DNA of 51,786 nucleotides. Origin: Pelosinus propionicus DSM 13327 (lineage in GTDB: Bacteria > Bacillota > Negativicutes > DSM-13327). The position numbers were made by a program, and so were the translations under genes. Where the stretch lies: positions 1 to 51,786 of the forward strand of contig NZ_FOTS01000038.1 of assembly GCF_900114615.1 (NCBI RefSeq). Reading direction: 5' to 3'. A model generated the notes under the pieces. The model saw only the letters and a program-made list of their open reading frames with translations. It did no database searches and was not told where the DNA came from. Positions 1 to 51,786 of the stretch are shown piece after piece (within the stretch, counting starts at the first letter, position 1; each line of letters begins with the position of its first letter).

Positions 1-249
1 CAAAGAACCTTTTCCAGCCAAATAATCAAAAACCGCCGATAGCTTCGTTTCCTTGCTATATGCCCGATCGTGCTTTTGGGGCAGAAATCCTGCCGGCCCT
101 TCCGACTTATATCGGCTGACCCAATCTGCAATCGTCTTATGATTTACTCCTGCCAATCGTCCCGCTTCACAACATCCGACCTTTCCGAATAGATATGATT
201 CTACGATACGTATTTTTTCTTCTGCCGCTAGCTTTCCTTTTTTCGGCAT
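1..249 (-). CDS. IS3-family transposase OrfA, N-terminal part (cut by window edge)
   Basis: The first 83 codons are present and the frame stays open to the window edge. The protein begins MPKKGKLAAEEKIRIVESYL. It contains a helix-turn-helix (about residues 8-50, including EAGRLAGVNHKTIADWVSRY) followed by a GPAGFLP turn, typical of OrfA of IS3/IS150-type elements. OrfA supplies the DNA-binding half of an OrfAB transposase that is usually made by programmed frameshifting. The catalytic DDE half would lie to the left of this window. Confidence 0.8.
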   Translation of the reverse strand, partial: MPKKGKLAAEEKIRIVESYLFGKVGCCEAGRLAGVNHKTIADWVSRYKSEGPAGFLPQKHDRAYSKETKLSAVFDYLAGKGSL

Positions 250-256
250 AATATTA

Positions 257-302
257 CCCCCAGACTGAACAGTGTTTTTTATTTCACTGTCCTGTCTAGG
301 GG
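257..302. repeat. Imperfect inverted repeat inside the IS end
   Basis: The arms at 257-274 and 285-302 are near-complementary (CCCC-AGAC-TGAACAGTG against CACTGTCC-TGTCTAGGGG, with a few mismatches). The repeat overlaps the presumed terminal repeat and lies directly before orfA. It may form an RNA hairpin that limits read-through transcription from outside into the transposase gene, as known for several IS families. Confidence 0.6.
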
Positions 303-412
303 TAGCATATCAATAAACAGAGGGGTTAATTTTATAATTTACCTAAAATGGTATTTTTCAATGTATTGCTTAATAGTGTAGTAGTATTAAAATACCAATT
401 GGTGGTGATTAA

Positions 413-1459
413 ATGATGAAGCCTAGAATACAGGCTATCGGTACAGCAGTACCTCATTATGCTTTAGAGCAAAAAGAGATAAAAGAATTTGTCGCAAGTA
501 TGTTTCGTTCCCATGTAGATCATATTGATAAGCTGCTTCCTGTTTTTGAAAATAGCTGCGTAAAAATTAGATACTTATCTCGGCCGCTGGAATGGTATGC
601 CGCTTCTCATTCTTTTTCAGAAGCGAATCAAATTTTTAAAGAAGTGGCTCTTGATCTTGCAGAAAGAGCAGCATTACAGGCAATGATGAGAGGAAATGTA
701 AAACCCACAGATATTGGTATGGTTATATTTGTCACTTCTACTGGAATTGCAACACCTACTTTAGACACGAAACTGATTGAGCGGCTGGCTCTATCACCTC
801 ACACAAGGCGACTTCCGATCTGGGGACTTGGCTGTGCAGGAGGTGCTGCTGGATTAGCACGGGCAAATGAGCTTGCTTACAGTATGCCCGATAAGTCAAT
901 ATTGTTGGTGGCTGTAGAACTTTGCAGTCTTACTTTCCAAAGAAATGATTTTTCTAAATCAAATATAGTCGGTACCAGTATTTTTGCAGATGGCGCAGCC
1001 GCGGCATTGATAGCTATGGATAATGGAGGACCCGTCATTCTAGGAAATCATAGTACTTTGTTTCCCAATACAGAAGACATTATGGGATGGGAGTTAATTG
1101 ACACAGGTCTTAAGGTGCGGTTTTCTCGAGATATACCTAGCATTGTACGACGTTATTTACCTGATTTGCTACAAGAGGCTTGTGGCAAATGGGGAATCGA
1201 GCAAGAAAAAATAGCTCATTATGTTGTTCACCCTGGTGGAGCTAAGGTATTAGAGGCATATTCGGGCAGCTTGAATGTCAGTAAAGACCAGCTGTCTCAC
1301 GCATATGATGTACTGGTTGAGTATGGAAATATGTCTAGTGCTTCCATTTTATTTGTATTAGAAAAATTTATGATTGAAACACCAGCTAATAATAAGTATG
1401 GAATTATGTTAGCATTAGGACCTGGATTTAGTGCAGAACAGGTGTTATTCAAATGGTGA
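413..1459 (+). CDS. bpsA: Type III polyketide synthase (chalcone synthase-like, BpsA/BcsA type)
   Basis: This 348-residue protein is a homodimeric-type ketosynthase that extends an acyl-CoA starter with malonyl-CoA. Bacterial relatives make alkylpyrones or alkylresorcinols. The catalytic triad is visible: Cys141 in WGLGCAGGAAG, His273 in VVHPGGAK and Asn306 in YGNMSSAS. Length is normal for the family. A double ATG lies at 413/416, preceded by GGTGGTG. The next gene overlaps the stop codon and encodes a membrane methyltransferase, the same pair as bpsA-bpsB (bcsA-ypbQ) of Bacillus subtilis, which makes alkylpyrone methyl ethers. The product here is inferred from that pairing; starter chain length cannot be read from the sequence. 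The gene sits about 105 bp from an IS end. Confidence 0.88.
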   Translation: MMKPRIQAIGTAVPHYALEQKEIKEFVASMFRSHVDHIDKLLPVFENSCVKIRYLSRPLEWYAASHSFSEANQIFKEVALDLAERAALQAMMRGNVKPTDIGMVIFVTSTGIATPTLDTKLIERLALSPHTRRLPIWGLGCAGGAAGLARANELAYSMPDKSILLVAVELCSLTFQRNDFSKSNIVGTSIFADGAAAALIAMDNGGPVILGNHSTLFPNTEDIMGWELIDTGLKVRFSRDIPSIVRRYLPDLLQEACGKWGIEQEKIAHYVVHPGGAKVLEAYSGSLNVSKDQLSHAYDVLVEYGNMSSASILFVLEKFMIETPANNKYGIMLALGPGFSAEQVLFKW

Positions 1460-1989
1460 ATCTATGGGTTTTGGCAATGGCATGTTTTCTAATTAGTCAA
1501 CGTCTGTTAGAACTTTATATAGCCGAAAATAACTATAAGTGGTCAATCAAAGCTGGGGCACAAGAGTTTGGTAAGGAGCATTACTCTTTATTTTTTGTTT
1601 TACATGGCTGCTGGTTTATCGGTTGGATCGTAGAGAGCAGCATAGGTAAAACTGTTGCCGTTAGTGAGTTATGGTATGTATGGCTGAGCTTATTTGTGAT
1701 TGCGCAAGTAGTGAGATATTGGTGTATTGCCAGTTTGGGGAAGGCTTGGAATACTCGAATTCTAGTCATTCCTGACCGAAAACTTATTTCTAGAGGACCA
1801 TACCAATATATAAAACATCCTAATTATGTAGCTGTAGCCATCGAATTGTTAGTTGTGCCCTTACTATTTGGGGCTGTAATCACGGCAACTCTTGCGACCT
1901 TATGTAATACTTGGTTAATTTTAGGTATTCGAATTCCAGAGGAAGAGAAAGCATTAAGTGGGGGCAATATAGAAAAGAGCAGTCACTAG
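1453..1989 (+). CDS. bpsB: Isoprenylcysteine carboxyl methyltransferase-family membrane protein (BpsB-like)
   Basis: The 178-residue protein has about four hydrophobic segments and the family's C-terminal signature: RGPYQYIKHPNYVAV around residues 114-128 and IPEEEKAL near 160-167. These bind S-adenosylmethionine in ICMT-type enzymes. It overlaps the polyketide synthase gene by seven bases (1453-1459), implying translational coupling. In Bacillus the homologue O-methylates the alkylpyrones made by BpsA, and the same role is inferred here. A true prenylcysteine methylation role is unlikely because bacteria lack that pathway. Confidence 0.82.
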   Translation: MVNLWVLAMACFLISQRLLELYIAENNYKWSIKAGAQEFGKEHYSLFFVLHGCWFIGWIVESSIGKTVAVSELWYVWLSLFVIAQVVRYWCIASLGKAWNTRILVIPDRKLISRGPYQYIKHPNYVAVAIELLVVPLLFGAVITATLATLCNTWLILGIRIPEEEKALSGGNIEKSSH

Positions 1990-2025
1990 AAGAATTTAGG
2001 TTCACTTGCATAGAGCGGATTTAAG

Positions 2026-2072
2026 TAATAAATGATAGGGGACAGTCATTTACTGCCCCCTATCATTTATTA
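2026..2072. terminator. Bidirectional terminator between convergent genes
   Basis: Sixteen-base perfect arms (2026-2041 and 2057-2072) are separated by a loop that itself contains a CAGT/ACTG mini-stem. The right arm includes the stop codon of the leftward DUF1657 gene. The structure serves the PKS operon from one side and the DUF1657 gene from the other. Confidence 0.75.
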
Positions 2073-2276
2073 CTCTGCTTGACTATTTAGTTGATTTTGC
2101 TCGGTAACACTAAGGCGACTATTAAGTTGGCTGATGTGTTGATCCATGTCTTGTGACATTTGTGTAAATAATTGTTTGGCCGTTTGATCGTCAGTAGATT
2201 GTGCGAAAGTTGCATAGGTACCTTTAGCGGATTCAGCTGCAGCGACAGCCTTTTGTAAGTCCTTTTGTACAGTCAT
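2070..2276 (-). CDS. DUF1657 domain small protein
   Basis: This 68-residue soluble, helix-rich protein begins MTVQKDLQKAVAAAESAKG and contains KQLFTQMSQDMDQHISQL, matching the small DUF1657 family. It is rich in Gln and Ala and has no Cys. An AAGGAGG site lies just before the ATG. In spore-forming Bacillota, DUF1657 proteins are often encoded beside spoVA-type genes, so a sporulation-stage role is possible. No spoVA gene is next to it here and the molecular function is unknown. Confidence 0.75.
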   Translation of the reverse strand: MTVQKDLQKAVAAAESAKGTYATFAQSTDDQTAKQLFTQMSQDMDQHISQLNSRLSVTEQNQLNSQAE

Positions 2277-2423
2277 GCTAATTCCTCCTTATGATAAGAC
2301 GTTACTTACAAAGGTATTATTCTACTGTTCTCTTGTTTTTATGATTTTTTTTAGATGAAGTAAGTAAAACTAATTTTGATACGATATGTGTAGTAAATAA
2401 CAAGCATTATTAAGGATACAATG

Positions 2424-2452
2424 TTGATTTGTATGAAATAATATAGTATATT
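2424..2452 (+). promoter_or_regulatory. Probable sigma-A promoter of the symporter gene
   Basis: TTGATT (2424-2429), a 17-base spacer and TATATT (2447-2452) lie about 90 bases before the symporter start. Transcription would begin near 2459, just before a leader hairpin. Confidence 0.5.
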
Positions 2453-2469
2453 TATTGCAGTTCATAATG

Positions 2470-2509
2470 CCTAAAGCATTGATTGTAAGTTGATGATCAA
2501 AGCTTTAGG
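2470..2509 (+). promoter_or_regulatory. 5'-leader hairpin before the symporter gene
   Basis: CCTAAAGC-a-TTGAT pairs with ATCAA-a-GCTTTAGG around a short loop. It sits about ten bases after the predicted transcript start and ends before the AAAGGAG ribosome site. It has no strong T-tract. It could stabilise the mRNA end or act as an attenuator. It matches no riboswitch class I recognise. Confidence 0.5.
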
Positions 2510-2538
2510 TATTTGTTATTGAAAAGGAGAATGTAAAG

Positions 2539-3960
2539 ATGAACCCGTATTTAATAGCTATTATCGTATATGCATGTATTTTAGTTGCTGTAGGTTTTAT
2601 TGCCACTAAGGGAGTTAAAGGTGCATCTGATTTTTTTGTTGCTGGACGAAAGCTAGGACCTGCTCTTTTATTTACGACATTAATTGCACCTAACATTGGT
2701 GCTGGATCCACAGTTGGTGTAGCTGGCGTAGGCTATAAATTTGGTATTTCTGCTTGGTGGTGGATTGCTTCTTCGGCTGTAGGTTCTGTCATCTTAGCAT
2801 TTATTGTTGGCCCTGCAATTTGGCGAGTGGCAAAAAAGTATAACTTATATACATTAGGAGATTATCTTGATTATCGCTATAATCAAAATTTTCGCGGATT
2901 AATATCATTAATGATGGCTGTTGGTACTCTAGCTATATTTGCTGGACAGTTAATGGGAATTGCCTGGATACTGACCGCTGTAGCTGGTACTGGTAAAACC
3001 GTAGGGATTTTAGTTGGTGCTGTAGTAGTTATTTTGTATTTTGGAGCAGGAGGACTACTTGCTGCGACATTTGTAAATAGTATTCAAATTGTGGTAAAAT
3101 TTGTAGGATTCTTGCTAGCTGTTCCCTTTGCATTGCATTATATAGGCGGTTGGGAAGGCTTTACTGCACTCATCGGACAAAATATAGCGGATACAAGCAA
3201 GGCGGAAGCCTACATGAGTTTTGATGGTATTGGAATTACAATGATTATTGGTTATTTTTTAATGTTAACGCCATCTTTTTTTATTTCTCCGGGCTTGATT
3301 GGAAAGGTGTATGGAGCTCGTGATGTAGCTACAGTAAGAATTGGTACAGCCTTGAATGCTTTTGTGCAATTTGCGTTTGCCATTGTCCCTGTTATACTAG
3401 GAATGTGTGCCTTTGCAGCGTTTCCAAACTTGACGCAGAGTGAATTGGCATTGCCCGTTGTTATGAAAGAATTTATGCCGTTTTGGGCTTCTGCATTTGC
3501 TTTGGCAGCCATCTTTTCAGCTGAGGTTAGCGCGGCAGACGCAGTACTATATATGATAACAACATCTTTTACGAAAGATCTGTATAAAACCTTTATAAAA
3601 CCTGAAATCTCAGATGAGGAACTGCTGAAAATGAGCCGTCTAGTGACTGTGATAGCTGGAATTCTTGGTATCAGCATTGCGTTGGTGCTACCGAATATAA
3701 TTACAGCATTATCGATCTTTTATTCGTTGATGTCCGTATCATTAACAGCTCCTTTATTATTTGGTTTGTTTTCAAGACGGCCTTCCACTAATTCAGCCTT
3801 TATATGCGCAATTGGAGGAATTTTGGCTACCGTAGTTCTGCAATTTGGCAATGGCGGAAAAGGAATTGGAATATTAAATGCTCAATCTACAGGGATTGTT
3901 TTAACCATTATTATTATGGTATTTATGATGATTGTATTTCCTGCGAAGAAAAAAGAGTAA
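2539..3960 (+). CDS. Sodium:solute symporter (SSS family)
   Basis: The 473-residue polytopic membrane protein has roughly 13 hydrophobic segments in an LeuT-fold arrangement. The early motif SDFFVAGRKLGPALL and the following APNIGAGSTVG region are typical of the SSS family (PutP/PanF relatives). It should couple Na+ entry to uptake of a small organic solute such as an amino acid, carboxylate or vitamin, but the substrate cannot be assigned. It has its own promoter and leader hairpin and seems monocistronic. The start ATG follows AAAGGAGAATG. Confidence 0.85.
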   Translation: MNPYLIAIIVYACILVAVGFIATKGVKGASDFFVAGRKLGPALLFTTLIAPNIGAGSTVGVAGVGYKFGISAWWWIASSAVGSVILAFIVGPAIWRVAKKYNLYTLGDYLDYRYNQNFRGLISLMMAVGTLAIFAGQLMGIAWILTAVAGTGKTVGILVGAVVVILYFGAGGLLAATFVNSIQIVVKFVGFLLAVPFALHYIGGWEGFTALIGQNIADTSKAEAYMSFDGIGITMIIGYFLMLTPSFFISPGLIGKVYGARDVATVRIGTALNAFVQFAFAIVPVILGMCAFAAFPNLTQSELALPVVMKEFMPFWASAFALAAIFSAEVSAADAVLYMITTSFTKDLYKTFIKPEISDEELLKMSRLVTVIAGILGISIALVLPNIITALSIFYSLMSVSLTAPLLFGLFSRRPSTNSAFICAIGGILATVVLQFGNGGKGIGILNAQSTGIVLTIIIMVFMMIVFPAKKKE

Positions 3961-4045
3961 TGGACTAGAGATTTTTTTATTTAAAATTGTGAAAGCATAT
4001 GTAATAATTAAGTATTTGGAAATGATATAAAAATGGGGTGTTATC

Positions 4046-4504
4046 ATGCATATTGTATTAGTTGAACCCGAAATTCCTGGAAATACGGGTAATATAGCGC
4101 GTTTATGCGCTGCAACAAATACGGAGCTTCATTTAGTAAAGCCTTTGGGTTTTTCAATTGAAGATAAATATTTGAAAAGAGCTGGCTTGGATTATTGGAA
4201 TTTAGTAAAAGTACATAGTCATGAAAATTTTGCTGAAGTGATAGAATTATATAAGGGGCATAATTTTTACTTTAACACAACAAAAGCTGACCAGCATTAT
4301 AGTGATATTCAGTTTAAGGCAGATGATTTATTGGTGTTTGGAAAAGAAACGGCTGGTTTGCCAGAAGCTTTATTAGCGGCACATAAAGAAAGTTGTATTC
4401 GCATTCCCATGATTGGCGATGCTAGATCCCTTAATCTATCAAATTCTGCTGCCATTGTGTTATATGAGACTCTTCGCCAGCAGCAATTTGTAGGCTTAAA
4501 ATAA
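4046..4504 (+). CDS. trmL: tRNA (cytidine/uridine-34-2'-O)-methyltransferase TrmL
   Basis: This 152-residue SPOUT-fold enzyme carries family motifs in order: N-terminal VEPEIPGNTGNIARLCAAT (residues 6-24), FGKETAGLP (about 99-107) and the C-terminal knot IPMIGDARSLNLSNSAAIVLYE. TrmL methylates the ribose of wobble nucleotide 34 in tRNA-Leu isoacceptors; notably, this window encodes four tRNA-Leu genes. It precedes the endonuclease-IV-like gene by 31 bases and is likely co-transcribed with it. Confidence 0.93.
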   Translation: MHIVLVEPEIPGNTGNIARLCAATNTELHLVKPLGFSIEDKYLKRAGLDYWNLVKVHSHENFAEVIELYKGHNFYFNTTKADQHYSDIQFKADDLLVFGKETAGLPEALLAAHKESCIRIPMIGDARSLNLSNSAAIVLYETLRQQQFVGLK

Positions 4505-4535
4505 GATCTATAACTATTGAAAAGATGGTGAAATA

Positions 4536-5393
4536 ATGCTTGCACAATTTGGACCAGGAGGAAACCCGGATGCTTTTTATGCAGCTGGGTATAAAGCTTC
4601 AGTAGAGATGCCGGCATGGTTGGATACGCTGAAGCTGACGGCTTACGAATACCAGTGTACTCGCGGCGTGAATATCAAAGAGGAAACAGCAATTAAAATT
4701 GGGCAGCAGGCAGTAAAGTATGGAGTGAAACTTAGCATTCATGCTCCATATTATATTAACTTGTCCACTGATGATGAGAAAGTTATTGGGAATACACAAA
4801 ATCATTTTATAAAATCCCTAGAAGTCGCTCGTTGGATGGGGGCTGACCGAATTGTTTTCCATATGGGAGGAGTGGGGAAGCAGGATCGGAAAGCGGCGCT
4901 GGAAAAAGTGAAACATGCCCTCTTTAACGTATTGGAGCTAATAGAGCAACGAGGATTAACGGGTGTTTATCTTTGTCCAGAGACCATGGGAAAACAGAAT
5001 CAATTAGGTTCATTAGAAGAGGTTCTTTCTGTATGTACTTTATCTGAATGGCTTATACCTACTGTGGACTTTGGGCATTTGCATGCTGTAACAGCTGGTA
5101 AATATACAACAGAAAAGGAATTTGAAGCTGTTTTTGATAAGGTAGGAGAAACGTTAGGAATGGAAGTAGCAAAAAAACTGCATGTTCACTTTAGTCCTAT
5201 TGAGTTTACAAAAGGGGGCGAAAAACGCCATTGGACTTTTGCTGATGAATTTGGCCCTCCTTATGAGCCTTTTGTTGCTGTTTGCTCCAAACGTGGCTTT
5301 ACCCCCCGAGTGATTTGTGAGTCTGCTGGTACCCAAGCTGCAGATGCAAAGACGATGCAAGATTTTTATGTATCTTTACTAAAACAAAAATAA
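4536..5393 (+). CDS. Endonuclease IV-like TIM-barrel metal enzyme
   Basis: The 285-residue protein keeps the metal-ligand pattern of the AP endonuclease 2 / endonuclease IV fold: His69 (SIHAPYY), His109 (FHMGG), Glu149 (CPETMG), Asp178 and His181 (VDFGHLHA), His216/His218 (LHVHFSPI) and Glu262 (CESAG). That supports a multi-metal site and either abasic-site DNA incision or a sugar-isomerase-like reaction. The sequence diverges from classical Nfo around those ligands (an FTKGGEKRHW loop replaces the usual segment), so a plain DNA-repair call is not safe. It probably shares a transcript with trmL. Confidence 0.75.
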   Translation: MLAQFGPGGNPDAFYAAGYKASVEMPAWLDTLKLTAYEYQCTRGVNIKEETAIKIGQQAVKYGVKLSIHAPYYINLSTDDEKVIGNTQNHFIKSLEVARWMGADRIVFHMGGVGKQDRKAALEKVKHALFNVLELIEQRGLTGVYLCPETMGKQNQLGSLEEVLSVCTLSEWLIPTVDFGHLHAVTAGKYTTEKEFEAVFDKVGETLGMEVAKKLHVHFSPIEFTKGGEKRHWTFADEFGPPYEPFVAVCSKRGFTPRVICESAGTQAADAKTMQDFYVSLLKQK

Positions 5394-5487
5394 TGATGCA
5401 CAAATCTTAAGATCTATACGATTATAGACAGAATATTGTATAATGTATTGGATATATCTTAGTAGATTATAAACGAGGAGGAGTAAT

Positions 5488-5838
5488 ATGAATATTTACG
5501 ATAAAACTCATGATTTAGTGAAGGCTATTAAAGAATCACCAGAATACAGAGAATTTATGGAAGTTAAAAAAGTCATTGATACAGATGAGCAGGCCAAGAA
5601 AATGGTAAAAGATTTTATTGCTAAGCAAATGGAATTAGAATACGAGATGATGGGAGGGAAGGGGGAAGACAAAGCAAAGACAGAGCAAATACAACAAATG
5701 TATCAAATGATTGTTGGGAATACGAAAGCTTCTGCATTTATGCAGTCATACATGAAATTTCAACGCCTAGTAGCAGATATTTATAAAATTTTAGGTGATT
5801 CTGTAGCCGAAGGAATGGATTTCTTTGAAAAGAAATAA
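5488..5838 (+). CDS. ylbF: YlbF/YmcA family regulator
   Basis: This 116-residue, all-helical, highly charged protein contains SPEYREFMEVKKVIDTDEQA and a C-terminal FMQSYMKFQRLVADIYKILG, as in the DUF964 family. In Bacillus, YlbF with YmcA and YaaT forms a complex that modulates RNase Y and affects sporulation and biofilm formation. No partner gene is nearby. GAGGAGG precedes the ATG, and a TATAAT at 5439-5444 may be its -10. It overlaps murB by 14 bases. Confidence 0.82.
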   Translation: MNIYDKTHDLVKAIKESPEYREFMEVKKVIDTDEQAKKMVKDFIAKQMELEYEMMGGKGEDKAKTEQIQQMYQMIVGNTKASAFMQSYMKFQRLVADIYKILGDSVAEGMDFFEKK

Positions 5839-6751
5839 GCTGTCTGACGAACTTTTACTAAAGTTAAAGGATGTGATCCCTGAGTCTCGCCTTTTGATCA
5901 ATGAGCCCTTATCCAAGCACACGACTTTTAAAATTGGCGGTCCAGCTGATTACCTAGTTTTTCCTGCTTCCATGGATGAAATTTCCGCTATTATGATCAT
6001 TACAAAGCAGTATGGTATACCAGTTACAGTACTAGGTAATGGATCAAATATTCTAGTACGTGATAAAGGCATTAAAGGTTTAGTTCTGAAATTTGGCAGT
6101 GAAATGTCATACATTCGGCATACTGATGCTTCAATTAGTGCTGGTGCAGGGGCCATGCTGGCAGATGTATCTTGTTATGCTGCTAAACATGGATTAAGTG
6201 GAATGGAATTTGCAGTTGGCATTCCTGGCAGTATTGGCGGTGCTGTATTTATGAATGCAGGCGCATACTCTGGTGAAATGTGTCAAGTGGTTACAGCAGT
6301 ATCTGGTGTTTGCAGTAATGGTAATATCCAACGGTTTTTACCAGAGCAAATTCAATTTGCTTATCGTCATAGTATTTTCCAGAACAATGGCTGTATTATT
6401 TGTGAGGTAGAATTAACATTACATAAGCAAGAAAAACCGGCAATTTCGCAAAAAATGGATGAGTATACATTCAGGAGAGAGAGCAAACAGCCCTTAGAAA
6501 TGCCTAGCGCTGGCAGTACTTTCAAACGACCACCAGGAAACTTTGCAGGTACATTGATTGAAAAGGCTGGCTTGAAAGGACTCCAAGTGGGAGGAGCTCA
6601 AGTATCAATGAAGCATGCCGGCTTTGTTATTAATGCTGGAGGGGCAACGGCAGAAGATGTATTATTACTAATTAAAGAAGTACAACGCCGTGTATATGAG
6701 GATTCAGGTATTATGCTGCATCCAGAAGTGCGGGTTATAGGCGAAGAATAG
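5825..6751 (+). CDS. murB: UDP-N-acetylenolpyruvoylglucosamine reductase
   Basis: MurB reduces the enolpyruvyl group to form UDP-MurNAc in peptidoglycan synthesis. The 308-residue protein shows the FAD-binding motifs TFKIGGPADYLVFP, VLGNGSNILVRD and FAVGIPGSIGGAVFMNAGAY, the catalytic Ser region PSAGSTFKRP and a C-terminal Glu in HPEVRVIG. The start used is TTG at 5825, inside the end of ylbF, with AAGGA at 5810-5814. No in-frame ATG precedes the conserved N-terminus, so this non-standard start is the best choice. Confidence 0.94.
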   Translation: MKRNKLSDELLLKLKDVIPESRLLINEPLSKHTTFKIGGPADYLVFPASMDEISAIMIITKQYGIPVTVLGNGSNILVRDKGIKGLVLKFGSEMSYIRHTDASISAGAGAMLADVSCYAAKHGLSGMEFAVGIPGSIGGAVFMNAGAYSGEMCQVVTAVSGVCSNGNIQRFLPEQIQFAYRHSIFQNNGCIICEVELTLHKQEKPAISQKMDEYTFRRESKQPLEMPSAGSTFKRPPGNFAGTLIEKAGLKGLQVGGAQVSMKHAGFVINAGGATAEDVLLLIKEVQRRVYEDSGIMLHPEVRVIGEE

Positions 6752-6796
6752 AAAGCCAAAAAGACTTAGTTTTAACTAAGTCTTTTTGGCTTTCTA
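6749..6796 (+). terminator. Long perfect hairpin terminator after murB
   Basis: Twenty-one-base perfect arms (6749-6769 and 6776-6796) flank a six-base loop TTTTAA. The left arm starts at the murB TAG stop codon. The right arm contains a run of five T. Confidence 0.85.
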
Positions 6797-6821
6797 TAAA
6801 GGGAAGGATTTTACTATAAAT

Positions 6822-6828
6822 TGTCGAA
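6822..6828 (+). promoter_or_regulatory. Spo0A-box-like heptamer before the MBL gene
   Basis: TGTCGAA, identical to the 0A box core, lies in the short gap between the murB terminator and the metallo-hydrolase gene. A single heptamer is weak evidence: several are expected by chance in a window this size. Confidence 0.25.
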
Positions 6829-6863
6829 ATATACAGAAAGCAATAATGAGAGGAGAGAGTCAT

Positions 6864-8465
6864 ATGAAAATAACTTTCTTAGGTGCAGCAAAAATTGTAA
6901 CTGGCTCGTCTTATTTATTAGAAGTAGGGACACTAAAGATTTTAATTGATTGTGGATTGTTTCAAGGTTCAAAAACGATTACAGCTTTCAATCGACGTGA
7001 TTTTCTATATGATCCTACAGCAATTGATTGTGTATTGCTAACTCATGCGCATATTGACCATAGTGGACTATTGCCTAAATTATGCAAATCTGGCTTTACA
7101 GGTCCAATTTATGCTACCAGAGTAACATACGAGCTTTGTGGAATTATGCTGCCTGATAGTGCTCATATTCAAGGCTTTGATGCTGAAATTGCCAATCGCA
7201 AAGGGAAGCGTGCAGGTAGGAAGCCTGTAGAGCCCTTATATACAATTGAGGATGCTTATGCTACTCTAAAATATTTCTCGCCAGTTGATTATGATAAAGA
7301 AGTAACCTTATCACCAAATGTTGTTGTACGATTTCGGGATGCAGGACATATTTTAGGATCTGCTATGTTGGAGATTATGGTCAATGAAGAAGGCAAAACA
7401 ACTAAATTGGTATTCTCTGGCGATTTGGGGCAACCGAATCAGCCCATCTTAAAAGATCCCACCTTTATTGATGAGGCTGATTATGTAATTGTAGAGTCTA
7501 CCTATGGTAATCGTTTGCACGAAGAGTATGATAGAGAAGAACATCTGGCAACGATTATTAACGACAGTGTGGCCCGCGGAGGAAACATTATTATTCCTTC
7601 ATTTGCTGTAGGCCGTACACAAACCATGCTGTATTATTTGCATAATCTTTTAAAATCGGGGAGAATTCCCGATATACCAGTGATCATCGATAGTCCACTC
7701 GCCATATCTGCTACTGACATTTTCATGCGTAATACTCAGGATTTTGATGCAGAAGCTAAAGAAATGCTGAAAAATAAAGAGGATAATCCTTTGCAAATGC
7801 CTCAGCTGCGTTTTACGAAAACGGCTGATGAGTCGAAAGCACTGAATAGCTTAAATGAGCCAGTGATTATAATTTCTGCCAGTGGAATGGCTGATGCTGG
7901 TCGGATTCTTCATCACCTGAAACATAATTTGTGGCGCCCAGAATCTAGTATATTATTTGTTGGTTATCAGGCACAGGGCAGCCTAGGACGGCGTTTGGTA
8001 GAAGGTGCAAGCAAGGTGAAAATTATGGGAGAAGAAATTAGTGTGAGAGCGACTATTTATAGCCTGGATGGCTTCTCGGCGCATGCTGATCAAGAGCAAT
8101 TATTAACGTGGTTAACTTGTTATAAAAGAAAACCTGCTAATATTTTTTTAGTACATGGAGAGGTGGAAGCATCAGAACCCTTTGCACAGTTAATCAAAGA
8201 AAAGTTAGAGGTACCTACTTACATTCCCAATTTTGGAGATGCAGTCACATTGGATGGAACAGAGTGGAGCGTTGAACAGGCTGAAGTGATAGATCCGGCT
8301 ATAAGACAGTTGCATGAGCATCTAGAATTACTAGACAAAGAATATGGCGAATATCGAAGATATCTTGAACAATTAGGCAGCGCTGATAGTAAGAAGATGG
8401 GAGATATTATGCGCAACTTAGAAAAAATGCAAAGTTACATTAATAAATTGAAAAGAGGTGTATAG
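6864..8465 (+). CDS. Beta-CASP metallo-beta-lactamase-fold hydrolase (RNA-processing type)
   Basis: The 533-residue protein has the MBL core with HAHIDHSG (His61, His63, Asp65, His66), a Gly-Asp in VFSGDLGQP, the beta-CASP insertion with ISASGMADAGRILHHL and a C-terminal HGE within FLVHGEVEA. This is the CPSF73/Ysh1-like architecture of RNA nucleases. A role as a 5'-exo/endoribonuclease is inferred. It is distinct from RNase J, lacking that family's C-terminal domain. The start is ATG 6864 because GAGGAGAGAG lies just before it; an upstream in-frame ATG at 6786 falls inside the murB terminator and would add 26 unconserved residues. Confidence 0.87.
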   Translation: MKITFLGAAKIVTGSSYLLEVGTLKILIDCGLFQGSKTITAFNRRDFLYDPTAIDCVLLTHAHIDHSGLLPKLCKSGFTGPIYATRVTYELCGIMLPDSAHIQGFDAEIANRKGKRAGRKPVEPLYTIEDAYATLKYFSPVDYDKEVTLSPNVVVRFRDAGHILGSAMLEIMVNEEGKTTKLVFSGDLGQPNQPILKDPTFIDEADYVIVESTYGNRLHEEYDREEHLATIINDSVARGGNIIIPSFAVGRTQTMLYYLHNLLKSGRIPDIPVIIDSPLAISATDIFMRNTQDFDAEAKEMLKNKEDNPLQMPQLRFTKTADESKALNSLNEPVIIISASGMADAGRILHHLKHNLWRPESSILFVGYQAQGSLGRRLVEGASKVKIMGEEISVRATIYSLDGFSAHADQEQLLTWLTCYKRKPANIFLVHGEVEASEPFAQLIKEKLEVPTYIPNFGDAVTLDGTEWSVEQAEVIDPAIRQLHEHLELLDKEYGEYRRYLEQLGSADSKKMGDIMRNLEKMQSYINKLKRGV

Positions 8466-8519
8466 GAAAAAAAGTTACTGTATAGCTTAAAATATATTGG
8501 AAATTTTTAATATTTATAA

Positions 8520-8548
8520 TTGACATCAAGACGACAGTATAATATAGT
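8520..8548 (+). promoter_or_regulatory. Sigma-A promoter of typA
   Basis: A perfect TTGACA (8520-8525) is followed by a 17-base spacer and TATAGT (8543-8548). It lies in the gap before typA. Confidence 0.65.
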
Positions 8549-8566
8549 GGTTTGTATGCGAAAATA

Positions 8567-8592
8567 AAAGGGTGCAGTAAAACGCATCCTTT
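8567..8592 (+). promoter_or_regulatory. Leader hairpin before typA
   Basis: AAAGGGTGC and GCATCCTTT (one G-U pair) form a nine-base stem about 20 bases after the promoter, followed by the T-rich CTTTGTTGATTTTG. It may be an attenuator or a 5' stability element. Confidence 0.5.
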
Positions 8593-8622
8593 CTTTGTTG
8601 ATTTTGTAGGAGGGCTTAATTT

Positions 8623-10434
8623 ATGAAACGTACTGATTTACGCAACGTTGCTATTATTGCGCACGTTGACCATGGTAAAACAACTCTGGTAGATGCAATG
8701 TTAAAGCAAAGCGGAGTATTCCGCGCCAATGAAACTGTGGCTGAGCGGGTTATGGATTCGAATGATCTTGAACGTGAACGGGGTATTACCATTCTGTCAA
8801 AAAATACTGCTATTATGCATGATGGTGTAAAAATCAATATTGTGGATACCCCAGGACATGCGGACTTTGGCGGTGAAGTAGAGCGGGTGCTCAATATGGT
8901 GGATGGGGTTCTATTACTAGTAGACTCTTTTGAAGGTCCTATGCCTCAGACTAAATATGTTTTGAAAAAAGCGTTAGAACAAAAATTAAAACCGATTGTT
9001 GTTATCAACAAAATTGACCGCCCAGATCAGCGCGTAAAGGATGTTGCTGATGAAGTTTTCGAATTATTTATGGAACTAGATGCTACAGATGAACAATTAG
9101 AGTTTAAGATTGTCTATGCGGCAGCTAGAGCAGGTATTGCTAAATTGAATATGGAAGACGACAGTGATAATCTGCAGCCTTTATTTGAGTTATTGGTAGC
9201 TGAAATTCCTGCTCCTCAAGGAGAGATTGATGGACCACTGCAAATCATGGTTACCACCCTTGACTATGATGATTATGTAGGACGGATTGCTATTGGTCGT
9301 GTTATTCGTGGTAAAGCTACGAATGGGCAACAAGTTTTGGTTTTAAATGGTGAAGTTCAGAGGAAGGCAAAATTAGGTCGTTTGTATACTTATCAAGGTT
9401 TAAAACGTACTGAAGTCCAAGACGTAGCGTTAGGAGATATCGTTGCGATTACTGGGCTGGATGATGTAAATATTGGTGAGACCATTGCCGATACGGAAAA
9501 TCCAGAAGCATTGCCAACCATTGATATTGATGAGCCAACATTGGCTATGACCTTTAGCGTTAACAATAGTCCTCTTGCTGGGCGTGAAGGTCAATTCATT
9601 ACGACGAGACATTTACGTGATCGACTATTTCGCGAAGTGGAAACCAATGTGAGTTTAAAAGTTCGGGAAACAGAAAGTGCAGATACATTTGAAGTATCTG
9701 GCCGTGGTGAATTACATCTGTCGATTTTAATTGAAACCATGCGTCGTGAAGGTTTTGAATTTCAGGTTGGCAAACCAGAAGTTATTTACAAGACCATCAA
9801 TGGACAGCGGTGTGAGCCAATGGAGGCATTAACTATTGATGTTCCTCAAGAATTTATGGGAGCTGTTATGGAAAAATTGGGTACCCGTAAAGCTGACTTG
9901 GTAAATATGACAGAAATCGCTGGATATCTTCGTATGGAATTCGTGATCCCTGCTCGCGGGTTAATCGGCTTCCGTTCTGAATTTTTAACGAGTACCAAAG
10001 GCAATGGCATCATGCATCACTTATTCCATGGTTATGCTCCATATAAAGGCGATATACCAGGACGCAGCCGCGGTGCTTTAGTTGCATTTGAAGCTGGTGA
10101 AACAACTGGCTATGGCATCTTTGGTGTGCAAGACAGAGGAACCTTGTTCATCGTTCCAGGACAAACTGTATATGAAGGTAGTATCATCGGTGAAAATACT
10201 AGAGAAATGGATATGGATGTAAATCCATGCAAGAAGAAAAATGTTACCAATATGCGCACAAGTGCTTCTGATGAAGCTTTGCGTTTAACGGCACCTCGAA
10301 TATTAAGCTTAGAACAGGCATTAGAGTATATTAACAAGGATGAATTGGTAGAAGTGACTCCTAAGAGCATTCGTCTGCGTAAAGCAATTTTAAGCCGTAC
10401 ATTACGCGGTAGAGAGCGTAAGAATAATGGCTAA
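8623..10434 (+). CDS. typA: Ribosome-associated translational GTPase TypA/BipA
   Basis: The 603-residue protein has the GTPase motifs [15 protein letters not shown] (G1), RGITILSKN (G2), [11 protein letters not shown] (G3) and NKIDRPDQR (G4), an EF-Tu-like domain 2 and a TypA C-terminal region with [12 protein letters not shown]. TypA binds the ribosome and aids 50S assembly and growth in the cold or under stress. A strong promoter and leader hairpin lie upstream and AGGAGG precedes the ATG. Length and domain order are normal. Confidence 0.96.
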
Positions 10435-10440
10435 GATATA

Positions 10441-10466
10441 GGCGCCCTTTGCGGGCGTCTTTTTTA
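10441..10466 (+). terminator. Rho-independent terminator of typA
   Basis: GGCGCCC pairs with GGGCGTC (one G-U) around TTTGC, followed by seven T. Confidence 0.85.
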
Positions 10467-10640
10467 TAAGTAAAGTAAGGATAAAGACCAAGAGAGGGAA
10501 TGGCGTAACTGCAGAGGTAAAGAGTGCCTAAAATAATTTTAAAAGTATTGGTACAATAAATTAGGATTTTTGCATTTTTACGCATTTTTTTGTAAAAAGT
10601 ATAAAAAATAGGATTGATATGCAGGGATTTATTAATAACG

Positions 10641-10647
10641 TGTCGAA
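10641..10647 (+). promoter_or_regulatory. Spo0A-box-like heptamer before sepF
   Basis: TGTCGAA occurs about 65 bases before the sepF start, in an AT-rich gap. The rest of the 276-base gap before sepF holds the typA terminator and AT-rich runs with no recognised RNA. A single box is only suggestive. Confidence 0.3.
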
Positions 10648-10710
10648 TCATTAAATTACAATGGAAATATTAGTTAAATTTATTTTAAAAATGTCTGGAG
10701 GGCAAAAATA

Positions 10711-11127
10711 ATGGGGCTTAGTTTAATCGATAAGCTGACAAATTATTTGATGCCACTGGAGGAAGTGGCTACTGTTGGGAGTGGTGTGTCGGAAATGGAT
10801 GCAGCTCGTGCTCGTAAATCAATGAATTTACATGTTCATACCAATGAGTCTTTAAAAGTAGTAGTAGCTTCGCCAGTAACATATGATGATGTATGCATAT
10901 ACGCAAATCATTTGAAAGAAAATGTGGCAGTAGTAATTAATTTTGCAGGTGTAGATCTGGATATGCAGCACGCTATTAAAGATTTTATGAATGGCGTATG
11001 TTATGTCGTATCTGGTAATGTACAGCGAATTGCTGATTCTGTATTTATATATGTTCCAGGGCATGTAGATATAGAGAAAGAGCTATATGCGTATTCTGTT
11101 CCTGCTTATATAAAACCTAAGATATAA
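10711..11127 (+). CDS. sepF: Cell division protein SepF
   Basis: This 138-residue protein has the SepF layout: a short N-terminal amphipathic membrane-targeting segment (MGLSLIDKLTNYLMP), a linker and a C-terminal domain containing VINFAGVDLDMQHAIKDFMNG and VFIYVP. SepF anchors FtsZ to the membrane and organises septum formation. Here it is not in the usual ylm/ftsZ neighbourhood but alone between typA and transketolase, so it may be a second copy or a relocated one. GGAGGG precedes the ATG. A Spo0A-box-like site lies upstream. Confidence 0.88.
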   Translation: MGLSLIDKLTNYLMPLEEVATVGSGVSEMDAARARKSMNLHVHTNESLKVVVASPVTYDDVCIYANHLKENVAVVINFAGVDLDMQHAIKDFMNGVCYVVSGNVQRIADSVFIYVPGHVDIEKELYAYSVPAYIKPKI

Positions 11128-11134
11128 TTATAAT

Positions 11135-11186
11135 AATTCCTTTAAAGCTGTTGCTTCTTCAAGTGGCAGTTTTAAAGGAATTTTCT
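11135..11186 (+). terminator. Terminator after sepF
   Basis: AATTCCTTTAAA (11135-11146) pairs with TTTAAAGGAATT (11171-11182), with further partial pairing in the loop, followed by a short T run. Confidence 0.75.
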
Positions 11187-11227
11187 ATATTCCTACTTAA
11201 TTTTGATAGAAAGGGGAGCCTATGCTT

Positions 11228-13243
11228 ATGAAAACTAAGAAATTAGAGCAACTAGCAATCAATACAATTCGCAATTTGTCGATTGATGCTGTAGAAAAAG
11301 CCAACTCGGGTCATCCTGGCATGCCTATGGGAGCAGCTCCTATGGCTTATCAGCTTTGGACGAAGCATATGCATCACAATCCAAAGAATCCAAAATGGTT
11401 TAATCGAGATCGTTTTGTGTTATCTGCAGGCCATGGTTCAATATTGCTGTATAGCTTATTACATTTATCTGGTTATGATCTTACAATCGAAGATTTGAAA
11501 AATTTTCGTCAATGGCAAAGCAGGACACCTGGACATCCAGAATATGGGCATACAGCAGGAGTAGATGCTACCACAGGTCCTTTAGGACAAGGAATCGCAA
11601 TGGCAGTTGGTATGGCAATGGCTGAACGGCATCTAGCAGCTCATTATAATAAAGACGGATATAATATAGTTGATCACTGCACGTATAGTATTTGCGGTGA
11701 TGGTGATTTAATGGAAGGCGTTTCAGCAGAAGCAGCTTCTCTGGCAGGGCATCTTAAATTGGGACGTCTTATTGTTTTATATGATTCTAATGACATTTCA
11801 TTAGACGGAAAACTGAATTTGTCCTTTTCCGAAGATGTACAAAAGCGTTTTAAAGCTTATGGCTGGCAAGTTCTTTATGTAGAAGATGGAAATGATCTGA
11901 CTAGCATTGATAAAGCCTTAGTAAAAGCAAAAGCGGATATTCATCGCCCTACGCTAATAGAGGTCAAAACAACGATTGGCTTTGGCTCACCCAATAAGGC
12001 GGGATCTTCTGCTTCTCATGGATCTCCATTAGGAAAAGAGGAAGTACAACTAACCAAAGCTGCTTATAAGTGGTCTTACAAAAATGATTTTCATGTTCCT
12101 GATGAAGTGTATGCGCATTTTTCTGAGCAAGTTGTAGAGCAGGGGATCCATTTGGAAGAAGAATGGAATGTCTTATTGGAAAAGTATCGAATTGTATATC
12201 CAAAGTTAGCAAAAAGCCTTGAGAGTGCTATCGATGGACTGCTGCCAAATCATTGGGATAGTAATGTGCCCATATATGAAGACGGCCAAAAAATTGCTTC
12301 TCGTTCTTCTTCTGGTGAAGCGATAAATGCATTTGCCAAAACAGTGCCTGTACTTTTTGGAGGGTCAGCTGACTTAGCCAGCTCTAATAAAACAACAATA
12401 AAAGATACAACCCCTTTTTCTTCGGCTGATTACAATGGACGCAACATTTGGTTTGGTGTGCGGGAGTTTGCCATGGGAGCCGCTCTAAACGGCATGGCCT
12501 TACATGGGGGATTAAAAGTATATGGTGCAACTTTCTTTATTTTTTCTGACTATTTACGTCCGGCGATTCGTTTGGCGGCGTTAATGAAGCTGCCGGTTAC
12601 TTATGTATTTACCCATGATAGTATTGCAGTGGGAGAAGATGGTCCTACCCATGAGCCGATTGAACAACTGGCATCATTAAGAGCCTTGCCCAATCTTAAC
12701 TTGATTCGCCCAGCAGATGGGAATGAAACAGTAGCAGCCTGGAAAATAGCATTAGAATCTCTTGATAAACCAACAGCCTTAGTCTTATCAAGGCAGGACC
12801 TTGTTACAATCGCTGGAACGAAAGAATCTGCAGATAAGGGGGTACGACAGGGGGCGTACGTTATTTCAAGAGCAAGTGCAGAAATCCCATGTGCTTTACT
12901 CTTGGCAACAGGATCTGAAGTTCAGCTAGCCGTACAAGCTCAGAAGCAGCTTGAAAGTGAGAATATTTTTGTCTCCGTAGTCAGTTTTCCTTCATGGAAT
13001 TTATTTGAACATCAACCACAGCAATATAAAGAAACTGTACTTCCTTCTAATGTGAAAGTTCGTTTAGCAATCGAAATGGGATCAACATTAGGTTGGGAAC
13101 GTTATGTTGGTGATCAGGGGTGTGTATTAGGGATTGATACATTTGGTGCCTCTGCGCCGGAATCAATCGTACTTAAAGAGTATGGATTTACTGTAGAGCA
13201 TGTGGTTGCAAAAGTGAAAGAATTATTAAAGCTTAATAAATAA
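11228..13243 (+). CDS. tkt: Transketolase
   Basis: The thiamine-diphosphate enzyme transfers two-carbon units in the non-oxidative pentose phosphate pathway. The 671-residue protein has [19 protein letters not shown] near the N-terminus, the ThDP motif GDGDLMEG...NDISLDG, the catalytic region [15 protein letters not shown] and [18 protein letters not shown] at 11228 is preferred: AAGGGGAG (11211-11218) is nine bases before it but only three bases before an alternative ATG at 11222. The gene is monocistronic, flanked by hairpins on both sides. Confidence 0.96.
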
Positions 13244-13271
13244 AAAATCATAGACAGCTTAATAAACAAAT

Positions 13272-13300
13272 AAAATCCCCTGAATTCAGGGGATTTTCTT
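13272..13300 (+). terminator. Palindromic terminator of tkt
   Basis: A 26-base perfect palindrome (13272-13297) is centred on TGAATTCA, with AAAATCCCC and GGGGATTTT arms. Confidence 0.85.
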
Positions 13301-13433
13301 TGTTTAGAGATAATGGCTAACTAGGCCTGGTTATATCAATAAATGAATTAGATAAATAAGAAATAAAAAGTAAGGAACATTTAAATAATACTTGACATAA
13401 AATATATTAGAAATATCGAAAAGGAGGATGTTT

Positions 13434-13823
13434 ATGTCAGGTTTTTCAGATATGCCCAATCATTGTTCATGTGAATGCACTTGCGAGCATCAACAGAAGC
13501 AGACGCATGTGCATGAATTTTTAGGTAGTACAAAACTTGCAGAGCAAGGTGAAGACAGACACAATCATCGTTTTGCTGGGGTTACTGGTGAAGCCCTGTA
13601 TGTGCCTGGAGGAGGTCATATCCATGAAATATGGACCAACACGGACTTTTTTGAAAATCACCACCATGAGCTAAGAAAAATACAAACCGGACTGGCTATT
13701 GAAGTAGGTGCTGGTAAACATGTTCATTTTGTTCAGGGTATGACTACCATCAATGATGACCATTGCCATAATTTTGTTTTTGCTACCTTAATTGAATGCC
13801 CAATTTCCGCAAGGTGTAAATGA
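13434..13823 (+). CDS. His/Cys-rich YmaF-family protein
   Basis: The 129-residue soluble protein begins with a Cys cluster (CSCECTC, Cys11/13/15/17) and carries five H-x-H motifs (HVH, HNH, HIH, HVH, HCH) plus an HHH triplet, 15 His in all. This spacing resembles the YmaF family, whose function is unknown. A metal-binding or metal-sensing role is inferred from residue content only. ATG 13434 is chosen because AAGGAGG (13421-13427) is six bases upstream; the ATG at 13428 abuts the ribosome site. TTGACA at 13392 may belong to its promoter. Confidence 0.75.
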   Translation: MSGFSDMPNHCSCECTCEHQQKQTHVHEFLGSTKLAEQGEDRHNHRFAGVTGEALYVPGGGHIHEIWTNTDFFENHHHELRKIQTGLAIEVGAGKHVHFVQGMTTINDDHCHNFVFATLIECPISARCK

Positions 13824-13825
13824 GT

Positions 13826-13863
13826 AAAAATGGCAGGGAATATAAATAACCTGCCATTTTTTT
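13826..13863. terminator. Terminator between the YmaF-like gene and bioY
   Basis: AAAAATGGCAGG pairs with CCTGCCATTTTT. T-tracts lie on the rightward side and A-tracts on the other side, so it can serve both convergent genes. Confidence 0.8.
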
Positions 13864-13888
13864 ATTTAATTAAAAAATATCGTAAATT

Positions 13889-14464
13889 TTATTTTGATTT
13901 ATACGTTGATAGTAAATAACCGCTTTTCCTAAGGATCGGTATAATACGAATGGAAGTAAGTGTGATTAAAATACTCAAGATTAAGTCAGAAGTAATATAA
14001 GGAAGAAGACCTGCTCCAATAGCAGCTTGTAGTGTCATTTGCCTATGCAAGTAAAAATTTACAATGAGATATAAATATCCTACACCGCAAGTATAAACAA
14101 AGAATAGTCCTAAAAGAACTGCACTATAGACTCTGATGAAGGTAATTGTAGAACAAGATTGAACCAGCTGACCGACGATATAAGAACAGCCTATAAAACC
14201 TAATAAATAACCAAATGTTGGCTGTAGTACATAAGCTGGGCCGCCGCCGCTGGCAAAGACGGGGATGCCGATTAGACCAAGTCCAACATAGAGGATTTGG
14301 GAATAGAATCCTTTTCTTCCCCCCAAAAATATACCGGAATAGGCGCAAAATAAATATTGCAAAGTGAAAGGAACAAGAGGAGTCGGAATTTTTATAAATG
14401 CACCTACGGCAGTTAATGACGCAAAAATAGAAATTAAGATCATTTCTCTAAGTGTTAATTTCAT
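13889..14464 (-). CDS. bioY: Biotin transporter substrate-binding subunit BioY
   Basis: This 191-residue membrane protein with about six hydrophobic segments has the BioY hallmarks PTPLVPFTLQYLFCAYSGIFLGGRKG (quoted here in parts: PTPLVPFTLQ, SGIFLGGRKG) and PAYVLQPTFGYLLGF. BioY is the S-component of an ECF-type biotin importer. No ecfA or ecfT genes are adjacent, so it probably uses shared energising units. GGAGG precedes the ATG. A probable BirA operator about 60-90 bases upstream suggests repression by biotin. Confidence 0.92.
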   Translation of the reverse strand: MKLTLREMILISIFASLTAVGAFIKIPTPLVPFTLQYLFCAYSGIFLGGRKGFYSQILYVGLGLIGIPVFASGGGPAYVLQPTFGYLLGFIGCSYIVGQLVQSCSTITFIRVYSAVLLGLFFVYTCGVGYLYLIVNFYLHRQMTLQAAIGAGLLPYITSDLILSILITLTSIRIIPILRKSGYLLSTYKSK

Positions 14465-14522
14465 GGTCTTTTCCTCCAGTAATATGAAATCTTTATATAA
14501 GTGTAAATAATTTTCTTTAGAA

Positions 14523-14553
14523 TGTAAACCTTTTTAAAAGTAATAGTTAACAA
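14523..14553 (-). promoter_or_regulatory. Probable BirA (biotin repressor) operator
   Basis: TGTAAACC (14523-14530), 15 bases, then GTTAACAA (14546-14553) form an imperfect dyad of the kind bound by BirA in Gram-positive biotin genes. It is placed 58 bases upstream of the bioY start, on the side where its promoter should lie. Confidence 0.6.
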
Positions 14554-14814
14554 TAAAGAGCTTTCTAGCATAGTGATTCTGAGTTTTCAGAGCTCTTAGG
14601 CTTTACTTTTAAATAGAAACTGTGCTAAATTGGTAAGTGAAAATAAACATTGGGTTTTATAAAGATAGGGCACAAAGAATAATTTTTCTGGAACTGTTAC
14701 ATAAATATCAAGATGTATCATATAAAATACAGGAGCTGCGGCTATGTCGGTGTTGATAGGAATCAAAAAGGCGTAAAATGCTTCCAGAAATGAGTAATCA
14801 CTCGCTTATCAATA
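14554..14814. other. Intergenic stretch without a recognised gene
   Basis: This is AT-rich sequence between the divergent bioY operator and the moaA relic. A ribosome-site-like AGGAG at about 14731 precedes a ten-codon frame starting with ATG and ending in TAA, which could be what remains of a gene start. I see no recognisable Moco riboswitch, promoter pair or further moaA coding fragments. Confidence 0.4.
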
Positions 14815-15095
14815 TATCGATTTCCGCAGGCACAGGGATCAATTGGTTTTATTGTTCCGATCTCCCAACACTTTTGTAGTTCTTGCAATCGAATTCGTCT
14901 TACTCCTGATGGCAATCTTAAACCCTGCTTGTTGTCGGATCAGGAATATTCCTTACGAGAGAGACTGTGTGCAGGAATGACTGACCAGAACTTATTGAAT
15001 ATGTTAAGGCAGTGATTCAGAATAAACCTAAGGAATATGACTTAAGAAAAGAGCGTAAAGGTAAAATAGTTATGCATCGTATTAAGGCTGAATAA
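14815..15095 (+). pseudogene. moaA: moaA relic (GTP 3',8-cyclase C-terminal fragment, frameshifted)
   Basis: From 14815 one frame reads YRFPQAQGSIGFIVPIS, then HFCSSCNRIRLTPDGNLKPC (14860s-14930s), the C-terminal Fe-S region of MoaA with its three cysteines. The frame continues to a TGA at 15013-15015. The neighbouring frame takes over at about 15006 with AVIQNKPKEYDLRKERKGK and stops at 15093-15095, matching the MoaA tail. One missing base in TTAAGG near 15004 would explain the shift. About 240 N-terminal residues, including the radical SAM CxxxCxxC motif, are absent. The relic lies directly upstream of mobB-moaC, so it was probably the first gene of this Mo-cofactor cluster. Confidence 0.82.
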
Positions 15096-15123
15096 AAGTA
15101 ATAGCGGAAAGAAGGAAAGCGAT

Positions 15124-15597
15124 ATGATACCCATTATCTCCTTTGTAGGTTATTCCAATAGCGGCAAAACGACGCTTTTGACAAAGGTTATTCGTGAATT
15201 GAAAAATCGTGGTTATCGTATTGCAGTGATTAAACACGATGGGCATGATTTTGAAATAGATCATACTGGGACGGATACATGGAAACACCGCCAAGCAGGT
15301 GCTGATGTTGTATGCATTGCATCCGCACGTCAAGTCGCAACCGTTCAGACTCTTGCCCAACCGCTTGGTCTGGATGATATCATCCAAGGGATCAGTAATG
15401 TTGATTTAATTTTGACAGAGGGTTTTAAGCAAGAAGAAAAACCACAAATAGAGGTACATCGGCAGGGAATAGAATATATTGGTCTAAATAAGAACCGAAT
15501 TGCCTTAGTAGCAGAACAGCAGGTTTATACAGGTGTTCCCTACTTTAAGCTGGAAGAAGTAAAAGAGGTTGCTGATTTTTTAGAAAATAGAATTTAA
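15124..15597 (+). CDS. mobB: Molybdopterin-guanine dinucleotide biosynthesis adaptor MobB
   Basis: The 157-residue P-loop protein begins IPIISFVGYSNSGKTTL (G9-T17), followed by IAVIKHDGHDFEIDHTGTDT and the RQAGA segment typical of MobB. MobB binds GTP and assists MobA in attaching GMP to molybdopterin. It starts 28 bases after the moaA relic and precedes moaC; an AGAAGG-type ribosome site is present. The MGD form of the cofactor fits the bis-MGD oxidoreductase encoded downstream. Confidence 0.92.
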   Translation: MIPIISFVGYSNSGKTTLLTKVIRELKNRGYRIAVIKHDGHDFEIDHTGTDTWKHRQAGADVVCIASARQVATVQTLAQPLGLDDIIQGISNVDLILTEGFKQEEKPQIEVHRQGIEYIGLNKNRIALVAEQQVYTGVPYFKLEEVKEVADFLENRI

Positions 15598-15672
15598 TTA
15601 TCAAATCTACAGATGTAATTAATTTCAATGTTTCGATCGTTCATTTACAAAAGGAAGGACTTGTACATAATT

Positions 15673-16164
15673 ATGGCAGAATTCACTCACTTTAATAGCA
15701 AAGGCGAAAGCCATATGGTTGATGTCAGTGCTAAAGATATAACGCAAAGACAAGCAGTCGCTCGTGGACAAATTTTTATGGAAAAAGAAACACTAGATAA
15801 AATATACGAAAGTCAAATTGCCAAAGGAAATGTATTAGAAGTAGCACGTTTAGCTGGTATCATGGCAGCAAAGCAGACTCAGCATCTCATACCTCTTTGT
15901 CACCCTCTATTGATTAGTTCGGTTGAGATATGTTTTGTCAGAGAGCAGCGATCTATCATGATAGAAGCTGCTGTCAGGGTAAGCGGGCAAACAGGCGTAG
16001 AGATGGAAGCCATGACAGCCGTTAGCGTTGCTGCTCTGACTGTGTACGATATGTGTAAGGCAATTGATCGCTCTATGGTGATATCAAACATTTGTTTAAT
16101 GAAAAAAGAAGGCGGTAAGAGTGGTTTGTTTGAGAGGGAGGATGATTTATGTCTGCCAAAATAA
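15673..16164 (+). CDS. moaC: Cyclic pyranopterin monophosphate synthase MoaC
   Basis: MoaC converts the MoaA product into cyclic pyranopterin monophosphate. The 163-residue protein carries IPLCHPL with His77, GVEMEAMTAVSVAALTVYDM with Asp126 and Lys129 following, matching the catalytic residues of the family. ATG 15673 fits the family N-terminus (MAEFTHFNSKGESHMVDVS). GGAAGG at 15653-15658 is rather far (14 bases). An earlier in-frame ATG at 15628 or a TTG at 15661 are alternatives. It overlaps the next gene by 16 bases. Confidence 0.93.
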   Translation: MAEFTHFNSKGESHMVDVSAKDITQRQAVARGQIFMEKETLDKIYESQIAKGNVLEVARLAGIMAAKQTQHLIPLCHPLLISSVEICFVREQRSIMIEAAVRVSGQTGVEMEAMTAVSVAALTVYDMCKAIDRSMVISNICLMKKEGGKSGLFEREDDLCLPK

Positions 16165-17096
16165 CTGCTGTTTGTATCAGCAAGGAAAAAGGCGTTCGCA
16201 AAGAAAATATAGGTGAGGCCTGTTTAATAGCAAATTGGGGAATGGAAGGCGATGCTCACGCAGGAAAATGGCATCGGCAGATCAGCTTGCTTAGTGTAGA
16301 TAGTATTGAAAAAATGAAAGACATCGGCAGAAAGAAAGGTTTGGAGCTCGTTCCGGGAGATTTCGCTGAAAATCTCACAACTGAAGGCTTGGAGCTTTTT
16401 AAACTTCCTGTTGGAACTTATTTGAAGACGGGAGAAAGCATACTGGAAGTAACTCAAATTGGCAAGAGCTGTCATCATCATTGCGAGATTTTTAAGCAGG
16501 TTGGTCAATGCGTTATGCCGAAAGAGGGCATTTTCACCCGCGTGTTAGTTGGTGGCAGGGTAAAAGCAGGGGATGGGATTGAGATCTGGCAGGGTATACC
16601 AGTAGGTATTATTACGGCTAGTGACAAAGGAGCAATTGGGGAAAGAGAAGATACCAGTGCCAAAGAAATTGAAAAACTTGTACCGCATATAAAAGGGCAG
16701 GTAATTGACTATCGCATACTTCCTGATGACCAGGATGTATTAGTGGAAGCAATGACAGAAATGGTAGATCAACTTGGTGTAGGACTTTTGCTTACTACAG
16801 GAGGGACTGGATTTTCACCAAGGGACGTAACCCCAGAAGCTACGTTACGTGTTATTGAAAAGGCTGTTCCTGGTTTGCCAGAAGCCATGAGGCGAGAGAG
16901 CGCTGCGATATCTCCAAGAGCAATGCTAAGCCGTGCAGTAGCAGGTATTCGCGGCAAATGTTTGATTGTAAATTTGCCAGGTAGTCCTAAAGCAGTTCGG
17001 GAATGTTTGGAAATTATTTTGCCTGTATTGCCTCATGCTCTTGAAATTCTTCGAGGTATAGGCAGTGAGTGTGGAGCAGAAACGGACTGTAAGTAA
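16149..17096 (+). CDS. MOSC domain - MogA/MoaB fusion protein
   Basis: The 315-residue protein joins two domains. Residues 1-147 are a MOSC domain (GDAHAGKWHRQISLLS; LVPGDFAENLTTEGLEL; Cys108 in IGKSCHHHC), a family that binds or transfers sulfur to Mo cofactor. Residues 152-315 are a MogA/MoaB molybdopterin adenylyltransferase (ITASDKGAIGEREDTS; TTGGTGFSPRDVTPEAT; NLPGSPKAV). The MogA part adenylylates molybdopterin before Mo insertion. The fusion suggests that adenylylation is coupled with a sulfur or Mo handling step. It overlaps moaC by 16 bases and is followed after 39 bases by a Mo enzyme. Confidence 0.92.
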   Translation: MSAKITAVCISKEKGVRKENIGEACLIANWGMEGDAHAGKWHRQISLLSVDSIEKMKDIGRKKGLELVPGDFAENLTTEGLELFKLPVGTYLKTGESILEVTQIGKSCHHHCEIFKQVGQCVMPKEGIFTRVLVGGRVKAGDGIEIWQGIPVGIITASDKGAIGEREDTSAKEIEKLVPHIKGQVIDYRILPDDQDVLVEAMTEMVDQLGVGLLLTTGGTGFSPRDVTPEATLRVIEKAVPGLPEAMRRESAAISPRAMLSRAVAGIRGKCLIVNLPGSPKAVRECLEIILPVLPHALEILRGIGSECGAETDCK

Positions 17097-17135
17097 GATA
17101 AATGGATAATTAAGTGTTCAATAGGAGGTTACGTA

Positions 17136-19148
17136 GTGAATCCTAAAATCGAAGTAAAGCGATCAGTTTGTCCCTATGACTGTCCTGATACCTGCGGGCT
17201 CATGGTGGAAACGTTGGAGGGGAAAGCTGTAAGAGTTACAGGAGATCCAGAACACCCTCATACGAGAGGAACTTTGTGTTCCAAAATGAATCATTATGAG
17301 AAAACGGTGCATTCTTCACAGCGGTTAACGAAACCATTATTGCGGACTGGTCCAAAAGGTGCAGGAGAATTTAAAGAAGTTTCCTGGGAAGAGGCAATTT
17401 TTCATATTAAAGAACGCTGGCAAGCGATTATTGCTGAGTATGGTGCACAGGCAATATTGCCTTACTCTTATGCAGGAACAATGGGCATAGTGCAGCGTAA
17501 TATTGGTGAGGCTTTTTTTCATCGTTTAGGAGCAGCTCGTTTAGAACGGACAATTTGTTCTTCTGCTAAGGGATATGGCTGGTCAGCGGTTATGGGATCG
17601 AGTCTAGCGCCTCATCCTAAAGAAGTGTCAGCAAGTGATTTAATTATTCTTTGGGGGACGAACATTCTGGCGACAAATATTCATTTGTTGCATCAAATAC
17701 GAGAGGCCAAGAAAGCAGGAGCAGTGGTTTGGTTGATTGAGACCTATCAATCATCAGCGGCTCAATTTGCTGATAAGGTAATCATAATGCGACCTGGCAG
17801 CGATGGTGCCTTGGCTTTAGGTATGATGCGTGTCTTAGTTGACAAGAAGTTAATAGATGAAGAGTTTGTTGCTCAATATGTACAAGGCTTTGAGGCCTTC
17901 GAGAAAGAATCTTTGCCAGAATATTCATTAGATGCAGTAAGTAAAATTACCGGAATTGATGCTGATAGTGTCGAGGAGATAGGGATTCTATATGGAAAGG
18001 CACGGGCTCCTTTTATTGTTATGGGCAGCGGTCTATCACGTTATGGTAATGGCGCGATGACAGTCCGTGCCATTACATGTCTTCCAGCTCTTGTGGGAGC
18101 TTGGGCAAAAGTGGGGGGAGGGCTATTAGCAAGTATTGGCACAGGAAGTGCTTTTGCAATGGATTCGATAATTCGGGAGGACTTTATGCAAGAACCCACC
18201 CGAATTATAAACATGAACCAACTAGGCCATGCTTTGCAGCAAATCGATAATCCTCCTATTATGAGTATGTATGTATATCACTCTAATCCAGCTATTGTTG
18301 CGCCGGATCAGAATGCTGTAGTGAAAGGACTTTTGCGGGAAGATTTGTTTACGATTGTTCATGAACGTTTCATGACTGATACAGCTCGCTTTGCAGATCT
18401 GGTACTGCCAGCTACCAGTTCTTTGGAACACTCTGATATCTATCGCTCTTATGGGCATTATTGTGTTCAACGGGCATATCCGGTGATTCCACCAGTAGGA
18501 GAGGCAAAATCCAATTGGGATGTTTTCAGGTTATTAGCAAGTGCTATGGGATTTGAGGAATCTTTCTTTGAGCAAACAACTGATGAAATCATTCAGCTGC
18601 TGCTAGAATTCCCTAAGCCATGGCTGGCACAAATTGATATGAATAAGGTGCAGGAAGGAAGGGCCGTAGAATTGCAGCTGCCGCCTGACTACAAAATGGT
18701 ATTTAAAACTCCATCAGGAAAAATTGAAATTTTTAACCCGCGTGAAACAGAGACTCTTCCTGTATATAAACCATCTCATGGGGATGATGCACCTTTTTGG
18801 CTCATGAATGCCCCAGGTTTATACTCGCTGAATTCCTCTTTTAATGAACGGTCTGATCTTTTGGAAAAAAGAAAAGCGATGTACTTGATGATGAATCCCG
18901 ATGATGCTAAGAAGAAAGGATTTAAAAATGGACAGGAAGTTATTGCTTTTAATGAGCGAGGCGAAGTTGTATTTATTCTTACAATAGCCTCTGAAGTTCC
19001 AAGTGGTGTTGTTGTAACTGAAGGGATCTTCTGGATCAAAAATACTCCGGGGCAAAGTTCAGTGAACGCATTAACATCTCAGCGGCTTACGGATCGTGGA
19101 GCAGCGAGTACGTTTTATGATACAAAGGTCGATGTTCGTTCAAAATAA
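17136..19148 (+). CDS. Molybdopterin-dependent oxidoreductase (bis-MGD, one 4Fe-4S cluster)
   Basis: The 670-residue cytoplasmic enzyme (no Tat or Sec signal) belongs to the DMSO reductase/formate dehydrogenase superfamily. An N-terminal 4Fe-4S motif CPYDCPDTC (Cys12, 16, 20) plus Cys48 (GTLCSK) is followed by the pterin domains. Cys141 in RLERTICSSAKG aligns with the Mo-ligand position. The C-terminal dinucleotide-binding domain contains MNPDDAKKKGFKNGQEV. The substrate is unknown; the sequence resembles the YoaE/YyaE-type group rather than formate or nitrate enzymes. Start is GTG 17136 with AGGAGG seven bases before. The clustered cofactor genes suggest dedicated maturation. Confidence 0.88.
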   Translation: MNPKIEVKRSVCPYDCPDTCGLMVETLEGKAVRVTGDPEHPHTRGTLCSKMNHYEKTVHSSQRLTKPLLRTGPKGAGEFKEVSWEEAIFHIKERWQAIIAEYGAQAILPYSYAGTMGIVQRNIGEAFFHRLGAARLERTICSSAKGYGWSAVMGSSLAPHPKEVSASDLIILWGTNILATNIHLLHQIREAKKAGAVVWLIETYQSSAAQFADKVIIMRPGSDGALALGMMRVLVDKKLIDEEFVAQYVQGFEAFEKESLPEYSLDAVSKITGIDADSVEEIGILYGKARAPFIVMGSGLSRYGNGAMTVRAITCLPALVGAWAKVGGGLLASIGTGSAFAMDSIIREDFMQEPTRIINMNQLGHALQQIDNPPIMSMYVYHSNPAIVAPDQNAVVKGLLREDLFTIVHERFMTDTARFADLVLPATSSLEHSDIYRSYGHYCVQRAYPVIPPVGEAKSNWDVFRLLASAMGFEESFFEQTTDEIIQLLLEFPKPWLAQIDMNKVQEGRAVELQLPPDYKMVFKTPSGKIEIFNPRETETLPVYKPSHGDDAPFWLMNAPGLYSLNSSFNERSDLLEKRKAMYLMMNPDDAKKKGFKNGQEVIAFNERGEVVFILTIASEVPSGVVVTEGIFWIKNTPGQSSVNALTSQRLTDRGAASTFYDTKVDVRSK

Positions 19149-19171
19149 TTGAAAAATCAACATACTATAAT

Positions 19172-19207
19172 TCAATCCTGCCACTAGCTGTATTATGGCA
19201 GGATTGA
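19172..19207 (+). terminator. Hairpin terminator of the Mo cluster
   Basis: Perfect 12-base arms TCAATCCTGCCA and TGGCAGGATTGA (19172-19183, 19196-19207) are followed by a T-rich but not T-only stretch. Confidence 0.7.
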
Positions 19208-19321
19208 TTCAATATTTGTACATAAAATCTAAGATTTTGGTAATAGTTAATGATAAGTTAGAATAAATTAAACTAGCACACTTATTTACAGGCAAATTGA
19301 ACTAAGTAAGGAGTGACTGTT

Positions 19322-19612
19322 ATGAGAACTTTGTTTAAAGAAAAGATTGGTAAATTTGGATCTTTAATAAGCATCTTAGCGTTAATGACAATGTTGACGC
19401 TATTTTCCCTCTTTATACCTGAACTGATAACATCAGCAGCGGGACGAGTCTTTGTCGGTTTGTGGGCAATGATAGCAATCGTAGCTTTTATTGCTCATGC
19501 AAGAACAATAAAAGCAGTGAAACGGCGCCCATCACAATTACAAGTTATGCTAAAAAAAGAAGAGCATACCCATAAACGGATACGCCCGGAACGCTTAATG
19601 CGTGGATTGTAA
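19322..19612 (+). CDS. Small two-helix membrane protein, unrecognised
   Basis: The 96-residue protein has two hydrophobic segments (about residues 15-32 and 40-58) and a strongly basic C-terminal tail containing RTIKAVKRRPSQLQ and HTHKRIRPERLMRG. This suggests an inner-membrane hairpin with a cytoplasmic basic tail. I do not recognise the family. ATG 19322 is preferred: TAAGGAG ends at 19313, eight bases upstream, whereas a GTG at 19313 overlaps it. It converges with the leftward aminotransferase gene with no gap. Confidence 0.6.
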   Translation: MRTLFKEKIGKFGSLISILALMTMLTLFSLFIPELITSAAGRVFVGLWAMIAIVAFIAHARTIKAVKRRPSQLQVMLKKEEHTHKRIRPERLMRGL

Positions 19613-20905
19613 TTATATCTTTATAGAGGAGAGAACATCATCTAAATTATTTAGCAGCCGATGAAGATCTTCAGTGGTAATCACCAGCGGTGGTTGAAAT
19701 GCCAAGACATTACGGTTAGGGCCATTCTTACCGACTAAAATACCGCGATTTTTCATTTCTTCCAAAATTAAATCAGTTTCTTTAATTGCGGGTGTTTTAT
19801 CGCTATATACTAATTCCACTCCAATCATAAGTCCTAAACCGCGTACATCTCCGATAATAGGATGTTTTTGCTGTAGGACAGTAAGTCCATCCTTTAAGAT
19901 CTTGCCGAGTACAGCGGCTTTGCCAGGGAGATCATGCTTGGTAAGATAATTCAGCGTTGCTAGGCTTGCAGCGGCTGTTACGGGATTTCCGCCTAAAGTA
20001 GATGCGCCAGGACGAGTATAGACATCTGCAATTTCGGCTCTGGCAGTGAAGGCTCCAACAGGTGTACCATTGGCAAGTGCTTTTGCCATTGTCATGATAT
20101 CCGCTTCTACATCGTATTGTTCCATGGCAAAGAATGTACCTGTACGACCAAAACCAGTCTGAACTTCATCAGCGATTAATAAAATACCATAGGCATCCAG
20201 AATTGATTTGACGCGTTTAAAATAATCCAATGGTGGAGTAATCATACCGCCGTTGCCTTGAATCGGTTCGACAAACATGGCAGCCACTTTTCCAGAAGTG
20301 GCTGTTTTTATTATTGTTTCAATCTCATTTGCACAGGCTAGATCGCATTCAGGATATTTTTTGTCGAAAGGACAGCGGTAACAATAAGCATTAGGGGCGA
20401 AGGTGATGCCGCCAACAGGAGTGTTGTCAGTGCGCCACATACTAAGACCAGTAAGGCTCATCCCTAATTTAGTGCGCCCATGCAGCCCTTGCCGTAAACT
20501 GATGAATTCAGAACTTCCTGTGTATAAAGAGGCTAACAAAGCAGCGCCTTCATTAGCTTCACTGCCGCTAGAACAAAAAAAAGTTTTCTGTAATCTTCCA
20601 GGGGTGAGCTGGGCTAATTGTTCCGCTAGATTTACAATGTTTTCTGTTAAATAAATCGTACAAGTATGCTGCAATGTGTTTACTTGGTCACAGATCGCTT
20701 TGGTAATTTCAGGATTGCAGTGACCGCAGTTAACAACGGATACACCAGCGAAACAATCTAGATATTCTTTGCCGGTGGAATCATATAAATATTGCATTTT
20801 ACCTCGGACTAATTGCATGGGTTGATTATAAAAGTGATATGCGCAGGGAATCAAATATTCCCGCTTTTTACGTAAAATTTCTTCAGGACCAATGTAGTGA
20901 TTCAA
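19613..20905 (-). CDS. Class III (PLP) aminotransferase, AGXT2/4-aminobutyrate type
   Basis: The 430-residue fold-type I enzyme shows CSSGSEANEGAALLA (PLP phosphate binding), LIADEVQTGFGRTG (Asp/Gln stacking on PLP), the Lys region MTMAKALANGTPVGAF and RGLGLMIGVEL near the end. Relatives move amino groups from alanine, beta-alanine, 4-aminobutyrate or ornithine to 2-oxo acids; the exact donor is uncertain. A Cys-rich insertion (CYRCPFDKKYPECDLAC) is unusual-looking. The start chosen is TTG 20905, because AGGTGAG lies six bases upstream; a TTG at 20938 has no ribosome site. It is the last gene of a leftward three-gene operon. Confidence 0.85.
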   Translation of the reverse strand: MNHYIGPEEILRKKREYLIPCAYHFYNQPMQLVRGKMQYLYDSTGKEYLDCFAGVSVVNCGHCNPEITKAICDQVNTLQHTCTIYLTENIVNLAEQLAQLTPGRLQKTFFCSSGSEANEGAALLASLYTGSSEFISLRQGLHGRTKLGMSLTGLSMWRTDNTPVGGITFAPNAYCYRCPFDKKYPECDLACANEIETIIKTATSGKVAAMFVEPIQGNGGMITPPLDYFKRVKSILDAYGILLIADEVQTGFGRTGTFFAMEQYDVEADIMTMAKALANGTPVGAFTARAEIADVYTRPGASTLGGNPVTAAASLATLNYLTKHDLPGKAAVLGKILKDGLTVLQQKHPIIGDVRGLGLMIGVELVYSDKTPAIKETDLILEEMKNRGILVGKNGPNRNVLAFQPPLVITTEDLHRLLNNLDDVLSSIKI

Positions 20906-20950
20906 AATAATCTCACCTTTCGGTTTTTTATAGAACAAGAAATATTAAAT

Positions 20951-22897
20951 TTACTTGGACAAGCGATAGCGGAAAGTGCCAATACCTAATTCTCTAGGAC
21001 TTGCTGCTGCAATTCTTTCTAGCTGGCCTGCATCGAAGTGATAGGCTGATTGCTCGGCGACGATTTTATCAAGTTCTTCACGATAAATTTTTGTAACCAG
21101 TCCAACAAGTTCCGGAGTATAATATTGACCTTCAATGCGATAATTCTGTACAGTCCTTAAGGAGTACAAATGGGGTAATAAACATAAGTCTTTAGCAAAG
21201 AGAAGGTTGCTGCGTCCATATTGATCTACCATAATAGGATGCTGCTGGCCTGCTGTATCCAGCAAAGCGTATCGAGTTGTATCCAGTGCCGGATCATAGT
21301 CGCTTTGATACTGGTTAGTAAGTACAGCTTCTGGTATGGAATGATCGGTAATCATTGCTGGCAATGAACCATGAACAATGAATTCTAAAGGAAGGGGACT
21401 ATTCTCAACCAATTGCATGATTTGTTCATAAGTGGCTTCGAGAGAAATCGTGGCTTTTTTCACATTGTTATTTTTTAACAACTGTGCTGTTACATGGTTG
21501 AAGACATTAAAAGAAAACTCAGCTTGTAGTGGAAGAGTAGAATGTTGCTGGGCCAAAGTCAAGGCACCTAAATTTCCGACCATTAAGCCATGGGGATTTA
21601 TTTTTGGAAGGGAACTGAAAAATTGTTCTAATTCACCACATTCTCGTTCCATCGTAATGCGAGGTGTCGTAATAATAACTTTTGCATCATATTTGCCAGC
21701 TTCTTCTACAGCTTGTACCATTGTCTGGAGCGTCCACGGAATACCAGGTTTTGCGACTTCGCCACCGATATAGATCGTATTAGCACCATTTTGGCAAGCG
21801 GCAATCAGGGAAGCTAGATCAGCAACGTGAACACTTAATGTAGGATCAAAGGGCTTGTTTGTTGGATTTGGATGTGATCGTTTGGCAAGGGTTGCCATAT
21901 CCGCTTCTCGTACTGCCTGACTGAAGAAACGTGGTTCACGTTTACCACTATAACCAATAGCTGTTGCTCCAGGATTGCCTAAGGCATAGCAAGTGGAAAA
22001 GTCTCGGGAGCGAGTGTTCTGTAAGTTTTCCCAGTCTTGTAAATCAGGTGTGTATCCCATTGGATCTGCAATATAACGATCAATGGCTTTACGGTATGTT
22101 TTAACAATGCCACTCACAAAATCCGCAGTACGCATGCGCCCTTCAATTTTGAAAGAGGTTACACCTGCTTGGATCAGTTCAGGCAGCTTCATATATAAGC
22201 ACATATCTTTCATGGCTAATTTGTAAGGGCCAGGGGCCTGATCGTCGATAGGAAGACCCGTTGCTGCATCTACTAATTGATACGGCCAACGGCACGGTTT
22301 TAGACAGCGGCCCCGATTGGAACTTTGTCCAAAAACAACTCCTGATTGTACACATTGACCACTATGGGAAATGCACATATCACCATGAATAAAATACTCT
22401 ACTTCAATACCAGTACGTTCTTTTAGTAGACTAAGCTGAGATAAGGACATTTCGCGGTTGACGACGACGCGGCTGATTCCATAGCCTTGTAATGCACGTA
22501 CGGCATGCTCGTTATGAGTATTCATCATAATGGAAGCATGCAAAGGAACGCTCAGATTAATTTCACGAGCCAATTGTAAAATAGACAAATCTTGTACAAT
22601 GAGTGCGTCTGGTTTTAATTCATCAAGAAGTTTGAGGTAGGAGCGCATATTATCAAGCTCACGATCACTGATTAGGTTGTTGACAGTGACATGTAAGGCG
22701 ACATTGTGACGGTGAGCGTATTCAATTGCTTTGCCAAGGGTAGCATCATCGAAATTGGCAGTTGTTTTAAACATACGCATATTAAAGCGCTTACCGCCTA
22801 AATATACAGCATTTGCTCCGGCTTCAATCGCGGCTTCTAATACATCCCATGTACCAACGGGAGCGAGTAATTCTACAGAATCTCGTGTTAATAACAT
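20951..22897 (-). CDS. U32 family peptidase-like Fe-S protein
   Basis: The 648-residue protein begins with the U32 TIM-barrel signature VELLAPVGTWDVLEAAIEAG and AVYLGGKRFNMR. It has the four-Cys cluster Cys175, Cys182, Cys198 and Cys202 (DMCISHSGQC; GRCLKPC), which in RlhA, TrhP and UbiU/UbiV ligates a 4Fe-4S cluster. Those relatives carry out prephenate-dependent RNA hydroxylation or quinone ring hydroxylation, so an RNA- or ring-modifying role is more likely than proteolysis. The C-terminal half repeats a barrel-like domain. GGAGATG precedes the ATG. It lies 36 bases after the gene upstream and 45 bases before the aminotransferase. Confidence 0.87.
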   Translation of the reverse strand: MLLTRDSVELLAPVGTWDVLEAAIEAGANAVYLGGKRFNMRMFKTTANFDDATLGKAIEYAHRHNVALHVTVNNLISDRELDNMRSYLKLLDELKPDALIVQDLSILQLAREINLSVPLHASIMMNTHNEHAVRALQGYGISRVVVNREMSLSQLSLLKERTGIEVEYFIHGDMCISHSGQCVQSGVVFGQSSNRGRCLKPCRWPYQLVDAATGLPIDDQAPGPYKLAMKDMCLYMKLPELIQAGVTSFKIEGRMRTADFVSGIVKTYRKAIDRYIADPMGYTPDLQDWENLQNTRSRDFSTCYALGNPGATAIGYSGKREPRFFSQAVREADMATLAKRSHPNPTNKPFDPTLSVHVADLASLIAACQNGANTIYIGGEVAKPGIPWTLQTMVQAVEEAGKYDAKVIITTPRITMERECGELEQFFSSLPKINPHGLMVGNLGALTLAQQHSTLPLQAEFSFNVFNHVTAQLLKNNNVKKATISLEATYEQIMQLVENSPLPLEFIVHGSLPAMITDHSIPEAVLTNQYQSDYDPALDTTRYALLDTAGQQHPIMVDQYGRSNLLFAKDLCLLPHLYSLRTVQNYRIEGQYYTPELVGLVTKIYREELDKIVAEQSAYHFDAGQLERIAAASPRELGIGTFRYRLSK

Positions 22898-22933
22898 TTT
22901 TTCATCTCCAGCAATTTAATTGTTAAGGGAATT

Positions 22934-23803
22934 TTATTCAAAGACTTCAGTGGCTTCTTCTTTCAAATCTTCAGAAAAAGATATCCCTAAATTTTCTGCA
23001 GTAAACTGATTCAGCCAAATTTCTGGTGCTTTTACAGTGTCGACAGGGATTTGGCTAGGACTAGCGCCCTTTAGAATTTGCATTGCTTTCACGGCACATT
23101 CTTTACCTAACTGATAGTGATTAGCTACTAAGCCAGCTAAGGCACCGTCAGGTACATTAGGGGCATGAGAAGCAATGATAGGAATTTCAAGGGTATCCGT
23201 ATAATAAACGATAGTGGCAAAATTATCTTCAATGACTTTGCCAATTGGCAGAAATAAAGCTTCTAAATCACTGGGTAATAGATCCAGTAAATTAGATAAA
23301 TCTTCTGCCTCTTTTATAGGAATTTCTATAAATTGTACTTTGGGATTATTTAATTTACGAAAGTTTGCTACTTCGACAATCGCATTAGAGTCCTCAGTAT
23401 GATAAAGCACACCGATTTTTTGAATGGTAGGTAAGATACGCTCCATGAAGTTTAATTTATCGTCTGCTTTGACCATGCCTGCAACTCCAGTTGCTTTACC
23501 GCCGGGCTCTGCCATGCTAAGCACTAAGTTAGCACCGATAGGATCAAATACAGGTGTAAATACTACTGGGATATCCTGTGTAAGTTTTACAGCAGCCGAA
23601 GCTGCTGGTGTCGAGCAAGCAAAGATGAGATCTACTTTTTTTTCGGCTAATTGATTTGCTAATTTAGCAAGCTGATCTATATTGCCATCGGCATTAAAAT
23701 AATGAAACTCGGCATGAATGCCGCGTTCTGTAAGTTCTGCTTTAAAGCCATGGACGGCATCATCTAAATTTTGCGTCAATTGCAGAATGCCTATAGTATA
23801 CAA
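22934..23803 (-). CDS. ABC_sub_bind-family protein without signal peptide
   Basis: The 289-residue protein has a periplasmic-binding-protein type I fold of the TrpX/ABC_sub_bind family: VDLIFACSTPAASAAVKL, PVVFTPVFDPIGANLV, TGVAGMVKADDKL and GALAGLVANHYQLG. Relatives are exported lipoproteins that bind aromatic amino acids. Here the first residues (MYTIGILQLTQNLDD) already belong to the first beta strand, so no signal or lipobox exists and the protein should be cytosolic. The start is TTG 23803 with GAGGTG upstream. No permease or ATPase is adjacent. It heads the operon with the U32 protein and the aminotransferase. Confidence 0.8.
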   Translation of the reverse strand: MYTIGILQLTQNLDDAVHGFKAELTERGIHAEFHYFNADGNIDQLAKLANQLAEKKVDLIFACSTPAASAAVKLTQDIPVVFTPVFDPIGANLVLSMAEPGGKATGVAGMVKADDKLNFMERILPTIQKIGVLYHTEDSNAIVEVANFRKLNNPKVQFIEIPIKEAEDLSNLLDLLPSDLEALFLPIGKVIEDNFATIVYYTDTLEIPIIASHAPNVPDGALAGLVANHYQLGKECAVKAMQILKGASPSQIPVDTVKAPEIWLNQFTAENLGISFSEDLKEEATEVFE

Positions 23804-23916
23804 TTCACAACACCTCTTTAAACATTTCTAACCTCTATATATTCAACTTATTTATAAAAATACCTGCGAAACATAACAAAAAAATATACTGGTCTTACAC
23901 ATAAAGACATCTGGCA

Positions 23917-23977
23917 TTGACATTCATAAAGAATGAATTACATAGTGGTTCCGTTATTTCTTACGATAAAGTATAAT
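23917..23977 (+). promoter_or_regulatory. Candidate promoter region of dnaE
   Basis: A TTGACA is at 23917-23922, but with only a poor -10 after it. A perfect TATAAT lies at 23972-23977, with a weak TTCCGT 17 bases upstream. Either could drive dnaE. The gap also serves the divergent leftward operon. Confidence 0.35.
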
Positions 23978-24034
23978 AAAAAAGAACTTTTCTAATAGGA
24001 AGAAGAATTGTGTCATCAAAAGGATGTGAAATAG

Positions 24035-27000
24035 ATGGAAAAACAACCGCAGCATTCTACTGCTAGGTCATTTGTGCATTTGCATGTACATACAGAATAT
24101 AGCTTACTTGATGGCGCCAGCCGTATTGGAAGTTTGGTAAAACGAGCAAAGGAACTCAATATGCCAGCAATTGCGATTACCGATCACGGCACAATGTATG
24201 GCATCGTTGATTTTTATAAGCAAGCAAAAAAACAAGGTATTAAGCCCATCATTGGCTGTGAGGTTTATGTGGCTCCTCGTTCCCGGCGGGAAAGAAATAT
24301 GGTAGAAGGGGAAGCTTACTATCATTTGGTACTATTGGCTGAAACCGATGAAGGATATCGTAATTTGATTGAGCTAGTATCGAGAGGAAATACTGAAGGT
24401 TTTTATTATAAACCTCGAGTTGATAAAGAATTGCTTAGCCATTATAGTAAGGGACTCATTTGTCTAAGTGCCTGCATTGCAGGGGAAATCCCTTCCTGGC
24501 TGTTAAAGGATAATATCACTGTTGCTGAGGCTTTAGTTCAAGAATATATTGACATCTTTGGAAAAGATCATTTTTTTCTTGAAATCCAAGATCATGGGAT
24601 ACCAGAACAGAAAAAGGTAAATCAGCTTTTGATCGAAATGTCTCGTAAATTTGACGTTGGTTTAGTCGCGACCAATGACTTGCATTATATTAACAAGCAG
24701 GATGCAGAATGTCATGATGTGCTGTTATGCATTCAAATGGGAAAAACCGTAGATGATACTGCTAGAATGAAATTTTTCAGTGATGAATTTTATTTGAAAG
24801 ATTTTGATGAAATGGCGCAGCTATTTGGGGCGTACCCAGAAGCTCTTATTAATACTTGCCGTATTGCAGAACGTTGTAATGTGACCTTAGATTTTGGCAA
24901 TTTATATTTGCCTGAATTTCCTGTACCAGGAGGTCTTACGGCAAATGACTATCTTGAAAAGTTGTGCCGGGATCGTTTGCAAGAGCGCTATAGTGAAGTT
25001 ACACCAGCTATTGATGAACGTTTGGCATTTGAGCTAGGCGTTATTATGAAAATGGATTATTCAGGGTATTTTTTAATTGTTTGGGATTTTATTAATTATG
25101 CCAGACAACAAGAAATCCCCGTGGGACCAGGTCGTGGATCGGCTGCGGGTAGTATTGTTGCATACTTATTGGGAATCACTAATATTGATCCGATTGCTTA
25201 CGGCTTGTTGTTTGAACGATTTTTGAATCCTGAGCGGGTTACTATGCCTGATATTGATATTGATTTTTGCTATGTGAATCGTGGCAGGATCATTGAATAT
25301 GTATCAGATCGTTATGGTGCGGATCGGGTAGCCCAGATTATTACCTTTGGAACGATGGCTGCTAAAGGAGCTATTCGAGATGTAGGGCGAGCTTTAAATA
25401 TGCCTTATGGAGAAGTCGATCGAATTGCGAAAATGGTACCAAATGAATTAGGGATTACTCTGCGGCGAGCTTTGGAAATCAGTTCGGATTTTCGCGCTGC
25501 TTATGAAAATGAGCCAGCGGTAGGAAAATTGTTAGACTTAGCTATGGCAGTTGAAGGACTGCCACGGCATGCTTCTACTCATGCTGCAGGGTTAGTGATT
25601 TCTAAAGAACCTTTGACTCATTATGTGCCGCTGCAAAATTCTGCCGAAGGTTTTTTAACAACGCAATATGATAAGGATAAAGTAGAAGAGCTTGGCTTAT
25701 TAAAGATGGACTTGTTGGGGCTTCGAACACTAACTGTTATTGGTGATACGATTAAGCTTGTACAGAAAAGCCGGGGCATTAAGATTGATATTGATCATAT
25801 TCCCTTAGATGATCCTAAAGTAAGTGCGATGCTGACCAATGGCGATACAGCAGGTGTCTTCCAACTAGAGTCAAGTGGTATTACTACTTTAGTGAAGGAT
25901 TTAAGGCCTGAATGTTTTGCTGATTTAATACCCTTAGTGGCGCTTTATCGGCCAGGTCCATTAGGAAGCGGCATGGTAGAAGACTTTATCAATGGCCGGC
26001 ATGGCAAAAAAACAGTTACGTATGTACATCCCTTATTAGAGCCAATTTTACGTGATACCTTCGGAGTTATTTTGTATCAGGAACAAGTTATGCAGATTGC
26101 TTCGGTGATGGCAGGTTTTTCTTTGGGGCAAGCGGATTTACTAAGACGAGCCATGGGGAAAAAGAAACACGATGTGTTAGATGCTCAACGGGAGAATTTT
26201 TTGCTGGGGGCTAGTGAACGAGGCATTGAACGGAAAATGGCAGGGGAAATTTTTGATTTGATGGCACACTTTGCTGATTATGGTTTTAATAAATCCCATA
26301 GTGCGGCTTATGCTTTGGTTGCCTATCAAACTGCTTATTTAAAAGCGAATTATCCTCAAGAATTTATGGCAGCTTTATTATCAAGCGTCATGGGAACCAA
26401 TGAGAAAATTGGCTCTTATATTGAGACTTGTCGTCAAATGGGGATTGATGTACTGCCGCCTGATATCAATGCTAGTCAAAGTAGTTTTAGTGTAGATGGA
26501 AATGGGATACGTTTCGGTTTGGCAGCAGTAAAAAACGTTGGTGAGAATGCTATCCAGAATATGGTGGTTACTCGTGATGCCAATGGAAAATTTGAGTCGC
26601 TGGTAGATTTATGCACAAAAGTGGATATGCGCTTAATTAATAAACGGGTAATTGAAAGTTTAATTAAATGCGGTGCATTTGATTCATTGGGTGCAAAGCG
26701 TTCACAGCTGTTAGCAGTATTAGAACGAGCAATCGATATGGCTGCGGTTCGGCAGCGGGATAAGGTCAGCGGGCAGATTGGCTTGTTTGGTGAAGAGACT
26801 TTAAATGTTGCAGATGAGATTAATCTGCCGGATATACCTGAGATACCAAAAGAACAAATGCTGGTCTTGGAAAAAGAAATCACGGGGTTTTATGTAACGG
26901 GGCATCCATTAGATGCTTATCGAGAGAAGATGAACAGCTTCACACCGCTAATTGAGTTAATTACTGGTGAGTATGGTGATGGTAAAAGTATCAAAGTAGC

Positions 27001-27463
27001 AGGACTTATTATTAGTGCAAAGCGGATTACGACCAAGAATGGCGGAATGATGTGCTTTATTGCATTGGAGGATTTTACAGAGCAGATAGAAATTGTGATT
27101 TTTCCGAGAACCTTTGATAAATTCAATAAAATTTTATTACCAGATACACCTGTTCGGGTATCTGGCAGGTTGAGCATGAGTGAGGATAAGGCGAAAGTAA
27201 TTGCTGAGGATATTCAATTGCTTGGTGATCCGCAAAACCTGGAAGTGCGGCTGAAAATTAGTAAAGTGCAAGAAAGTGGAGATATTTTTGACAAGTTAAA
27301 GCAAACCTTTAGGAAATTTCCTGGTTCTAGCGTTGTATTTTTACATCTGATTGATAGTCGGCGTGTAATAAAAACAGAGCAGCAATTTTGGATTAGGCCC
27401 ACTCCCGAAGCGATAGAAGCATTAGAATCTATCATTGGCAAAGGGCAGGTAACAGTTGCATAA
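24035..27463 (+). CDS. dnaE: DNA polymerase III subunit alpha (DnaE)
   Basis: The 1142-residue replicative C-family polymerase starts with a PHP domain whose metal motifs look intact (His17-V-His19, Asp50-His51 in ITDHGTMYG, CEVYV, NDLHY). The palm has PDIDIDF with Asp406 and Asp408, GPGRGSAAGS and a later conserved Asp. Fingers, a tandem helix-hairpin-helix region and an OB domain (IKVAGLIISAKRITTKNGG) follow. The size fits DnaE1. The intact PHP site suggests intrinsic 3'-5' proofreading, known for several bacterial DnaE1 enzymes; this is an inference here. GATGTGAAATAG precedes the ATG. Confidence 0.96.
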   Translation: MEKQPQHSTARSFVHLHVHTEYSLLDGASRIGSLVKRAKELNMPAIAITDHGTMYGIVDFYKQAKKQGIKPIIGCEVYVAPRSRRERNMVEGEAYYHLVLLAETDEGYRNLIELVSRGNTEGFYYKPRVDKELLSHYSKGLICLSACIAGEIPSWLLKDNITVAEALVQEYIDIFGKDHFFLEIQDHGIPEQKKVNQLLIEMSRKFDVGLVATNDLHYINKQDAECHDVLLCIQMGKTVDDTARMKFFSDEFYLKDFDEMAQLFGAYPEALINTCRIAERCNVTLDFGNLYLPEFPVPGGLTANDYLEKLCRDRLQERYSEVTPAIDERLAFELGVIMKMDYSGYFLIVWDFINYARQQEIPVGPGRGSAAGSIVAYLLGITNIDPIAYGLLFERFLNPERVTMPDIDIDFCYVNRGRIIEYVSDRYGADRVAQIITFGTMAAKGAIRDVGRALNMPYGEVDRIAKMVPNELGITLRRALEISSDFRAAYENEPAVGKLLDLAMAVEGLPRHASTHAAGLVISKEPLTHYVPLQNSAEGFLTTQYDKDKVEELGLLKMDLLGLRTLTVIGDTIKLVQKSRGIKIDIDHIPLDDPKVSAMLTNGDTAGVFQLESSGITTLVKDLRPECFADLIPLVALYRPGPLGSGMVEDFINGRHGKKTVTYVHPLLEPILRDTFGVILYQEQVMQIASVMAGFSLGQADLLRRAMGKKKHDVLDAQRENFLLGASERGIERKMAGEIFDLMAHFADYGFNKSHSAAYALVAYQTAYLKANYPQEFMAALLSSVMGTNEKIGSYIETCRQMGIDVLPPDINASQSSFSVDGNGIRFGLAAVKNVGENAIQNMVVTRDANGKFESLVDLCTKVDMRLINKRVIESLIKCGAFDSLGAKRSQLLAVLERAIDMAAVRQRDKVSGQIGLFGEETLNVADEINLPDIPEIPKEQMLVLEKEITGFYVTGHPLDAYREKMNSFTPLIELITGEYGDGKSIKVAGLIISAKRITTKNGGMMCFIALEDFTEQIEIVIFPRTFDKFNKILLPDTPVRVSGRLSMSEDKAKVIAEDIQLLGDPQNLEVRLKISKVQESGDIFDKLKQTFRKFPGSSVVFLHLIDSRRVIKTEQQFWIRPTPEAIEALESIIGKGQVTVA

Positions 27464-27503
27464 CTGAAAGACACTTGGTTGTAAAACCAAGTGTCTTTCA
27501 GTT
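27462..27503. terminator. Shared terminator overlapping two stop codons
   Basis: Nineteen-base perfect arms (27462-27480, 27485-27503) flank the loop GTAA. It spans the end of the dnaE stop codon and the stop codon of the convergent YdcF-like gene. Confidence 0.85.
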
Positions 27504-28076
27504 TCCTGTGAAAAATAGTACGGCGATAGCTGCTCCTTCCCGTACATATTGTTTTGCTGTGAGATAAGGGCTGCTGGCCATTGGTGCAGGACTGCCAGTA
27601 ACTTGTATTCCAAGGTTTTGTGCTAATAGCAAAGAACGGCGCATGTGTGAGGCATTCGAGACGATAACAGCGGTTTTAAAATTATTTATCTGCATAATTT
27701 TATGGGAATTAGTTAAGTTTTGATAAGTATTAAAGGATTGATCTTCGAGAAAGATGTGTTCTTCTGGAATACCGTGAGTAAGAAGATATGATCTCATACT
27801 AGCAGCTTCACTGATACTTTCATCTGGTCCTTGTGCCCCACTGACAATAATGGCAGGGGCATAGCCAGCATTGTATAGCCTTATAGCTTCATCAAGTCGT
27901 AAACGTAACATGAGACTCGGATCTTGACCAAGTATTTTAGCTCCAAGGACAATGATAGTATCACTCTTTACTGGCTGAGTGAGGTAACCAATAGCAATAA
28001 TGGGAATTTCAATCACCAAAATCAGTAGGAGAATAATATACAGCATGTAGGTGCGTAGTTTTTTAGAAAAGTTCAT
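27498..28076 (-). CDS. YdcF/SanA family (DUF218) membrane-anchored protein
   Basis: The 192-residue protein has one N-terminal membrane helix (about residues 10-32) and a DUF218 domain: IIVLGAKILGQDPS, RLRLDEAIRLYNAGYAPAIIVSG, a Glu-Ala pair in ISEAASMRSYL, SFNTYQNLTNS and VSNASHMRRS. SanA/ElyC/YdcF proteins are linked to envelope integrity, and a role in undecaprenyl-lipid handling is proposed for ElyC. The active domain would lie outside the cytoplasmic membrane. AAAGGAG precedes the ATG. It is convergent with dnaE. Confidence 0.85.
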   Translation of the reverse strand: MNFSKKLRTYMLYIILLLILVIEIPIIAIGYLTQPVKSDTIIVLGAKILGQDPSLMLRLRLDEAIRLYNAGYAPAIIVSGAQGPDESISEAASMRSYLLTHGIPEEHIFLEDQSFNTYQNLTNSHKIMQINNFKTAVIVSNASHMRRSLLLAQNLGIQVTGSPAPMASSPYLTAKQYVREGAAIAVLFFTGN

Positions 28077-28317
28077 TGTGATCTCCTTTAGGATAACAAT
28101 TGTTCCTATTATTATAATATGGCAGACAAGATATTACAAAGCTTCCTTAAATAATAGGCATTAGCTCTAAAGTCGATGAAGAAATTATATTTTTGTCATG
28201 CTTAAGAAAAATTAGCAGGAATACGCTCTAATATGGAGAAAGCATTGTATAGATTTTATTTTTAAAATAGGAATTATAAACAATTGCTAAAAAATGAAGA
28301 AAGTAGCAGGAGGAAAT

Positions 28318-28518
28318 ATGTGGACTGTAATATATATTGCAAAAAATAAAGCACAAGCTGACAAGTTAAAGAATCTGCTTTGTACAGAAGGAATTTTGGC
28401 GAATACTAGGCAGGCTGGAGTTGCATCTGTTGTCGGTGATGGTTTGTATGAGATATTAGTATTAGAATCAGAAGCCGATGAAGCCCATACTATTCTTTGT
28501 CAGCATGCAATAAAGTAA
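28318..28518 (+). CDS. Small DUF2007-like protein upstream of pyk
   Basis: The 66-residue protein begins MWTVIYIAKNKAQADKLKNL and ends in LVLESEADEAHTILCQH, a ferredoxin-like beta-alpha-beta pattern resembling DUF2007 'putative signal transducing' proteins. ATG 28318 has GGAGGAAAT directly upstream; an earlier ATG at 28294 would add eight residues that include the ribosome site. It lies 44 bases before the pyk start, so co-transcription is likely. No catalytic residues are evident. Some databases give similar short proteins misleading enzyme names. Confidence 0.65.
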   Translation: MWTVIYIAKNKAQADKLKNLLCTEGILANTRQAGVASVVGDGLYEILVLESEADEAHTILCQHAIK

Positions 28519-28562
28519 TGATTCATAGATAATGAGCAATGGTAAAACAAGGGGTGTACAAT

Positions 28563-30317
28563 ATGATAAAAAAGACGAAAATTATCTGTACATTAGGGCC
28601 AAGTACTGATAAGCCAGGTATTTTGGAAAGTTTACTGGAAGCTGGCATGAATATAAGCCGGTTTAATTTCTCTCATGGATCTCACGAAGAGCAGGGGAAA
28701 CGTATCGGAATGTTACGTACAGCCAGTAAACAATTGAAAAAGAATGTTGCATTGCTGCTAGATACGAAAGGACCGGAAATAAGGCTTGGTAAATTTGAAA
28801 ACGGGAAGATTCAATTAAAAATAGGACAAGTATTTACTTTGACATCAAAAGAGATATTGGGAACTGTAGAGATGGCATCAGTAAATTACAAGTCATTACC
28901 GCAAGAAGTATCTGTAGGTAATTCAATTCTATTATCAGACGGATTAGTCAGTCTTCGTGTGGAGGATGTTATTGGGGATGAGATCATTACCACGGTGCAA
29001 AACAGTGGTGAAATTAGTGATCGTAAAAGAGTGGCGGTACCTGGTGTGAGTCTTAAGTTGCCTTTTTTGTCAGAAGAAGATAAATCGGATATTTTATTTG
29101 GCGTAAGCCAGGAAATGGATTTCATTGCTGCATCCTTTGTTCAGCGTGCAGCAGATATAATAGAGATTCGTAAATTATTAGAAGATGTGAACGGGCAGAT
29201 GGAGATTATCGCCAAGATTGAAAGCGCTGAAGGCGTAAAAAACATTGATGAAATAATAAAAGTCGCTGATGGAGTCATGATAGCTAGAGGTGACTTAGGT
29301 ATAGAAATTCCCGCCGAAGAAGTCCCAATTGTGCAAAAAATCTTAATTGAAAAATGTAATAAGGCAGGTAAGCCTGTTATTACCGCGACCCAAATGTTAG
29401 AATCAATGATAGTAAATCCTCGGCCGACAAGGGCAGAAGCTAGTGATATTGCAAATGCTATTTTAGATGGAACTGATTGTATCATGCTCAGTGGTGAAAC
29501 AGCATCTGGATGTTATCCTGTTGAGACGTTGCAAACAATGGTGAAGATTGCTATTCGAACAGAGGAGTCCTTGAAATATAATACACTGTTATTGTCGAAG
29601 GGCATGACATTGCAAAATACAACTACCGATGCTATTAGTCATGCGACGGTGCAGATAGCCTATGAATTAAGTGCAGCTGCTATTATTACAGCGACAGAGC
29701 ATGGGCATACAGCTCGTATGGTTTCAAAATATCGTCCTCAGGCAAATGTTATTGCTGTTTCGCCCCATGAGAAAACTCTACGCCGCATGATGCTATTTTG
29801 GGGGGTTCAACCTGTTTTAGGCGTAACTACAAAAAATTCAGATGACATGGTACAAAATGCTATTGCTAAATCTGTGAAAGAAGGTTTGGTGAGCGAAGGA
29901 GATTTAGTCATTGTAACTGCTGGTGTACCTGCAGGAATGTCTGGTACGACTAATATGATTCGCGTTCATGTTGTAGGACGTATCTTATTGCGAGGGGTTG
30001 GAATTGGTCAACGATCAGTATCCGGTAATATTTGCGTTGCACATTCATTTAGGGAAGTTAAAAGCAAGTTTCGACCGGGAGATATTTTAGTTGTAGCTGG
30101 CATTGATGAAGAAACCGCTGTTTATGCGTCTCAGGCAGCAGCCATTATTGCAGAGGAAGGCGGATTAACTTCTAATGCTGCTATTGTTGGCATTAGCGCT
30201 GGAATACCTACGATAATCGGGGTAGATGGTGCAGTGGAACGATTACACGATGGAATGGTGGTTACTGTTGATGGAGCAAGAGGTCTTATATACCAAGGAG
30301 AAATTAACGCTAGATAG
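28563..30317 (+). CDS. pyk: Pyruvate kinase with C-terminal PEP-utiliser domain
   Basis: Pyruvate kinase makes pyruvate and ATP from PEP in glycolysis. The 584-residue protein has KIICTLGPSTDKP, the substrate/metal region MIARGDLGIEIPAEEVP and TATQMLESMI, and an extra C-terminal domain (about residues 475-580) as in Bacillus and Geobacillus enzymes. In that domain the usual TSHAA motif reads TSNAA, with Asn538 replacing His, so phosphotransfer by this domain looks impossible; it may be structural. ATG 28563 is used because AAGGGGTG precedes it and the conserved N-terminus begins there. Confidence 0.95.
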   Translation: MIKKTKIICTLGPSTDKPGILESLLEAGMNISRFNFSHGSHEEQGKRIGMLRTASKQLKKNVALLLDTKGPEIRLGKFENGKIQLKIGQVFTLTSKEILGTVEMASVNYKSLPQEVSVGNSILLSDGLVSLRVEDVIGDEIITTVQNSGEISDRKRVAVPGVSLKLPFLSEEDKSDILFGVSQEMDFIAASFVQRAADIIEIRKLLEDVNGQMEIIAKIESAEGVKNIDEIIKVADGVMIARGDLGIEIPAEEVPIVQKILIEKCNKAGKPVITATQMLESMIVNPRPTRAEASDIANAILDGTDCIMLSGETASGCYPVETLQTMVKIAIRTEESLKYNTLLLSKGMTLQNTTTDAISHATVQIAYELSAAAIITATEHGHTARMVSKYRPQANVIAVSPHEKTLRRMMLFWGVQPVLGVTTKNSDDMVQNAIAKSVKEGLVSEGDLVIVTAGVPAGMSGTTNMIRVHVVGRILLRGVGIGQRSVSGNICVAHSFREVKSKFRPGDILVVAGIDEETAVYASQAAAIIAEEGGLTSNAAIVGISAGIPTIIGVDGAVERLHDGMVVTVDGARGLIYQGEINAR

Positions 30318-30432
30318 AAAGCGAGCGATATGATATTTTTGAATATTGTCAGTGCTATAATTCGTAAGGCTCTTGTTGAAGTCGGATCTTGTGGAGCTCT
30401 AAAGAATCTGATATGAGCGGAGGGGGTTGCTA

Positions 30433-31794
30433 TTGTTCTGGGTAGCATCGATAAGCAGTGTTTTAACGATACTATTAATTTGTTATTATTATCGAAAATG
30501 TAACTGGAAATATAAAATATTGATATTTCGTTTAAATACATTGATTCGCAGCTCCAGAAAGGATAAGAACGTAGCACGTCGATTATTAAAACAAGTGTAT
30601 GTACTTTTACATAAAAGTATCACTAATAATGATGCTGCTATGGCTTACCAAGCAATTGATTTACTGAAATTGGCTTTTGGCTATGGAATAATGCGTCAGG
30701 ATGAAGCAATGCGGCTAATGGCCATAAGTGTAGCAGCATTGAATCAGAAGCAGCCTGATGTGGCAAGTTTTATATTGGATGCATTTAGACCATTGATTCG
30801 TCAACTATCACCTGAAGCGATTCCTAGTGTAGCCGAACAATTAACGTTAATTGGTGTTATCGCGTTAAAACAAAGACAAAATTTTTTGGTTGCAAAAATA
30901 ACAGAATGTATCTTTTTAATTATGGACAGGGGAGATGCAGCCAAAGATAAAAAAATAATTACTGCTGCGATTACATCCTTTAAGGTCTTGGGTGTTTTAA
31001 GCTTGCGGCGGCGTGATATTGCTTTGTTTAGAGAAATGTGTACGCGCTTATCGATTTGGCTTACTGCAAATCAACCGAATGAAGAACTTGCTGAAGACTT
31101 AGTGCGTTTGATAACAGCTTGGCTTCATCGCATTGTTGGAATCAATAGCATGAGATTGTTTGTGCTGATAGAAGAATTTACAGATGCTTTAGTTCAGTCA
31201 AAGATACTCGATAGCCAATTGGTATTATTATATGAAGAATGGGGTAATCTTGCAGCTACTGCTTGTTTAAATCCTAACAATTTGATGGCAGGAAAGATAA
31301 TAAGATTTTTATTTTCTGTTGCTATATTAAGACAAAATTATTGCCAATGGGTAAAGGTAGTAGCGGTTGCGGGAAGAGTAATCAAGTTAGCTGTTTCTCG
31401 TCATGGAATTTTAGGATCTTTTATAGTATTTCATCCTATGCTGGATGTAGGAAGAGAGATATTATGGTCTGAGCTGAGATTTGTTCAGTGCATGGATGAA
31501 TGCAAACACAAGATGTTATTTGCAGTAGTTAAAGAATCTCTGATCATTATTTCTTTTGCTGCCAAACAAGAGTTAGTTGGCTCTTCGGGGCAAACAATAG
31601 TAGATATTTTTAAGTGCTGGGTAGAAAATCCTGCTATGGCTGCAAATCATAAATCCATAAAAAAATATTGTCAGATGTTATTGCTTTTTTGGTTAAAGGA
31701 TAAGAGACAAGTAAAAAAGAATCTGCCTTATACAAATGTGCTTACAGAGCCGATATTATTTACTGATAGCGAAAGACTGCGATTTAAGATGTAA
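30433..31794 (+). CDS. Membrane-anchored, helix-rich protein of unknown function
   Basis: The 453-residue protein starts with a hydrophobic segment (FWVASISSVLTILLICYYY, residues 2-20), then a basic stretch, then about 400 residues that look wholly alpha-helical, with repeated short amphipathic helices reminiscent of TPR/HEAT-type solenoids. I see no catalytic motif and do not recognise the family. TTG 30433 is preferred: GGAGG ends at 30423, nine bases upstream; TTG 30427 abuts the ribosome site. It follows pyk by 115 bases, a gap holding only a doubtful 28-codon frame (30330-30416). Confidence 0.65.
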   Translation: MFWVASISSVLTILLICYYYRKCNWKYKILIFRLNTLIRSSRKDKNVARRLLKQVYVLLHKSITNNDAAMAYQAIDLLKLAFGYGIMRQDEAMRLMAISVAALNQKQPDVASFILDAFRPLIRQLSPEAIPSVAEQLTLIGVIALKQRQNFLVAKITECIFLIMDRGDAAKDKKIITAAITSFKVLGVLSLRRRDIALFREMCTRLSIWLTANQPNEELAEDLVRLITAWLHRIVGINSMRLFVLIEEFTDALVQSKILDSQLVLLYEEWGNLAATACLNPNNLMAGKIIRFLFSVAILRQNYCQWVKVVAVAGRVIKLAVSRHGILGSFIVFHPMLDVGREILWSELRFVQCMDECKHKMLFAVVKESLIIISFAAKQELVGSSGQTIVDIFKCWVENPAMAANHKSIKKYCQMLLLFWLKDKRQVKKNLPYTNVLTEPILFTDSERLRFKM

Positions 31795-31801
31795 TAAGCA
31801 G

Positions 31802-31833
31802 AAAAATCCGGGTATAATTATACACCGGATTTT
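31802..31833. terminator. Bidirectional terminator
   Basis: AAAATCCGG pairs with CCGGATTTT around a nearly self-complementary TATAATTATA centre. It lies between the convergent unknown gene and the acyltransferase gene and overlaps the latter's 3' end. Confidence 0.75.
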
Positions 31834-32954
31834 GGTTTTGATAATTTACTTCCTGTTAGTAAAAGACTGATAATGGGCAGAAAGATACTTGCTTTTTTTA
31901 CAACAAGGGAGAAGGCAAGACTGAGAAAAGTTGTTGTTATATAAAATGCAATGGTGACAAGAGCAGTCATCATTAAGTTTTGTCCAGTGATGTAGTTGAT
32001 AAGATAGTACATGACCAAAGGGTGGACAAGATAAACTACGTAGGAATGCTCACCAAACCTGGAAAGGATGTTATGGGCTCCAAGAGGAAGTTTTTCTTTG
32101 CTGAATATCATAAACAGAAAGAATGTAGTGGATAAGGTATAGAGAACTCCAATAGGGCTGAGTTGATGGGCGGTATTTACTGCGGCTTCTGGTGTGTAGT
32201 GCAGTCTAAAAAGCAAGTAATAATAGTAAGACAAGATTCCGGACAAAGTTAAATAAAAAAAGTTTTTGACAGTAGTTTGATGATTTTTGATCAATTCTTT
32301 GAAGTGTTCATATTTTACAGCACATACAGCTCCTAATAAGAAGATGAATAGATAATGGAAAATCCAGTAGCTTAGACGATGATAGATTAGTTTATTTATA
32401 TAATGGTTACTGAAATCGGCATGCAATATATAGCTGGAATAATAGTTAAAGAGTATCTGCAATAATAAGATGATGCTCAGATTGCGGACAGGATGCTGGA
32501 TGATGTAGGATACGATGATTCGCCATAAAGGCATAAGGGCATAAAACCATAATAAGATAATCAGAAAATAAAGCTGATAGGAAGCCAGTCCAAAGAAAGC
32601 AAACTCATAAAGAAGTGGAGGGTACCATATGCTGTTATCGCCACTTACAAAAGTATAATGAATCATATATATAATGGACCATACAAGATAGGGCACTAAA
32701 ACGGTGCGCAATCGCCTGAAGAGAAAATCTTTGTAGTTAAATCTTGCCGTAAGGTTTTGTGTGAAAAATAAGCCAAAGGCTGAAGCAAAGAAAAAGATCG
32801 GAACACTAAAACGTGTTAAGATCTCTAATAAAGCAAACAAGTGGATGTTTACTTTGGGATTACTTAAGGAGTAGGCTCCAGTATGAATGCCAATTACTCC
32901 AAGCATGGATATGCCCCGAATATATTCAATTGCCATTATTTTTTTTTGAGACAT
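31818..32954 (-). CDS. Acyltransferase 3 family membrane protein
   Basis: The 378-residue protein has about ten hydrophobic segments and the N-terminal family motif EYIRGISMLGVIGIHTGAYS with Arg13 and His23, plus RRLRTVLVPYLVWS. Members (WecH, OafA and teichoic-acid or polysaccharide acetylases) transfer acetyl or other acyl groups to cell-surface sugars. The substrate is unknown and no glycan genes are nearby. AAAGGA lies eight bases before the ATG. Confidence 0.86.
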   Translation of the reverse strand: MSQKKIMAIEYIRGISMLGVIGIHTGAYSLSNPKVNIHLFALLEILTRFSVPIFFFASAFGLFFTQNLTARFNYKDFLFRRLRTVLVPYLVWSIIYMIHYTFVSGDNSIWYPPLLYEFAFFGLASYQLYFLIILLWFYALMPLWRIIVSYIIQHPVRNLSIILLLQILFNYYSSYILHADFSNHYINKLIYHRLSYWIFHYLFIFLLGAVCAVKYEHFKELIKNHQTTVKNFFYLTLSGILSYYYYLLFRLHYTPEAAVNTAHQLSPIGVLYTLSTTFFLFMIFSKEKLPLGAHNILSRFGEHSYVVYLVHPLVMYYLINYITGQNLMMTALVTIAFYITTTFLSLAFSLVVKKASIFLPIISLLLTGSKLSKPKSGV

Positions 32955-33098
32955 AGTAAAAGTCCTTTCAGTTTAGATTTATGTAAAATTACCTTATTCG
33001 CAATGAAGCTACCATATTCCTGCTTGTCTGTTGTGAAGGAGCGGCAAGGGAGAAAAGAGCTTTTTATGCATATTAAAAATTTCTAGGAGGATTTAGTA

Positions 33099-33959
33099 AT
33101 GAAGGAACTAGGATTAATAAACGGTAGATTGGTTGATATGAATGAGAATGTTGTTACGATGGAAGATCGAGGGCATCAATTTGGTGATGGAGTATACGAA
33201 GTTACCAAAGTATATAATGGTAAATGTTTTGCTTTAAGGCCGCATTTAGAACGATTGTACCAGTCTTTGCGAGCTATTCGCATTCCTGCAACATATACTT
33301 TTGAAGAATTAGTTCAATTTCATGAGGCTTTAATCAAAGAAAGTGGTATTAAAGAAGGGGCCATTTACTTGCAAATTACACGAGGTGCTGCTCCACGAGT
33401 TCATCCTTTTCCTGAACAAGTGGTACCATGCTTGACAATGTCCATTCGACCTAGTGGACCTGTTAAGCAGGAATTACGAGATAATGGTGTGAACATTATA
33501 CTGATACCTGATGAACGCTGGCTGCGCTGTGATATTAAATCCTTAAACTTATTAAGTAATGTACTAGGTAAGCAGCAGGCAAAAGAAGCTGGCTGCTATG
33601 AAGCGGTAATGGTAAGAGGCGATTATGTAACAGAAGGGACGAGCAGCAACTTTTTTGTAGTGAAGGATGGAGTGATTTGGACGCATCCAGCAACTAATTT
33701 AATTTTAAAAGGCATAACTCGTACAATTGTATTAGAAAGACTTGCAAAAGAGTTGGATTTGACTATTTTGGAAAAAGCATTTGACGTATCCTTTGTGAAA
33801 GGTGCTTCAGAAGCATTTTTAACAGGGACTAGTACTGAAATTATGCCTGTCGTTTCTATCGATGGAAAAATGGTCAATGCTGGAATTGTCGGTCCGATTA
33901 CTCGTAAATTGCAAGATGCATATACGCAGCTAATTAATGACGAATGTGGACGGAATTAA
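33099..33959 (+). CDS. dat: D-amino-acid aminotransferase
   Basis: This fold-type IV PLP enzyme interconverts D-alanine and D-glutamate with 2-oxo acids, feeding peptidoglycan precursors. The 286-residue protein has the Schiff-base Lys147 (CDIKSLNLLSN), Glu179 (YVTEGTSSNFF) and Arg100/His102 (PRVHPFP), the carboxylate-binding pair that separates D-amino-acid aminotransferase from the branched-chain L-enzyme. AGGAGG precedes the ATG. It is monocistronic with its own terminator. Confidence 0.92.
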   Translation: MKELGLINGRLVDMNENVVTMEDRGHQFGDGVYEVTKVYNGKCFALRPHLERLYQSLRAIRIPATYTFEELVQFHEALIKESGIKEGAIYLQITRGAAPRVHPFPEQVVPCLTMSIRPSGPVKQELRDNGVNIILIPDERWLRCDIKSLNLLSNVLGKQQAKEAGCYEAVMVRGDYVTEGTSSNFFVVKDGVIWTHPATNLILKGITRTIVLERLAKELDLTILEKAFDVSFVKGASEAFLTGTSTEIMPVVSIDGKMVNAGIVGPITRKLQDAYTQLINDECGRN

Positions 33960-33989
33960 AGTGCCCACTTAATCAAATGTGATATATAT

Positions 33990-34020
33990 AAATAGCAAGG
34001 GATGGACCTTGCTATTTTTG
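33990..34020 (+). terminator. Terminator of dat
   Basis: AAATAGCAAGG pairs perfectly with CCTTGCTATTT around GATGGA, followed by TT. Confidence 0.85.
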
Positions 34021-34068
34021 TATATAGTAGTAAGAGAATTTGCATTTAATTTTTATGGGGGCTAAACG

Positions 34069-35499
34069 ATGCAGGATAAGTTGAAGAATTTGCCTTATTA
34101 TCGCTGGCTGATTTTTATTGTTACTGTACTGGGGACATTTATGGCTGTTTTAGATTCTAGCATTGTAAATGTAGCCCTGCCGCTGATAGCTGTTAGTTTT
34201 GGCGTCGAGCTAACAAATGTACAGTGGGTAGTGACCGCATATTTATTGGTTATTTCGAGCTTGCTGCCTTTATTCGGTAAGATCGGTGATATGTATGGGC
34301 GGCGTAAAATCTATCTCTTAGGATTTGCTATTTTCACAATGGGTTCACTATTGTGCAGTTTATCGAGTACAATTTGGTATTTAGTAGTTTCTAGGGTGTT
34401 GCAGGGCGCTGGTGCATCGATGTTAATGTCCAATGCTCCTGCAATTATAAGTGTAACATTTCCTGGTACAGAACGAGGGCGGGTTCTGGGAATGAATGGT
34501 ACTGTAGTGGCATTGGCAGCTATGGCTGGACCGAGTTTAGGCGGAATTTTGGTAGGGCTATTTAATTGGAAATGGATTTTTTACATTAATTTGCCCATCG
34601 GAGTACTTGCATATCTGCTAGGATACTATATTTTACCTTTTGAAAAGAAATATGCATCAGGAACTTTCGACTTTAAGGGAGCCGTTTTATTTGCATTGGG
34701 AATGACAGGTTTACTTGTGGTATTAAGCGAAGGACATGAATGGGGGTGGAATTCCTTAATTACAGTTGGTATTGGTGTAATAAGTTTGCTATTATTGAGT
34801 AGTTTTATCTGGTTTGAAGGCAGAATTAAGGAGCCGATGATTGATTTATCTTTATTTAAACGTTGGCCTTTTCTTGCAGGAAATGCATCTGGTTTACTAT
34901 CTTTCATGGCTATGTTCTCTAATAATATGTTGATGCCATTTTATTTGCATTCTGTATTATCGTTGACACCAACTCAGATTGGATTGGCAATAACACCTTT
35001 TCCATTATTGATGGCAATTGCTGCTCCTCTTAGTGGTTATTTATCGGAACGAGTTAGCCCTGTACTATTAACCAGCAGTGGTTTAGGAATTTTAATGCTA
35101 GGTTTGTTCTATTTGGCTGATTTAGATGCATATTCTACTATCTGGCATGTTGCTGTAGGTCAAGGTATTATGGGCATTGGCAATGGGATGTTTCAATCAC
35201 CCAATAATAATAGCGTATTAAGTTCTGTGCCTGTTAGTAAAGTTGGGTTAGCAAGCGGAATTAGTGCTTTGATGCGCAATGTTGGGATGGTAAGTGGTAC
35301 CGCAGTAGCCGTATCTGTCTTTGAAAGTAAAAGACAGCAAGTATTGGCAGAGACTTTAATTCTAAACCAGGATGCATATATGGGCGCCTTTTTGTCAGCG
35401 TATCATCTTGCATTAATGATTGGTGCCTGTTTTGCTGGCATAGGATTCATTATCTCATTAAGCAGAAAAGGGCATGTGCATTTAAGAGTTGTTAAGTGA
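34069..35499 (+). CDS. MFS drug:H+ antiporter, DHA2 (EmrB/QacA) family
   Basis: The 476-residue polytopic protein has about 14 membrane segments. Motif D1-like AVLDSSIVNVALPLI is at residues 25-39, followed by WVVTAYLLVISSLLPLFGKI, the motif A GKIGDMYGRRKIYLLG, and motif C-like GPSLGGILVG. This is the 14-helix DHA2 layout. A proton-driven export of toxic or fatty compounds is likely, with unknown specificity. GGGG precedes the ATG. No regulator gene is adjacent. Confidence 0.9.
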   Translation: MQDKLKNLPYYRWLIFIVTVLGTFMAVLDSSIVNVALPLIAVSFGVELTNVQWVVTAYLLVISSLLPLFGKIGDMYGRRKIYLLGFAIFTMGSLLCSLSSTIWYLVVSRVLQGAGASMLMSNAPAIISVTFPGTERGRVLGMNGTVVALAAMAGPSLGGILVGLFNWKWIFYINLPIGVLAYLLGYYILPFEKKYASGTFDFKGAVLFALGMTGLLVVLSEGHEWGWNSLITVGIGVISLLLLSSFIWFEGRIKEPMIDLSLFKRWPFLAGNASGLLSFMAMFSNNMLMPFYLHSVLSLTPTQIGLAITPFPLLMAIAAPLSGYLSERVSPVLLTSSGLGILMLGLFYLADLDAYSTIWHVAVGQGIMGIGNGMFQSPNNNSVLSSVPVSKVGLASGISALMRNVGMVSGTAVAVSVFESKRQQVLAETLILNQDAYMGAFLSAYHLALMIGACFAGIGFIISLSRKGHVHLRVVK

Positions 35500-35594
35500 A
35501 AGTTGTTTTTAATCAGTATATGTTTGGTAAAAAGTTGACAAGAGTATTATTTATTATTTATAGTAAAAGCATATCATTAAAAGGAGGGAATGGA

Positions 35595-35924
35595 ATGAAC
35601 CAAATATGGTTGCGGATTTTTATGGTAATGATTGGTGGCAATATTGTCAAATATATATTTATTAATCCTTATATTTGGGTATGTATTGATTTGGCGGTTT
35701 TTGGAATTGTCTATCTTGTTTTAAAACGGTATCCTTTTATTGATTTAAAGTCGAGCATGTCGTTTCTTGGTGGACTAACAGTTATTTCTATATTAGCGGA
35801 TTTAGAGATTATTAGTAATCTTGTTAGTAGTGTTCTTATTATGGGATTGTTGGCATGGATGATGTTTGGCCGGTCACGTGGTTCAAATAATCGACCAGTG
35901 AATCGTCATAAATGGCATAAATAA
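35595..35924 (+). CDS. Small polytopic membrane protein, unrecognised
   Basis: The 109-residue protein consists of three to four hydrophobic segments and ends in a basic, polar tail (GRSRGSNNRPVNRHKWHK). AAGGAGGG (35581-35588) sits six bases before ATG 35595, deciding the start; a longer frame from the efflux gene's end lacks a ribosome site. The efflux pump ends 95 bases upstream, so co-transcription is possible. I do not recognise the family. Confidence 0.6.
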   Translation: MNQIWLRIFMVMIGGNIVKYIFINPYIWVCIDLAVFGIVYLVLKRYPFIDLKSSMSFLGGLTVISILADLEIISNLVSSVLIMGLLAWMMFGRSRGSNNRPVNRHKWHK

Positions 35925-35980
35925 AGAAGGGTTTTGCTACGTGAACCCAGAGATTGTGATTTTAAATTCTTGCTGCTATG

Positions 35981-36032
35981 ATAAAAGACGTTTAACGTTG
36001 TTATAATTAACAATGTTAAACGTCCTTTTATT
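35981..36032 (+). terminator. Long hairpin terminator
   Basis: GACGTTTAACGTTGTT pairs with AACAATGTTAAACGTC (one G-U-type mismatch), and the flanking ATAAAA/TTTTAT extends the stem after a one-base bulge. It lies between the small membrane protein and the convergent metallopeptidase. Confidence 0.8.
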
Positions 36033-36122
36033 GGAGTTCAAATACAATATTCACAGCGTTCTTACCTTAATTGTATTCGGAGGAAATTCATACTAAAGTG
36101 AAATCCTTCTTTTAAAAAAGAG

Positions 36123-36860
36123 TTATGTGGAGCTGAGGAGGGTCATAATTAATACTCCATTCGCGTGAAGCCATTCACGACATTGCTTAAAGTGAGGTGA
36201 ATACTTTCCTACTTCTTGCCAAAAGGATTTAGAATGATTTGGTATACGCAAGTGGCAAAGCTCATGAATGACCAAGTAATCAATGACATTTATTGGTGCC
36301 ATGATGATTCGCCAATTATAATTAATATTACCTTTAGAAGAGCAGCTCCCCCAGCGGGTTTTTTGTTCTTTGATGGTAATTCGTCTTGGATTTACTTTTA
36401 TGATCGACGCCCAAAATGCTGTTCTTGCTACTAAGGTATTAGTAGCATGATGAATGTACCACTGCTTAAGGATCTTTTCTGCTGTTTCATTTGTATTTTT
36501 CTCAGTTAAAGGGAACATATGCAGCATAATTTGATTCTCTTCTACATGAACTATAGGTTTGTGAATATCTTTACTCATAAATTTAAGGATATGGGGCTGT
36601 CCTAAAAAAAGTATTACAGCTTTATCGCAAACTGATTTATTAATGGGGTTAGATGCTGCAGCTGTCAGTTTTGTTATTTGTTTTACAATCCACTTTCTTT
36701 TTTCAAGTATTATTTCTTCAATGCCTTCTTTGGAAAAGCGGGTAGGGGCAGTAATAGTCAAATGACTAGATGAATTTAATTTTAACTGGACCGACTTTCG
36801 ATTTTTTTGATATATGATAGTATATGTTAATTGATAATTGTCAATTTTAAATGTATGCAT
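36123..36860 (-). CDS. YgjP-like (DUF45, SprT-related) metallopeptidase
   Basis: The 245-residue protein carries RKSVQLKLN near its start, RWGSCSSKGNINYNWRI in the middle and the zinc motif VIHELCHLRIPNHSKSFW, with a third ligand candidate downstream. These are the hallmarks of the YgjP/DUF45 metal-dependent protease family. The physiological substrate is unknown. ATG 36860 is chosen because GAGGA lies about six bases upstream; an extended frame to 36926 would overlap the tRNA terminator. Confidence 0.87.
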   Translation of the reverse strand: MHTFKIDNYQLTYTIIYQKNRKSVQLKLNSSSHLTITAPTRFSKEGIEEIILEKRKWIVKQITKLTAAASNPINKSVCDKAVILFLGQPHILKFMSKDIHKPIVHVEENQIMLHMFPLTEKNTNETAEKILKQWYIHHATNTLVARTAFWASIIKVNPRRITIKEQKTRWGSCSSKGNINYNWRIIMAPINVIDYLVIHELCHLRIPNHSKSFWQEVGKYSPHFKQCREWLHANGVLIMTLLSST

Positions 36861-36899
36861 AATAGTCCTCATTAGACAGTGTAGTGCAGAAATCCTGCA

Positions 36900-36935
36900 G
36901 AAAAGAAAAAAGCCTCTAATTATCAATTAGAGGCT
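36900..36935 (-). terminator. Terminator of tRNA-Leu copy 1
   Basis: AGCCTCTAATT (36911-36921) and AATTAGAGGCT (36925-36935) pair perfectly; read on the minus strand they are followed by six T and a TCTTTT tail. Confidence 0.85.
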
Positions 36936-36944
36936 GTGAAATAC

Positions 36945-37030
36945 TGGTGCCGAAGGCCGGACTCGAACCGGCACGTGGAGTACACGTCTGATTTTGAGTC
37001 AGGTGCGTCTGCCAATTCCGCCACTTCGGC
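36945..37030 (-). tRNA. tRNA-Leu (anticodon CAA), copy 1
   Basis: The 86-base class II tRNA has CCA encoded. Acceptor arm GCCGAAG pairs with CTTCGGC, the anticodon loop is CTCAAAA in a CTGA/TCAG stem, a long variable arm follows, and the T-loop is GTTCGAGTC. It reads UUG codons. It is identical to copy 2. Confidence 0.95.
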
Positions 37031-37065
37031 ATAATTTATATTGAGTGCTTAGCTCAACGAATATT

Positions 37066-37094
37066 ATAATAACATAATAGATCGTTATTGTCAA
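37066..37094 (-). promoter_or_regulatory. Promoter of tRNA-Leu copy 1
   Basis: On the minus strand TTGACA (37094-37089), 17 bases and TATTAT (37071-37066) lie 35 bases before the tRNA. Confidence 0.75.
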
Positions 37095-37194
37095 GTTGCG
37101 GTCATGGAAAGTTGGATAAAAAAGTTATAATGAACTGTGAAAGTCAAATTTAGCTTAGTATTCGTCCTTGTGGTCAAAATTTTTTGTTTTTCAT

Positions 37195-37227
37195 AAAAAA
37201 AAAGACTTAGCATAAATGCAAAGTCTT
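37195..37227 (-). terminator. Terminator of tRNA-Leu copy 2
   Basis: On the minus strand AAGACTT-GCAT...ATGC-AAGTCTT (one mismatch) is followed by nine T. Confidence 0.85.
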
Positions 37228-37236
37228 ACAAAATAC

Positions 37237-37322
37237 TGGTGCCGAAGGCCGGACTCGAACCGGCACGTGGAGTACACGTCTGATTTTGAGTCAGGTGCGT
37301 CTGCCAATTCCGCCACTTCGGC
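37237..37322 (-). tRNA. tRNA-Leu (anticodon CAA), copy 2
   Basis: This 86-base gene is identical to the copy at 36945-37030 over its full length, including the CCA end. It has its own promoter and terminator, so the two copies are separate transcription units rather than one tandem transcript. Confidence 0.95.
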
Positions 37323-37370
37323 ACGTGCTAAGTTGTTTGGTGTTAGGCTTTTGCTCACCAGACAATTGAT

Positions 37371-37400
37371 ATAATACCATGGTAAGAATTATCTTGTCAA
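37371..37400 (-). promoter_or_regulatory. Promoter of tRNA-Leu copy 2
   Basis: On the minus strand TTGACA (37400-37395), 18 bases and TATTAT (37376-37371) lie upstream of the tRNA. The region also precedes a rightward gene at 37480. Confidence 0.7.
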
Positions 37401-37479
37401 GAATAATATCTGTGATTTGTATAATTATTTATTTTTTGGAAATAATTCTATCATATATGGAGATGAGGAGGATGACATT

Positions 37480-37842
37480 ATGGCAACGAAAATGGGGCGT
37501 TTACCTGTAAAAAAAGTTTTATTGAATAGCAAAACTGTTAGTGATGAAGGTGAATATGAATTTATTATCGATTGTGATTCGATTTATTTTGATGTAGGGT
37601 ATGATAATGAAGGTAATTTGCAATTTGTCGATCAGTATTTTTATACAGACCGTAATCCTCAAGGTGATTTAAATTCTGCTGCTGAGCAAAGTCTTCTATT
37701 AAGTGTTGACGATAACGATTTTCCTGTGAAAAGTTATCTTTTAGCGAAGCAAGAACAAGGGAATGAATGGCTGCGGTTTCATGCGGTAGTGCCTAAAACA
37801 GTTGATCCTGGATATTTTCATCAAAAATACCTTGGGGAATAA
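37480..37842 (+). CDS. Acidic soluble protein of unknown function
   Basis: The 120-residue protein is rich in Asp, Glu and aromatic residues (FIIDCDSIYFDVGYDNEGNL), with a predicted mostly beta character and no membrane segment. I do not recognise the family. ATG 37480 has GAGGAGGAT just upstream; a longer frame to 37417 runs through the ribosome site. A terminator follows. It is flanked by divergent tRNA genes and the orphan kinase. Confidence 0.6.
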   Translation: MATKMGRLPVKKVLLNSKTVSDEGEYEFIIDCDSIYFDVGYDNEGNLQFVDQYFYTDRNPQGDLNSAAEQSLLLSVDDNDFPVKSYLLAKQEQGNEWLRFHAVVPKTVDPGYFHQKYLGE

Positions 37843-37873
37843 ATAGTAATCTTTTTAATCAATTTCATATCTA

Positions 37874-37906
37874 TAGAGATAGCATCTTTGCTGTCTCTAT
37901 TTTTCT
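37874..37906 (+). terminator. Terminator after the acidic protein gene
   Basis: TAGAGATAGC pairs with GCTGTCTCTA (one mismatch), followed by TTTTTC. Confidence 0.8.
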
Positions 37907-37928
37907 TAAAGCATTGTCCTTGATTATA

Positions 37929-37974
37929 TGTAACAATATGGTAAAATACATTAAAAATGTAATAATATGGTAAA
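37929..37974. repeat. Two 17-base direct repeats before the kinase gene
   Basis: TGTAACAATATGGTAAA (37929-37945) and TGTAATAATATGGTAAA (37958-37974) differ at one base and start 29 bases apart. They lie in a 392-base non-coding gap and could be a tandem operator for an unidentified regulator. The rest of the gap holds a terminator and Spo0A-like boxes. Confidence 0.65.
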
Positions 37975-38019
37975 TAATACAATTGAGCGTAAAAATGTCA
38001 TAGCAAATAAAACTTATTG

Positions 38020-38132
38020 TGTCGAAATGAAGTAGAAAAGTGAGTGGGGATACGCTTGTTAAAACTAGGGTATTGAGACTTTGCATAAGAATATTCGACA
38101 AAACAGGCTGGTTTACTTAGAATTATGTCGCA
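38020..38132 (+). promoter_or_regulatory. Cluster of Spo0A-box-like sites before the histidine kinase
   Basis: TGTCGAA (38020-38026) and its inverse TTCGACA (38094-38100) both match the 0A-box core exactly; TGTCGCA (38126-38132) differs at one base. All lie 100-215 bases before the kinase start. Clustering of two exact boxes in 81 bases is unlikely by chance, but binding is an inference. Confidence 0.5.
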
Positions 38133-38234
38133 ATTTTACGAAAAGAACTTAGTCTAATTTAGCAGGACTTACAATTATTTACAAGAATATAAAGTATCAC
38201 TTTAATAAATAGGAAGGTAAGGAGAGGGCAAAAT

Positions 38235-39374
38235 ATGTACTTAGCGGCAGCTTCGCAAAATAGATTAGTACATTTAGTTAAAGAAGATGAGTATAAAGAA
38301 TATTTTGAGTCGACGACAAATGGAATCATACATCTTGACCGAGAAATGCGTATAAAAAGTTTGAATCGGGAAGCGGAACGAATTGGAGGAGTGGCTCATT
38401 CTGCTGTAATCGGAAAACGGGCGGAATTTGTTTTTCGAAAATACGGTGAACAATTCTTGAAAATCTTTGATATTTCAGAATATGAGGACATTAAGACTGC
38501 TAATATTAGTTTGAAAAGTAATGATCAAATCATTTATCTACACATCGATGCATTGAGGCTGGTTGATTCGCTGGGTGAATTCAATGGGATGATTGTTATA
38601 TTACAGGATGTGTCTGCTGTAAGAGCCGCTATAAAGCAAATACAGACTACACAAATGCTAGTATCATTGGGAGAATTAGCAGCTGGTGTAGCACATCATG
38701 TACGAACTCCTTTAACCACCATTAGCGGGTATCTGCAAGTTATGTTAGGGCGTATTGATGATGACAAGTATACTGTGCGTCGTGATGTATTGGAAACTTT
38801 ATTGGGTGAAGTTTCCTATATCAATGATGTAGTAAAAGAATTAATTCTTTTTGCAAAACCTCCTGTGCAAAAAGAGCCGGGTGTTGATTTGAATCGTTTG
38901 ATGGAAGAAGCACTATTGCTGAGTTTTAAAGATTTAGGTGGCGAAAAGATTAATATTAATAAAGAATTGGCTAAGAATCTTCCTGTTATTACTGCGGACA
39001 AAAATCTTATAAAGCAAGCGGTTATGAATATTATGCAAAATGCAATAGAATCCATGGATGGGGAAGGGATATTGAGTATAAAATCTTGGATGAATGCAGA
39101 GCTTAGTATGCTGGTGCTTGCAATCAATGATACTGGGACAGGAATAACACCAGAAATATTGTCACGCATATTTGAACCTTTTTACACAACTAAATTGGAT
39201 CGAGTCGGATTGGGGTTGCCTATTGCCAATCGTATTATTACAGAACATGGTGGTTTTGTTAATATTAGTGTAGGCGAGAAAGGTGGTACGAAAGTACATG
39301 TTTATTTGCCAATTGTTGATGACTGTACCAATCGCTTAGCAGTAGTGCATCAACAAATCTTAAATTTACAATAA
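38235..39374 (+). CDS. Orphan PAS-domain sensor histidine kinase
   Basis: The 379-residue protein has no membrane segment. A PAS domain covers about residues 20-130 (TTNGIIHLDREMRIKSLNRE), then HisKA with the phospho-acceptor His154 in LAAGVAHHVRTPLTTISGYL, then a HATPase domain with the N-box NIMQNAIESM, NDTGTGI, FEPFYTTK and GLGLPIANRI. The residue after the active His is His155 instead of the usual Glu. No response regulator is adjacent, as for sporulation kinases. With Spo0A-like boxes upstream, a role in a Spo0A pathway is plausible but not shown. AAGGAGAGGG precedes the ATG. Confidence 0.88.
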   Translation: MYLAAASQNRLVHLVKEDEYKEYFESTTNGIIHLDREMRIKSLNREAERIGGVAHSAVIGKRAEFVFRKYGEQFLKIFDISEYEDIKTANISLKSNDQIIYLHIDALRLVDSLGEFNGMIVILQDVSAVRAAIKQIQTTQMLVSLGELAAGVAHHVRTPLTTISGYLQVMLGRIDDDKYTVRRDVLETLLGEVSYINDVVKELILFAKPPVQKEPGVDLNRLMEEALLLSFKDLGGEKININKELAKNLPVITADKNLIKQAVMNIMQNAIESMDGEGILSIKSWMNAELSMLVLAINDTGTGITPEILSRIFEPFYTTKLDRVGLGLPIANRIITEHGGFVNISVGEKGGTKVHVYLPIVDDCTNRLAVVHQQILNLQ

Positions 39375-39482
39375 CGTAATCCTTAATATTTAAGAGCAAG
39401 AAATTATAGATCCAGTCATATGCACAGAACATCCTTCATATATGTTTAGTGTTCTTTAATTTTTGACAAAGAAGGGATGTCT

Positions 39483-40415
39483 GTGTTTGGTTTTTCAAGG
39501 ATTATACGTAGCATATTTTTCTTATTGTCTTTTATCCTCTTGCCTATTGGTGTGGCGGCTCAGCAAAATGATGTACCTCAAATTATTATCAATTTGCCTA
39601 GTCGCACTTTGCAATTGTATCATGGTAATATCATGAGCAAAGAATATTATGTAGCAATTGGTAAGCCCTCTACACCAACCCCTATGGGTAGTTTTTATAT
39701 TGTCAGTAAGGAACGTAATCCCGTTTGGATTCCCCCAGGACGTAATTATGTTGTAATGCCAGGACCTGATAATCCATTAGGATATCGTTGGATGGAGTTC
39801 TTGCCTTTATATGGAATACATGGAACCAACGCCCCTTGGACAATTGGCATGGCAGTGTCGAATGGCTGCGTGCGAATGCGAGAAGAGGAAGCAGAAGAAC
39901 TGTTTGAAATTGTTATGAATGGTACGCCTGTAACAATACTCTACGAGCGGATTAGAATTGATCTTGAAAAGAGTGGGAGAGCATCGATTGGCATCTATCC
40001 GGATGTTTATGGCTATAAAACAATTACTTTAGCTGATGTAAACGCAAAATTAGCTGAATATGGATATGAGGGATTTGTGAATGAAGAATTTTTGTCGGCG
40101 ATTCTAAGAGAAGAGAGCGGCAAACAAGTAGAATTTGCCAGGGATCAGAACATAATAATAAATCATACTCGATTGGAACAGAAAGGAATTTTGGTTGGCA
40201 ATTCCGCTTATCTGCCAGTTTGGGCTGTTGCTGCAGCTTGTAAAAGTGGTTTTATATGGGATGCTAAGAAAGAGTTAATTTGGAAAGATAATATTGCATA
40301 TCAAGGTCTGATAAAAAATGATATTATTTATAGTAAAATAGAAAATATTGAAAAGCTATTTAATTTGCGGACTGATTTTCAAGAAAATGATGAATTAGAG
40401 CTCAATAGTGATTAA
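39483..40415 (+). CDS. L,D-transpeptidase (YkuD) with copper-amine-oxidase-like C-terminal domain
   Basis: The 310-residue exported protein has an N-terminal signal-like hydrophobic segment ending near GVAAQQ. A YkuD domain follows with YGIHGTN (His113) and the catalytic AVSNGCVRM (Cys129), which cross-links peptidoglycan stem peptides. The C-terminal part (ILVGNSAYLPVWAVAAACKS, then FIWDAKKELIW) resembles the copper-amine-oxidase N-terminal-like domain found on envelope proteins. GTG 39483 is preferred: AAGGG is six bases upstream, whereas ATG 39477 abuts it. It is monocistronic. Confidence 0.88.
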   Translation: MFGFSRIIRSIFFLLSFILLPIGVAAQQNDVPQIIINLPSRTLQLYHGNIMSKEYYVAIGKPSTPTPMGSFYIVSKERNPVWIPPGRNYVVMPGPDNPLGYRWMEFLPLYGIHGTNAPWTIGMAVSNGCVRMREEEAEELFEIVMNGTPVTILYERIRIDLEKSGRASIGIYPDVYGYKTITLADVNAKLAEYGYEGFVNEEFLSAILREESGKQVEFARDQNIIINHTRLEQKGILVGNSAYLPVWAVAAACKSGFIWDAKKELIWKDNIAYQGLIKNDIIYSKIENIEKLFNLRTDFQENDELELNSD

Positions 40416-40501
40416 AGGCAGCATTGTGTAGCGATATTAGTATCAATATAAATGTTATTTATTAGAGTACTGATAAAAGCAGCTTATTTAGCATAAAATA
40501 G

Positions 40502-40547
40502 AAAAAGGATGCCGGGATAGATTTCCTTCTATTCCAGCATCCTTTTT
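40502..40547 (+). terminator. Terminator of the L,D-transpeptidase gene
   Basis: AAAAAGGATGC pairs with GCATCCTTTTT, and the stem extends inward with mismatches through ATAGA/TCTAT. Confidence 0.85.
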
Positions 40548-40635
40548 GAATAAAAAAATAGCAAAGAAAAAGGTATTTTGCAGCTGTTTAGCTAAGTATA
40601 TTAAGTTGAAATTTATTAATTAAGGTGGTAAGCAT

Positions 40636-43260
40636 ATGCCTGAAACATTTATAATCATCGATGGAAGTAGCTTGGTACATAGGGCGTTTTACGCTTTACC
40701 CCCATTGACTACAGGTAATGGACAATATACAAATGCAGTATATGGTTTTACAACTATGCTGGTAAAATTACTTGGTGAGTTAAAACCAGATTATATGGTT
40801 GTTGCTTTTGATAAAGGTAAAATTACTTTTCGTAATGACGTATATGCTGATTATAAGGCACAGCGTAAGCCAACGCCAAGAGAGTTATCGGAACAATTTC
40901 CATTGACGAAAGAGGTGCTGGCAGCATTAGGAATTACGCAGCTGGAAGAAGCCGGGTATGAGGGCGATGATATTATTGGAACGTTAGCGGCTAAAGCAGG
41001 AAAAGCAGGGCATGAAGTAATCATTGTCACTGGCGATAGAGATGCCTTGCAATTAATTAGTTCTCATACCAAAGTAATGCTAACAAAAAAAGGTATTTCT
41101 GATATGGATACTTTCGATACAGATGCTTTTTTAGCGAAATATAATGTGACTCCACAGCAACAAATTGATCTCAAAGGTTTAATGGGAGATACTTCGGATA
41201 ATATTCCTGGCGTTCCAGGGGTCGGAGAAAAAACGGCAATAAAGCTAATCGCCGAATATGGCTCTATTGAAAATGTTTTGGAGAATATTGAAAATATTTC
41301 AGGAAAGAAATTACAGGAAAACTTACGTAATAATAAAGAGCTTGCATTGCTGTCAAAACAATTGGCGACGATTAAATGTGATATGAACATCGATTTCGCA
41401 AAGTATGACTTTAGAATCCATCCTAATCTTGAAACAATGAAAGAACTTTTTGCAAAATTTGAATTTAAAAGCCTTCTAGCGCGAGTACATAGTATATTTC
41501 CTGGATATGAGCAAGAGCAAGAAGTTGAGGCAGAAGCGCTGCCTCAACTTGATGAGATAACCGACGCCGTTGAGATAGCTGGTCTAATTACACAGATACG
41601 GAAAATCGGAATATTAGAATTCTATCCACTCATTATAGGAGATTTACCTAATCTTCATATGAGTGGTATAGCAATCATCTTGGAAGGGGAAATCAAATAC
41701 ATTTCTAGTGAAACAACAGGATGGCAGGAATTGCTCACTTTATTTCCAGATGCGTCGATTATGAAAGTCACTCATGATGCTAAGAAAATGTATCATGCAT
41801 GCGCAAGTATGGGCACTATATTGGGAGGGCTTGTATTTGATACGATATTGGCAGCATATCTTCTGGAACCTACAGCAAATGACTATTCTCTTGCAATACT
41901 GAGAGAAAAATATCTTGGGAAATTCAGTACGATCCAATGGCAGAAAATACATCATGAACCTATTTTTACTGTATGGGCGATTGAAGTCATACATGAAATA
42001 TACCCTATACTAAAACAAGGTCTAATCGACAATGAACTGATTCATTTGTTTAACGAAATAGAACTTCCCTTAATTGAGGTATTATCCGTAGTTGAAAATC
42101 ACGGAATTAAAGTTGATCGTGAATATTTGCAAATTATGTCAGTGGAAATTGGTGCAAAGATTGAGTTACTATTAACTAAGATCTATCAATATGCGGGTGA
42201 AACCTTCAATGTGAACTCTCCAAAGCAGTTAGGAGTCATTCTGTTTGAAAAGCTGCATCTACCTGCTATGAAAAAAACAAAAACTGGATACTCTACTGAC
42301 GCAGAGGTATTGGAAAAATTAGCAGGTCAACATGCTATCGTGGATACGATTCTAGAATATAGAATGTTAGCCAAACTAAAATCAACCTATTTGGATGGAA
42401 TGGCGGATCTGGTTTCTCGTGCAACAGACCGTATACATACCACTTTTAATCAAATGGTGACGGCTACAGGCAGACTCAGCAGTTCGGAACCAAATTTGCA
42501 GAATATCCCGATACGTACTGAAATGGGTAAGAAAATTCGAGAGATATTTATACCTGGTGCAGGGTATGATTATCTAATGTCTGCAGATTATTCTCAAATT
42601 GAGCTGAGAGTTTTAGCTGATATGTCAGGTGATGCAAATCTCATTGAATCTTTTGCCAAGGAGCAAGATGTGCATACCCGTACTGCGGCAGAAGTTTTTG
42701 AAGTTCCGATGGAAGAAGTTACCTCAGAATTGCGCTCAAGAGCTAAGGCTGTAAATTTTGGTATTGTTTATGGTATCAGTGATTATGGTTTATCACGTGA
42801 TACAGGTGTCAGCCGTAAAGAGGCGAGCCAATATATTGAGAATTATTTTACTAAATATAATGGTGTAAAAACGTTTATGGATAGAGCTGTTAGTGAAGCG
42901 CATCAGCAAGGGTATGTTACTACTTTGCTGGGACGTCGCCGCTATTTGCCTGATATAAATAGCAAAAATTTTAATCAACGCTCCTTTGCTGAGCGTACTG
43001 CGATGAACACTCCTATTCAGGGAACGGCTGCTGATATTATAAAAAAAGCGATGGTTGATGTATATCGAGCATTGAAGAAAGAAAAATTACAAAGTCGTAT
43101 CCTATTGCAAGTACATGATGAATTGGTACTAGAAGTACCGAGTGATGAAGTAGAGCAAGTCTCTAGAATAGTTAAAGAAGCAATGGAAAAAAGTCTGATT
43201 TTAAAAGTCCCACTAGTTGTGGATGTGAAAATCGGAAAAAATTGGGCAGATGCGAAATAA
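40636..43260 (+). CDS. polA: DNA polymerase I
   Basis: The 874-residue protein has a 5' nuclease domain (IIDGSSLVHRAFYALPP; GYEGDDIIGTLA; GDTSDNIPGVPGVGEKTA), a central 3'-5' exonuclease-like domain and an A-family polymerase domain with SADYSQIELRVLA (motif A), RSRAKAVNFGIVYGIS (motif B) and QVHDELVLEV (motif C). The expected exonuclease motif Asp-x-Glu is missing (ILEFYPLIIGDLPN in its place), so proofreading is probably lost, as in Bacillus Pol I. It fills gaps and removes RNA primers. It heads a cluster with mutM and coaE. Confidence 0.96.
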   Translation: MPETFIIIDGSSLVHRAFYALPPLTTGNGQYTNAVYGFTTMLVKLLGELKPDYMVVAFDKGKITFRNDVYADYKAQRKPTPRELSEQFPLTKEVLAALGITQLEEAGYEGDDIIGTLAAKAGKAGHEVIIVTGDRDALQLISSHTKVMLTKKGISDMDTFDTDAFLAKYNVTPQQQIDLKGLMGDTSDNIPGVPGVGEKTAIKLIAEYGSIENVLENIENISGKKLQENLRNNKELALLSKQLATIKCDMNIDFAKYDFRIHPNLETMKELFAKFEFKSLLARVHSIFPGYEQEQEVEAEALPQLDEITDAVEIAGLITQIRKIGILEFYPLIIGDLPNLHMSGIAIILEGEIKYISSETTGWQELLTLFPDASIMKVTHDAKKMYHACASMGTILGGLVFDTILAAYLLEPTANDYSLAILREKYLGKFSTIQWQKIHHEPIFTVWAIEVIHEIYPILKQGLIDNELIHLFNEIELPLIEVLSVVENHGIKVDREYLQIMSVEIGAKIELLLTKIYQYAGETFNVNSPKQLGVILFEKLHLPAMKKTKTGYSTDAEVLEKLAGQHAIVDTILEYRMLAKLKSTYLDGMADLVSRATDRIHTTFNQMVTATGRLSSSEPNLQNIPIRTEMGKKIREIFIPGAGYDYLMSADYSQIELRVLADMSGDANLIESFAKEQDVHTRTAAEVFEVPMEEVTSELRSRAKAVNFGIVYGISDYGLSRDTGVSRKEASQYIENYFTKYNGVKTFMDRAVSEAHQQGYVTTLLGRRRYLPDINSKNFNQRSFAERTAMNTPIQGTAADIIKKAMVDVYRALKKEKLQSRILLQVHDELVLEVPSDEVEQVSRIVKEAMEKSLILKVPLVVDVKIGKNWADAK

Positions 43261-43287
43261 TATCAATGATTTGACAGGAGGTCAAGT

Positions 43288-44112
43288 ATGCCAGAAATGC
43301 CAGAGGTAGAAATCATTCGACGCAGCCTAATCGATAAAGTTTCAGGGCGTACGATTGTAGCAGTTGAATTTTTATTGTCGCGATTGGTGAAATGGCCGTC
43401 AGCAGCAGAGTTTCAAGCTGTATTAACTAACAGAAAAGTGGAGACTGTAGCTAGAAAAGGTAAATATTTACTATTTCATTTAGACGATAAACAAGTCTTA
43501 GTTATACACCTTCGCATGACAGGACGGTTGCAATATATCTCACGAGATGGAGAAAAAGATAAGTTTACTCGTATTATATTTAAATTAGATAATGGTGATG
43601 TATTGGTATATGCGGATACTCGTACATTAGGAACCTTGTACTTAATGCCCTTTGATGAATTATGGAGAATTGCTGGTCTTTTTACGATGGGACCAGAGCC
43701 TTTAACTCCTGAATTTTCGTTAGTTTACTTAACGGAAATGTTAAAAAAACACCATGGGAAGATTAAAGCGATCCTATTGAATCAAAAATATATAGGAGGA
43801 TTGGGGAATATCTATGTGGATGAGTGCATGGCCATCGCTGGTATTCATCCAGAGCGTATCGCTAGTAGTTTAAGTGAAAGTGAAAATGAAAAATTGTATC
43901 ATGCGATTAATAAGGTAATTGCAGATGGTATAGAGCATGGTGGAACGACCTTCCGTGATTACCGTGATGGTGATGGGAAAAGCGGTAGCCATCAGCATCA
44001 CCTTAATGTATATGGACGCAAAGATGAGCCGTGCCTTTCTTGCGGTACACTGATCCATCGAATAGAGGTAGCGGGACGTGGAACTCATTTTTGTCCGAAG
44101 TGTCAAAAATAA
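43288..44112 (+). CDS. mutM: Formamidopyrimidine-DNA glycosylase
   Basis: MutM removes 8-oxoguanine and formamidopyrimidines from DNA. The 274-residue protein starts MPEMPEVEIIRRSL, with the catalytic Pro2 and Glu3, has the conserved Lys in VARKGKYLLFHL, a helix-two-turn-helix with NQKYIGGLGNIYVDE, and a C-terminal zinc finger (CLSCGTLIHRIEVAGRGTHF, then CPKC). It begins 27 bases after polA; polA and mutM adjacency is common in Bacillota. GGAGGTC precedes the ATG. Confidence 0.96.
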   Translation: MPEMPEVEIIRRSLIDKVSGRTIVAVEFLLSRLVKWPSAAEFQAVLTNRKVETVARKGKYLLFHLDDKQVLVIHLRMTGRLQYISRDGEKDKFTRIIFKLDNGDVLVYADTRTLGTLYLMPFDELWRIAGLFTMGPEPLTPEFSLVYLTEMLKKHHGKIKAILLNQKYIGGLGNIYVDECMAIAGIHPERIASSLSESENEKLYHAINKVIADGIEHGGTTFRDYRDGDGKSGSHQHHLNVYGRKDEPCLSCGTLIHRIEVAGRGTHFCPKCQK

Positions 44113-44139
44113 GCACCGAATTGTGGGAGGAACGCTTAC

Positions 44140-44754
44140 ATGTATGTGATTGGTCTAACTGGTGGGATTGCAAGTGGTAAAAGTACGGTAAGTTCCATGT
44201 TGGCAAAATTGGGAGCTTACATTATTGACACAGATAAAATAGCTCGTGAAGTGGTAATGCCTAAGCAGCCTGCTTTACTTTCGATTGTAGCTCACTTTGG
44301 TAATGCAATTATGCTGCCAGATGGAAATGTGGATCGGAAAATGTTAGGAAATATCATATTTCAAAATCCCCAGGAACGTTCCTGCTTAGAGAAGATGATT
44401 CATCCCTATATTGAAGCAGAAGTTAATACTTGCATTAAAAAAGCGGAGCAGCTGGGGCATAAAGCTGTTGTTATCGATGTACCATTACTGTTTGAAGCAG
44501 GGTGGCAAAGTAAAGTTGATGAGATTTGGGTAGTTTATGTCGACCCTTCAGTACAACTTTCACGGTTGATCTCGCGGAATCAGTTAACAAACAAAGAGGC
44601 AATGGATCGAATTAATTCTCAACTGAATATAACTGAAAAAGCTAAGCAGTCTCACTTGATAATTGATAATACGTTAGATATTGAAAATACAAAACATCAA
44701 GTTATAACAGCATGGCAGAGTATATGTGAAAAAATGAATAAAATTAAAGTATGA
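44140..44754 (+). CDS. coaE: Dephospho-CoA kinase
   Basis: CoaE phosphorylates dephospho-CoA in the last step of CoA synthesis. The 204-residue P-loop kinase begins MYVIGLTGGIASGKSTVSSM, followed by IIDTDKIAREVV and VVIDVPLLFEAGW, all family motifs. It lies 27 bases after mutM, giving the usual polA-mutM-coaE order of Bacillota. GGGAGG precedes the ATG. Confidence 0.96.
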   Translation: MYVIGLTGGIASGKSTVSSMLAKLGAYIIDTDKIAREVVMPKQPALLSIVAHFGNAIMLPDGNVDRKMLGNIIFQNPQERSCLEKMIHPYIEAEVNTCIKKAEQLGHKAVVIDVPLLFEAGWQSKVDEIWVVYVDPSVQLSRLISRNQLTNKEAMDRINSQLNITEKAKQSHLIIDNTLDIENTKHQVITAWQSICEKMNKIKV

Positions 44755-44838
44755 AGGACTCGTTGTTCTACTTTCCTCGTATTTTGAGTAGAATTTTGTA
44801 GGATGAGTACCTACTAACATAGTGACGGAGTGATTTTT

Positions 44839-45408
44839 TTGCGGATTTTAACCCGGATGAAAATCCTGGTGAGGAATATCATAATATTGGCTATTATTGC
44901 GTATGGAATATATAATACAGATTGGTTTCAAAAAAAATATATTTATCCTTTTCCTTACCAGGATATTGTGTATCAGTATGCCTTGGAAAGAGAGTTGGAT
45001 CCCTTTCTTGTTGCAGGTGTGATACGAACAGAAAGTAAATTCGATGCAAAAGCTCTATCTCCTAAGGGGGCTCTAGGTTTGATGCAGATGATGCCTGAAA
45101 CGGCAAAGTGGGTAGCTGAGCAGATGGAAAAGCATGATTTTGCTACTATGCAGCTAGAAAATCCTGAAATAAATATTAGTATGGGAACATGGTATTTAGC
45201 ATCTTTAAAAAAAGAATTTAAGGGTAATGAAGTGCTAATGTTAGCTGCTTATAATGGCGGCAGGGGCAATGTAAAGCAGTGGATGGGACAATATTCATGG
45301 GATATGTCATTTCGAGATTCTAAAAAAATCCCTTTTGGAGAAACTAAAAAATATGTAGATCGTGTTTTAGAAAGTAAAAAACGCTATCAGGAGTTATATG
45401 GTAGATAG
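44839..45408 (+). CDS. Membrane-anchored lytic transglycosylase (SLT domain)
   Basis: The 189-residue protein has an N-terminal hydrophobic anchor (about residues 9-24) and an SLT domain with catalytic Glu65 in GVIRTESKFDAKALSPKGA, then GLMQMMPETAKWVAE and MLAAYNGGRGNVKQW. It cleaves glycan strands of peptidoglycan. TTG 44839 is preferred, since GGAG lies eight bases upstream; GTG 44830 and ATG 44857 are alternatives. It follows coaE by 84 bases and overlaps the next gene by 11 bases. Confidence 0.88.
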   Translation: MRILTRMKILVRNIIILAIIAYGIYNTDWFQKKYIYPFPYQDIVYQYALERELDPFLVAGVIRTESKFDAKALSPKGALGLMQMMPETAKWVAEQMEKHDFATMQLENPEINISMGTWYLASLKKEFKGNEVLMLAAYNGGRGNVKQWMGQYSWDMSFRDSKKIPFGETKKYVDRVLESKKRYQELYGR

Positions 45409-47107
45409 GAGAGCGGTAGCTTTGCAATATGAAAGATATAAGATGAATAATCTGGTGCTTTTGAGAAGAATTGTAATGGTGATTGGACGCAAATGCAGTA
45501 GAATACTGTGTTTGCTAATACTTCTTGCATTAACGAGTGGCTGCAATTCTAAAAGCCTGCCAGTCTCCCCGAAGAATGAAATTAAACCAGGAGGCCAGCT
45601 CGTTTATGGCAGTTTGCAAGAGCCAAACACATTAAACCCATTCTTATCTGATCTTTTAGCAACTGCAGAGGTTAGCAGTTTGATCTTTAGCAGCTTGGTA
45701 ATAAATGATGCAAAGGGAGAATGGCTGCCGGATCTTGCCCTTGAAGTTCCTACTTTGCAAAATGGCGGAGTAAGTCCTGATGGTTTAACTGTAAAATATA
45801 AACTTCGTCCTGGCGTGACTTGGCATGATGGTAAAGCTTTCACTTCCGAAGATGTTAAATTTACTTGGCAGATGATTATGAATTCAGGCGTTAATGTAAT
45901 GTCCAGAGAAGGTTATGACAAAATTCGGACTATCGATACACCTGACAGCTATACGGTGGTTATACAATATAGAGAATTTTATCCATCGTATTTAACTTTA
46001 TTTAAAAGTGTTTTGCCAAAGCATATATTAGAAAAAGAAGACATCAATAAATCTTCTTTCAATCGAGCTCCCATTGGTACAGGCCCTTTTAAGCTTAAGG
46101 AATGGCATATGTCTGAATCTCTTTTATTAGAAGCCAATACAGCGTATTATCGCGGCAAACCTACCCTTGATTCTATTCTTTATAAAGTCATACCTGATAC
46201 AAATGTTATGCTCAGTCAGCTAAAAGTTGGGGCATTGGATATTGTAACCAATATACCTTTATCTCTAATCGATCAAATTAAGGGTGTTGAAGGTGTTCAG
46301 GTGCTCAATACCCCTAATATGATATGGGAGCATGTTGACTTTAATTTAGATAATACTTTGTTTCAGGATGTTAAGGTGCGGCAAGCGATTGCTTTAGGTA
46401 TTGACAGGCAAGCTCTTATTGCAAATGTGTTAAAAAATTCAGCAAGTACAGCTGTAAGTGATCAATCCCCTTTATCTTGGGGATTTAACTCTGCAATAAT
46501 GCCAGCTGCACATAATGTAGCAGCAGCTCGCGAACTTTTGTCTCAAGCTGGCTGGCAGCAAGGAACCGATGGGATTTTTGCAAAAGATGGACGAAAGTTA
46601 TCTTTCTCTCTTAGTGTGCCGATGGGGAACAAAGCACGAGAGCTTGCTGCACAGGCGATATCTTATCAATTAAAAGAAGTTGGAATCCAGGCAGAAGTTA
46701 AGATAGTAGACGGAAAAAAATTCTTTGATGATCTTTTAAAAAATCGTCAGTTTGAAACTGCTATGTATGCTTGGGTTGCTGGAGTTGACCCGAATAATTT
46801 TAATTTGTGGAATTCTAAAAAGATACCAAATAGAAACAATCAATATGCTGGCCAGAATTATTCTGGTTGGAGAAATGCAGAAATTGATGCTTTGACAGAT
46901 CAAGGCATCCATACTGTGGACATTGAAAATCGGAAACAAATATCCTTTCGTATTCAAGAGTTGATTATACAAGAATGTCCAATCATACCTCTTTATTTCA
47001 GACACAATATCGATGTGGTAAAAAAGACGGTTATAAATTATCAGGCTAATCCAACGCCTTCGGGTAATTTGTGGAATGCTTGGCAATGGGGTTTTACGTC
47101 AAAGTAA
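45398..47107 (+). CDS. Peptide/nickel-type ABC transporter substrate-binding lipoprotein
   Basis: The 569-residue protein belongs to the DppA/OppA (SBP family 5) group: GQLVYGSLQEPNTLNPFLSD, LRPGVTWHDGKAFTSEDVKF and FNRAPIGTGPFKLKEW. A lipobox ALTSGC places it as a membrane-tethered lipoprotein. ATG 45398 has AGGAG five bases upstream and overlaps the transglycosylase gene, but gives about 50 residues before the lipobox Cys; TTG 45420, ATG 45443 or ATG 45476 would give a more usual signal. No permease or ATPase genes follow. The tie to the transglycosylase suggests uptake of wall-derived peptides. Confidence 0.85.
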   Translation: MVDRRAVALQYERYKMNNLVLLRRIVMVIGRKCSRILCLLILLALTSGCNSKSLPVSPKNEIKPGGQLVYGSLQEPNTLNPFLSDLLATAEVSSLIFSSLVINDAKGEWLPDLALEVPTLQNGGVSPDGLTVKYKLRPGVTWHDGKAFTSEDVKFTWQMIMNSGVNVMSREGYDKIRTIDTPDSYTVVIQYREFYPSYLTLFKSVLPKHILEKEDINKSSFNRAPIGTGPFKLKEWHMSESLLLEANTAYYRGKPTLDSILYKVIPDTNVMLSQLKVGALDIVTNIPLSLIDQIKGVEGVQVLNTPNMIWEHVDFNLDNTLFQDVKVRQAIALGIDRQALIANVLKNSASTAVSDQSPLSWGFNSAIMPAAHNVAAARELLSQAGWQQGTDGIFAKDGRKLSFSLSVPMGNKARELAAQAISYQLKEVGIQAEVKIVDGKKFFDDLLKNRQFETAMYAWVAGVDPNNFNLWNSKKIPNRNNQYAGQNYSGWRNAEIDALTDQGIHTVDIENRKQISFRIQELIIQECPIIPLYFRHNIDVVKKTVINYQANPTPSGNLWNAWQWGFTSK

Positions 47108-47149
47108 TAGTAAGAGAATACCAATTGGCAAAGATAATTGAAAATCTTG

Positions 47150-47177
47150 TTGACATTTTGTTATGAAAAGGTATAAT
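47150..47177 (+). promoter_or_regulatory. Promoter of the tRNA-Leu pair
   Basis: TTGACA (47150-47155), 16 bases and TATAAT (47172-47177) lie 54 bases before the first tRNA; both boxes are perfect. Confidence 0.8.
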
Positions 47178-47231
47178 AGTATATGTCGGCAAAACAAATC
47201 ACTATAAAGTTGTGCTGAAGTAGCTTATAAT

Positions 47232-47317
47232 GCGGTCGTGGCGGAACGGCAGACGCGCTAGATTCAGGTTCTAGTGAGGGAAACTTCGTGGAGGTTCAAG
47301 TCCTCTCGACCGCACCA
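47232..47317 (+). tRNA. tRNA-Leu (anticodon CAG)
   Basis: The 86-base class II tRNA has acceptor GCGGTCG/CGACCGC, encoded CCA, and anticodon loop TTCAGGT in a CTAGA/TCTAG stem. It reads CUG. Confidence 0.95.
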
Positions 47318-47366
47318 ACATTATTATGTTTATTTTACCAAACAAATGTGCTTGCATATTTTATTT

Positions 47367-47452
47367 GCGGTAGTGGCGGAACGGCAGACGCACCAGCTTG
47401 AGGGGCTGGCGGGGGCAACCTCGTGATGGTTCAAATCCATTCTACCGCACCA
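47367..47452 (+). tRNA. tRNA-Leu (anticodon GAG)
   Basis: The 86-base class II tRNA has acceptor GCGGTAG/CTACCGC, encoded CCA, and anticodon loop TTGAGGG in a CCAGC/GCTGG stem. It reads CUC/CUU. It lies 49 bases after the CAG tRNA and shares its promoter. Confidence 0.95.
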
Positions 47453-47465
47453 ATTCTTAACTAAT

Positions 47466-47497
47466 GGCTTATAAGCTCTTGCTTATAAGCCTTTTTA
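47466..47497 (+). terminator. Terminator of the tRNA-Leu pair
   Basis: GGCTTATAAGC and GCTTATAAGCC pair perfectly around TCTT, followed by TTTTT. Confidence 0.88.
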
Positions 47498-47696
47498 ATT
47501 TATTTCAACTTTTTTTAATACAATTAGAGAATTTTCTGAGGATATAAGGTTAATTGTTATTATAATAATTAAAAGTGTATATTGTATTCATAAAAAGAAA
47601 GTTATTGTTTTAACAAAGTAAGTATGTTAAAATAATAACAAGGAAAGAAGTAAGAATTATCCGACAATATTATAATGATAATAGGAGGGAATTTAA

Positions 47697-47879
47697 ATGT
47701 ATAAAAATGTTATAAAAAGTAAGAAATATCTATGTGATAATTGCCATTATCCCTTTATCATTTCAACTGAAAAGGGAGAATTGCCAACAAACTGTCCGTT
47801 CTGTAATACTCCTTTCACTTGTGGAGCACCTGATATTTCTTTTGATGGCTTTGAAAGTGAAGAATATCTAAAAAAATAA
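47697..47879 (+). CDS. Small zinc-ribbon protein
   Basis: The 60-residue protein has two CxxC knuckles, CDNC (Cys13, Cys16) and CPFC (Cys33, Cys36), plus Cys42, a rubredoxin/zinc-ribbon arrangement, and an acidic C-terminal tail. Nucleic-acid or protein binding is possible; the function is unknown. TAGGAGGG lies before the ATG and a hairpin terminator follows. Confidence 0.75.
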   Translation: MYKNVIKSKKYLCDNCHYPFIISTEKGELPTNCPFCNTPFTCGAPDISFDGFESEEYLKK

Positions 47880-47916
47880 TAAGAGTTTGTAGGAAGATTT
47901 TGCTAAATTGCTCTTG

Positions 47917-47950
47917 AAAAGTCTTTAGAATTTTTTCTAAAGACTTTTTT
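47917..47950 (+). terminator. Terminator of the zinc-ribbon gene
   Basis: AAAAGTCTTTAGAA and TTCTAAAGACTTTT pair perfectly over 14 bases around TTTT, and the T run continues. Confidence 0.88.
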
Positions 47951-48041
47951 CATCAATAATCAGTCGGCTATATGTCTGTGATAGGCTAAAGGTATTTGAT
48001 TAACTTTTTATGTATGTTATAATGAAAAACGGTGATGAAAT

Positions 48042-48716
48042 ATGATAATATTTAAAAATGATTGGCAAGAGTTGCTTGAAGATGAATTTAAAAAAGACTA
48101 TTACTTAAATCTAAGACAATTTCTAATACAAGAATATCGAACTAAGACTGTTTATCCTGATAAATATGATATTTTTAATGCTCTCCATTATACAGCTTAT
48201 CAAGATGTAAAAGTGGTTATATTGGGGCAGGATCCATATCATGGTCCGAATCAGGCTCATGGATTAAGCTTTTCAGTGAAGCCGGGGATTCAGCCTCCTC
48301 CATCTCTAATGAATATATATAAAGAACTTAAAGATGATATGGGCTGTTATATACCGAATAATGGCTATCTTAAAAAGTGGGCAGACCAGGGCGTACTACT
48401 TCTTAATACTGCTCTCACTGTCCTAGCTGGACAAGCGAATTCTCATAGGAATATGGGATGGGAACAGGTAACAGATAAGATTATCAGCTTATTAAACCAA
48501 AGAGAAGAACCTATTGTATTTATTCTATGGGGAAGTAATGCTCAATCGAAGACAAGCTTAATTACTAATAAGAACCACCATATTATTAAATCAGTTCATC
48601 CCAGTCCATTATCTGCATGCAGAGGATTTTTTAAGAGTAAGCCTTTTTCGAAAGCGAATGCACTTTTAGAATCAAGTGGAACAAGTCCAATCCATTGGCA
48701 AATTGATAATCTATAA
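48042..48716 (+). CDS. ung: Uracil-DNA glycosylase, family 1
   Basis: Ung excises uracil from DNA. The 224-residue protein has the water-activating motif [18 protein letters not shown] with Asp64, the uracil-binding LLNTALTV region, and the Leu-loop [12 protein letters not shown] with His186, all standard. It is monocistronic with a terminator shared with the convergent ATPase gene. The ribosome site GGTGATGAAAT before ATG is only moderate. Confidence 0.96.
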
Positions 48717-48747
48717 TGATTTGCAGGTTTTTATAAAAAATATATAA

Positions 48748-48781
48748 AAAAAGACCTTAACTTCAAAGTTAAGGTCTTTTT
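48748..48781. terminator. Bidirectional terminator between ung and the DUF815 gene
   Basis: Sixteen-base perfect arms AAAAAGACCTTAACTT and AAGTTAAGGTCTTTTT are separated by CA. Confidence 0.88.
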
Positions 48782-48783
48782 GT

Positions 48784-50040
48784 TTATTGCTGACTTAAAA
48801 GATGATTAATAAATTGCTGCCCTGTTCGTCCTGAGCGTCCGTTATGTTGCCGTTCCCATCTTAACGCTGCAGCATGCAATTCTTCTACTGGCAGATTGAT
48901 TTTATTTTTAAATGCTAGTTGCTCTACAATCATAAGATATTCTACCTGACTTGGAGACAAGTAGGTGAGAGTGATGCCGAAGCGATCTGACAAGGACAAT
49001 TTTTCATTCACTGTGTCAAAACGATGCACATCGTCTGAAGTTCCTTTTCGATCGTCCCAAGTTTCCTTGATTAAATGCATTCTGTTAGAAGTGGCATAAA
49101 TGAGGACGTTAGGTGGTGTTGTTTCCACGCCGCCATCAATGATAGATTTTAAATATTTATATTCAATTTCAAATTCTTCAAAAGACAAATCATCAAGAAA
49201 AATAATGAACTTCTGAGAATAGTCCCTGAGAATTCTCAGTAATTGATTTAAAGATTTTAGTTCTAATTTAGAAACTTCTATAAGACGAAGGTTTTTGAAA
49301 ATAGGTTCATTTAAAAGTGCTTTAACAGAAGAAGACTTTCCTGTTCCTGGAGAGCCAATCAGTAAAATATTATTTGCGGGTTTATCCTTAATAAAGGCAA
49401 GAGTATTTTGTAACAAAGTTTCCTTCTGATGCTCGTATCCTGTGATATCCTGCATTTGAATGGTATCATAATTCTTTATCCCTACAAGGCCTATACTGCT
49501 GTTCCATCGCAAAGCAGTATAATCAGACATAATGCCGCAGGAATAGTGAGAATAGTGATTCGCTAGTTCTTGAACCAGAACATCAATTGGGGTTTCTATT
49601 ACTGCAGCAAAATGATTATAGAGGGTTGATAGATTTCCTTCTTTGCAGCAGACGGTTGGCACAAAATCTTGAATCAAATCAATGTAATCTGTTCCTGTTA
49701 TGGCAGGTAAATCTCGAAACAGAAAATCTCTAAAAATTTTGCAATCATGCAGTGCAGCCTGATATAAACTGGAATTTGTAGCAAGTGTTCCATTGCTTTT
49801 TTCAACTGTTTTGCTAAAAAGATTTTCATCTTTAGAAATTAAATAAATTATATAATTTTTTATTAGATCTCCTTCTAAATGCAATTGTTCTGCCTTGATT
49901 AAAAGTTCACTATATAATTCATAGTATATATAATGAGGGCAATTTCTTTCCCAGAGCAGTTGCAATTTTTTTATAATGTTGTCAGAGAGAATATTACGAT
50001 AGAGTAATAAATTTTGTAGCGCAAATTGTTTGTTATTCAT
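48784..50040 (-). CDS. DUF815 AAA-type ATPase
   Basis: The 418-residue protein has a Walker A LIGSPGTGKSSSVKALL (residues 227-243), a Walker B FIIFLDDLSFEEFE near 269-282, a sensor-like YATSNRMHL and a C-terminal lid with GRSGRTGQQFINHLL. The order and the preceding ITGYEHQKETLL segment match DUF815, a family of AAA+ ATPases of unknown role. The N-terminal 190 residues are helical and less conserved. GAAGGAT precedes the ATG. It is a single gene unit. Confidence 0.85.
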   Translation of the reverse strand: MNNKQFALQNLLLYRNILSDNIIKKLQLLWERNCPHYIYYELYSELLIKAEQLHLEGDLIKNYIIYLISKDENLFSKTVEKSNGTLATNSSLYQAALHDCKIFRDFLFRDLPAITGTDYIDLIQDFVPTVCCKEGNLSTLYNHFAAVIETPIDVLVQELANHYSHYSCGIMSDYTALRWNSSIGLVGIKNYDTIQMQDITGYEHQKETLLQNTLAFIKDKPANNILLIGSPGTGKSSSVKALLNEPIFKNLRLIEVSKLELKSLNQLLRILRDYSQKFIIFLDDLSFEEFEIEYKYLKSIIDGGVETTPPNVLIYATSNRMHLIKETWDDRKGTSDDVHRFDTVNEKLSLSDRFGITLTYLSPSQVEYLMIVEQLAFKNKINLPVEELHAAALRWERQHNGRSGRTGQQFINHLLSQQ

Positions 50041-50136
50041 ACTGAATCCTTCTTTCTATTATTTAAGGCTTAGTTCCGGTGAAAAATGATAATATAGCAA
50101 ATAGTAAGTCATTGACTATATTATTTGCTATTCACA

Positions 50137-50177
50137 TAAAAAAACCTTCTCCAGTATTAGAATACGGAGGAGGTTTT
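50137..50177 (-). terminator. Terminator of the LysR-type regulator gene
   Basis: AAAACCTTCTCC pairs with GGAGGAGGTTTT (one mismatch) around GTATT-AATAC. On the minus strand it ends in a run of seven T. Confidence 0.8.
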
Positions 50178-50184
50178 AGTAAGT

Positions 50185-51075
50185 CTATTCATTTGATGCA
50201 AAATAATCCTCAGCAAACTGTAACCATAAACGTGCGGCGTGAGACATAAAACGCCCTTTTTTCCATATGATGGACATGCTGTGTATAATCTGAGGTCGTA
50301 CTAATGGTACGGAAATGATGCGATCGGCGTCTAACTCTTTACATACTTCACTAGGCAAGAATGCAATGCCCAGATTTGCAGCTACGATTTGCGTCATAAG
50401 CTCACGCTGAGAAGTTTCAAAAATAACGTTAGGAGAAAAACCTGCTTTTTTGCACTGATTTATAATTTCATCATGCAGACTGAAATCTTCACTGTATAAT
50501 ACAAAAGATTCATTTGATAATGCTGCTAGTTCAATTGAAGATAATTGACCTATAGGGTTCTGAGAGGAGACGATGACGAAAAGGGGGTCATTGGTAAAAG
50601 AACGGGAGTCAAAGTGCTCACTATCGGGTACAATGCAGATTACACCAATATCTAAGGTGCCGTCTTGGATCGCCAGTGCCACTTTTTTTGATCCATATTC
50701 TGATAGGTTGATTTCGATTTGTGGATACTTCTTTTTAAATTCTCCCAGCAACTCAGCAAATATGGTAGAACCAGTAATTGGAGGCAGACCGATAAAAATT
50801 TTGCCTTTTTCCATTTTGATTTTATTTTCGAATTCTGTAGTAAGATTATGAAACATAACTACTACTTGTTGTGCCTGATCTAAGAAGATCGTACCTGCAT
50901 CGGTCAACTGTACGTATTTCGAAGTTCGATTAAACAAGGACGTTCCCAGTTCGGCTTCTAAATCTTTTATCATTTTACTGATTGCTGACTGAGATACGTG
51001 AGTTATATTGGCGGCTTTACTAAAACTTTTTTGACGAGCAACTTCAACAAAATATTCTAAATGTCGTATATCCAT
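50185..51075 (-). CDS. LysR-family transcriptional regulator
   Basis: The 296-residue protein begins MDIRHLEYFVEVARQKSFSK with the winged helix-turn-helix (residues 1-60, HVSQSAISKMIKDLEAELG and FNRTSKYVQLTDAG). The C-terminal half is the two-lobed effector domain (IFIGLPPITGSTIFAELL; LVQ-like NLGIAFLPSE). ATG 51075 has AGAGGTG six bases upstream; a GTG at 51084 is unlikely. A small Lys-rich frame is divergent, and an operator-like dyad lies just upstream. The regulated genes are not obvious. Confidence 0.92.
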   Translation of the reverse strand: MDIRHLEYFVEVARQKSFSKAANITHVSQSAISKMIKDLEAELGTSLFNRTSKYVQLTDAGTIFLDQAQQVVVMFHNLTTEFENKIKMEKGKIFIGLPPITGSTIFAELLGEFKKKYPQIEINLSEYGSKKVALAIQDGTLDIGVICIVPDSEHFDSRSFTNDPLFVIVSSQNPIGQLSSIELAALSNESFVLYSEDFSLHDEIINQCKKAGFSPNVIFETSQRELMTQIVAANLGIAFLPSEVCKELDADRIISVPLVRPQIIHSMSIIWKKGRFMSHAARLWLQFAEDYFASNE

Positions 51076-51096
51076 AGGTAACACCTCTAAATATAT

Positions 51097-51123
51097 TTTA
51101 CTATCTATTTCGGTAATAGTAAA
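51097..51123. promoter_or_regulatory. LysR-type operator-like dyad
   Basis: TTTACTAT (51097-51104) and ATAGTAAA (51116-51123) are perfect inverted halves separated by 11 bases, placed 21 bases before the regulator start. Position and form fit autoregulation by a LysR protein. Confidence 0.5.
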
Positions 51124-51227
51124 GATTACAATTATATATTTTACTTATAAGAAGATTAGATTTAAAATGAAGACAGAGAAACAAGAGAGAGAAAGACATC
51201 TTATTTAGAGAGTGAGGAGATGCTTCT

Positions 51228-51386
51228 ATGATTAATCAACAGGCATATCAAAAAAAATTTATAGGAGGAATGAATCTTATGGAAAAAGATAAAACAAGAG
51301 TAGAAAAAACAAATGTTAAGAAAAATAAAAATGTAGATATTACGCAAACTAAAGAATTTTGGTCCACATTAGCTGTGCTAAGTTAA
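51228..51386 (+). CDS. Short Lys-rich protein, doubtful
   Basis: A 52-codon frame starts at ATG 51228 with GAGGAG upstream, and an internal ATG at about 51279 (GGAGG upstream) would give a shorter product starting MEKDKTRVEKTN. It is rich in Lys and Asn with no domain. The gap 51085-51568 otherwise holds only the LysR dyad and an IS end. It lies divergent from the LysR gene and could be its target, but coding is uncertain. Confidence 0.4.
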   Translation: MINQQAYQKKFIGGMNLMEKDKTRVEKTNVKKNKNVDITQTKEFWSTLAVLS

Positions 51387-51478
51387 TAAATAAAATAGTT
51401 GTTCATTTAAAAGCGCTTCCTGAATATACGTAAGATGTATTTATAAAGAAAAGCTCTACATTCCGAACGTGAACTGAG

Positions 51479-51520
51479 CCCCTTGTATTGGACATTTTAG
51501 AAAAAGTCCAATACAAGGGG
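51479..51520. repeat. Perfect 15-base inverted repeat at the IS end
   Basis: CCCCTTGTATTGGAC (51479-51493) and GTCCAATACAAGGGG (51506-51520) pair exactly, followed by TATTTTT. It could act as a terminator protecting the transposase gene from outside transcription. Confidence 0.75.
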
Positions 51521-51568
51521 TATTTTTGAGTTTATAATCAATAGTATTAAATCTTTCGGAGGATAATA

Positions 51569-51786
51569 ATGAGCAAGATCTTGTACAACAATTTAGAGCA
51601 AAGCCTATTACTGAAAAATTCGAATGTGATTAAAGTATCTGACCGTTCCATATCCTATCATACTGATTTTAAAGTTAAAGCTGTTCGAGAGTATTTAACC
51701 GGAAAAACACCTAATCAAATTTTTATCGAAAATGGATTTAATCTTGAACTTATAGGATATGAAAAGCCTAAGGGATGCTTACGCCG
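51569..51786 (+). CDS. IS3-type OrfA, N-terminal part (cut by window edge)
   Basis: The open frame from ATG 51569 (GGAGGAT upstream) runs 72 codons to the window edge. The protein includes a helix-turn-helix-like segment YHTDFKVKAVREYLTGKTPN and FIENGFNLELIGYEKPKGC. This pattern belongs to the OrfA of IS3-family elements common in Clostridia and Negativicutes. The transposase OrfB would follow outside. Confidence 0.7.
   Translation, partial: MSKILYNNLEQSLLLKNSNVIKVSDRSISYHTDFKVKAVREYLTGKTPNQIFIENGFNLELIGYEKPKGCLR

Follow-up and report, generated by a model that had tools for sequence, protein, structure and literature searches.

A conserved orphan PAS sensor gene of Pelosinus with upstream 0A boxes and a sigma-H-type promoter: a candidate regulator of the sporulation phosphorelay

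The sensor gene and its locus

The window analyzed here, the whole stretch of 51,786 nucleotides at positions 1 to 51,786 of contig NZ_FOTS01000038.1 (C91) in the 5.41-Mb genome of Pelosinus propionicus DSM 13327, carries at 38235-39374 of the plus strand a gene for a 379-residue orphan sensor of the PAS-HisKA-HATPase_c type, with 0A boxes starting at position 38020 and a sigma-H-type promoter upstream of it (Table 1). The HisKA and HATPase_c domains exceed the Pfam cut-offs, and the PAS domain, for which the cut-off is 22.6 bits, scores 22.4 with the whole protein and 25.3 with the N-terminal part alone. Inspection by eye revealed no obvious membrane segment, and the protein is predicted to be soluble. 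Among NCBIfam models the sensor scores highest with AtoS and ZraS and third with KinD, all of them far below cut-off. An AlphaFold model of the sensor was set aside (mean pLDDT 68, pTM 0.43, residues 138-184 and 189-208 below 50). The initial annotation had described the gene as having no cognate regulator, and this orphan status is borne out, no receiver-domain match being found on the contig.

Table 1 Features of the sensor gene and its upstream region (window coordinates)
Feature	Position	Strand	Remarks
Terminator-like hairpin 3' of the 120-residue protein gene	37873..37900	+	1 found; shuffles mean 0.7, weak
0A box 1, exact core TGTCGAA	38020..38026	+	-215 from ATG
0A box 2, exact core, inverted	38094..38100	-	-141 from ATG
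0A box 3, TGTCGCA	38126..38132	+	One mismatch; -109 from ATG; fixed promoter block begins here
TTACGAA, possible second half-site	38136..38142	+	10 bp downstream of box 3; differs from the 0A core at 2 letters
Sigma-H-type -35 element AGGA	38164..38167	+	
Sigma-H-type -10 element GAAT	38185..38188	+	17 nt 3' of AGGA
Ribosome binding site AAGGAG	38219..38224	+	Read directly from the sequence
PAS domain	38289..38612	+	Residues 19-126
HisKA domain	38667..38858	+	
H154-H155	38694..38699	+	Phospho-acceptor His, then His where Glu/Asp is usual
HATPase_c domain	38997..39314	+	Residues 255-360
Altered G2 ATP-lid motif	39192..39218	+	K-LDRV-GLGL
C-terminal tail	39348..39371	+	HQQILNLQ

The named orthologs, at 90-96% identity, are those of Pelosinus. 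Out of the 15 named ortholog loci 13 were tested, and in 12 of these the kinase gene is followed by genes for an L,D-transpeptidase and polA; in the remaining one (L007) the contig ends right after the kinase gene. On the 5' side, a 120-residue protein without a Pfam or NCBIfam match (window 37480-37842) precedes the kinase in 11 of the 13 tested loci, and locus L009 has no match to it. Further upstream lie two tRNA-Leu(caa) genes on the minus strand (36945-37030 and 37237-37322), about 300 bp apart and nearly identical by eye.

Spo0A, the 0A boxes and the sigma-H-type promoter

The gene for Spo0A, on whose presence the feedback proposed by the initial annotation depends, is present in the genome, its product scoring 402 bits against spore_0_A. 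Its C-terminal DNA-binding domain closely matches the solved chains 1lq1 and 1fc3, which we take to be from B. subtilis and a Geobacillus, and TT.SRVERAIRHAIEVAWSRGN is common to them; about 40 bp upstream of the spo0A start we found TTTGTCGAA. The Spo0F candidate is a single receiver of 132 residues encoded on contig C89, whose eight best solved relatives are all Spo0F chains. Between rpmA and obg, presumably the Spo0B neighbourhood, a 76-residue SPOB_a frame (L066:3154-3384, G000 C84) is the Spo0B candidate. It has no C-terminal domain, and the approximately 300 bp beyond it show no evident continuation in any of the three frames. A phosphorelay with a reduced Spo0B is thus likely in this genome.

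Across 380 genomes of the class we called the kinase (E <= 1e-70, the five best first-look candidates per genome being scored) in 49 and Spo0A in 56, with both in 47, an association that is inflated by shared ancestry. The kinase gene occurs in two of the 324 Spo0A-negative genomes (G005 and G009, 83 and 85% complete) and is missing from nine of the 56 Spo0A genomes (G002, G077, G086, G087, G090, G094, G095, G301 and G315), five of which are at least 93% complete. The kinase is therefore not essential to sporulation wherever those nine genomes sporulate. A sample at the order level, with the kinase in nine and Spo0A in eight of ten genomes, is too small and is contained in the class-level set.

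Two exact inverted 0A-box cores and a third near-match had been claimed upstream of the gene, and all three are present. The core is TGTCGAA according to PMC3485338 (this and the other papers cited by PMC number are drawn on as excerpts of their text). Judged within the window alone the cores are weak evidence: nine exact heptamers occur where 4.0 would be expected on average, and three of 100 shuffles reached that number. That they exceed chance is shown by their conservation among genus representatives. At -240 to -121, at least one exact core is found in 18 of 26 representatives (300 dinucleotide-shuffle rounds: mean 0.31, largest 4) and two cores in 14 of the 26, always the plus core and then the minus core, an arrangement of two that the shuffles never gave; these representatives are mutually related and do not amount to 26 independent trials, and g41 (G096) and g79, with too short an upstream sequence, were left out. 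TGTCGAA is also the commonest 7-mer of this interval among the representatives, and the rest of the upstream sequence has largely diverged among the homologs despite the kept cores. Of the 15 named ortholog loci, those with 4 kb of flanking sequence upstream, one near-duplicate excluded, make up a set of 11. Their 200-bp promoter intervals contain 17 cores over a total of 2,200 positions, compared with 16 cores over 93,295 positions elsewhere.

The exact plus and minus pair occurs in 30 of the 49 homologs. Only the plus core is kept in G088 and, at the expected place, in five g84 genomes; in three g39 genomes it is the minus core alone that stands at the expected place, and in the G078 homolog TGTCGACA replaces the exact pair. 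No exact core was found within 400 bp upstream in G079, G080, G081, G089, G287, G288 and G318, nor in the upstream sequence of G096; that of G294 ends at 72 bp. Spo0A dimers are known to use half-sites in a 10-bp tandem layout, and the TTACGAA that follows box 3 has the place of a weaker half-site in such an arrangement.

Between box 3 and the gene lies a sigma-H-type promoter that the initial annotation had overlooked. The homologs share a block in which TGTCGnnnTTTTACGA is followed by GCAGGA and, at some distance, by TTACAAGAAT. We aligned 24 anchored genera on TGTC and TT.[CG]GA; part of the conservation seen at these letters therefore comes from the anchoring itself, which does not apply to AGGA, GAAT or the 38-bp spacing. 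Of the 49 homologs examined 45 could be anchored, and in every one of them AGG begins 38 bp past the first letter of TGTCG. Among the other four, G079 has the same block with the same spacing, shifted upstream to -202, G318 has a partial block and G294 is truncated. For G096 a block that looked likely by eye was rejected by score, its 24 of 49 positions being no better than chance (shuffles: mean 23.4, largest 29). The strict AGGA-N17-GAAT is found in 38 of the 49 homologs, and AGG[AT]-N15-19-GAA[TA] at -78 to -62 in 42; the strict form fits what we take to be the sigma-H consensus. The genome has a sigH gene. The spoIIA operon of B. subtilis is a sigma-H target, and in the present genome a promoter of the same layout lies upstream of spoIIAA, where the 360 bp scanned hold no exact 0A core. 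AGGA-N17-GAAT also lies upstream of spo0F, which in B. subtilis is a sigma-H gene as stated in the title of a cited paper. SpoVG, sought as a yardstick for sigma-H, gave no match in the genome.

Searched genome-wide, TGTCG..AGGA-N16-18-GAAT is not enriched (14 matches, 22 in a reversed control). The motif therefore predicts nothing by itself, and it is conservation that carries the case. Putative Spo0A sites at a fixed distance directly 5' of a sigma-H-type promoter suggest activation, and it is very probable, judging from sequence, that Spo0A and sigma-H control the kinase gene. The feedback control by Spo0A put forward in the initial annotation is thus well supported at the level of sequence, by the conserved boxes, the presence of spo0A and the sigma-H-type promoter.

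Active site, relatives and specificity residues

The H-box of the sensor reads H-H-V-R-T-P and departs from the canonical H-E/D-x-x-N/T. Among the 49 homologs it is HHVRTP in 41, HHVRAP in five, HHVRSP in one and HHIRTP in one, and the G096 homolog has no phospho-acceptor His. Thr or Ser thus stands at H+4 in 43 of the 48 HH homologs, and the five with Ala belong to one genus, g84. The genome has 30 HisKA and 60 receiver-domain matches. The H-box was read in 26 of the HisKA rows; in 25 of them Glu or Asp follows the His, and in the present sensor alone a second His does. The top three solved relatives in sequence, 9jfj (ZraS), 3a0r (a sensor protein, presumably ThkA) and 3d36 (sporulation kinase B), likewise have H-E opposite the H-H of the sensor. 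In an alignment of 28 homologs, with one per genus except for g1, which has two, and excluding G096, the G2 motif is [RH][MVILF]G[LI]GL, against GTGLGL in the seven that were read among the genome's eight other orphan kinases. H154, H155, N265, N269, D299, G301, G303, G325 and G327 are invariant in all 28. A QQ.LNLQ tail ends 47 of the 49 homologs; one other ends in LNLH and that of G096 differs.

These eight other orphan kinases have HE(I/V)RNPM with GFLQ-like letters after it, and their nearest receiver lies 4-57 kb away or is not found on the contig. In a tree the HH group is set apart by a branch with support of 100/99, and it is sister to the orphan HE kinases with weak support (82/66), nine of the 30 HisKA rows being omitted, among them the HE-type orphan kinase L046; the window copy, L045, is present as L055. 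One HE-type orphan kinase, L136 (G000 C89:47500-51500), has exact TGTCGAA cores of its own at -104 (minus) and -69 (plus) of its frame, and the stretch scanned near the start of the other seven has none. The G096 homolog (L128, G096 C10; 43% identity) keeps a full-length frame and has lost both the phospho-acceptor His and the QQ.LNLQ tail; it is possibly a natural pseudokinase. It falls inside the HH clade, on a long branch that leaves its placement unsure.

The acid after the phospho-acceptor His acts as general base (PMC7005713). In CrdS it is needed for kinase activity, whereas phosphatase activity depends on the Asn at +4; replacing the acid by Ala abolished the kinase and left the phosphatase activity, with similar results reported for HK1190, HK4262 and HK853, and in CrdS kinase activity was undetectable even after Glu to Asp (PMC3510030, excerpt). 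By analogy with this rule most HH homologs would be impaired as kinases and capable as phosphatases. The inference is not firm, because the substitutions covered in the excerpt were to Ala, or Asp in CrdS, and not to His, which can itself serve as a base; and because of the Ala at H+4 a pure phosphatase does not fit the five g84 homologs. The initial annotation had suggested a KinA-type kinase feeding Spo0A. The orphan PAS-HisKA-HATPase_c design of that proposal stands, but that the sensor is a kinase feeding Spo0A is less sure, given HH in 48 of 49 homologs and the altered ATP lid. With the catalytic acid replaced by His, the feedback may be negative.

The residues that set partner specificity read TTGYQV here and TTGYQ(V/I/L/F) in all 48 HH homologs. 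We mapped the six positions onto the H-box ourselves, and the KinA letters, as we assume them, fit the mapping. The positions come from the excerpted text of PMC6136694, in which the set is TAGFQL in KinA, TTGFQL in Dtox_1918 and mostly TTGFQ(M/L/F) in the D. acetoxidans orphans, and in which Dtox_1918 phosphorylated Spo0F and not Spo0A directly. Compared with these KinA-type sets the sensor has conservative changes only (Phe to Tyr, Leu/Met to Val), and the likeness points to Spo0F rather than Spo0A as its target. We consider it probable that the sensor acts on Spo0F.

Sign of the feedback and comparison with known systems

Our reading of the locus, held tentatively and a little short of an even chance, is that the gene encodes a soluble orphan sensor belonging to the Spo0 phosphorelay, induced by Spo0A and sigma-H, which would be a weak autokinase and would act as a Spo0F~P phosphatase brake gated by its PAS domain. 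As the upstream sequence suggests, Spo0A~P on the boxes would activate the sigma-H promoter, and, as the specificity residues suggest, the sensor would dock on Spo0F through a KinA-type surface. Its autokinase activity would probably be weak because the catalytic acid is His and the ATP lid is altered, the likeliest output would be removal of phosphate from Spo0F~P, and such an inducible brake would tune or delay commitment to sporulation. A brake is somewhat favoured, being slightly more likely than an amplifier. Extended to the whole clade, and put forward with slightly less confidence, the proposal is that in a group of Negativicute spore-formers a sporulation kinase has turned into a Spo0A/sigma-H-induced protein that brakes or reads the Spo0F~P pool, with the HH box, the altered ATP lid and the QQ.LNLQ tail as its marks and negative feedback placed directly in the phosphorelay.

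That the sensor is instead an active KinA-like kinase in a positive loop, in which Spo0A~P together with sigma-H would increase the kinase and the kinase, with His155 as the base, would feed Spo0F and then Spo0A, is a serious if rather doubtful alternative. The conserved H154 and ATP-site residues (N-box, G1, G2) fit a His acting as base, the specificity residues are KinA-like, and the kinA gene of B. subtilis is raised by Spo0A~P via AbrB and sigma-H, also a positive loop (PMC3269414, excerpt). On the other hand, the catalytic acid is missing from 48 of 48 HH homologs, G2 is altered in the 28 aligned, and even the Glu to Asp exchange left CrdS with no detectable kinase activity (PMC3510030). 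We regard as unlikely a sensor of the DivL kind, whose DHp domain would bind Spo0F~P without catalysis and pass the signal on via the PAS domain, the ATPase domain or the C-terminal tail. DivL is a precedent (PMC4211667, excerpt), 47 of 49 homologs retain the tail, and the G096 copy, of unsure placement inside the clade, retains a full-length frame without the phospho-acceptor His; yet H154 is retained in 48 of 49, so that the phospho-acceptor is not replaced, and with its promoter block at chance level and its differing tail the G096 copy may be decaying or otherwise employed. Less likely still is a sensor under Spo0A/sigma-H control that serves another response regulator, for example one of stationary-phase metabolism: AtoS and ZraS are the top NCBIfam models, far below cut-off as they are, and 60 receiver-domain matches offer partners, but the specificity residues resemble the Spo0F-type set and the tree (82/66, nine HisKA rows missing) groups the sensor with the orphan kinases of the genome and not with most paired ones. 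Finally, even with about twice the chance number of exact heptamers in the window and no genome-wide enrichment of the composite pattern, we reject a chance origin of the 0A cores and find it very improbable that the sites arose by chance or serve a regulator unrelated to Spo0A, as their conservation across genera is far above shuffles and the gene strongly co-occurs with Spo0A.

Among the matches listed for the literature on sporulation in Pelosinus and Negativicutes, as judged from titles and abstract openings, no study deals with the present gene and none treats a Negativicutes sporulation kinase; the sporulation decision in these Firmicutes with an outer membrane seems little studied. The locus offers a conserved and testable candidate for a Spo0A/sigma-H feedback node, and its odd active site makes the sign of the feedback the question.

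Like KinA-KinE of Bacillus and the D. acetoxidans orphans such as Dtox_1918, the sensor is an orphan with PAS, HisKA and HATPase_c domains and Spo0F-type specificity residues, in a genome with Spo0F and Spo0A, and its gene has a sigma-H-type promoter as does kinA. Unlike them it has H-H in place of H-E/D and an altered G2 motif, and the gene has exact 0A boxes beside the promoter, whereas Spo0A is described as acting on B. subtilis kinA via AbrB and sigma-H (PMC3269414). With Caulobacter DivL it shares a non-canonical H-box, a PAS sensor and a single-domain regulator as likely partner; the phospho-site of DivL is a Tyr (PMC4211667), whereas His is kept in 48 of the 49 homologs of the present sensor. 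The orphan kinase homologs PtpA and PtpB of C. difficile also look like sporulation kinases and appear to be mainly phosphatases that lower sporulation (PMC11210211, excerpt), and they count in favour of the brake reading. However, PtpA and PtpB are large transmembrane proteins of an organism in which no classical phosphorelay was found (PMC11210211), whereas the Pelosinus sensor has no evident membrane segment and its genome encodes Spo0F and a Spo0B candidate. The Pelosinus wiring would thus be a more direct form of either the positive loop of B. subtilis or the phosphatase control of C. difficile.
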